From IMG/VR virus record IMGVR_UViG_3300050025_000333, positions 1-31,999 of that record: DNA of 31,999 bases, one strand, 5' to 3'. This DNA is from a virus. Every line of letters begins with the position of its first letter. The first letter of the stretch is position 1. This document shows, in pieces, positions 1 through 31,999 of the stretch. Below the pieces are notes generated by a model that made no database searches, had not been told where the DNA came from, and was given only the letters and a program-made list of their open reading frames with translations. Made by a program: the position numbers and the translations under genes.

Positions 1-28
1 ATACAACCAGTAAAGTAAAAAAAAACCC

Positions 29-76
29 ATGTAAAACAAAAACGCCGGTCAAGACGCAGCATACATTCTCTCCCAA
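29..76 (+). pseudogene. Probable original 5' end of the first gene, blocked by a stop at codon 2
   Basis: An ATG at 29 is followed directly by TAA and then by AAC AAA AAC, in the same frame as the gene at 77-304 with no other stop between. Many genes here start ATG GAA AAC (Met-Glu-Asn), so this reads like that start with GAA changed to TAA. A possible -10 box TAAAGT lies at 11-16, twelve bases before the ATG, the same distance as for the chaperonin gene; any -35 box would fall outside the window. It could be a real nonsense change, an assembly error or chance. Confidence 0.4.
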
Positions 77-304
77 ATGGTCAACCGCATGGGTGGAGGA
101 CCTGAATTTAAGGATTTTGTTGACGCAGTGACCAACGACCACCGCACCCTCCAGCAGCAGACCTTCGGACTCTTTATGTCCTGCATCGAAAAGTGGGCTA
201 AGAGCGAGCGGTTTGATGCAAGGAACGAGTACACCATCAAGATGTGCAAGAAAATGATGGAAGCGGTTAAGGATGACTGGTTTGGCCGCGTTCCAATGAT
301 TTAG
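77..304 (+). CDS. Small protein of unknown function
   Basis: A 75-residue, soluble-looking protein with a lysine-rich C-terminal half and no recognised domain. The frame is open from base 35, but the first ATG after the stop at 32-34 is at 77; another ATG lies at 89. No Shine-Dalgarno sequence precedes 77, which suggests the true start was the damaged ATG at 29. It is followed after four bases by the promoter of the next gene, so it is the last gene of its transcript. Coding seems real from the composition and gene packing; function is unknown. Confidence 0.6.
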   Translation: MVNRMGGGPEFKDFVDAVTNDHRTLQQQTFGLFMSCIEKWAKSERFDARNEYTIKMCKKMMEAVKDDWFGRVPMI

Positions 305-307
305 TTC

Positions 308-336
308 TTGACAACCTCCAACGAATAAGGTAATTA
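308..336 (+). promoter_or_regulatory. Leaderless-type promoter for 343-582
   Basis: TTGACA at 308-313, a 17-base spacer and TAATTA at 331-336 as the -10 position. Only six bases separate it from the ATG at 343, so transcription should start at or next to the start codon. The -35 first base to ATG distance is 35. The -10 is the weakest of the set; a shift by one gives AATTAT. Confidence 0.65.
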
Positions 337-342
337 TAAAAC

Positions 343-582
343 ATGGAAAACCAACCACGCAAGCTTTCAGAAATTGCCCGCGAAATAAAAATCGACTGGA
401 AGAAGGTATACTTTGGCGCAGTGCCTTACCTCCAGGCCATGTCTATCATGCAAAGCGCCAACGAAGACTTTGGCTTCGACTCTGGCAAGAGCATTGTGTT
501 GTATTTCCTCTCTAACGCAAACAGCTGGAGAGGCGAAGTTGCCAAGCGCGTCAAGAAGGAACTTAAGGAGATGGTGAAGTAA
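343..582 (+). CDS. Small conserved-type phage protein, unknown function
   Basis: A 79-residue protein starting Met-Glu-Asn. The segment from residue 9 (EIAREIKIDWKKVYFGAVPY) resembles small uncharacterised proteins common in tailed phages; it is mostly helical with a basic C-terminus (KRVKKELKEMVK). The start is fixed by a promoter whose -10 box lies six bases upstream, leaving no room for a Shine-Dalgarno site. Its TAA overlaps the next ATG (TAATG), so translation of 582-869 is probably coupled. It may be a regulator or host-interaction factor, but no function can be assigned. Confidence 0.75.
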   Translation: MENQPRKLSEIAREIKIDWKKVYFGAVPYLQAMSIMQSANEDFGFDSGKSIVLYFLSNANSWRGEVAKRVKKELKEMVK

Positions 583-869
583 TGGAAAATAAAACAGGAA
601 TTTGCCCGGTATGCAACGGCACCATGAGGGAGCCAGCTACTGGAGATTGTAAATCTAGCTGTTACGGCTACGACAAAGAAACCGACACTTTGCCTTGCAC
701 TAACTGCGGTGGTCAAAAGCAATGGGGTGAGCCTACGGGGGTTGTTCGTCTAAGGGAAGATGGAACACCGTGTAAGCACGAATATAGGTACGCCCTACTT
801 GGGAATTGTTACCACGGTTACAGCTGCAAATATTGCGCTGATAGCTATACGATTGATTCTGGGGATTAA
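582..869 (+). CDS. Zinc-ribbon protein with several CxxC pairs
   Basis: A 95-residue protein with CPVC at 8-11, a CTNCGG knuckle near 39 and CKYC near 82, plus further Cys and His. This is a multi-zinc-knuckle layout, similar in flavour to DnaJ-type fingers (CxxCxG) and seen in small phage proteins. It follows 343-582 with a TAATG overlap and is followed after one base by 871-1059, so the three genes form an operon from the promoter at 308. The zinc binding is inferred from cysteine spacing; partner and role are unknown. Confidence 0.75.
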   Translation: MENKTGICPVCNGTMREPATGDCKSSCYGYDKETDTLPCTNCGGQKQWGEPTGVVRLREDGTPCKHEYRYALLGNCYHGYSCKYCADSYTIDSGD

Positions 870-870
870 G

Positions 871-1059
871 ATGAAATCAGACCTGGAAAGATTTAGGGAC
901 TTCTTCACCGAGATGGGCGTTCCGTCTTGGGAGCCACAGTGGTACCGACCACATATTACAGTAGGCCACACGGATTTTGTTTTTGATAACGACGGCAGCT
1001 TCGTAGAAATCCATGCCGAAGGTGGACGATACGAAGTCGAAGAAAGATTAACAAAGTAG
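871..1059 (+). CDS. Small protein of unknown function
   Basis: A 62-residue protein beginning MKSDLERFRDFF and rich in acidic and aromatic residues. The frame is open further upstream to an ATG at 760, but that would lie inside the zinc-ribbon gene; the ATG at 871 follows that gene's stop by one base and is the natural coupled start. Its stop comes immediately before the next promoter (-35 at 1060). No domain is recognised. Confidence 0.65.
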   Translation: MKSDLERFRDFFTEMGVPSWEPQWYRPHITVGHTDFVFDNDGSFVEIHAEGGRYEVEERLTK

Positions 1060-1088
1060 TTGACACCTTCATCGCCTTAAGATATACC
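1060..1088 (+). promoter_or_regulatory. Leaderless-type promoter for 1095-1454
   Basis: TTGACA at 1060-1065, 17-base spacer, TATACC at 1083-1088, then six bases to the ATG at 1095. The -35 overlaps the last base of the upstream stop codon. The stretch around the -10 (TATACCTAGGACATGGAA) is repeated at 6124-6141 upstream of the mini-ORF at 6136. Confidence 0.8.
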
Positions 1089-1094
1089 TAGGAC

Positions 1095-1454
1095 ATGGAA
1101 AACAAACAAATCAAGAATCTGGTTAAGAAGTTGGCCAAGGTTGTTTATCCTGAGTACAACGGCAGGAAGTTTAGCGCCGAAGTCAAGTCTAAATACTACT
1201 TAAGCAACTATTGGGATGGTGGGTCAAGAAACTACATGGTGGCCATCGACCTCTTGACGGGCCGCATTGCTGAACCTTCCCACGGGTCTACCGTACCTTT
1301 TAATAGTATTGCAAACACTTGTATTGACATTCCTCCTGGAATTGGTATCTTGGAGCACTCCTTCTTCTGCGGCAAAGATATGGGCGTAAGGCTCTATGTT
1401 TCTTCGCCCTTGCAGATTGAGGGTATCGTTGAACAAAAACAAATCGAGGCGTAA
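1095..1454 (+). CDS. Unknown protein
   Basis: A 119-residue protein starting Met-Glu-Asn-Lys with a basic N-terminal helix (KNLVKKLAKVVYPEY) and a mixed strand-rich remainder. No known domain or motif is recognised. The start is set by the promoter whose -10 ends six bases upstream, so the mRNA is predicted to be leaderless. It is the first gene of an operon that continues with a small membrane protein at 1456 and on through 2733. Confidence 0.7.
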   Translation: MENKQIKNLVKKLAKVVYPEYNGRKFSAEVKSKYYLSNYWDGGSRNYMVAIDLLTGRIAEPSHGSTVPFNSIANTCIDIPPGIGILEHSFFCGKDMGVRLYVSSPLQIEGIVEQKQIEA

Positions 1455-1455
1455 C

Positions 1456-1617
1456 ATGTTTACCATCATAAAGGCTATCGTCAACATCTTTAAATGCGCA
1501 ATTGCACTTGCCCTTATGTTCATTGTTTTGTTCTTATCCTTTTACGGACTGTTGACGGTTATGGTCGGCATAGTAGATCGACCACAAACAGAATGCTGCT
1601 CCAAGGTGTGCAAATGA
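1456..1617 (+). CDS. Small single-span membrane protein
   Basis: A 53-residue protein with a long hydrophobic segment at about residues 6-38 (ALALMFIVLFLSFYGLLTVM), long enough for one membrane span, followed by a short polar tail with a CC pair. The start ATG at 1456 lies one base after the previous stop; the frame extends further upstream only inside the neighbouring gene. Its TGA overlaps the next ATG (ATGA). Function unknown; small inner-membrane proteins of this kind in phages may affect lysis or exclusion, but nothing here shows that. Confidence 0.65.
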   Translation: MFTIIKAIVNIFKCAIALALMFIVLFLSFYGLLTVMVGIVDRPQTECCSKVCK

Positions 1618-1850
1618 CCTTCACCGAATATTACCACAAGGATGTCGCTAGGAAGTGCGGGTTTAGGCCCCTTAGCGAACTGAACGAAGAACAGCAAATT
1701 AGTGTATTTGATTACTGTCACAAATACTACAACGAATTTTATGCATACCGTCACCATTGGTTTAAAGAGTCCACTGTTGGAGACGGTAATTGGATTTCTT
1801 ATGACGTAGCGCCCCACGACCGAATTAACGCTCCGCATCTGAAAGGGTAA
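1614..1850 (+). CDS. Unknown protein, possible YopX/RyR-like small domain
   Basis: A 78-residue protein rich in Tyr, His and Trp. Its ATG overlaps the stop of the membrane protein gene (ATGA), so translation is probably coupled. The central segment (YCHKYYNEFYAYRHHWFKES) is aromatic and basic. No family is recognised with confidence, and the YopX/RyR comparison is only a loose impression. Confidence 0.6.
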   Translation: MTFTEYYHKDVARKCGFRPLSELNEEQQISVFDYCHKYYNEFYAYRHHWFKESTVGDGNWISYDVAPHDRINAPHLKG

Positions 1851-1851
1851 C

Positions 1852-2190
1852 GTGTCAAACTGTAGCTGCAACCATAACTCGGTGTTCCACGAAGGTGGCC
1901 GAGGTAAATGTCTGAAGTGTAACCTTTGCGTTAAATTCACACCACCAATGTTTGACGACAGGAGTCAGAAGGTTTGCCTATGTGAATGTCACAGTGACAA
2001 AAATGATGGATTCCTAGAATTCATGCCTTGCTGCGAAATATCAAACGACAAATATATCTTTTGGACCGGCGAGGTTGACCATTCGCGTCTAGCTACACAC
2101 CTGAAGGCTTACCAAGCTTGGAAGAACAAGGAGAGGTCTATTTACCTGAGCCACCAAGCCCAATCTTCTAAGGATGAAACAAAACCATAG
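1852..2190 (+). CDS. Cysteine/histidine-rich probable zinc-binding protein
   Basis: A 112-residue protein with GTG start at 1852, one base after the previous stop. The N-terminal 60 residues hold many Cys and His (CSC near 4, CLKCNLC near 21, CLCECH near 42, CC near 60), consistent with two zinc sites; the C-terminal part is helical and charged. It sits mid-operon between the aromatic small protein and the transglycosylase. The start codon is inferred from gene packing; no upstream ATG is available in frame. Confidence 0.65.
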   Translation: MSNCSCNHNSVFHEGGRGKCLKCNLCVKFTPPMFDDRSQKVCLCECHSDKNDGFLEFMPCCEISNDKYIFWTGEVDHSRLATHLKAYQAWKNKERSIYLSHQAQSSKDETKP

Positions 2191-2196
2191 TGCAAT

Positions 2197-2733
2197 GTGC
2201 TAAATTTCCTATTGCTTTTACAATTCCTGATGACACCTATCCCTGCGCCCTCCGTGACCCAGGTCCAGGAGCTTATCTCACACCGTAGCTTCACGCTAGG
2301 CTATCCTATGCCCGTTCCTGAGGCTCACCTACTAGCAGAGGCTGTAATCGAAGAACGGGGCTCTATTGCGCTCCCAATGATTTTGGCGGTGGTCGAGATC
2401 GAGAGCAGATACGACTCTAAGGGCAAAAGTAAAAAGAAGTGTCGAGGGTTGATGCAATTGTCAATGGGGACAGCCAAGACGATGGCTAAACGACTCGGTA
2501 TGTCAAAGTTTAATGTGTTCGACATCAAGACAAACGTGAAGCTAGGCGTTAATTATCTAAGTGCGTTACTAGAAGAAAACGACACAATAGGCAAGGCTTT
2601 GACCATATATAATCGTGGCTACAAAGGCTTCGTTGCGCACAGCAAAAAGATTTCGGGATACGCCTACTCAGTTATTAAACGCAGTAAGTTAATTCAGAAA
2701 ATGCTGAAAAACGACCTCACTTGTGAAAAATAG
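2197..2733 (+). CDS. Lytic transglycosylase (SLT/goose-lysozyme fold), probable endolysin or peptidoglycan hydrolase
   Basis: A 178-residue protein. It cleaves the glycan strands of peptidoglycan between MurNAc and GlcNAc. Evidence: hydrophobic N-terminus (about residues 2-12, LNFLLLLQFLM) that looks like a signal or signal-anchor, then an SLT domain at about 55-150 with the EIES motif holding the likely catalytic Glu at 69, GLMQLS at 84-89, a TAKTMAKRLG helix, LGVNYLSALL, and IYNRG at 137-141 in place of the usual AYNxG. It could be the lysis enzyme or a virion-associated hydrolase; the secretion-like N-terminus favours lysis, with export by the host Sec system. Start is GTG at 2197; an ATG at 2230 would remove the hydrophobic segment. 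No holin is evident next to it. Confidence 0.85.
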   Translation: MLNFLLLLQFLMTPIPAPSVTQVQELISHRSFTLGYPMPVPEAHLLAEAVIEERGSIALPMILAVVEIESRYDSKGKSKKKCRGLMQLSMGTAKTMAKRLGMSKFNVFDIKTNVKLGVNYLSALLEENDTIGKALTIYNRGYKGFVAHSKKISGYAYSVIKRSKLIQKMLKNDLTCEK

Positions 2734-2734
2734 A

Positions 2735-2763
2735 TTGACTTAGATTTGGACCTAGGATACAAC
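2735..2763 (+). promoter_or_regulatory. Leaderless-type promoter for 2770-2916
   Basis: TTGACT at 2735-2740, 17-base spacer, TACAAC at 2758-2763, six bases to the ATG at 2770. It begins two bases after the transglycosylase stop codon. The -35 to ATG distance is 35. Confidence 0.75.
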
Positions 2764-2769
2764 AAGGAC

Positions 2770-2916
2770 ATGGAAAACAACAACGAAACACAATTTGGTT
2801 GGATTACCGAAACTTTTATCGGCCCTCTCACGCGAGACCAAGCAGAAGCCCGACTCGATTATGTCGATTACTGCCGCCGTAACGGACTTGATCCAGAATG
2901 CATCAACGAACAGTAA
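2770..2916 (+). CDS. 48-residue protein with leaderless start
   Basis: An ATG at 2770 opens a 48-residue frame starting Met-Glu-Asn-Asn-Asn and ending in ...CINEQ at the TAA 2914-2916. It is supported by a promoter placed exactly as at the other leaderless genes and by the ATGGAAAAC start. It contains two cysteines and is acidic. The following gene starts 14 bases later with a GGAG site between. Unknown function. Confidence 0.65.
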   Translation: MENNNETQFGWITETFIGPLTRDQAEARLDYVDYCRRNGLDPECINEQ

Positions 2917-2929
2917 GGAGCTATCGAAC

Positions 2930-3106
2930 ATGAAGTACCTGAACCAACTAGACAATTTTACCCGAGGCGAATGGGAAGGCCAAAGCGTCTATGACGTGGC
3001 GGACGAAGACCCAGGTTATCTACAGCGACTTTTGGACAATGGTCCAATTGACGCAGAAGACCGAACACTTCTTAGGTCTGCCTTGGGACTGCCCGAAGAT
3101 GAGTGA
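2930..3106 (+). CDS. Small acidic protein, unknown function
   Basis: A 58-residue acidic protein (MKYLNQLDNFTRGEW start). The ATG at 2930 has an AAGGAG site at 2915-2920. The frame is open further upstream but overlaps the 48-residue gene at 2770, so 2930 is preferred. It overlaps the next gene by eight bases. The second half (DPGYLQRLLDNGPIDAEDRT) suggests a short helical domain. Confidence 0.6.
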   Translation: MKYLNQLDNFTRGEWEGQSVYDVADEDPGYLQRLLDNGPIDAEDRTLLRSALGLPEDE

Positions 3107-3188
3107 CACACAAATAAGATGGACTATCGCTATAGGAGACTTCCTAGCCTGGTCAATCTTGTGTGCTTATTTTCTAGGATACCTGTAA
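3099..3188 (+). CDS. 29-residue membrane peptide
   Basis: ATG at 3099 overlaps the end of the previous gene (ATGAGTGA). The 29-residue product is almost entirely one hydrophobic segment (IAIGDFLAWSILCAYFLGYL), a single membrane span. Whether it is translated depends on coupling to the upstream gene. Such tiny span proteins are frequent in phage operons; the role is unknown. Confidence 0.45.
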   Translation: MSDTQIRWTIAIGDFLAWSILCAYFLGYL

Positions 3189-3252
3189 CCTTTCACCAAA
3201 TTTAGCATCTAATCATCGAACCGAAAATCTAACCCTCACAAAGGAAACTATA

Positions 3253-3567
3253 ATGCAAGACAACAATCGATACCTAAACCTCCTCCGAACAGCTGAATTG
3301 GCAAAGCGCAAGGGGGAGCCTTATGTCCCCTTTGATGGATACGAATTGGAGCTGTTCACCGCTTTTGCCGCACTAGAACATTTGCCTGCTCTAGATAGCA
3401 ACGAACAGCACCCCGAGGGCTGGAAGCTTCAGAAGAAGGTGCCTGTGACCGACTTCCAGAAGCTGACAGACGAAACCAAGGTGTGGGCTAAGGACTTTAC
3501 TTCGCCTACATTTGGGCTTGTGGTCTCCAGCGACCGCAAGGACTTCTTGGTCTTCGCCCGGCAGTAA
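3253..3567 (+). CDS. Unknown soluble protein
   Basis: A 104-residue protein with ATG at 3253 preceded by AAAGGAA eight to nine bases upstream, a regular Shine-Dalgarno start. It follows a 64-base gap with no clear promoter or terminator. It has amphipathic helices (LLRTAELAKRKG) and a C-terminal strand-rich part (FGLVVSSDRKDFLVFARQ). No domain is recognised. It starts a run of packed genes to 4821. Confidence 0.65.
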   Translation: MQDNNRYLNLLRTAELAKRKGEPYVPFDGYELELFTAFAALEHLPALDSNEQHPEGWKLQKKVPVTDFQKLTDETKVWAKDFTSPTFGLVVSSDRKDFLVFARQ

Positions 3568-3570
3568 ATA

Positions 3571-3780
3571 ATGGAAACCGTAGCTCACTGCAACAAGTGT
3601 CTAAAAGAGACAAAATGGATTGGCAATGAAAAGCGCCAAAAATGCCAAAGTTGCAGTGGCTATTTTCCTTGCTATAACACCTGTAATCACGTAGACTGTA
3701 AATTACAGCGCAAGGAAATGAAATCTTGTGGTTGTGGCATGATTCTTGAATTAGATAAAAACTGTAAATGCGGAGGATGA
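3571..3780 (+). CDS. Zinc-ribbon protein
   Basis: A 69-residue protein with CNKC at 7-10, CQSC around 25, CNHVDC around 39, and CGCG / CKCGG at the end: ten or more cysteines in pairs, so two or three zinc sites are likely. Start ATGGAAACC lies three bases after the previous stop. It is an independent protein, not part of the 55-residue zinc-ribbon nuclease family, since the K-x-F-DGL signature is absent. Confidence 0.65.
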   Translation: METVAHCNKCLKETKWIGNEKRQKCQSCSGYFPCYNTCNHVDCKLQRKEMKSCGCGMILELDKNCKCGG

Positions 3781-3781
3781 A

Positions 3782-4225
3782 ATGAGGAAGACATTTTTAC
3801 ACTGTTTGGGTGATGCCTTCTTAACGTGTTTTATTCTAGCGATTCTTCTATATTTTACGTCCTCATGGTGGAATCCGTCTCCTTCTATCGACCCAGCCAT
3901 TGCCGCACTGCAAGAAGCTAAATACACCAACATCCACTTCATTGGAGACCGTAAAGGCGTCTGCGACCCCGACCCTGAATTCATAGAAGCTCTTATTGGT
4001 CTTGATGCAGTGCCTAAAATTGAACGTAAGGATAGCCAGGGAGAGCATTGTTTTTACGGAGACCGATGGCTTGCTAAGGACGTCAACGGGCGCTTGGAGA
4101 CCGGCAATATCTATTGTGGGTACATTGTAAAGAATCGACCGCCTTTTAAGTTTTGCAATATCGTGGATGACGCTAGCTCTGACGAATATTTGATGAAGAG
4201 CGAAATGGGACCTGACCATGAATAA
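3782..4225 (+). CDS. Membrane-anchored protein of unknown function
   Basis: A 147-residue protein. Residues 10-27 (AFLTCFILAILLYFTSSW) form one membrane span near the N-terminus; the rest is polar with six cysteines and probably lies on one side of the membrane. Start ATG at 3782 follows the previous stop closely. It overlaps the next short membrane protein gene by eight bases, so the two may act together. No homologous family is recognised. Confidence 0.65.
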   Translation: MRKTFLHCLGDAFLTCFILAILLYFTSSWWNPSPSIDPAIAALQEAKYTNIHFIGDRKGVCDPDPEFIEALIGLDAVPKIERKDSQGEHCFYGDRWLAKDVNGRLETGNIYCGYIVKNRPPFKFCNIVDDASSDEYLMKSEMGPDHE

Positions 4226-4331
4226 AGATGGCCCCAATTTTGCAGAACGAATCTTCTTATATGTGGCATGCGTCATAACTTGCCCTTTCTATTGGATTGC
4301 CGACGCTTACTATGAATGGATGACTAAGTGA
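4218..4331 (+). CDS. 37-residue membrane peptide
   Basis: ATG at 4218 lies inside the end of the preceding gene and opens 37 codons. The product has one hydrophobic segment (IFLYVACVITCPFYWIADAY) consistent with a membrane span. Its stop overlaps the GTG start of the next gene (GTGA). Position in a chain of overlapping genes supports it, though it is short. Confidence 0.5.
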   Translation: MNKDGPNFAERIFLYVACVITCPFYWIADAYYEWMTK

Positions 4332-4540
4332 CCACCTGGACCTTCAAGAAGAAACCCAAAAGTAACAATATCCTAATTCTAAAAAAGGAAGTAGAACAAC
4401 CGAGAGTTCTTTTAGGAGAACTTGATAGCTTGCACGCTGCATTAACCGAAGTAGCCAATCGCTTTGAACCAGGCGATATTATTTTGACACCAGAAGGTAA
4501 TTGTATCATGACGGACTTAATTGGGGAGCTTAATAATTAA
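4328..4540 (+). CDS. Unknown small protein
   Basis: A 70-residue protein with a basic N-terminus (TFKKKPKSNN) and helical middle. GTG start at 4328 overlaps the previous TGA by four bases, and its own TAA overlaps the next ATG (TAATG). Translation is likely coupled through the operon. No domain is recognised. Confidence 0.6.
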   Translation: MTTWTFKKKPKSNNILILKKEVEQPRVLLGELDSLHAALTEVANRFEPGDIILTPEGNCIMTDLIGELNN

Positions 4541-4821
4541 TGACGCGACTAGAAAATTGGAGTTACCACGTCCAGGCTGATCTCTATACAGCCCCAGAAG
4601 ACCTCGTTACGTGCCTAGTAGGCGAAGTCTACGGCTATAAAGACCCTATCAGGCATCCAGACGGCAAACGAGTCAGAACGTCTAGAATCGTAGGCTGTGA
4701 AGGCGACTGCGTGGTTACCTCTAGGGGTTCAAAGTATGAGCTTGGAGTGGTGGACCCAGATTATGAAGCGGCGTTCCCTAACGCAAAAGAAAGATTGCTA
4801 AATAGTTTGAAAAAGAGTTGA
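4540..4821 (+). CDS. Unknown protein
   Basis: A 93-residue protein starting at the ATG in TAATG. It is rich in strands (LVTCLVGEVYGYKD; RTSRIVGCEGDCVVTSRGSK) and may form a small beta-barrel or SH3-like fold, which is inference. Its stop codon lies in the next promoter's -35 region (4818-4823), showing how compact the arrangement is. Function unknown. Confidence 0.65.
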   Translation: MTRLENWSYHVQADLYTAPEDLVTCLVGEVYGYKDPIRHPDGKRVRTSRIVGCEGDCVVTSRGSKYELGVVDPDYEAAFPNAKERLLNSLKKS

Positions 4822-4845
4822 CAAGCAAAGTGGTTATGATAAGGT
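4818..4845 (+). promoter_or_regulatory. Leaderless-type promoter for 4852-5082 and the first tRNA cluster
   Basis: TTGACA at 4818-4823, 16-base spacer, TAAGGT (TAnnnT) at 4840-4845, then six bases to the ATG at 4852. The -35 to ATG distance is 34. It probably also drives the tRNAs at 5088-5347. Confidence 0.7.
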
Positions 4846-4851
4846 ATCTTC

Positions 4852-5082
4852 ATGGCAAACAAAACCACATACGTTATCGAAAATGAAGCTGGCAACCTTT
4901 ATGACGGAGCACTCTGGACTGAAGAATATCCTGACGCAGAACTCTTCAGCGTCCTTAGCATTGCCAAAAGGAAAGCTAACGCACTTTCTTATAAAACCAA
5001 GGAAAGTATGCTAATTATAAAAAACTATGGTCTTGATACGCAGGAAGTTATAGAAATCGATTGTTACGAATCTCATAGATAA
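4852..5082 (+). CDS. Unknown small protein upstream of tRNAs
   Basis: A 76-residue protein starting MANKTTYVIENEAGN, with a strand-helix-strand pattern that ends in an acidic tail. The promoter at 4818 gives a leaderless start. The gene ends five bases before tRNA-Asn, so the tRNA must be cut out of a shared transcript. The N-terminus (short beta strands around a YDGALW segment) resembles small phage proteins of unknown role. Confidence 0.65.
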   Translation: MANKTTYVIENEAGNLYDGALWTEEYPDAELFSVLSIAKRKANALSYKTKESMLIIKNYGLDTQEVIEIDCYESHR

Positions 5083-5087
5083 TATTT

Positions 5088-5164
5088 TCCAGGATACGCG
5101 AGTGGAAATTGCGGCCGAGCTGTTAACTCGGAAGTCGGTGGTTCGATCCCATCTTCTGGAGCCA
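5088..5164 (+). tRNA. tRNA-Asn (anticodon GTT)
   Basis: Full cloverleaf: acceptor TCCAGGA with TTCTGGA, D arm CGC/GCG, anticodon stem CCGAG/CTCGG with loop CTGTTAA, T arm GGTGG/CCATC with loop TTCGATC, discriminator G and an encoded CCA at 5162-5164. Confidence 0.93.
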
Positions 5165-5216
5165 GGCCAACTGTTGCAACTGATGTTGGTGTGAGCCAAC
5201 TAATCGGAGACTGGCC
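5165..5216 (+). ncRNA. Structured spacer RNA between the tRNAs
   Basis: The 111 bases between the two tRNAs hold stems that can pair: GGCCA 5165-5169 with TGGCC 5212-5216 and GTTGG 5185-5189 with CCAAC 5196-5200. CCAAC at 5167-5171 can also pair with the same GTTGG, and GCCAG 5161-5165 (the tRNA end) with CTGGC 5211-5215, so two folds compete. No T-loop or anticodon is present, so it is not another tRNA. Bases 5217-5275 show no clear feature beyond a weak GCCGCT/AGTGGC pairing. Confidence 0.35.
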
Positions 5217-5275
5217 GCTAATTTAACGACTAAGTGGCATAAAAGCACACAGAAAGCGAGGTTAATGGTATTTCT

Positions 5276-5347
5276 GGGCGAGTAGCTCAGTGGTAGAGCA
5301 GGCGCCTTACACGCGCCGGGTCGCAGGTTCAATCCCTGTCTCGCCTA
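5276..5347 (+). tRNA. tRNA-Val (anticodon TAC)
   Basis: Acceptor GGGCGAG with CTCGCCT, D arm GCTC/GAGC, anticodon stem GGCGC/GCGCC with loop CTTACAC, T arm GCAGG/CCTGT with loop TTCAATC, discriminator A. The 3' CCA is not encoded and must be added, unlike in the neighbouring tRNA-Asn. Confidence 0.95.
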
Positions 5348-5353
5348 CAAGCT

Positions 5354-5440
5354 AAGCCTGTAGTTCAAAAGACGTGAAAACGCAAGAACACGTTCCATAG
5401 GAACGGAGATCCTAGACAATAGAGCTAGGCAGGCTTTTTT
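5354..5440 (+). ncRNA. Cloverleaf-shaped structured RNA ending in a U-run
   Basis: AAGCCTG (5354-5360) pairs with CAGGCTT (5430-5436), a 7-bp closing stem like a tRNA acceptor. Inside are three hairpins: GTTC/GAAC (5363-5389) capped by CGT-GAAA-ACG with a GNRA loop; CGTTC/GAACG (5391-5405); and CCTAG/CTAGG (5411-5429). The closing stem runs straight into TTTTTT at 5435-5440, an intrinsic-terminator-like end. It lacks a T-loop consensus and a normal anticodon loop, so it is not a working tRNA. It may be a tRNA-derived RNA, a phage small RNA or an elaborate terminator. Confidence 0.55.
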
Positions 5441-5445
5441 CTTTC

Positions 5446-5474
5446 TTGACACTCCACCTTCGTTTTGGTATATC
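5446..5474 (+). promoter_or_regulatory. Leaderless-type promoter for 5481-6087
   Basis: TTGACA at 5446-5451, 17-base spacer, TATATC at 5469-5474, six bases to the ATG at 5481. It directly follows the U-run of the structured RNA. Confidence 0.8.
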
Positions 5475-5480
5475 TAAGCC

Positions 5481-5702
5481 ATGGAAAAAACACTTGTACA
5501 GCTTCTAGATGAAAAACAAAAGAAAGCCGAACAAGGCCCTTGGCTACCTGGCGGTGGAGGCTCTGAAGTTCCTTTCTTTACTCGTAGCGGCCATCGTCTG
5601 CTTTGGTGTTGGCAGCCGTCTACAGGCAAGCACGCCTATTTGGATTTGGGTACAGACCTTATCATTACGGATGAAGAAGCCAGAAACAGGATTGGGCGGT
5701 AG
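5481..5702 (+). CDS. Unknown small protein
   Basis: A 73-residue protein starting MEKTLVQLLDEKQKKAEQGP with a glycine-rich turn (PGGGGSE) and a strand-rich second half with two Trp. The start is set by the leaderless promoter at 5446. A longer frame in another register (from 5509) covers the same bases, but it belongs to the downstream deaminase and its upstream part has no start signal. Function unknown. Confidence 0.6.
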   Translation: MEKTLVQLLDEKQKKAEQGPWLPGGGGSEVPFFTRSGHRLLWCWQPSTGKHAYLDLGTDLIITDEEARNRIGR

Positions 5703-5709
5703 CTGCGTT

Positions 5710-6087
5710 ATGTGTAAACCAAATATCCAAAAGATAACAGTAAAGGCAGCAAAAAAGAGTATCTTCCCCAAGTTCCGCCATTCTTGTGCAATTGAACGCG
5801 GTGGCAGTATTATAGCCATTGGCGTCAACACTCCCAAGCCTAGAACCCCTAACGTCTCTTTTTCAACGCATGCAGAAATTTGGACCCTTAAACGACTGTT
5901 GACCATACTTGCCAGGCAGAAGAAGACCGGTAAGTTTGAGCTATATGTAGCGAGGATAGCTCCTCAGGACGACATTGCTTATTCGAGACCTTGTGAAAAA
6001 TGTATGGCCGCGTTGAAAGACTCTGGCGTGATTGATATTGTTCATTATACCACCGATAAGGGCGACTGGGAATCAATCGAAATTTAG
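5710..6087 (+). CDS. Cytidine/deoxycytidylate deaminase-like enzyme
   Basis: A 125-residue zinc-dependent deaminase of the CDA superfamily. It carries HAE at 54-56 (zinc ligand His and proton-shuttle Glu) and PCEKC at 94-98 (two Cys zinc ligands), with a strand-rich core between them. Deaminases of this kind convert (d)C nucleotides to (d)U forms and could feed dTMP synthesis along with ThyX in this phage; the exact substrate, free nucleotide or nucleic acid, cannot be read from the sequence. The frame is open upstream to 5509, but the ATG at 5710, seven bases after the previous stop, gives the right family length and is chosen. Confidence 0.75.
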   Translation: MCKPNIQKITVKAAKKSIFPKFRHSCAIERGGSIIAIGVNTPKPRTPNVSFSTHAEIWTLKRLLTILARQKKTGKFELYVARIAPQDDIAYSRPCEKCMAALKDSGVIDIVHYTTDKGDWESIEI

Positions 6088-6100
6088 CTGTCGATTTTTC

Positions 6101-6129
6101 TTGCATTCAAATTAGACTCGATGTATACC
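6101..6129 (+). promoter_or_regulatory. Leaderless-type promoter for mini-ORF 6136-6183
   Basis: TTGCAT at 6101-6106, 17-base spacer, TATACC at 6124-6129, six bases to the ATG at 6136. The -10 to ATG segment matches that at 1083-1100 base for base through ATGGAA. Confidence 0.7.
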
Positions 6130-6135
6130 TAGGAC

Positions 6136-6183
6136 ATGGAAGTAAGTCACTGCAGGCCCGTTTGTACCTTTGGTGACTGGTAA
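6136..6183 (+). CDS. 15-residue leaderless mini-ORF
   Basis: The ATG placed at the +1 of the promoter at 6101 opens 15 codons (MEVSHCRPVCTFGDW) ending in TAA 6181-6183. It is followed within a few bases by a second promoter for the next gene. It could be a leader peptide, a remnant of a longer gene, or a translated accidental frame. The promoter match is strong; the coding claim is weaker. Confidence 0.4.
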   Translation: MEVSHCRPVCTFGDW

Positions 6184-6186
6184 TGC

Positions 6187-6215
6187 TTGACTATCTAATA
6201 ACTCAAGAGTAGGAT
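6187..6215 (+). promoter_or_regulatory. Leaderless-type promoter for 6223-6870
   Basis: TTGACT at 6187-6192, 17-base spacer, TAGGAT at 6210-6215, seven bases to the ATG at 6223. Confidence 0.7.
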
Positions 6216-6222
6216 TAAACAC

Positions 6223-6870
<648 letters not shown>

Positions 6871-6932
6871 GTCAATCTTACTAATAGACCAATTATTAAC
6901 CTAGTGCGTTATTAAATAGTTGAGATAGGACC

Positions 6933-6961
6933 TTGACTTCACAATCGGCGTATGAGATAAC
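6933..6961 (+). promoter_or_regulatory. Leaderless-type promoter for 6969-7307
   Basis: TTGACT at 6933-6938, 17-base spacer, GATAAC at 6956-6961, seven bases to the ATG at 6969. A TTG within this -35 box is in frame with the gene, but the promoter position shows that 6969 is the true start. Confidence 0.7.
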
Positions 6962-6968
6962 ACTAGAC

Positions 6969-7307
6969 ATGGAAAACACAAACACAGCGCAAAACCTCGG
7001 AACCGCTCTTCTGGCCTTCGTTCTTGATAGCCAGCGCAAGATTAACGAAAAGTACAAAACCAACTACCCGAATCTCACCGTTCCTCCTTGTTTGGTCACT
7101 GCTCCTGGCAAGAAGTTTGTCAAAATCGTTTGCAAGAACCACCCTGACGACCGCGCTGGTAGCGCCTGGGCCTTTATCGAGCTTTCAACTGGCAACATTC
7201 TTAAGGCGGCTTCGTGGGCTGCTCCTGCCAAGCATGCCCGAGGCAATGTCTATCAGCCAGAAACTTGGGCTAGCGTAACTTCTTACGGGCCTGCTTATTT
7301 GAGGTAG
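6969..7307 (+). CDS. Unknown protein
   Basis: A 112-residue protein starting Met-Glu-Asn-Thr. Its middle (VKIVCKNHPDDRAGSAWAFI then ELSTGNILKAASW) is a strand-turn-strand unit followed by a basic, aromatic end that appears in small uncharacterised phage proteins. The start is set by the promoter. Its 3' end overlaps the convergent nuclease gene by 13 bases, so the two transcripts run into each other with no terminator between. Confidence 0.65.
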   Translation: MENTNTAQNLGTALLAFVLDSQRKINEKYKTNYPNLTVPPCLVTAPGKKFVKIVCKNHPDDRAGSAWAFIELSTGNILKAASWAAPAKHARGNVYQPETWASVTSYGPAYLR

Positions 7308-8248
7308 GCTCTTAAATAAACGATAGCTCCTTCAAAATTACTCTTAACCTCTTTGAATTGTCCGATTCCACAATTACACCCTTGACACAAATATCCACGG
7401 ATCATCAACGTCTTGTGACAATGGTCTAAACAAGCCCTGTTAACCCGCAAATCTTTAAAACAAATCTTGCACATAAAATCTTGAGCAATAAGAAGCTTTT
7501 GCTTTAAAACCCTAGGAACCCATTTCTTGTAGTATATCTTTAGCAACGGTAGGTCTAAGTATTTTACAGCGTGTTCTATTGTAAGATAGTTGTCATTAAA
7601 ATAACCCAAAGCATTGTTACAAGAAAAACACAAAAAACCGCGCGGCTTACCTGTAACATGGTCGTGATCTAAATACAAGTCTCTATCTTGAGGCCCAGGT
7701 ATCCATTTACAAATAGCACAAGCACCTCCCTGAGCCTTCGTAGTGGCATTGATCCACTCTGGTGAAACACCGTAAAGGCGCCTCCTGTTCCTTATAGAGG
7801 CACACATCTTACAATAGTCGTTAAGGCCATCCTTATTTCCAAAATTTCTATTAAACTCCAAACCAGTACGACGTATTTTGCACCCAGGACATGTTTTAAA
7901 ATCAGGGACAAGAATATCTACTCTTGCTTTGTATTTTTCTTTTTGTTCTTTCTTTCTTTTCGCTGAACACTCCTTACAATAACAATCAAGGCCCGTTAAG
8001 CTTCTTTTATTCCTAAAGAACTCCGAGCTAGGTTTTTCTAATCCACACCCAAAACACAGCTTAAGAGCCGGTATAATGACAGATTCCCTCCCTTTATTAT
8101 TCTCCCCGCACACCTTGTTTGCTTTGGCTTGGCACTCCTTACAGAGATATTGAAGTCCGTCTCTGCTGCTACTCTCTTTACTAAATGCAGAAGTTGGCTT
8201 CTCGACCTTGCATTTTGCGCAAGTTTTTATTAAAATATCGACACACAT
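7295..8248 (-). CDS. Zinc-ribbon array nuclease with two endonuclease VII/HNH domains
   Basis: A 317-residue protein. Residues 10-150 hold three zinc-ribbon units of the form CxxC...K...F...DGL..CKxC, starting at Cys 10, 65 and 120, an exact 55-residue period. Two nuclease modules follow: residues 177-230 with DHDH at 194-197, RGFLC and CNNALG, and residues 260-312 with DHCH at 275-278, RGYLC and CNCGIG. Both match the recombination endonuclease VII type of HNH fold (CxxC...DHxH...RGxLCxxCN..LG). Family members cut DNA branches or act as free-standing homing enzymes; the zinc array probably binds DNA. It has its own leaderless promoter on the minus strand. Confidence 0.85.
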   Translation of the reverse strand: MCVDILIKTCAKCKVEKPTSAFSKESSSRDGLQYLCKECQAKANKVCGENNKGRESVIIPALKLCFGCGLEKPSSEFFRNKRSLTGLDCYCKECSAKRKKEQKEKYKARVDILVPDFKTCPGCKIRRTGLEFNRNFGNKDGLNDYCKMCASIRNRRRLYGVSPEWINATTKAQGGACAICKWIPGPQDRDLYLDHDHVTGKPRGFLCFSCNNALGYFNDNYLTIEHAVKYLDLPLLKIYYKKWVPRVLKQKLLIAQDFMCKICFKDLRVNRACLDHCHKTLMIRGYLCQGCNCGIGQFKEVKSNFEGAIVYLRAYLK

Positions 8249-8254
8249 ACAAAT

Positions 8255-8283
8255 ATTATACCACTATTTTCTCTGGTCTGCAA
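8255..8283 (-). promoter_or_regulatory. Leaderless-type promoter for the two-domain nuclease
   Basis: On the minus strand, TTGCAG (8283-8278), a 17-base spacer and a perfect TATAAT (8260-8255), then six bases to the ATG at 8248. Same geometry as on the plus strand. It lies in the 3' end of the head-protein gene. Confidence 0.8.
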
Positions 8284-9049
8284 TAATGTTGTACCCAGGC
8301 TCTACATAACTCAATGAGCCATTTTTAAACCCATAGCCTGGCATAATAGAGACGAGACTGTGTCTACAATGAGGATGACAACCTGCGACACAAGGGCTGG
8401 AGTCTCCCCGCTTGAAGTATACGTGACGCAATTCTGAAGTTAGCCAAGCCCTAGGCGTTACACCGTCTGGCAAAAAGAAAATGCGCTTACACTCTCCACA
8501 TGTATGAGCGTCGTTTGGACCCAAAAAAGCTATCACGGGGTCAGAGATGCCTACTACCGCATTTATCTTACTTATTGCATCAAGGGTTGATAAATTCCTA
8601 CCTCTCGTGCTTTCGGTATCGATTACTTTCTCCACGTCCTGTCCCACTTTGTCAAAGGCAGTTTCTAAAGCCTTGCCTAAAACGTTCTCAGGGTCCGCTT
8701 TAGCACTCCCCTGCTCGGCCTCATGAAGGTACGCTTGGACCTCATGTAACACTCGCGCCTTAGCCAACTCTCTATGTGCATCTAGGTAAGACTCAACTCC
8801 TTTTTCAACAGACTCATAGAGCTTCCCATTGGGAGGCATGCCCTCTGACCTAGCTGCATTGTCAAACATCCCTTTGAGACTGAGATCGGTTCTATAATCC
8901 GCTGCCCTATCTGGCAATGTGACGCCAAATCGGATTGCTTTACCTTCAAATTCTCTTCCCAAAAACCGTCGCTTTGCGCGATTGAACAACGAATCTATCG
9001 CTCTTCCCACTGCTTTGATGGCAGGTTTGCTCAGAATAAATTTAAGCAT
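8264..9049 (-). CDS. Mu F-like minor head / head morphogenesis protein
   Basis: A 261-residue protein next to the portal gene. Its C-terminal third (DAHTCGECKRI..LPDG near residues 182-197, then SSPCVAGCHPHCRH near 217-230) has the Cys/His pattern of the phage Mu gpF-like head morphogenesis family, where this domain sits in minor capsid proteins. The N-terminal half is helical. It likely goes into the head with the portal, helping assembly or DNA ejection. The start ATG at 9049 overlaps the portal stop by one base, so the genes are co-translated in a structural operon. Confidence 0.75.
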   Translation of the reverse strand: MLKFILSKPAIKAVGRAIDSLFNRAKRRFLGREFEGKAIRFGVTLPDRAADYRTDLSLKGMFDNAARSEGMPPNGKLYESVEKGVESYLDAHRELAKARVLHEVQAYLHEAEQGSAKADPENVLGKALETAFDKVGQDVEKVIDTESTRGRNLSTLDAISKINAVVGISDPVIAFLGPNDAHTCGECKRIFFLPDGVTPRAWLTSELRHVYFKRGDSSPCVAGCHPHCRHSLVSIMPGYGFKNGSLSYVEPGYNIIADQRK

Positions 9050-12000
9050 TACTTTGCCTTAGGGCTCATTTGCCTAGCTGTATCTAAAATCTCTCTAGTT
9101 GCGTCCTTAATATCTCTTTCAAATCCACGGGTGAACCATTCCACTGTTTTTTTATGCTGGTCTAGAATTTTGCGTTTTTCAGGAGGTAGGTTATTCTCAC
9201 TCTTCTGCATTAGGTCCCAAGCCATTGAGACAGCCTTCCCTAAATCGTTTGCACTTGGAGCTGGCGTTTGTGGAGCTTGCTGTGAAGACTCACTGCGCTG
9301 TTTTTCAGTCTGGTCGTCTCCTGGATTCTCTCTTTGTGGCCCCTCTCCACCTCCAGAGCTATCATCTGGCGCCCCGCCGCCCCCACCTGGCTGTCCTCCC
9401 CCTCCACCACCGTCTTGCGGGCCTTGGGCTTGCTGCTGGGCTTGTTGCTGTTGAGCTTGGGCCTGCATCTCCATCTGCTTTACCTGCAACCAAACCGGAT
9501 TCATAGAAAATTGCCATTGGGGGTCTTTTGAAGCCCCTTTGTGACCAAAGAAATGTTCCTTGATATCCCCAACCAAAAAATACTTGTCTAGAATGGCTTG
9601 ATAGGCTGGATTAAGGAGGAATTCCCCACCCCATTCCTTACCTACGGGGGTCTTCTCAACCTTTTGTAGGATATCGTCCATTGTTCCGTAAATTTCGCCA
9701 ACTGATTCTAATCTAGTCGCTTCCTTCTCTGGACTGTCTGCGTCAAGTCCCATTAAGCTAACGCGAGCCTTCTTGGCTAAATCGGCATCAATTAGAGGGA
9801 ACAACTCAGCGTTGATAAAATCTTCAAATGAAGCCAATAGGGGCCGAATACCAACGTCTCTAGAGGCCTCCAACTTGTACTCATTGTTACTTTCAGATAG
9901 CGCTTGACTTGCCGTTCCTCTAGACAAATAAGACCAACCGGGCAATTCGTCGGGTGACATCATGAATGCGGTAAGGATTTCCCTAGCATTCATATCGGTT
10001 AAGTACTGAAACTCAGCGTCGCGGCCTCCGCCAGCATCAATTGGCTGCCAAGTAATTTCGCCATCTGTTGGAACACCAAAGACCGGCATTCTCCATGAAT
10101 TGTGACTTCGTGCGGCATTTACCATGAAAGCGTGGTTTTTATCAGACACCTCCATGTCATACATTTCTACCTTAACACCAACAGTACCTATCTCAACGAT
10201 TGGCTCAAAGCAAAAATCATTCATCCATTCAGGAATTTCTACTTGAGCAATTTTCATATAGTTCATCAATCTGTTTAGACTACATGAATTATCTCCACGA
10301 AGAACAGCGTCGATATCCATCTGTTGACGCTTAGTAAACACCCGAACCGAACCTAAATTGTGAGTGCTCCCTCCACGAGGAAGCTTGGTCTTACCCTTAA
10401 CCATCTTGAGGTACCTTACAATTACAGATCTAGCAATTGAACTAGACGTACCCCAATCCTTATTGGTTCCCTTAGGCTGACGTGGTTGTTTGTGGGGCTG
10501 TAGGAACCCCACTCTTTCAAAGAATTCCTTACGATCCTTCACACGAAGGACGCTCTTACTTTCTACAATCTCTCTTCCTGGACCTAAAATTTTAATCTTA
10601 GTTCGTCCTTCGGAAAGGGTACAACGAATGCCAGACGCAGCTAACAAGAGTTTGACACTATCCCTCATTGATTCGCTAGCGATAGTAATACATGGGCTGA
10701 TCAATTTATGGTTATTACCATCGGCTGAAAACAAGCCCTTAAGATAAGAACAGCGCAATTCATCGTTGATACTATAAATCCACGAAGGAACATTTTTCCC
10801 TTCGTCACTATAATTAAATCCAAGACCGCCAATGGCCCTCCCAACGTCCACAGAATAGCAACGAATAGAGGTTCTAACAGCTGCACAAGACTTAAAACCA
10901 TACCTAGCCTTAATCTTTTCCTGTTCCTCTATCGATATCTCCTGATCTACAATCCTTACGTTTACCCCAAAATCTTTCAAAATCTTGGCGTGTCTTTCTC
11001 TAACGTCTAACTCTTTTTCATGATGATAGTACAAGGTCAAACCACTATCATTAATGCACCCGTCTCCGCTCATCCACCCAAGAACCTCCATAAACTCTGG
11101 AGTAATCTTCTTACCGTTAAACAAAGGGGCTTCGCCGCCCTCTATAGGCCTCTTGTTGATAGCTACAAAATCCCCTACCTTAAGCTTATCTTGGGTTCTC
11201 CAAACAAAATCTCCGTTTTCGTCAATAATAGTAAACTTGTGATTTGGAGAAGTTTTCTGAACAAAGCCATTTGCTGTTTTGGTAGTTACCAGACTCTTTA
11301 AACCCGTCTTATATGCGGTAGCCTTCTCCCAATTTGTACCTGTCCAAACATCAATTTTATCAACGCCCTTAACCTTATTCTCCAATTCAGCAATTGTTAT
11401 GGCGCCATATTGTTTGGTCCAAATTACAGAAGAACCTTCTAGACAGTTAGCGCTGGAATTTATACTTGCATTGAACTGCTGCTTTATTTGATGGATCATT
11501 TGGGGCGATGCATCGTCAGACTTGAGAATAAGCATGCCTCTAGTAGCTCTACCACTCTGAAAATAAAGCTTATTGTGGGTAGTGATGTTGATATGTGTTG
11601 TAATTGCCGTAATTACAGTATCAATAGGCGTTACAGGATAGCCATCAAGTTCTACGTCTGGTACAGGGTAGAAATTGTAGACCTTCATTTCGTCTGAAGT
11701 GAAGACCTGCTTTGGTGTACCATCAATTACTTGAACCCAAGCGTATTTGTCATTGTCGTTCCAACGCTCTGGTACTAGCTTTTCACCAGTAAGCTTGCAC
11801 AACAAATGATAGGCCTCTTTACGAATCGATTCTTGGCCAGTCTTATCGGTAGTCGCTCTATAAATGGTTCCCGCATCCGTACAAACGAAGTGGCTAAAGC
11901 GTTTTTCAGAAGAGCCTTCGTCCTGGGCGTGTACAATTTCAGTAGCGATACGACCACAAACAACTGCACTACGAGCAGATAGACCTAGATATTCTGAGAA

Positions 12001-12513
12001 TGTCCTTTGGTGCTCTGTTTCAACGCCTTCAGTATGTCCACAAGTAGAAAGCAACTTAATGGCTCGTTCTACCTGCTTAGCAAAAGCGTCTTTACCTTCT
12101 TGGTCTAGCTTGTCTAGAGTACCGGTATTTGGTTTGATAACGAAACCTGGAGAGAATCTATCTGGCCTGGGCCTACCAAATGAAGTAAGGTGGTTCTGCC
12201 TAGCTCTTACAATTGAAGCAACTAAAGAATCCTGTATAGCAATTCGTTTAAGAACCGAGTCCGGTACTAGTCTTAGCTTAGCGTGATAAACACCAGCAAA
12301 GTTGTTTACCTGGGTTGGATCAGTCTCAAAGGCTAATCTCGAAATTTCGTTATTGTTGCCGTTGAGGATATTGAGAATCGACTTGGTGATAGTTGGCTTG
12401 TCTTCATTCTTGCCGGTTCTAATGTCTACAATAGACTTGGCTAACTGTTCTTGGAATTCGGCTTCGCCTTCGCCAAGACCATACACAATTGAAGGTGTTT
12501 TAGTTTTGCGCAT
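9049..12513 (-). CDS. Portal protein with an in-frame intein
   Basis: A 1154-residue precursor; without the intein (residues 357-805) it is 705 residues, a normal portal size. The portal ring lies at one head vertex, is the DNA gate and docks the terminase. Evidence: C-extein segment with MNAREILTAFMMSPDELPG and a GTASQALSESNNEYKLEASR helix, followed by a long stem-like region and inhibitor-like tail, as in other portals; neighbours are a Mu F-like head protein and the terminase. The tail is low complexity: residues 1017-1060 are Gln- and Gly-rich. It starts three bases after 12516-13499. The intein must be removed for a functional ring, since it would sit in the body of the protein. Confidence 0.8.
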   Translation of the reverse strand: MRKTKTPSIVYGLGEGEAEFQEQLAKSIVDIRTGKNEDKPTITKSILNILNGNNNEISRLAFETDPTQVNNFAGVYHAKLRLVPDSVLKRIAIQDSLVASIVRARQNHLTSFGRPRPDRFSPGFVIKPNTGTLDKLDQEGKDAFAKQVERAIKLLSTCGHTEGVETEHQRTFSEYLGLSARSAVVCGRIATEIVHAQDEGSSEKRFSHFVCTDAGTIYRATTDKTGQESIRKEAYHLLCKLTGEKLVPERWNDNDKYAWVQVIDGTPKQVFTSDEMKVYNFYPVPDVELDGYPVTPIDTVITAITTHINITTHNKLYFQSGRATRGMLILKSDDASPQMIHQIKQQFNASINSSANCLEGSSVIWTKQYGAITIAELENKVKGVDKIDVWTGTNWEKATAYKTGLKSLVTTKTANGFVQKTSPNHKFTIIDENGDFVWRTQDKLKVGDFVAINKRPIEGGEAPLFNGKKITPEFMEVLGWMSGDGCINDSGLTLYYHHEKELDVRERHAKILKDFGVNVRIVDQEISIEEQEKIKARYGFKSCAAVRTSIRCYSVDVGRAIGGLGFNYSDEGKNVPSWIYSINDELRCSYLKGLFSADGNNHKLISPCITIASESMRDSVKLLLAASGIRCTLSEGRTKIKILGPGREIVESKSVLRVKDRKEFFERVGFLQPHKQPRQPKGTNKDWGTSSSIARSVIVRYLKMVKGKTKLPRGGSTHNLGSVRVFTKRQQMDIDAVLRGDNSCSLNRLMNYMKIAQVEIPEWMNDFCFEPIVEIGTVGVKVEMYDMEVSDKNHAFMVNAARSHNSWRMPVFGVPTDGEITWQPIDAGGGRDAEFQYLTDMNAREILTAFMMSPDELPGWSYLSRGTASQALSESNNEYKLEASRDVGIRPLLASFEDFINAELFPLIDADLAKKARVSLMGLDADSPEKEATRLESVGEIYGTMDDILQKVEKTPVGKEWGGEFLLNPAYQAILDKYFLVGDIKEHFFGHKGASKDPQWQFSMNPVWLQVKQMEMQAQAQQQQAQQQAQGPQDGGGGGGQPGGGGGAPDDSSGGGEGPQRENPGDDQTEKQRSESSQQAPQTPAPSANDLGKAVSMAWDLMQKSENNLPPEKRKILDQHKKTVEWFTRGFERDIKDATREILDTARQMSPKAK
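10099..11445 (-). mobile_element. Intein with LAGLIDADG homing endonuclease in the portal gene
   Basis: Residues 357-805 of the precursor (449 residues). It starts with Cys after SINSSAN (CLEGSSVIWTKQYGAITIAE, block A), has TSPNH at 421-425 (block B with His), LGWMSGDG at 478-485 and LKGLFSADGN at 591-600 as the two LAGLIDADG-type motifs, YDMEV at 785-789 (block F) and ends ARSHN with Ser as the next extein residue. All residues needed for self-splicing are present (Cys1, TxxH, terminal His-Asn, +1 Ser). The Asp of each LAGLIDADG motif (484 and 598) also appears intact, so the homing enzyme may be active. Confidence 0.92.
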
Positions 12514-12515
12514 TT

Positions 12516-13499
12516 TTACTCTACGCTCAGAATTCTAACGGTTGCTGGAAGAGTCGACCGATTAGTAACAGTCAAGAAATAAACAGTGCCCATCAATTGG
12601 AAAACACCTTTCTTGTTAGGGTCTCCTGCTAATATAGGTTCGACCGTAAAAGAGCTTAGATTTTGGTTAATAGACACATCTAGATTTTGGTCAGTCTCAA
12701 GGGCAATCCAGGACTTGGCGTTACTAAAGACTACAATTGAATTAAGGCCTGGGACAACAGCAGGTGTGGGTGGAAGTGTGATACCAGAAACGAAGTCGAT
12801 TGAGCTTGCTGTCACACCTACGATTTCGTAAGTTTGAAGAACGACCGGGCTAAAGCCCGCAATTAGACTCAAGGTGTCATCAAGTTGAACGCCGTCAGAC
12901 GAAAACACCTGGAAGCTTGCGTTACTAGTAATTATAACAGTCTGCGCCAAAGCCGAATACACCTGGCCAGGATTCCTACCCAATACCAAAGTTGACGCAT
13001 CTGCACTTAAAACCGACCAAACTCCTTCATTCAACGGGTCGAAAATCGAAGCAGAATCGCCTGTAGAGAGCCCCGGAATAAAAACGACATCCCCGGCCAC
13101 AACTGAACCAAAGACCGCTCCAGCCGAAGCTGTGACAGCCACACACTGGTTTAACTGAGGGGTGACAGTGATAGTAGAGCTAGGCGTAAAGGTAACGCCT
13201 CTGTCGGTTCTAAAAGCTGGGGAATCGCCTGTACCAGTCCACTTAAGCCTATAACGATTTGATGCAGTGTTTAAAGGTTGTAGGGAGTACTGCGTTAAAG
13301 AATTATAACCCAGCGTTCTAGTACCATCGAAAACCTGCACCTGTGCAAATGGCTGGATTCTAAACGGTTCACAGCTGGCGTTGTCGACCGGAAGTCCTTG
13401 CATAACCCTAGACCAGTCGAAGGCCTTTTGCATAGGGTTGTTGCTTGCTGTGTCATCCTCGTAAGCGAGGAACCTATTGGTAATTGAAAGTGTGCCCAT
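12516..13499 (-). CDS. Unknown probable structural protein
   Basis: A 327-residue protein, rich in Ser, Thr, Val and Ala, with alternating short strands throughout (for example TPSSTITVTPQLNQC, AQTVIITSNASFQVF) and few charged residues. That composition is typical of beta-rich virion proteins such as head decoration, neck or fibre proteins. It is the first gene of the portal operon, three bases upstream of the portal start. No family is recognised. ATG at 13499 has AGGG just before it. It could be a head-tail connector or a surface protein. Confidence 0.6.
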   Translation of the reverse strand: MGTLSITNRFLAYEDDTASNNPMQKAFDWSRVMQGLPVDNASCEPFRIQPFAQVQVFDGTRTLGYNSLTQYSLQPLNTASNRYRLKWTGTGDSPAFRTDRGVTFTPSSTITVTPQLNQCVAVTASAGAVFGSVVAGDVVFIPGLSTGDSASIFDPLNEGVWSVLSADASTLVLGRNPGQVYSALAQTVIITSNASFQVFSSDGVQLDDTLSLIAGFSPVVLQTYEIVGVTASSIDFVSGITLPPTPAVVPGLNSIVVFSNAKSWIALETDQNLDVSINQNLSSFTVEPILAGDPNKKGVFQLMGTVYFLTVTNRSTLPATVRILSVE

Positions 13500-13516
13500 C
13501 CCTGGAAAGATTGTTG

Positions 13517-13545
13517 TTGACTAGGTTTGTATCTGGTGGTATTAG
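13517..13545 (+). promoter_or_regulatory. Leaderless-type promoter for the plus-strand island
   Basis: TTGACT at 13517-13522, 17-base spacer, TATTAG at 13540-13545, six bases to an ATG at 13552 that opens a 10-residue frame. It lies just upstream of the minus-strand structural gene and drives 13552-14344. Confidence 0.65.
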
Positions 13546-13551
13546 TAGGGG

Positions 13552-13584
13552 ATGAAAAATAACAAAGATAAAGGAATAGGCTAA
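13552..13584 (+). CDS. 10-residue leaderless mini-ORF (possible leader peptide)
   Basis: The ATG at the expected +1 of the promoter opens MKNNKDKGIG and stops at TAA 13582-13584, two bases before the next gene's ATG. The body of this mini-ORF contains AAAGGAATAGG, a Shine-Dalgarno site for the gene at 13587. Ribosomes starting on the leaderless ATG would pass over that site. It may couple translation, or be chance. Confidence 0.35.
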   Translation: MKNNKDKGIG

Positions 13585-13586
13585 TC

Positions 13587-13901
13587 ATGGGATGTTCACC
13601 TTTTGGAAGTAGACGCTGTAGCACCAACTACACATATAACGCACCGGCTCCCAATCCTGACCCAAAGCGTTGGCAGATACTAAACATCTACCAATATAAC
13701 AATGCGTATGTGCTCAAGGTAAGATATCTTGACTGTACAAACTTTGAAGGGATCAAAATTATGGTGTACAAGGGTCTATTTGAATCTTCCCCTGCCGAAC
13801 TAGACCCACATTTTACACCAGACGATACTTCACCCGTTGCCCGATATAAACCCGACGCTGAAGGCCTAGAACTAGCCCGAGACCTTGCGAGTAGGCTATA
13901 A
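13587..13901 (+). CDS. Unknown protein
   Basis: A 104-residue protein with a strand-helix pattern around YQYNNAYVLKVRYLDCTNFEG, which looks like a beta sheet with a compact C-terminal helix. It begins MGCSPFGSRRCS, two cysteines near the N-terminus. The AAGGAATAGG site at 13572-13581 sets the start. Its TAA overlaps the ATG of the DUF3307-like gene (TAATG). Function unknown; its operon partner is a membrane protein. Confidence 0.65.
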   Translation: MGCSPFGSRRCSTNYTYNAPAPNPDPKRWQILNIYQYNNAYVLKVRYLDCTNFEGIKIMVYKGLFESSPAELDPHFTPDDTSPVARYKPDAEGLELARDLASRL

Positions 13902-14344
13902 TGCTAACTACATTTGAGCTAATTCTATTGGGGCATTTGGTTGGTGACTATGTGTGCCAAAATCAGTGGATGGCTCAACGCAAAGGATCACATCTATTTC
14001 CATGCGTCATACACTGCCTTATTTATACAGCGTGTCTATGCGTTGCTGTCCCCGGTGGCCTAAATCTTTGGTGGGCGCTAGTTGTATTCTTGTCCCACTT
14101 CCCCATTGATAGGTGGTCCCTGGCCGACAAATGGCTTAAGCTAATCAACGGAAGAACACTCAAGGGATTTCTAGAACATGGAGAAGAGGGGCTAGAAGAC
14201 TTCTATTCTGTTGAATTCAAGCAAAACTACCGCATCTTGCGTGGTGGATTTGCGGCATTGGTATATTGCGTAGTAGATAACACGTTCCACCTAATCTTGA
14301 TGGTGGCAGGATTTAACCTTCTAAAACACCTTGGGTTAATGTAG
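13901..14344 (+). CDS. DUF3307-like membrane protein
   Basis: A 147-residue protein with hydrophobic segments at about 5-20, 33-60 and 115-142, that is three or four membrane spans. The N-terminal HLVGDYVCQNQWMAQRKGS and CVIHCLIYTA segments match the DUF3307 layout (H-x3-D...Q..W...K....H...Y). These proteins appear in many phages and bacteria and their function is not known. It starts in the TAATG overlap and ends two bases before the convergent terminase gene. Confidence 0.7.
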   Translation: MLTTFELILLGHLVGDYVCQNQWMAQRKGSHLFPCVIHCLIYTACLCVAVPGGLNLWWALVVFLSHFPIDRWSLADKWLKLINGRTLKGFLEHGEEGLEDFYSVEFKQNYRILRGGFAALVYCVVDNTFHLILMVAGFNLLKHLGLM

Positions 14345-14345
14345 C

Positions 14346-16361
14346 TCAGTCGAAATTCCAGCTTATTCCGCGACTCTTTCCTTTACGGGTTTTCTTCTCT
14401 TCTTCGTTTACCTTGCCGTAATAGCTATGACCAATCTCCTCAATCATCATAGGAGGCCTTGTAGTTTGCACAGGGCGGATTTCGTTGCCCGTCAATTCTG
14501 AGATACGTTGCGTCATCCACGTTTCCGCATTGTAAACAGGCTGGCCTTCGTGAGACAATATTTTTGGCTTGTCTTCTGCCTCTTCTGAGACGGCAAACCC
14601 CTTCTTGAAGTTGAACACATTCTGAATCATATAACGAAGAGCGTCAGGAAAGTCCTTGTCTTCATCGTCGGGCACCTCAGTAGGCTTTCCATCAGGACCT
14701 AGCTTGTAGTGGTACTCTTGAAGGTGTAGTGTAAATAGGTCCATCATGGCGTCTTCGCCAATATCACGAATAAAGAATAGCTCTGGCTCACCTCCCAAGG
14801 TAGGAGCGAGCTTAAGCTTGACAATAGATGTACCTTCTACAATTTTGCCCTTCTTCCAAGGAGCCATACGCCAGCCAGCATTCTTAAAGGCCTTAATCAT
14901 CGACGGGTCTTCGGTGTCACCAAAAGTCTTAGGTTCAAACACTTTGAACTGTTCCGAGTGGTCTATCTTTTGACCTGGGTCTAATCCAGGAGAACCAAAC
15001 ACATGGGGAACATACATCGTATTTCCCAATTTTACACCTAAAACTAACGCATAGAGATGTGTGAAACCCCAATCGAGCCCACAATACCATTCCCCACCCA
15101 AGGTTTGAATCAAGGGTATTAAATCTGCCTTGGACATATTGGGGTTAACGGTCTTGGAGCCAAAAATCCTCTCATACGCTTGTGCGGGCGTAAGAACATG
15201 TTTGGCCTTAGAGAACATCGGATATATCAAGCCTTCCGTAGATGGCTTACGGCATAGCAACTGGGCCAATGCCTTGTCTAGGTTATTAATCTTGATCTGG
15301 CTTTGAACATAAGAAATAGGCTTAAGAAATTTGGATGTAGAAGTCTGCCTGGTTGCCAAATGGGTCTTACATGCGGGCAAAATCTTACAATTGCTTACAC
15401 AACCTTCAAAGCACGTTAGCTTGGTGTATTTTGCTTGCTCCTTTATTGGAAGCGTAGCGAACACTTCTGGAGTAGCCTGGGCCAACAATTGCTCTGAAAC
15501 AAACATTTCTCTCTTGGGCAACAAAGGAAGATGCCTTGAAGCTGGGCAAGCCTTACATACATCTAAGATGTTCCAATTTTTGATAATTAGACCGGTCTTC
15601 TCAGCGTTGGCAATTTCAGCAGAGACCAAACCGAAAGCAAACTTCCTGGTCGAGGTAAGAAGAGTAAGGGGCATTGCTAAGGAGCCGTCTTCCCTACTTG
15701 TAGGTGTGGGAATATTCTTGGCCTCCTCGAAAGCCTCCTTGTTGGCCATTACGTCGATTTCATCTAGACACAACAGCGCTGTGTGCTTACCATTAGTAGC
15801 AGCCAATGAAGCTACAATTACTTCAACCGTATTAGATACTTTTACATATTCTTGTTGTTCAGTTTCGCTAAGGGTCTTCCATTCCTTCTCGGTTAAATTA
15901 GGGCCTCCGTTATCAGGAATGTAGAATACGGCAGCCTTCTCAGTCTTTGAGTCTCCTACCAGGAAACCTTTTAGATTGGGGAGATTGAAGAACTTGGCAA
16001 TATATTTTTGACAGTCCTGTGATTGACGTTTAAGAGCCGCAAGGTGGGTGATGTCTAATCGCCCATGTAACAACAGCATTACCTCAATAATGCTCTCGCA
16101 AAGCGTCTTACCACCAAAACGAGAACTAAAGAAAAGATACCTGGAGGTTTCTTCGTTTACTGGACCGTGGATAAGGTGATTATAACAAATCCAAACCATG
16201 TCGAGCATGTTGCTGTTAGACTCAGGGTCTACACAGGTATCAGGAAGCTCCAAGTCTAAGTGGTAGAAGACAAAATCCTTAACCTCTTCCTTGGTTTGGC
16301 ATTTTGTAAAAAGAAGCTCTCTGTTTTGTTGAGCTTCTTCTGAATGAAAGCTAAAGGGCAT
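14346..16361 (-). CDS. terL: Terminase large subunit (TerL)
   Basis: A 671-residue packaging motor: an ATPase that pumps DNA into the head and a nuclease that cuts the concatemer. ATPase: SSRFGGKT at 79-86 (atypical Walker A), LLCLDEID at 196-203 (Walker B with catalytic Glu). Nuclease (RNase H-like): GLDWG at 428-432 and the distal DFPDALRY near residue 600. Between them lies a Cys-rich patch (CKAC at 269-272, Cys near 317, 321, 325, 331), probably a zinc site, uncommon in textbook TerL proteins. The probable small subunit is directly upstream with its stop sharing a base with the TerL start. Confidence 0.9.
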   Translation of the reverse strand: MPFSFHSEEAQQNRELLFTKCQTKEEVKDFVFYHLDLELPDTCVDPESNSNMLDMVWICYNHLIHGPVNEETSRYLFFSSRFGGKTLCESIIEVMLLLHGRLDITHLAALKRQSQDCQKYIAKFFNLPNLKGFLVGDSKTEKAAVFYIPDNGGPNLTEKEWKTLSETEQQEYVKVSNTVEVIVASLAATNGKHTALLCLDEIDVMANKEAFEEAKNIPTPTSREDGSLAMPLTLLTSTRKFAFGLVSAEIANAEKTGLIIKNWNILDVCKACPASRHLPLLPKREMFVSEQLLAQATPEVFATLPIKEQAKYTKLTCFEGCVSNCKILPACKTHLATRQTSTSKFLKPISYVQSQIKINNLDKALAQLLCRKPSTEGLIYPMFSKAKHVLTPAQAYERIFGSKTVNPNMSKADLIPLIQTLGGEWYCGLDWGFTHLYALVLGVKLGNTMYVPHVFGSPGLDPGQKIDHSEQFKVFEPKTFGDTEDPSMIKAFKNAGWRMAPWKKGKIVEGTSIVKLKLAPTLGGEPELFFIRDIGEDAMMDLFTLHLQEYHYKLGPDGKPTEVPDDEDKDFPDALRYMIQNVFNFKKGFAVSEEAEDKPKILSHEGQPVYNAETWMTQRISELTGNEIRPVQTTRPPMMIEEIGHSYYGKVNEEEKKTRKGKSRGISWNFD

Positions 16362-17059
16362 TATTGCTTCTCGTTAGCTTTCTTCATTGCTGCCAATTCC
16401 TTAAGGCTCTTCCCTTTGGTAGCTACAGAATTAGCAATGCTTTCCCCCGCCACATGCTCAATAGAGCCTCTTACGTTCAAATTAGTATTAGACGTCTTAT
16501 CGGCACCAGAGGCCTTCAATAATAATTCTAGAACTTCTTTGTACTGGCGAATACTAGTAATTCCAAACGCCCCCTGGTCAGCTGGGTTGCCCGATTGCAT
16601 GTATTTAGCTAAAGCGTCACCATGCATCTTGTGTGCCGCAGCCAATGAGTCACCCATGAACATGATCGCTTCGCATCCAATCTGTTGGAGCCGTTCCCGA
16701 GCCTTACCCATTAGGCCAGCTAGATAGTCTTTACGTTGGTTCTCCCAGTCACCCTCTATTGCGGCGTGACAAATTTGCCCTAAAGAGAACCGAGGATGAT
16801 TGAGCTTCCTAATTTCCTTTAGCGAACGACCGTTTAGAAATAGAGTAAATAGTTCCGCCTGGGTACTAGGGGCAATAGCGTAAGTGGAAGGACCGCCTTT
16901 TTGAAAGGAGTCCTTGAAATAACTCAGTGCGTATTTTTCTGAATCGTCAAGCCACGCCAGCTTATCGTCTATGACTTCGCTTTTTACCAACTCGCTTTGG
17001 CTTTTTGGTGTTTCGCTTAGGCTTACGACTTCGGCTTCGATTATCTGGTTTTGAGACAT
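16361..17059 (-). CDS. Probable terminase small subunit (TerS) or related packaging factor
   Basis: A 232-residue helical protein directly upstream of TerL. A segment around residues 62-100 (LFTLFLNGRSLKEIRK, then FSLGQICHAAIEGDWENQRKDY) looks like the HTH-type DNA-binding region of small terminases, where an end-region HTH binds the packaging site; the rest may oligomerise. Identification is by position and this segment, not by strong motifs. Start is uncertain: ATG at 17059 (GGA five bases before it) is used, and ATG at 17089 (M-E-S) adds ten residues. Either start overlaps the neighbouring gene at 16962-17378 by about 100 bases. Confidence 0.55.
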   Translation of the reverse strand: MSQNQIIEAEVVSLSETPKSQSELVKSEVIDDKLAWLDDSEKYALSYFKDSFQKGGPSTYAIAPSTQAELFTLFLNGRSLKEIRKLNHPRFSLGQICHAAIEGDWENQRKDYLAGLMGKARERLQQIGCEAIMFMGDSLAAAHKMHGDALAKYMQSGNPADQGAFGITSIRQYKEVLELLLKASGADKTSNTNLNVRGSIEHVAGESIANSVATKGKSLKELAAMKKANEKQ

Positions 17060-17378
17060 TTGTATCCGATACAAAGATTGTGATTCCATCGAGAATTACT
17101 TCGATTTTCCACTCTTCCCCCAAAAGGAACTTCACGTTGTCTGAGAGGGTTTGGAGCCTGGCCTTGTACTTCTTGTCAATCTCAAAAGTAGTTCCCGTCC
17201 AGGTGAATGTTACCTTGCTACCGTCCATATCTACCTTAGCTTCGGATTTATCTAGGCTAGGGTCGACCGTGAAAGGCCAGATTCTGAGCTGTAACGCTTG
17301 CGCCTCGTGGATTATTCCAAGCTTCTGGGTCATCCCCCTTAGGAGGACCAATTGTTCTGTCCAGTCTAGTTTACTCAT
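16962..17378 (-). CDS. Unknown protein with basic tail overlapping TerS gene
   Basis: A 138-residue protein. Residues 1-100 look like a normal mixed fold (EEWKIEVILDGITIFV); the last 30 residues, from about NRSRSRKPKR, are almost all Arg and Lys and lie wholly in the overlap with the next gene, in a different frame. The start ATG at 17378 overlaps the upstream gene stop (ATGA). The basic tail may be a nucleic-acid-binding tail or simply the reading of a compact overlap. Function unknown. Confidence 0.55.
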   Translation of the reverse strand: MSKLDWTEQLVLLRGMTQKLGIIHEAQALQLRIWPFTVDPSLDKSEAKVDMDGSKVTFTWTGTTFEIDKKYKARLQTLSDNVKFLLGEEWKIEVILDGITIFVSDTNVSKPDNRSRSRKPKRNTKKPKRVGKKRSHRR

Positions 17379-17560
17379 TGTTCCACCTTCTCAAACCTGA
17401 AATCGTAGCGCTCTGGAGGAAACTGGCGACTAAGAGTTATCTTTACATTCACCCCAACTTCTTTTAGGGTTTTCTGTACGTCTTCCATAAAGTCGCAAAT
17501 ATCATTGTCATAGACCCACATAACTTCGTCGGGAGCTATATCATCATCACAGTCGTCCAT
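17375..17560 (-). CDS. Small acidic protein, unknown function
   Basis: A 61-residue acidic protein (MDDCDDDIAPDEV start) that overlaps the SbcD-like gene end by 14 bases. The ATG at 17560 has AGAAGGAA six to eight bases upstream, so it is chosen over an ATG at 17650 that would put thirty residues inside the upstream gene. The second half (VGVNVKITLSRQFPPERYDF) is strand-rich. No family is recognised. Confidence 0.6.
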   Translation of the reverse strand: MDDCDDDIAPDEVMWVYDNDICDFMEDVQKTLKEVGVNVKITLSRQFPPERYDFRFEKVEQ

Positions 17561-18542
17561 AGCATTCCTTCTGCAATAGTTGTAAATCGGTCCCATTAGG
17601 AGGGTTGAAAGACTTAGCGAAGTTTTGGAAGGCTTTATCAATACCTTCACTTTCAGAAGCCTTAGCTAACCGACCCCTTACTGGCACTCCACGACACTTT
17701 GCGTTGTATTGAGCCTTAAGCTCTGTCATGCGTTTAGAAATGTAATCTTGCGTACCATTTATTGTAATCCTTAGGTCCGCTAGTTTTAGTTGTTCTTGCG
17801 TCAAATTAATTTGAACTGGGGAGGCCTCAGAATCCTCTAGCCTAAAGATTCTTGTGCAATGCGTATTAGTTGGAATAGCTACCGGTGACTTACCTGGCTC
17901 TAGGACGTAAATATTGCGAGTTTCTACTTCGGCATCAGTTAATGTCCGCCACCTTGGCGCCCCAATGTACTTCACCTTTCCTAAAACCATCGGGGTATGT
18001 ATATGCCCTGGCAAAACTATTTTAAAGGGAATTGCGCTTGACTCTATCGATTCCTTTGAATAAAAACCCATTCTTGCGTCAGCCCCACAAAACGTCTGAT
18101 GACAAAAAAGTACGTCGGAGGTGGGATTTTCTTTTTTTAGCCTTACGGCATCTATAACAAACATAGAGGAATCGTAATAATATGGCATAGCACAATAGTT
18201 AGTGTTTAATATGTGAACGGGGGTTTCAACTATAGTAACCTTGTTCATAAATTTATGAGCAACTATAGAATGAGGCATCATCAAGGAAGGGCTCAAAAAA
18301 TCATGATTTCCAACCAGGGCCGTAACCTGACACTCTCTATCTACACAACCCCTAAAGGAATTTGTCCAGAAAGCGACCACTCTAGAATCTAACACATTAT
18401 GACAATTGTGCAAATCACCTAAAAACAAAACATGACCGGCCTTATGTTCATCTATAGTTTTATAAACCAAGTTTAACAAGGCTTCACAATCAGAAATTTC
18501 TCCAGGAGTTGCATGGACATCTCCAACCAAAACGGTCTTCAT
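17547..18542 (-). CDS. SbcD/Mre11-like metallophosphoesterase (nuclease)
   Basis: A 331-residue protein of the calcineurin-like phosphoesterase family. Motifs: GDVH at 7-10, GDLH at 42-45, GNHD at 78-81, HQTF near 148, GHIH at 179-182, which is the metal-binding set of the family. The C-terminal 100 residues are helical, as in the SbcD capping domain. With SbcC/Rad50-type ATPases this enzyme cuts DNA ends and hairpins; T4 gp47 with gp46 is the analogue. The SbcC-like gene is 11 kb away on the other strand (29766-31856), not adjacent. Start 18542 has GAGGGAG six bases upstream; ATG 18572 is inside the previous gene. Confidence 0.8.
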   Translation of the reverse strand: MKTVLVGDVHATPGEISDCEALLNLVYKTIDEHKAGHVLFLGDLHNCHNVLDSRVVAFWTNSFRGCVDRECQVTALVGNHDFLSPSLMMPHSIVAHKFMNKVTIVETPVHILNTNYCAMPYYYDSSMFVIDAVRLKKENPTSDVLFCHQTFCGADARMGFYSKESIESSAIPFKIVLPGHIHTPMVLGKVKYIGAPRWRTLTDAEVETRNIYVLEPGKSPVAIPTNTHCTRIFRLEDSEASPVQINLTQEQLKLADLRITINGTQDYISKRMTELKAQYNAKCRGVPVRGRLAKASESEGIDKAFQNFAKSFNPPNGTDLQLLQKECYGRL

Positions 18543-18703
18543 ATCTCCCTCTTCTTTATGCAATCTTTGCAAAAAGTATTAATTCCATCTAACTGATAGC
18601 TCAGCTTCCCAAAACAATCAATCGGTAAGGTTAATCCACACCCAAAGCAGAGACGAAGGCTTTCTATTCCAGAAGGATTTCTGTTTTTCCTTATCTGACA
18701 CAT
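18539..18703 (-). CDS. Stand-alone single zinc-ribbon unit of the nuclease family
   Basis: A 54-residue protein (MCQIRKNRNPSGIE start) with CFGCGL near 19-24 and CKDC near 45, plus the F...DGI spacing: the same unit that repeats every 55 residues in the three endonuclease VII-type proteins here. It has the basic linker on its N side. No nuclease domain follows; the gene stops and SbcD begins. It may be a remnant of a broken array, or a free DNA-binding module. Start 18703 is chosen, since 18748 lies in the upstream gene; GGGGAAG lies about 16-20 bases upstream. Confidence 0.55.
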   Translation of the reverse strand: MCQIRKNRNPSGIESLRLCFGCGLTLPIDCFGKLSYQLDGINTFCKDCIKKREI

Positions 18704-18708
18704 ATTTG

Positions 18709-18858
18709 TTACAGTAACTTCCCCAAAAAATTTCCGATCTTCTTCCAACCCAACTTAGCTAAGTATTGAAAGAAAATAGCAAATCCAACCAAAGGCAAGA
18801 AAATAACGAACAAGCCGCCCAACAAAGGAGCTAGAAAGATTTGCTTTAGTATTAGCAC
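18709..18858 (-). CDS. Small membrane protein
   Basis: GTG at 18858, directly after the upstream stop (TAGGTG), opens 49 codons to TAA at 18711-18709. The product (MLILKQIFLAPLLGGLFVIF start) is one long hydrophobic stretch of about 25 residues and then a Lys-rich end (KLGWKKIGNFLGKLL), fitting a single span with an amphipathic tail. It fills the space between 18859 and 18703. Function unknown; the shape is like small phage membrane proteins, including holin-like or toxin-like ones, but there is no specific motif. Confidence 0.55.
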   Translation of the reverse strand: MLILKQIFLAPLLGGLFVIFLPLVGFAIFFQYLAKLGWKKIGNFLGKLL

Positions 18859-19284
18859 CTAATTCGCCTTAGGCGGTTCTGGCTTCTTGTCTGCGTTAAC
18901 TCCATGAGTACATTCGCAACCACAGCCAGCCATAGCGTCTCTATCAACCGCCACAATTTCAGTAATCGGCACAAGGATGAATTCAATCTTTTCGTGTTCA
19001 CCGGTATTAGGGTCTACAACATCCTGCCAAACGACACCCTCAATCGTAAACCTCTCCTTAGCCCATGGCATACCAACACAACTAGACCTTACCATAACAA
19101 CGTCATCTTCACCAATATGCAAACTATCGGTCAACTCATTCCCGTGCCACACAAACAATTCTAAAAGTGAACTGCCTTTACCCGCTCCACCTACAGTAGC
19201 TAGGCGGCTTGTCTTCTGAGGCTTAAGCTGTTCGTCTGTAAAAGGCAAGCAAGCAACTACACCATTCTTAAACGCTAGTGACAT
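18859..19284 (-). CDS. Unknown protein, possible GroES-like co-chaperonin
   Basis: A 141-residue strand-rich protein. Two segments are reminiscent of GroES-type co-chaperonins: IGEDDVVMVRSS followed by a loop, and the final EFILVPITEIVAVD, in the position of the GroES terminal strand (..ILxESDILAV..). The family is very divergent in phages (T4 gp31, Pseudomonas EL phages), so this is only a suggestion, made stronger by the GroEL-type gene at 26180 in the same genome. The C-terminal 30 residues hold CGCECTH, possibly a metal site. It could equally be an unrelated beta protein. Confidence 0.3.
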   Translation of the reverse strand: MSLAFKNGVVACLPFTDEQLKPQKTSRLATVGGAGKGSSLLELFVWHGNELTDSLHIGEDDVVMVRSSCVGMPWAKERFTIEGVVWQDVVDPNTGEHEKIEFILVPITEIVAVDRDAMAGCGCECTHGVNADKKPEPPKAN

Positions 19285-19555
19285 TTTGTTCTTCTTTCTT
19301 TTCTTCGGGTTCCGGTAATTTGATTTCGGGTTCTTTGTCTTCGTAGGCCGTTCTTATTTGCATAATGTATGTAAGCAAATCTGTATGCCTATGGTTTGCT
19401 ACGGTCTCAATTCCTCTTAAGGCAACAACACAATCCATAGCAATAGAATTGCCGATACTATCCTTTGCTATAAACATGTCTGGACCCAAGCGAACGACAT
19501 TAATTTCTTGGATGTTGCCGCTTTCTGAGCAAATCATTTTGGTGGCGGTTAACAA
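19268..19555 (-). CDS. Small protein with a lysine/glutamate-rich tail
   Basis: A 95-residue protein. The N-terminal half is strand-rich (IQEINVVRLGPDMF) with two cysteines, and the tail is highly charged (EPEIKLPEPEEKKEEQN). TTG start at 19555 has AAGGTAAG six bases upstream; ATG at 19537 is an alternative that drops six residues. It overlaps the next gene by 17 bases and the previous one by seven. Unknown function. Confidence 0.5.
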   Translation of the reverse strand: MLTATKMICSESGNIQEINVVRLGPDMFIAKDSIGNSIAMDCVVALRGIETVANHRHTDLLTYIMQIRTAYEDKEPEIKLPEPEEKKEEQNVTSV

Positions 19556-19776
19556 ATCTTACCTTTCCCTACATAAACAGTTCCGTTGGACATCTTCACA
19601 CCTTCACCTACATGTAGCAGTTTCAAAAACTCTGGAATGTGAATTCCGTTCTCCACAACCTTAGGCACGAATACAACCAGGTCGTCGTCCGCATGAATAG
19701 GGAATTTGTCTTGGATTTCCTTAGGAGCAAAATTCCATTGATGCCACAAGCTGACCGTATGTGAAGAAACTAGCAT
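19549..19776 (-). CDS. Small protein with a leaderless promoter
   Basis: A 75-residue protein (MLVSSHTVSLWHQWNF start). No domain is recognised; the segment DDLVVFVPKVVENGIHIPEF is strand-rich. It opens the minus-strand operon that continues to the SbcD-like gene and probably the terminase genes. The promoter at 19810-19783 puts the +1 at the ATG. Stop and start of the next gene overlap. Confidence 0.6.
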   Translation of the reverse strand: MLVSSHTVSLWHQWNFAPKEIQDKFPIHADDDLVVFVPKVVENGIHIPEFLKLLHVGEGVKMSNGTVYVGKGKIC

Positions 19777-19782
19777 TCAACT

Positions 19783-19810
19783 ATTCTACCACTTTCTACT
19801 AAAAAGTCAA
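19783..19810 (-). promoter_or_regulatory. Leaderless-type promoter for the operon starting at 19776
   Basis: On the minus strand TTGACT (19810-19805), 16-base spacer, TAGAAT (19788-19783), six bases to ATG at 19776. The -35 overlaps the last codons of the sigma-like gene. Confidence 0.75.
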
Positions 19811-20824
19811 GCCCCTTAAACGCAATAGTTTCTGATCAATTAATTGTAATTCTCCAATAGCCTTCCGCATCAAACCATGCGCTTCCCTTTCCTCTACCTG
19901 CAAATCCGGTCTAGACTCCTCAGGCGCCGCATACTTGGCTATGTTGTCTACACTCTTGGTCTCGTCGTCAGCTTCATGTTGAATAGAACTATCAGCACTA
20001 ACAACCGAGGAAGCTGCCATTAGGCTTATTATCTCTTCTTCATTCGTTTCGTTACCTTCTGCTTTGGAGACCTCTTTTACTAGGTCAGCGGTATCATAAT
20101 CGCCATGGATATGTCTAGACTTGAATTTATTGGCTCTATACAATTTACGTTTGTCGGCGGGGTAGAAGTGGAGCATAGTGGAGCTGAAATTTTCAATAAA
20201 GTTTCCCACCATTCTTCCAATTGCCACTCCGCGCCAGACCTTTGAGTACTCTCCACAGTATTTATCAATAGCTGACACCAAACCCTCTACCCCAATTTGA
20301 ACCAAATCCATAAAGGTAAGGTGAGATTTGTGCGTTCTCGACCAAAAAATTGTTGCCCTACTAATAACTAAGGGAATATTCATAACCACCAACTGCTGCC
20401 TGGCATACTGTATTTTCTTAATAGCACTATTTACGTCTGGTCCAAACTTAAACCGACTCAACATGAAATTAACGCACTGATAGTTAATATGATACCGCTG
20501 CAACACCTTTACGTTGCGCTTCCTAATCGCCTTAGATACGTGGCTTGCAAAATAGGGCCTCCTACACCTAAAGTAAGGTCTAGCTGCCAGAATATTTTTC
20601 TTCTCGTCTAAAACGAAAGCAATGAAGGCAAGGTAAGCAGCTTCCCCATTAGGGTCTCTAATCAAAGCCTTCCTAAACTCTACTTCTAATCTAGCCAACT
20701 CCTCCACCTGTTTACACTGTAAGGCCGTCATGTCTTCCGATTTCAAGTGACCATACTTAGCTATGGCACGTTCTACCACCTTGGTAAAATTCTGAAAATG
20801 ACCAGCGTCGTCAATTAGAGGCAT
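19799..20824 (-). CDS. Sigma-70-like factor lacking region 4.2
   Basis: A 341-residue protein. Residues 140-225 match sigma region 2 (ARQQLVVMNIPLVISRATIF, then LTFMDLVQIGVEGLVSAIDKY), the part that binds the RNA polymerase clamp and melts the -10 box. The last 23 residues (LMRKAIGELQLIDQKLLRLRG) look like region 4.1, but the protein ends two residues later, with no helix-turn-helix to read a -35 box. No continuation is found in other frames. It probably steers host polymerase to phage promoters, in the manner of T4 gp55. The region between about 230 and 310 is acidic and unlike sigma region 3. Its mRNA also holds the promoter of the next operon. Confidence 0.75.
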   Translation of the reverse strand: MPLIDDAGHFQNFTKVVERAIAKYGHLKSEDMTALQCKQVEELARLEVEFRKALIRDPNGEAAYLAFIAFVLDEKKNILAARPYFRCRRPYFASHVSKAIRKRNVKVLQRYHINYQCVNFMLSRFKFGPDVNSAIKKIQYARQQLVVMNIPLVISRATIFWSRTHKSHLTFMDLVQIGVEGLVSAIDKYCGEYSKVWRGVAIGRMVGNFIENFSSTMLHFYPADKRKLYRANKFKSRHIHGDYDTADLVKEVSKAEGNETNEEEIISLMAASSVVSADSSIQHEADDETKSVDNIAKYAAPEESRPDLQVEEREAHGLMRKAIGELQLIDQKLLRLRGLTF

Positions 20825-21153
20825 GTTTTGCTCACAGATATATGTTGTCCAAACCCATAATCATTGAAAAAGCTGTGTTTGGTTTCTGGGAATTCACAAT
20901 AACCCCAAAAATCTACAGCCCGATGATAACCATATTGGTATATCTCCTCAAGTACCTCCTCTGTTGATAACCCCTGAAAATCATATTCATCCTCTTCGTA
21001 GTAATCTCCAATGGGGTCGACAGCCCTTACATACCACCCACCCTCAATTCCTTGCATCTCCATAGCTTGTCCCCAAGGCTCCCAGGTGGCTTCTTTTAGT
21101 ATTAGGCCATGCTCACTAAGAGCCTCCTTAATCCTTTTTACGTTAGACGACAC
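20815..21153 (-). CDS. Unknown acidic protein
   Basis: A 112-residue protein with a run of acidic and Tyr residues (IGDYYEEDEYDFQG) and a His-rich C-terminus. GTG start at 21153 (GTGTCGTCT) follows the ThyX stop by 12 bases. It overlaps the sigma-like gene by ten bases, so the two are translated together. Its position directly before the sigma-like gene leaves open a partner role, such as an anti-sigma or accessory factor, but no such domain is seen. Confidence 0.6.
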   Translation of the reverse strand: MSSNVKRIKEALSEHGLILKEATWEPWGQAMEMQGIEGGWYVRAVDPIGDYYEEDEYDFQGLSTEEVLEEIYQYGYHRAVDFWGYCEFPETKHSFFNDYGFGQHISVSKTCL

Positions 21154-21165
21154 CGCCGTCGTTAC

Positions 21166-21864
21166 CTACGTAATATCGTTAAAACAAACTTCACTAATTC
21201 TCAAAAGATGCGTGCGAATCATCTCCGCAATTTCGCGCATCTGTGGGTGGGCCTTAGGACTGGTTCGTAGCTTTAAGAAATGGCGCCATTCGCGGAAGTT
21301 GGCCGATACACCAATCTCTGCTTTCAAACAAGTCGGTAAAGCGCACCTAGCGATTTGGGGAGACTCACCGTTTGCAATGAACTTTAAGTACTTTTTTTCT
21401 GCAAACTCGCACATTTCAACAAAGTCGTCTACAGACTTATCTGGAAACGCAAACGGAGGTTGAATTACTTGGATTTCATTACCAAACACTTCTTTCATAT
21501 AGTTACAATAACGCGTTGATTCCTGACTAAAAGAGGCTATACGATGTCTAACGGCTTCGTGAGTTATTCCTCTATCGCACACGACCGAAAACGAAGCCGA
21601 AGGATGTTCCAGGACAGATTCATGCTGGTTCGTCTTAATCATATTTACGAACGCAATAGCGGAAGAGATGTCTGTGCCGGTACCGTTACAAGAAAAACAC
21701 TTAGACCCCTTTAGAATGTTTTCGTAGACCCCGGTTCCTCCACACTCGCCACACACCTTCACCTTGTGGCTAGATTGATAGCAAATACGCCCCATACGTT
21801 CAATAAGACGTTCTGGCTCTGGGGTAAATGTAACTAGCTCTACTGACGGCTTTACGATCTTCAT
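21166..21864 (-). CDS. thyX: Flavin-dependent thymidylate synthase ThyX with an inserted zinc finger
   Basis: A 232-residue enzyme that makes dTMP from dUMP with methylene-tetrahydrofolate, FAD and NADPH. The RHRxxxxxxxS motif is at 106-116 (RHRIASFSQES), and HESVLEH at 81-87 is the other conserved block. Unlike most ThyX, residues 38-63 carry CGECGGTG and CFSCNGTG, two DnaJ-type CxxCxGxG halves that could bind one zinc, inserted between the first strand (RICYQS) and the conserved block. AAGGAGG before the ATG gives strong translation; the start overlaps the nuclease stop (ATGA). With the deaminase at 5710 it would support thymine supply. Confidence 0.9.
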   Translation of the reverse strand: MKIVKPSVELVTFTPEPERLIERMGRICYQSSHKVKVCGECGGTGVYENILKGSKCFSCNGTGTDISSAIAFVNMIKTNQHESVLEHPSASFSVVCDRGITHEAVRHRIASFSQESTRYCNYMKEVFGNEIQVIQPPFAFPDKSVDDFVEMCEFAEKKYLKFIANGESPQIARCALPTCLKAEIGVSANFREWRHFLKLRTSPKAHPQMREIAEMIRTHLLRISEVCFNDIT

Positions 21865-22739
21865 TTTGCCTCCTTATGCTTGTTTAGGTAGTCGATTGCT
21901 TTTTGGAATGTTTCAATTGAGTCTTGAGAAAACCCCAACATAGAGTTGCACCTAAAACAAAGAACACCTCTGGTCTTCCCCGTAGTGTGGTCGTGGTCCA
22001 CGTGAAGCCTTCTTCCACCGTTTTCACCTTTTCCACATATAGCACACCCGCCCTGCTCAATAATTGTATTTTTGTACCAAACCAAATCGACCCCATATTC
22101 CCTAATCAGGTCTTCGTTTCTGACACACTCCTTACAGACATATCCTAGCCCATCATTTTCCCTCAAGCTTACGCAAAAACTAGATGGCGGTTTTTCGACA
22201 TTACATTTAGAGCAGACCTTCCTATCAGGAAATTGAATGTCGTCCACCTTTCTCTCTTTCCTTGAGTCTCTTCTGGCCTTTGAACGAGCAGAAAAACACA
22301 CTTTACAGATGGTATCAAGTCCGTCGTCTTCACGGCTGTTCTTAGAAAAACGAATAGCGGGAAGTGTCTTCTTACAAATCTGACAACCTTTAACCGTCGG
22401 AAACTCGATTACGCCTCTCTCTTTATTTGCCCTTCTGTGTTCCGTCCGAGACAACGAATCGCATTTCTTACAAAGATCAAACAACCCATCCTTCTCTCCC
22501 GTAGCTTTAGAGAACTCGATATACGATTTGTCCAACCCACATTTTTTACAAATCTTAGTTTCTGGATATAGGACGCCTTCTCTACAACGATTTTTAGTCC
22601 GACTTCTATTTCTTGCCTCGTTCATACATGTCTTACAGTACCCTTGCCTACCATTACTCCTGGACGAATTCTTCGCATAGTCATCAATGGACTTCTCAGT
22701 CCCACAACCATAGCATCGTATAGAGATTACGTCATCCAT
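21861..22739 (-). CDS. Zinc-ribbon array nuclease with one endonuclease VII/HNH domain
   Basis: A 292-residue protein. Four zinc-ribbon units start at Cys 9, 64, 119 and 176 (periods of 55, 55 and 57), each with CxxC...F...(D)G...CKxC. The C-terminal module at 232-285 has CAIC, DHDH at 248-251, RGVLC, CNSMLG: endonuclease VII/HNH. Sited between the helicase and ThyX genes, it may be a free-standing homing-type nuclease. Start 22739 is chosen because GGAGG precedes it by seven bases; ATG 22763 lies inside the helicase gene. The helicase reading frame overlaps it by 13 bases. Confidence 0.85.
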   Translation of the reverse strand: MDDVISIRCYGCGTEKSIDDYAKNSSRSNGRQGYCKTCMNEARNRSRTKNRCREGVLYPETKICKKCGLDKSYIEFSKATGEKDGLFDLCKKCDSLSRTEHRRANKERGVIEFPTVKGCQICKKTLPAIRFSKNSREDDGLDTICKVCFSARSKARRDSRKERKVDDIQFPDRKVCSKCNVEKPPSSFCVSLRENDGLGYVCKECVRNEDLIREYGVDLVWYKNTIIEQGGCAICGKGENGGRRLHVDHDHTTGKTRGVLCFRCNSMLGFSQDSIETFQKAIDYLNKHKEAK

Positions 22740-24295
22740 GAAGAAGCCTCCATCACCCGGCACTCTCCATAGATACTATTAAAGATCTCCATACGCTTCT
22801 TGGCATGGCGGTCCATCTCTTCTATGTTGGTAACCCAATAGTCATGATAGTGACACTCTGTCTTTCCTGGGAACAAGCGCGTGCCACGACCAGCACTTTG
22901 ACTCACTTCAATCTCAGAGGTAAAACCAACGATGCTAACGATAAAGTCTACCGATTTGGTGTCAACCCCCATACCAATGCAAGACGTACCAACAAGCACA
23001 GGGAACTTCCCATTATCGAATTCCTCTACCAACGCCATAGGGTCTGACTTCCAAAACTCCTCAGGAACCTCTCCCCGATTATCCTTCGTGGTCCCCCCAT
23101 GGGCAAATTTCGCTGGAACAGACAGTCCACCATCAAGCAATCTCTTGAACTGCCCAACCCCATCTACCAAGACAAGAACCCTCCTCCCCTTATCCTTTAC
23201 AGCGTGGTTTATAAGAGCGGCAGCATGTTTGTACACTTGGTTATTTTGCTGAAGGTGAAGTTTGTTCATCTTGATAATATCACTTGACCTAGTACCATCG
23301 TCAGATGTTATCCTCCACTGAAAGAATTTGAGAGGCGAAAGAAATCCCTCAGATATTCCCTGCCTTACGGGAAGGTCGAATACGATATCATTGGTTATAC
23401 ACTGAAGAAGCATACCAAGACCATCGTTCCTAAACTGAGTCCCAGAAAAAAAGTACCTATATGGCGTACTTGCTAACAGATTAAACATAACGGTAGCTAA
23501 AGAATCTGGTGGACAGGTATGCGACTCATCACACAACAACATCTTTTTAGACTGAAAATGTTCCCATTCCTTGGTGCCGATCTCCACGTTCATCAAAGAT
23601 TTCGATACAGCTATGGTTATCTTTCTGTCAATCTTTTTCTTGCCGTCAAAAAACTGCCCAACCTTACCGACTCCAAACCAATTTTGAAAATCCTTCAACA
23701 TCTGGCGACCTATACCCAGCGTTGGAACGACGACTACAGTATCTAAACCCGTCCTTTTTACTAGATAGGCCATAACGAGGCTCTTCCCTGTTCCCGTACC
23801 CATAGATACCGCCCCATGAGTACGAGACCCATCTAGAGGACATAATAGGTCTACTGCTTTGGACTGGTACCACCTGGGTTCATGGGGTTTAGTTGCCCAA
23901 GGAACTAGCTTCCAGTCTTCGGGCGTTATGAATTGTCTTGGTTCAGTCTTGAGGCCCAATGACTGTTCAACTAATCTCTGTAAGCCAGAGTAAGTCCAAT
24001 ACCGGTCTCCATCTTTCTGTAGGCAGCTACACCACCTTTCGGCATTCAGTTGCTTTACCTTGTCGTCCAGGGCCTCTCTACCATGCTTCTGGACAAACCA
24101 ATGCCTGTAGCCCCTACCTCCGCTCTGGAGGAACCGGTCATCGTTCTTTTGAGTCTTTTTCCAGGTTAGGTATTGGTATGTAACCCGTTTGTCTTCATAA
24201 GCCAACGCCTTCTGCAATTGTTCAAAGGCAGGCGACTTCTCAATGCCAATAGGCATAAGAAGCTTGGTAGGCGTGGCTAGGACTAGATTATTCAT
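22727..24295 (-). CDS. SF2 DNA helicase (UvsW/RecG-like)
   Basis: A 522-residue helicase. Motifs: MGTGTGKS at 165-172 (Walker A), CDESH at 255-259 (motif II, DEAH-type variant), SGTQ at 284-287 (motif III), GMGVD at 441-445 (motif V), QSAGRGTR at 466-473 (motif VI). A 140-residue N-terminal extension precedes the ATPase core. Phage SF2 enzymes of this layout unwind or reverse branched replication intermediates (T4 UvsW). It starts in an overlap with the upstream gene and ends in the zinc-ribbon nuclease gene. Substrate is inferred. Confidence 0.85.
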   Translation of the reverse strand: MNNLVLATPTKLLMPIGIEKSPAFEQLQKALAYEDKRVTYQYLTWKKTQKNDDRFLQSGGRGYRHWFVQKHGREALDDKVKQLNAERWCSCLQKDGDRYWTYSGLQRLVEQSLGLKTEPRQFITPEDWKLVPWATKPHEPRWYQSKAVDLLCPLDGSRTHGAVSMGTGTGKSLVMAYLVKRTGLDTVVVVPTLGIGRQMLKDFQNWFGVGKVGQFFDGKKKIDRKITIAVSKSLMNVEIGTKEWEHFQSKKMLLCDESHTCPPDSLATVMFNLLASTPYRYFFSGTQFRNDGLGMLLQCITNDIVFDLPVRQGISEGFLSPLKFFQWRITSDDGTRSSDIIKMNKLHLQQNNQVYKHAAALINHAVKDKGRRVLVLVDGVGQFKRLLDGGLSVPAKFAHGGTTKDNRGEVPEEFWKSDPMALVEEFDNGKFPVLVGTSCIGMGVDTKSVDFIVSIVGFTSEIEVSQSAGRGTRLFPGKTECHYHDYWVTNIEEMDRHAKKRMEIFNSIYGECRVMEASSWMT

Positions 24296-25445
24296 TCTCT
24301 ATGCGTTTCCAGGTTTTAGGCAAGGTTTTGGCTTGTGACTTACACGCCGACACAACCTCTGACACAATGCTATAATCAACTTCAGTACGAACAAGCATAT
24401 TACCACTGTTCTTACCGGTTGTCAAGTAATTGCATACATCCTCAACAACTTTCGTAATGGCGTATACAATTCCTTTGGGGTTTCCGTCTTTGTCTTCAGT
24501 CTGACAATGCCACCCAATCGCAGCCCTGAAAGAAAGATCTGGGTATACATATCTGTAAGGAATATTACGATTATCAAATGCCTTAATAAGCGGCCCCTCT
24601 GCCATGTTACACATGTAGGTAACCATAGGTTGCTGCTTCCAGTTACGAATAAAAGTCACAAACTTTTTTGTGAACTTGTTGTCGTTCCCTGGCTCATAGT
24701 TCTTCTGGAATTGAGACTCCCTAATTTCATCCCGGCGACCCGAAGCATAAGCCTTAACCGCACAATAAAAATCGACAGCCTCTTCTTCCTTGACAAAGCG
24801 CCTATAGAAGCTTAAGGACTCTTCTTTGACTTTTGATTCGTTTTTATTTGCAAATTCCGGATAAATTCGGTAAGCTTCATCAAAGAATCCCGTGTCAAAA
24901 CTGGTACTAACATATGCCGCCTTTTGTAACCGATTATCAAAAATGTCATCGTCCGATACAAATCGCTTAATACCTAGAATATGCGTAGAAGCCCTTTTAG
25001 GGTCGTTCATTTCTTCTATGTACCTGGAACAAGCTTTCTTTAAATCGTCCAGGGAACGCTTCCTGGAGGCCTCTACAAACGCTATCCTGGCGTACTTCTC
25101 GTTCTGTTCTATGTCGTTTTCGGGCCAGGCATCGTAGATTTCTTGGAATGTTTGTACAACTACGTCAGGTTGTTCTTCTTCGGGCTCTGGTTCAGGAAGA
25201 GATTGAACTACAAAGACGGGTTTTGGGGTTGGGCTGGAGGCCGACAACAAAGAAATAAGGGAGGGAAGTTTTCTAGGCTCTATGTCCTCTACTTTGATTT
25301 CAATTTTGTTCTTAAGGGCAGAAAAGTCTTCTTGCGTCTTAACCGTGATACACAGAGCTGTCTTCTCTGCTGCCTTTTCAGACATAGACCTTTTTACGGG
25401 CCAAATCTCGTCTATTTCTTCGTATAAAGAATCTGTATCAAGCAT
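24288..25445 (-). CDS. Probable replication protein with two related helical domains
   Basis: A 385-residue protein. Residues about 100-185 (FQEIYDAWPENDIEQNEKYA ... ILGIKRFVSDDDIF) and 195-285 (FFDEAYRIYPEFANKNESKV ... FVTFIRNWKQQ) share the FxxxYxxYP...A...F...Y......L...W pattern of the C-terminal domain of phage replication organisers, here twice. It is co-translated with the upstream winged-helix gene (TAATG) and followed by the helicase, which fits replisome loading. The N-terminal 90 residues are linker-like, with a Pro/Glu-rich stretch near 85-95. The call is inference from pattern and neighbours. Confidence 0.5.
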   Translation of the reverse strand: MLDTDSLYEEIDEIWPVKRSMSEKAAEKTALCITVKTQEDFSALKNKIEIKVEDIEPRKLPSLISLLSASSPTPKPVFVVQSLPEPEPEEEQPDVVVQTFQEIYDAWPENDIEQNEKYARIAFVEASRKRSLDDLKKACSRYIEEMNDPKRASTHILGIKRFVSDDDIFDNRLQKAAYVSTSFDTGFFDEAYRIYPEFANKNESKVKEESLSFYRRFVKEEEAVDFYCAVKAYASGRRDEIRESQFQKNYEPGNDNKFTKKFVTFIRNWKQQPMVTYMCNMAEGPLIKAFDNRNIPYRYVYPDLSFRAAIGWHCQTEDKDGNPKGIVYAITKVVEDVCNYLTTGKNSGNMLVRTEVDYSIVSEVVSACKSQAKTLPKTWKRIENE

Positions 25446-25813
25446 TACAGTTTCTCAAGGCACGATACCTGACCTAAATACATGTCTCCGCGAATCTCCA
25501 TCTTCTCAAGGAAGCCCTTCATGTCGTAAGTGTTTATCTCAACTCTTACCATTCCCTTTTTGCACATTTTTTCTATTGCGCCATAAAAGACGCTACGAGT
25601 AATACAGGCGTAGTTCATTATTTCTTTATTTGTTGCAAAAACTATGGTAGACTCAGGAAGAGGATTATGACACAGCTTGTGATAGAAAAACATAACTACC
25701 AACATCTCGTTACTGGTATAGCCGCTTTGAGACAAAAGGTTCCAGGTGCCGTATGGTAATTTTATCCAAGGGTGATTGGTTAATCCTGCCGTTTTTGATA
25801 ATATGTCTTTCAC
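25445..25813 (-). CDS. Probable winged-helix replication initiator-like protein
   Basis: A 122-residue protein. Residues about 60-92 (ATNKEIMNYACITRSVFYGA followed by IEKMCKKGMVRVE) form a helix-turn-helix with a wing-like strand, as in DNA-binding domains of phage replication initiators (O-like or RepA-like). It opens the minus-strand operon of replication genes. GTG start with AAAGGAACACA before it. The promoter at 25865-25838 leaves a leader of about 18 bases carrying this ribosome site. Confidence 0.5.
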   Translation of the reverse strand: MKDILSKTAGLTNHPWIKLPYGTWNLLSQSGYTSNEMLVVMFFYHKLCHNPLPESTIVFATNKEIMNYACITRSVFYGAIEKMCKKGMVRVEINTYDMKGFLEKMEIRGDMYLGQVSCLEKL

Positions 25814-25837
25814 TGTGTTCCTTTCAATTAAGTCTCC

Positions 25838-25865
25838 AGTATATCATAAATGTTAGCGAAGTCAA
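25838..25865 (-). promoter_or_regulatory. Promoter for the replication operon (leadered)
   Basis: TTGACT (25865-25860), 16-base spacer, TATACT (25843-25838) on the minus strand. Expected +1 near 25831 leaves a leader of about 18 bases with AAAGGA for the GTG at 25813. It is a conventional promoter, unlike the leaderless set. Confidence 0.8.
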
Positions 25866-26139
25866 CAAAAAAATCCTAAAAACATACATATGGTCATGGA
25901 CTTTTTTGCCGTTTTACAGAAAAAAAATGCATTTTAGGGACGAAGTTGCTCTGCTAGAAACGGTACATAATAAGGTATCCGGAAGAGAGAGAGAGAGAGG
26001 CAAGATATTATTTACTTAACTTTGTCATCTCGGAGACAGACACCTTAAAACTACATGTAAGCAAATGTATTACAAATCAAGCACCAATCTTAGCTTCCTA
26101 GAGACCTCCGAAAAATCTTACACCCTAAAGAAAAAGTTC

Positions 26140-26167
26140 TTGCAAATTTTTAAAACAGGAGTATACT
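26140..26167 (+). promoter_or_regulatory. Promoter for the chaperonin gene, near-leaderless
   Basis: TTGCAA at 26140-26145, 16-base spacer, TATACT at 26162-26167, twelve bases before the ATG at 26180. The expected leader is about six bases, too short for a Shine-Dalgarno site. Confidence 0.65.
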
Positions 26168-26179
26168 AACTAGTTACTC

Positions 26180-28018
26180 ATGGAAAACATTAAGACGAAG
26201 TCGGCAGCAAAAGTAGTTCTACCAAAATCTCCTCTGCTTGAAAAGAAAATTCTAGACACTATGGCAACTATCTCCCAAATTGTGGGAGGCACCCTTGGAC
26301 CCGGAGGCAGGCCGGTTATTATCGAAAGACAGGAGTACAACCTTCCTCCACTTTGCACGAAAGACGGTGTAACTGTTTTTCGCAGTTTAGGTTTTCAAGA
26401 CGCCATCCAGCATTCTATCCTAGAATCTATTCGAGATGTTTCTGTAAGAACCGCCCAAGAGGCTGGGGATGGAACAACTACAGCGACTATTTTATCTGAA
26501 GCTTTTGTAAGACATACCTCTGAATTTTGTAAAAAGAATCCTACCATTCCTTCTATTTTTGTTATCAAGACCATCCAGCGTCTGTTCCGCGAAGTTATGG
26601 TTCCTACTATAGAAAAGTTGACTATCAAGTGCGATTTTGAAACTCCTAAGGGTAAAAGACTTCTCCGAAACGTAGCTAAGATTTCTGGCAATGGAGATAC
26701 TGACTTAGCGGACGCTGTTATGCAATGTTTTGACATCACCGGGGACGAAGGCAACGTTACAATTATTGAGAGTACTGGCAAGACCTCCTACGAAGTTGAA
26801 AAGATTGAGGGGTATCCGGTGCTTACCGGGTATGAATCTGCCTGTGGTAAGTTTTATAGCGCTTTCATCAACGACCCGGCTACGCAACGGATTATTATGG
26901 ATAAGCCTATTTTTATTCTTTACTTTGGCAGAATTTCTGACTTTCACACATGTCTAGATATTCTTGAACGTCTTCAGGAGGGGTTGGAAAGGCATTATCT
27001 TGAGACGCCTAACATCGTATTAATGGCCACCGGATTCTCCGAATCGGTATTAGCAAACCTAGCTTCTATATTTGTTAAGGCCTCAAATATTAATGTTCTT
27101 CCAGTTCTCATTCCTAAGACTGCTGTACTTAACTCAGAGTATCACTTTCTAGAGGATATTGCGGCAGTTACAGGCGCTGAAATCTTTGATCCCACCACCA
27201 AGCAACTAAATACTGCTGTATTTGAAGATTTAGGGAACCTTGCTAAGGAGGAACAGATTATCGACGGTACTCCAACTGAGGTTTATGTTCCTCTTGGCGT
27301 TAAATCTTTTGAATGCGGACGCTACCGAAGTACCGTGATTGGGCACTGTGATGAAGAAATTCTTATTAAACAGATCGATAAGGTAAAATCAGCTATTCCA
27401 AATACCGAATCAGAGTACGATCTTCGATATTTTCAAGAACGCCTAGCTAAACTTTCTGGTGGTATCGCTAAACTAAAGGTTATAGGATCAAGCAACGGAG
27501 AGCTTAAGGAGCGCAGAGATCGTGCCGAGGATGCTGTCTGTGCTGTTCGTGCGGCTATTAAAAATGGTGCCTTGATTGGAGGTGGGTGGACACTTACAAA
27601 AATTGCAATGGAGTTAAGTAATGCGGAAACTGACGAAACTTGTAAGGCAATTGTGGATCAGATTATCAATCCTTCCATACTTAGTGTCTTGCGGGTACTA
27701 TTCACCAATGCAGGTATGGACGAGACATCTCAACCAAAAGAAGTAATTGATTCAATCAAAAAAGGCAATACAGAAAAAGCTATGGTTGTAGACATCAGTA
27801 CAGGCCAGGCTGTTAACGCCTTGAAGGAAGGAATTCTAGACTCTGTACCTGCTCTAGAAGAGGCCTTAAGGAATTCCATTGCTGGTGCCACTCTTCTTGG
27901 TACTGTAGGTGGGTGTGTGGTCTTTCCAAGGGATAACGTAGCCGAGATAGCAGAGGCTAGAGATGCCAACGAATTTGCACGCATGGCAGCTAGCGGTATT
28001 GAAAACGAAAGAGGATAA
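26180..28018 (+). CDS. groEL: Phage-encoded GroEL-type chaperonin
   Basis: A 612-residue group I chaperonin, against about 540 in bacteria. Motifs: GPGGRPV at 40-46, TKDGVTV at 60-66, GDGTTTAT at 96-103 (ATP site), RLAKLSGG and RDRAEDA-xVRAA with NGALIGGG in the equatorial C-half. The ATPase aspartate of GDGTT is present. It folds phage proteins inside an ATP-driven ring; a co-chaperonin would be expected (see 18859-19284). The C-terminal Gly-Gly-Met tail of host GroEL is absent. Starts Met-Glu-Asn; the near-leaderless promoter is above. The stop overlaps the next start (TAATG). Confidence 0.9.
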   Translation: MENIKTKSAAKVVLPKSPLLEKKILDTMATISQIVGGTLGPGGRPVIIERQEYNLPPLCTKDGVTVFRSLGFQDAIQHSILESIRDVSVRTAQEAGDGTTTATILSEAFVRHTSEFCKKNPTIPSIFVIKTIQRLFREVMVPTIEKLTIKCDFETPKGKRLLRNVAKISGNGDTDLADAVMQCFDITGDEGNVTIIESTGKTSYEVEKIEGYPVLTGYESACGKFYSAFINDPATQRIIMDKPIFILYFGRISDFHTCLDILERLQEGLERHYLETPNIVLMATGFSESVLANLASIFVKASNINVLPVLIPKTAVLNSEYHFLEDIAAVTGAEIFDPTTKQLNTAVFEDLGNLAKEEQIIDGTPTEVYVPLGVKSFECGRYRSTVIGHCDEEILIKQIDKVKSAIPNTESEYDLRYFQERLAKLSGGIAKLKVIGSSNGELKERRDRAEDAVCAVRAAIKNGALIGGGWTLTKIAMELSNAETDETCKAIVDQIINPSILSVLRVLFTNAGMDETSQPKEVIDSIKKGNTEKAMVVDISTGQAVNALKEGILDSVPALEEALRNSIAGATLLGTVGGCVVFPRDNVAEIAEARDANEFARMAASGIENERG

Positions 28019-28713
28019 TGAAGTACTGCCCAAAATGTAAGACCCAGAAAGAAACGTCGTTTTTTGCTAAAAACCCGTGTAAGAAAGATGGTCTTAGCGG
28101 ATATTGTAAAGAGTGTCAAAAGGCAAGCAATCGTATATCTAGGAAAAAGAATCAATTAAGGGAGACTGTGTTGGTGCCGCTGACAAAGATATGTTATAGA
28201 TGTAACACAGAAAAGGCCGCACCGGATTTTTACGAAAATAAAGGAAATAGGGACGGGTTAAGTAATTTTTGTAAGAAGTGTACAAAAGAAGGAAGCAAAA
28301 AAAATAAAGATAAAAACCGCAATAGACAAAATGTTGCAGCAGCTAACAGTAAACGGTGTCCTAGATGTAAAATTGAAAAACCAGCATACGATTTTTATCC
28401 AAACAAGGGTAACAAAGACGGTCTGTTTTCTTGGTGTAAGAAATGTGAAGTTATATATAGAAGAAAATGTAAATTTAAAGTTACAGAAGAGTGGTTTCAA
28501 GAAAAACTAAATACTCAAAATGGCTCCTGTGCTATTTGTAAAACAAAGTTCACCGATGATAACCCTCCGTGTGTAGACCACAATCATTTCACTGAAGAAA
28601 ACCGTGGATTACTGTGCGGCAATTGTAATTGTGCAATAGGACACTTAAAAGAATCAATCAACAATCTAAAATCAGCCATCGTCTATCTTGAGAAGTACAA
28701 TGGCCCTCTTTAA
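28018..28713 (+). CDS. Zinc-ribbon array nuclease with one endonuclease VII/HNH domain
   Basis: A 231-residue protein. Three zinc-ribbon units start at Cys 4, 59 and 114, an exact 55-residue period, each with CxxC, (K/R)DGL and CKxC. The C-terminal module at 171-225 has CAIC, DHNH at 187-190, RGLLC, CNCAIGHL: endonuclease VII/HNH. ATG overlaps the GroEL stop, so it is co-translated with the chaperonin. A+T-rich codon use differs from the chaperonin (many AAA and ATA), compatible with recent acquisition. A third member of the family, after the ones at 7295 and 21861. Confidence 0.85.
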   Translation: MKYCPKCKTQKETSFFAKNPCKKDGLSGYCKECQKASNRISRKKNQLRETVLVPLTKICYRCNTEKAAPDFYENKGNRDGLSNFCKKCTKEGSKKNKDKNRNRQNVAAANSKRCPRCKIEKPAYDFYPNKGNKDGLFSWCKKCEVIYRRKCKFKVTEEWFQEKLNTQNGSCAICKTKFTDDNPPCVDHNHFTEENRGLLCGNCNCAIGHLKESINNLKSAIVYLEKYNGPL

Positions 28714-28969
28714 TCTCCTCTGCACTAAATGTGGAAACACCAAGAGGGTGTTTGGAGACACTTACGAATCTATAGACTTTCGTAAAAAAATCTGTAAGTG
28801 CAATTACGGAATGGTTAGACTAGTAAAAGGCCCCTCGACCTCAATCATGGAAAAATTGGACAATGGCGTCATGGTTAAAGCCTTGGAGCGTTATTCTGAT
28901 GCAGAGCGTATCTTTAAGGAGCGCCACGACAACGCAGACCCTCTGGCAGGAAAAGCAAACAGGAGTTAA
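28700..28969 (+). CDS. FmdB-like zinc-ribbon protein
   Basis: An 89-residue protein with CTKCG near 8-12 and CKC near 32, then a helical C-terminus (SIMEKLDNGVMVKALERYSD). The zinc pair followed by an EKLDNG...ERYSDAERIFKER end resembles small phage zinc-ribbon proteins of unknown role. ATG at 28700 overlaps the nuclease gene end by 14 bases. Last gene of the chaperonin operon, eight bases before the next promoter. Confidence 0.65.
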   Translation: MALFNLLCTKCGNTKRVFGDTYESIDFRKKICKCNYGMVRLVKGPSTSIMEKLDNGVMVKALERYSDAERIFKERHDNADPLAGKANRS

Positions 28970-28976
28970 AAACTTG

Positions 28977-29007
28977 TTGACTCCTTTTCAAGATGTGATA
29001 GTATAGT
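28977..29007 (+). promoter_or_regulatory. Promoter of the second tRNA / structured RNA cluster
   Basis: TTGACT at 28977-28982 and TATAGT at 29002-29007 (spacer 19; GATAGT at 28998 with spacer 15 is the alternative). Expected +1 near 29012, which is exactly where the first stem of the structured RNA begins. Confidence 0.6.
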
Positions 29008-29011
29008 TCTT

Positions 29012-29080
29012 GTTCAGGGTTGGTCGTCTTCCACGGCATGCTTTTGAAGAGTCCAATTAAACGGTAGATCAACTCTGAAC
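29012..29080 (+). ncRNA. Structured RNA at the head of the tRNA transcript
   Basis: GTTCAGGGTTG (29012-29022) pairs with CAACTCTGAAC (29070-29080): eleven base pairs with one G-U. Inside, TCTTC (29027-29031) pairs with GAAGA (29046-29050). The RNA would begin at about its 5' base, directly after the promoter. There is no T-loop or anticodon, so it is not a tRNA. It may be a stable 5' leader, a protecting structure or a free small RNA. Confidence 0.5.
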
Positions 29081-29085
29081 GTACT

Positions 29086-29154
29086 GCGGAAGTGCCAAGT
29101 GGCAAGGCGGGAGGCTCATACCCTTCTATCGCATGTTCGATTCATGCTTCCGCG
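29086..29154 (+). tRNA. tRNA with anticodon CAT (Met, or Ile2 if modified)
   Basis: Acceptor GCGGAAG/CTTCCGC, D arm GCC/GGC, anticodon stem GGAGG/CCTTC with loop CTCATAC, T arm GCATG/CATGC with loop TTCGATT. No encoded CCA. The CAT anticodon serves Met, or Ile (ATA) if lysidine is added. The acceptor stem is fully paired, unlike bacterial initiator tRNA, which has an unpaired first base, so elongator or Ile2 is likelier. Confidence 0.9.
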
Positions 29155-29165
29155 ACAAAATTAAA

Positions 29166-29243
29166 GGCCCATACACTTAATGGTAGAGTGGTAGCTACGG
29201 CATTAGCTGGGCTACGTGTTCAAGTTCAATTCCTGATGGGCTA
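29166..29243 (+). tRNA. tRNA-like RNA with an abnormal anticodon arm
   Basis: Acceptor GGCCCAT/ATGGGCT (7 bp with one G-U), D arm CACT/AGTG with a GG-containing loop and a T arm TCAAG/CCTGA with loop TTCAATT (one mismatch) are tRNA-like. The middle 28 bases are about six too long: AGCTA/TAGCT would pair around a six-base loop CGGCAT that lacks the universal U33, or GTAGC/GCTAC around fifteen bases. It might be a decayed Ala(GGC)-type tRNA, a tRNA with an insertion, or a mimic. The anticodon is uncertain. Confidence 0.5.
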
Positions 29244-29245
29244 AC

Positions 29246-29362
29246 TCGCTGGGTAGCGTAATTAAACGCGGCCTCCACGGGGAGGTGGGTTGCTGTAGGT
29301 CCTACGTACACATGGCGCACGGTGTTGCGCATAGACGGCGTAATCTGATTCAGCCCCGGCGA
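29246..29362 (+). ncRNA. Structured RNA leader before 29380-29769
   Basis: TCGCTGGG (29246-29253) can pair with CCCGGCGA (29355-29362), eight base pairs with one G-U. Inside lie GCGT/ACGC around AATTAA, CCTCC/GGAGG around ACGG, and GCGCA/TGCGC. The fold closes just before the strong AGGAGG ribosome site at 29371-29376. It looks like a riboswitch-sized element or processed RNA; no known class is recognised. Confidence 0.4.
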
Positions 29363-29379
29363 ACAATTTAGGAGGCAAC

Positions 29380-29769
29380 ATGGCAAAAAAGCAAGTTCAA
29401 AAGTATTTCGGAGATTGGTCAGACCACGAAGGTATGGCTAGCGATTGGTCCGAAAGTAAATATAACTATGACACTAAAAAGTACAATCATGACGCGATAG
29501 ACGGAATGGCAACCGATAAGGAAGTACTTCTTGCCGTTTATGAATACGAAGATTATTCTGGTGACGCTTGGGTTTTGTTTAAGCGCGATGGTAAGCTTTA
29601 TGAGGTATCAGGCGGTCATTGCTCATGTAACGGACTGGAAGGTCAGTGGGAGCCGTCTGAGACTACCTGGAAGACCCTTGCTATGTGCGGCTCTCTACGA
29701 TATCGAGACCAAGGCGCAGATGCCCTATTCCAGGTTTTGCTAACTAAGCACAACAAGAAGCCGAATTGA
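29380..29769 (+). CDS. Unknown acidic, Tyr- and Trp-rich protein
   Basis: A 129-residue protein with a perfect AGGAGG three bases before the ATG (spacer CAAC). Middle: VLLAVYEYEDYSGDAWVLFK then a GGHCSCNGLEGQWEPSETTW segment, conserved-looking, seen in small phage proteins of unknown role. Its stop overlaps the TTG start of the SbcC-like gene (TTGA), so the two are translated together. Strong initiation here may explain the high efficiency needed for the operon. No function can be given. Confidence 0.7.
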   Translation: MAKKQVQKYFGDWSDHEGMASDWSESKYNYDTKKYNHDAIDGMATDKEVLLAVYEYEDYSGDAWVLFKRDGKLYEVSGGHCSCNGLEGQWEPSETTWKTLAMCGSLRYRDQGADALFQVLLTKHNKKPN

Positions 29770-31856
29770 ACTGGATTTACCTAAAACAATTAACGCTAAA
29801 GGACTTTGGACCATTTGAGGGAACTCACGTGGTCCAATTTCCTAAGTCGGGATTCTATCTCATAAGGGGTAAGGTAACCGAAACTGGCGCTGGTTCTGGT
29901 GCTGGTAAGAGCTATTTGTTAAAGGGTATTTCTCATATCTTTGGTGGATGTAAGGACCCAGCTACGGAACTGCAAAGTTGGTTTACTGAAGACCCGCCTA
30001 GTGTGTCTGCTGTTTTAGAAACGTCAAAGGGCGATATCACTGTAGGTAGGTGTAAGGGTTTGTCGATTTCTGGCGACATGTATGCTAATATAATCAAAGG
30101 TAAGTCCGCAGAACCAGAACTGGATAACCTATTCGGCATGGATGAAGAGTCTAGGGCTATTTGCACCTATCGAGGCCAACGTAAGCCGGGTTTGTTCCTG
30201 TCCCTATCCGACGAAAAGAAAAAGACCTTCCTGTGGAACCTGTTGGAGCTAGGCGCTTACGAAAAAGTAGCCAACGCAGCACAAGAAAAAGCCAAGAAAC
30301 TAGAGGCAGAGCTTAACACCCAGTCGTCTCAAGTAGATTTTTGTTTTAGTGCGTTAGTACAAGGTAAAGAGTCGCTAAATATGGCAGAATTGGCTCTCGG
30401 AGCTATTCAACCATTTGACGCAGAAGCACTTAAAACAATCAAGGCTAGGATAGAAGGCACCAGAAGCGACATAGAGTTTAAGCAAACAATAGTCGAGACC
30501 ACCAAGAGCCAGTCTACAATCGAGGCTGATGCTGTCCTGGAAGGCAACAGGTCGAAGGTAAAGAGGGTATTAGGGGTAAAGGAGCCGGTAGAGGTAACGG
30601 GCCTAAAAACGAACCTTGAACTGATTAGGAAGGCCTTAGACGAAGCTAAGCAAAAAGATTCTGCGGCCAGACTACAAATAGAAAAACAACGCGGCGAATT
30701 ATTATCTTCAATTACCTTTTTGAAGACCACCGTAGCCAACCGTATCAAAATTCAAAAAGACCTTGATACTGCCTGGGCTAGACAAAAGACCCTTTCCAGC
30801 CAAAAATGCTCAGAATGTAAAAGGGAATGGGTTGGCTCTGATGCCGAGGCCGCGTTAGCTACTGTTAAGCAAAATATTCTAGGGTTTCAAGAGGCTTTAG
30901 TTGATATTCAGATTAAGGAAGAAGAATTAGCTGGCCAGACCTTAAAGCTACAGGAGATTAAGAGTCCTGAGGTAGACCCAAACATTGACGCTCTACAGAA
31001 GAACCTGTTAGCTATTACTGAAAAGATCAAGAAGACGACCGAAGCCTTTGAAACCGCAAAGCGAAGTGAGCTAAATCGCCTGGAACAAGAAGAAAAGAAG
31101 GTCAAAGAAGAGTTTGCTCAAAAGTTGGCATTGGATTTGCAAGAAGTAACCACAAAAATCTCCAAGTTACAGGAAGCTCTACGAAGCGATTTAAGCGAAG
31201 AACAACGACTGATAGGCCTCAAGTCCCAGGCTGACATCAAAAAGGCCGTGGTGAACGAGAGAAGCGTTCTAGTAGAGTCTTTAGAGGCGTCCCACAAGGC
31301 TGCAATCGAAAAACGAGACCAAACTAGGAAGTCTTTGAGTTTAGAGAAGGATATTGTGGCTCTGGTAGGTCGCCAGGGGTTTCTCGGAAATATTGTGGAA
31401 GAAATCTTGGTAGAGATTGCCGCCGATGCTAATGAGATTCTTGCTCAGGTTGCTAACGTGCGTCATTTAAGTGTCGACTTTGAAACAGAACGGGTGGCTA
31501 AGACCACCGGCAATGTAGACGCTAAGATTACCTTAGCTGTTTATTCCAGGGGCAGGCGGGTTTCTTTTACTTCTGGGATATCGGGGGGTATGCAGGTTGC
31601 TTTAGAATTAGCTTTAGACCTAGCTGTAGGGGATGTGGTTTCGAGGCGTAGAGGTAGTTATCCTGGGTGGATTATTTTGGACGAATCTCTTGATGGTCTT
31701 GGTGGCCCGGATAAGGAGTCGTGCCTTGAAATGTTGCAAAATCACTCTGGAGACCGGCTAATTCTAGTTGTTGACCATGACGCAAGCTTCCAAGGATTAT
31801 TTAATTCCGTTATCGAAGTAGAAATGACTGACGGTAGATCAAAAATCGTGGTATAA
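29766..31856 (+). CDS. SbcC/Rad50-like ATPase
   Basis: A 696-residue SMC-type ATPase that works with a Mre11/SbcD nuclease on DNA ends. Walker A GAGSGAGKS at 41-49; coiled coils at about 170-340 and 360-530 flanking a zinc hook CSEC at 348-351; signature SGISGGMQ at 603-610; Walker B WIILDE at 635-640 with SLDGLG (D-loop); VVDHD at 668-672 (H-loop). Shorter than bacterial SbcC (about 1000), close to T4 gp46. TTG start at 29766 overlaps the preceding stop. The partner SbcD-like gene is at 17547-18542 on the other strand. Confidence 0.9.
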   Translation: MNWIYLKQLTLKDFGPFEGTHVVQFPKSGFYLIRGKVTETGAGSGAGKSYLLKGISHIFGGCKDPATELQSWFTEDPPSVSAVLETSKGDITVGRCKGLSISGDMYANIIKGKSAEPELDNLFGMDEESRAICTYRGQRKPGLFLSLSDEKKKTFLWNLLELGAYEKVANAAQEKAKKLEAELNTQSSQVDFCFSALVQGKESLNMAELALGAIQPFDAEALKTIKARIEGTRSDIEFKQTIVETTKSQSTIEADAVLEGNRSKVKRVLGVKEPVEVTGLKTNLELIRKALDEAKQKDSAARLQIEKQRGELLSSITFLKTTVANRIKIQKDLDTAWARQKTLSSQKCSECKREWVGSDAEAALATVKQNILGFQEALVDIQIKEEELAGQTLKLQEIKSPEVDPNIDALQKNLLAITEKIKKTTEAFETAKRSELNRLEQEEKKVKEEFAQKLALDLQEVTTKISKLQEALRSDLSEEQRLIGLKSQADIKKAVVNERSVLVESLEASHKAAIEKRDQTRKSLSLEKDIVALVGRQGFLGNIVEEILVEIAADANEILAQVANVRHLSVDFETERVAKTTGNVDAKITLAVYSRGRRVSFTSGISGGMQVALELALDLAVGDVVSRRRGSYPGWIILDESLDGLGGPDKESCLEMLQNHSGDRLILVVDHDASFQGLFNSVIEVEMTDGRSKIVV

Positions 31857-31868
31857 TACGGAGTTCAA

Positions 31869-31999
31869 ATGGCAGATTTTTGCAAACAATGTTCAATCGA
31901 TAACTTTGGTGACGACTATGGAGACCACAAGGGTCATTCAACACCAGAAGATACCAAAAACGGATTATACGCAAATGTAATCTGTGAGGGGTGTGGATT
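31869..31999 (+). CDS. Start of a zinc-ribbon gene, cut by the window end
   Basis: ATG at 31869, twelve bases after the SbcC-like stop, with GGAG six bases upstream. The visible 43 residues (MADFCKQCSIDNFGDDYGDH start) have CKQC at 5-8 and CEGCG near 39, a four-cysteine zinc ribbon. The end lies outside the window. TATAAT at 31852-31857 is a possible -10 but no good -35 is found. Such small CxxC...CxxC proteins are common in phages; function unknown. Confidence 0.6.
   Translation, partial: MADFCKQCSIDNFGDDYGDHKGHSTPEDTKNGLYANVICEGCG

Follow-up and report, generated by a model that had tools for sequence, protein, structure and literature searches.

A portal-gene LAGLIDADG intein of a probable Mx1-like phage and its relatives at neighbouring sites of the same gene

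The DNA considered here (the window) is the 31,999-base virus record IMGVR_UViG_3300050025_000333, positions 1 to 31,999. A single open frame at 9049-12513 on the minus strand encodes a precursor of 1154 amino acids. An earlier note on this DNA had these coordinates right but lacked the strand; in plus-strand translation the same interval contains many stops and the frame is closed. PHROG portal families match precursor residues 86-352 and 804-1143 (best 1.7e-10 and 2.1e-9), flanking an insert of exactly 449 amino acids, which runs from C357 to N805 (10099-11445, minus strand) and is followed by Ser (+1). The N-extein (residues 1-356; 11446-12513, minus strand) and the C-extein (residues 806-1154 and the stop, starting with Ser+1; 9049-10098, minus strand) are delimited by these matches and by alignment with the portal of phage Mx1. 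Joined, they give a portal protein of 705 amino acids, with the junction SINSSAN/C...HN/SWRMPVF (slashes mark the splice points), as previously described down to the insert length, its position at residue 357 and the size of the spliced product. Portal proteins are the channel by which phage DNA passes into the capsid. The extein is a portal by homology, the gene sits between terminase and head genes, and a profile of its portal relatives hits a phage portal chain, 8q7d, at 4.4e-26. The gene order helicase, sigma factor, SbcD-like, terminase, portal is common to the window and Mx1, whose genome is ~170 kb, and this shared order indicates that the window probably represents part of an Mx1-like phage genome.

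Within the insert, the Pfam models Intein_splicing (PF14890) and LAGLIDADG_3 (PF14528) score 39.1 and 26.8 bits, above their cut-offs of 35.8 and 22.5. With portal profiles on both flanks and these matches inside, the initial reading of an intein in a portal gene is borne out. Motif conservation was judged in an alignment of 11 divergent members of the intein family, in which C1, S66, P67, H69, D128 and D242 are invariant. On the minus strand, the nucleophile Cys1 lies at 11443-11445 and block B (TSPNH, containing S66, P67 and H69) at 11239-11253. The first LAGLIDADG helix (EVLGWMSGDGC, with catalytic Asp128) follows at 11056-11088 and the second (YLKGLFSADG, with catalytic Asp242) at 10717-10746. 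Block F (EMYDMEVSDKNHAFM, with Asp430 and His438), located by the family alignment, is at 10123-10167, and the C-terminal splice junction His448-Asn449/Ser+1, placed from the sequence and the same alignment, at 10096-10104. The class 1 splicing set is complete (C1, H69, H448-N449 and S+1) and both LAGLIDADG aspartates are kept, in agreement with what had been proposed from the sequence. Most inteins have Thr in the TxxH of block B; here Ser replaces it, a point counted against the explanation preferred below.

The AlphaFold model of the insert (mean pLDDT 87) comprises an N-terminal beta domain (1-97), the LAGLIDADG helices (116-128 and 228-242) with their sheets and, on the C-terminal side, a helical segment (339-410) followed by a beta part (411-449). 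A Foldseek search with this model finds the TliVMA intein (1.7e-20), PI-PfuI (1.4e-16) and PI-SceI (from 5.8e-11), and I-DmoI matches the endonuclease part; a sequence-based search of the PDB with the same intein gave weak matches only. TliVMA, PI-PfuI and PI-SceI share with it the succession of an N-terminal Hint half, a two-motif LAGLIDADG endonuclease and a C-terminal Hint half, as well as Cys1, the block B His, the terminal His-Asn and a hydroxyl or thiol residue at +1. The window intein differs from them in its phage portal host, in the block B Ser for Thr and in an extra helical segment at ~339-410, and the identities over the structural alignments are 10-18%.

Relatives with an empty site define the insertion exactly. 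In Myxococcus phage Mx1 (OR576727.2), whose portal is 49% identical to the joined flanks, the alignment crosses the junction gap-free: Mx1 reads FNASINSVQN/AWRVPVFGV where the window reads FNASINSSAN/SWRMPVFGV. Aligning the spliced portal with its relatives, the check that the earlier note had suggested, shows the site (site a) empty in Mx1 and in at least 14 metagenomic portals, which run straight through it with no residue gained or lost. The metagenomic relative L008, with a portal 77% identical, is uninterrupted at site a, and so is L003, the nearest phage found (88% identity across portal residues 1-426). Position +1 is Ser at every filled site a or b covered on both sides. At site a it is Ala in many empty portals, so that their invasion would need flank conversion, which has been described for MCM inteins (PMC10643990).

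The portal gene of these phages is occupied at two further places, which had gone unseen when the window alone was read for an intein. Sites c and b lie downstream of site a, all three within about 70 residues. On the portal chain 8q7d, sequence comparison places site a close to residue 321, site c to 374 and site b to 388; the structure prediction for the portal itself is poor (mean pLDDT 63), with the intein sites in low-confidence stretches. L003 carries an intein of 442 amino acids at site b (SQALSE/SNGEYK), ~70 residues downstream of its empty site a, and this intein is 36% identical to that of the window. In L020, site a holds an intein of 466 amino acids, and a second intein begins at site c (GYSHL/S), where the contig ends. 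Scans of IMG/VR returned 16 strongly related contigs, and in all 16 the intein interrupts the portal; site a is filled in L020, L024 and L025, and site b in the rest, including L042. The remaining IMG/VR matches are ribonucleotide reductase inteins only (21-26%). The best relative of the window intein at site a is 45% identical. No relatives were found in the bacterial and archaeal genomes scanned and no strong match to the family among 50,697 phage records; isolated phages hold distant inteins only.

How are the inteins at the three sites related? In a tree with eight inteins of other genes as the outgroup, limited to those reached by the searches, a single branch (98/99) separates the portal inteins from the others, the site-a inteins are one clade (100/99) and the site-c intein joins them (97/96). 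The site-b inteins appear either as one group (84/90 in another tree) or as a paraphyletic base. The endonuclease-domain tree separates site a from site b (93/97), and grouping by site is not resolved in a tree of the splicing domain only. Endonuclease domains are 29-50% identical across the portal inteins as against 20-24% to a DNA polymerase intein of phage LR745208; for the splicing domains, likeness within the portal set scarcely exceeds that to the polymerase intein. With a profile of the site-b inteins, site-a inteins score 353-392 bits, the best non-portal intein (the polymerase one) 137, and terminase inteins of the same phages 16-20 (L020 about 16). The common lineage of the portal inteins is supported mainly by the endonuclease domain, and the claim is limited to that domain because the splicing domain is unresolved and nearly as close to the outside polymerase intein. 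On the portal tree the site states require 10 changes, as scattered as shuffled labels; a grouping by site among the inteins but not among their hosts is the pattern expected of allelic homing. Around sites a, b and c the DNA shows no greater mutual likeness than random portal positions do. This counts against the explanation preferred below, and resemblance between targets would not by itself account for a move from one site to another.

The clearest sign of recent movement comes from site b. The portals of L027 and L029 have diverged to a dS of ~1.5 in the N-extein (80.9% nucleotide identity) and 0.95 in the C-extein, but their inteins are 97.6% identical, with a dS of 0.067 and a dN of 0.014, and the 60 codons before site b show an intermediate dS of 0.81. 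The comparison of L031 with L027 gives the same pattern (dS 1.96 in the portal against 0.11 in the intein). Near-identical inteins in diverged portals demonstrate recent movement of the family, and at site b these values establish a recent transfer of the intein, which is under purifying selection. At this site the insert is younger than its host gene and occupancy is patchy, as in allelic homing. A comparably close pair at site a was not found among the contigs searched, and an active window copy is suggested indirectly, by its intact residues and the patchy distribution. The earlier suggestion that the intein may be mobile and active is upheld for the family, since site b bears the signature of homing; the nearest comparison for the window copy at its own site is the 45% relative.

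The reading that we hold with high confidence is that of a class 1 mobile LAGLIDADG intein in the portal of a large tailed phage akin to Mx1, belonging to a family that would have been retargeted among sites a, c and b and would spread site by site. The precursor of 1154 amino acids would be translated whole, Cys1 would perform the N-S acyl shift, Ser+1 would take over the N-extein, and cyclisation of Asn449 would release the 705-residue portal together with the 449-residue intein. The freed intein would be a LAGLIDADG endonuclease, expected in mixed infections to cleave portal genes whose site is empty, repair then copying the intein in. The endonuclease of the family may have been retargeted among sites a, c and b, neighbours in a stretch of about 70 residues, each site version spreading between phages at its own site. 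By mechanism this is apparently an ordinary intein, and the portal gene apparently a hotspot of one endonuclease lineage retargeted to neighbouring sites. For the narrower proposal, of a single intein or endonuclease lineage resident in Mx1-like portals and retargeted at least twice within ~70 residues, the balance tips only slightly in favour.

It is conceivable that unrelated inteins entered sites a, b and c in separate events, their likeness reflecting general phage-intein or LAGLIDADG ancestry. The unlike DNA at the three sites would agree with this, as would splicing domains hardly closer within the portal set than to the LR745208 polymerase intein. Endonuclease identity is nonetheless higher across portals than to that polymerase intein, the terminase inteins of these phages reach only 16-20 bits, and the portal family holds together at 98/99; independent colonisation is in our judgement doubtful, though it deserves real weight. 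Alternatively, the window intein may still splice while its endonuclease no longer cuts, the element being inherited vertically. At site a no copy close to identical turned up (best 45%) and the closest phages, L003 and L008, are without the window intein, both in keeping with such a relic. Against it, both catalytic aspartates and a complete predicted LAGLIDADG fold are retained, and absence from the nearest phages combined with presence in portals down to 24-26% identical argues for horizontal arrival; the relic is in our judgement improbable. A reading frame continuous with the flanks is the sole point for the insert being a normal portal domain or an assembly artefact. In relatives the insert is missing precisely at the junction, site a is filled in three independent contigs and the insert matches intein models and structures. 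The gapless empty-site alignment refutes this last alternative, including the possibility, named in the earlier note, that the segment is normal portal sequence; its probability is negligible.

Portal-protein inteins (PORT) have been reported from six cluster C1 mycobacteriophages (PMC5050341), their likeness to the window intein being the portal host protein, by description only. Portal inteins are already known, and the window intein is an addition from a phage group that has been sampled little. Among tailed phages, ICP1, eugene 12A10, SCTP-2 and Perkons also have LAGLIDADG inteins, in NrdA/RNR and terminase; these are ~20-31% like the window intein, but they reside in other host genes and fall outside the portal family in trees. 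In haloarchaea, MCM inteins occupy four neighbouring sites in one gene (PMC10643990). They resemble the portal family in having several close intein sites, sporadically filled, in one conserved gene; different MCM inteins are said to target the different sites, whereas the portal inteins have related endonuclease domains. Movement of inteins to new sites is considered very rare, and inteins at different sites within one gene are usually not close (PMC1635734). As their copying relies on homology of the flanks, inteins usually stay at a single site. The portal family seems to depart from this rarity of site change, on a lineage supported mainly by the endonuclease.

The noteworthy part is the portal as a possible hotspot for one endonuclease lineage. 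Three neighbouring sites in empty, filled and doubly filled versions would make a change of homing endonuclease target testable with natural variants and, if the reading is true, these variants are available to reconstruct how an endonuclease gains a new target. The family also offers a phage system for the competition of neighbouring inteins (compare PMC10643990).

Other elements occur in the window and its relatives. The gene just downstream of the portal is uninterrupted in the window (8264-9049), and its homologues in L010 (7910-9865) and L029 (7387-8931) carry a further intein at HPHC. Inteins are present in the terminase large subunit of L019 (3-2399), L020 (670-3132) and L013 (ORF from 2311); that of L020 lies at a GK/T site, and its profile score shows only a very slight similarity to the portal family. 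L037 (LR745208.1), an unannotated huge phage of 485 kb, has a DNA polymerase gene with two inteins, the second of which is the closest intein found outside portals. Searching the window record for the RtcB family gave no match. The window encodes a GroEL/TCP-1-type chaperonin of 612 amino acids (26180-28018, plus strand) and an ORF at 6223-6870 (plus strand) with an Ala-rich repeat (RYAAAAD-like runs) making up its C-terminal half. Endonuclease VII-like genes that contain zinc-ribbon-like repeats lie at 7295-8248 (minus), 21861-22763 (minus) and 28018-28713 (plus), each next to a conserved gene (head gene, helicase or chaperonin) whose 3' end it abuts or overlaps. These Endonuclease VII-like genes look like free-standing mobile endonucleases; in the sister phage L003 an Endonuclease VII-like gene (3322-4143) is instead located after the terminase.
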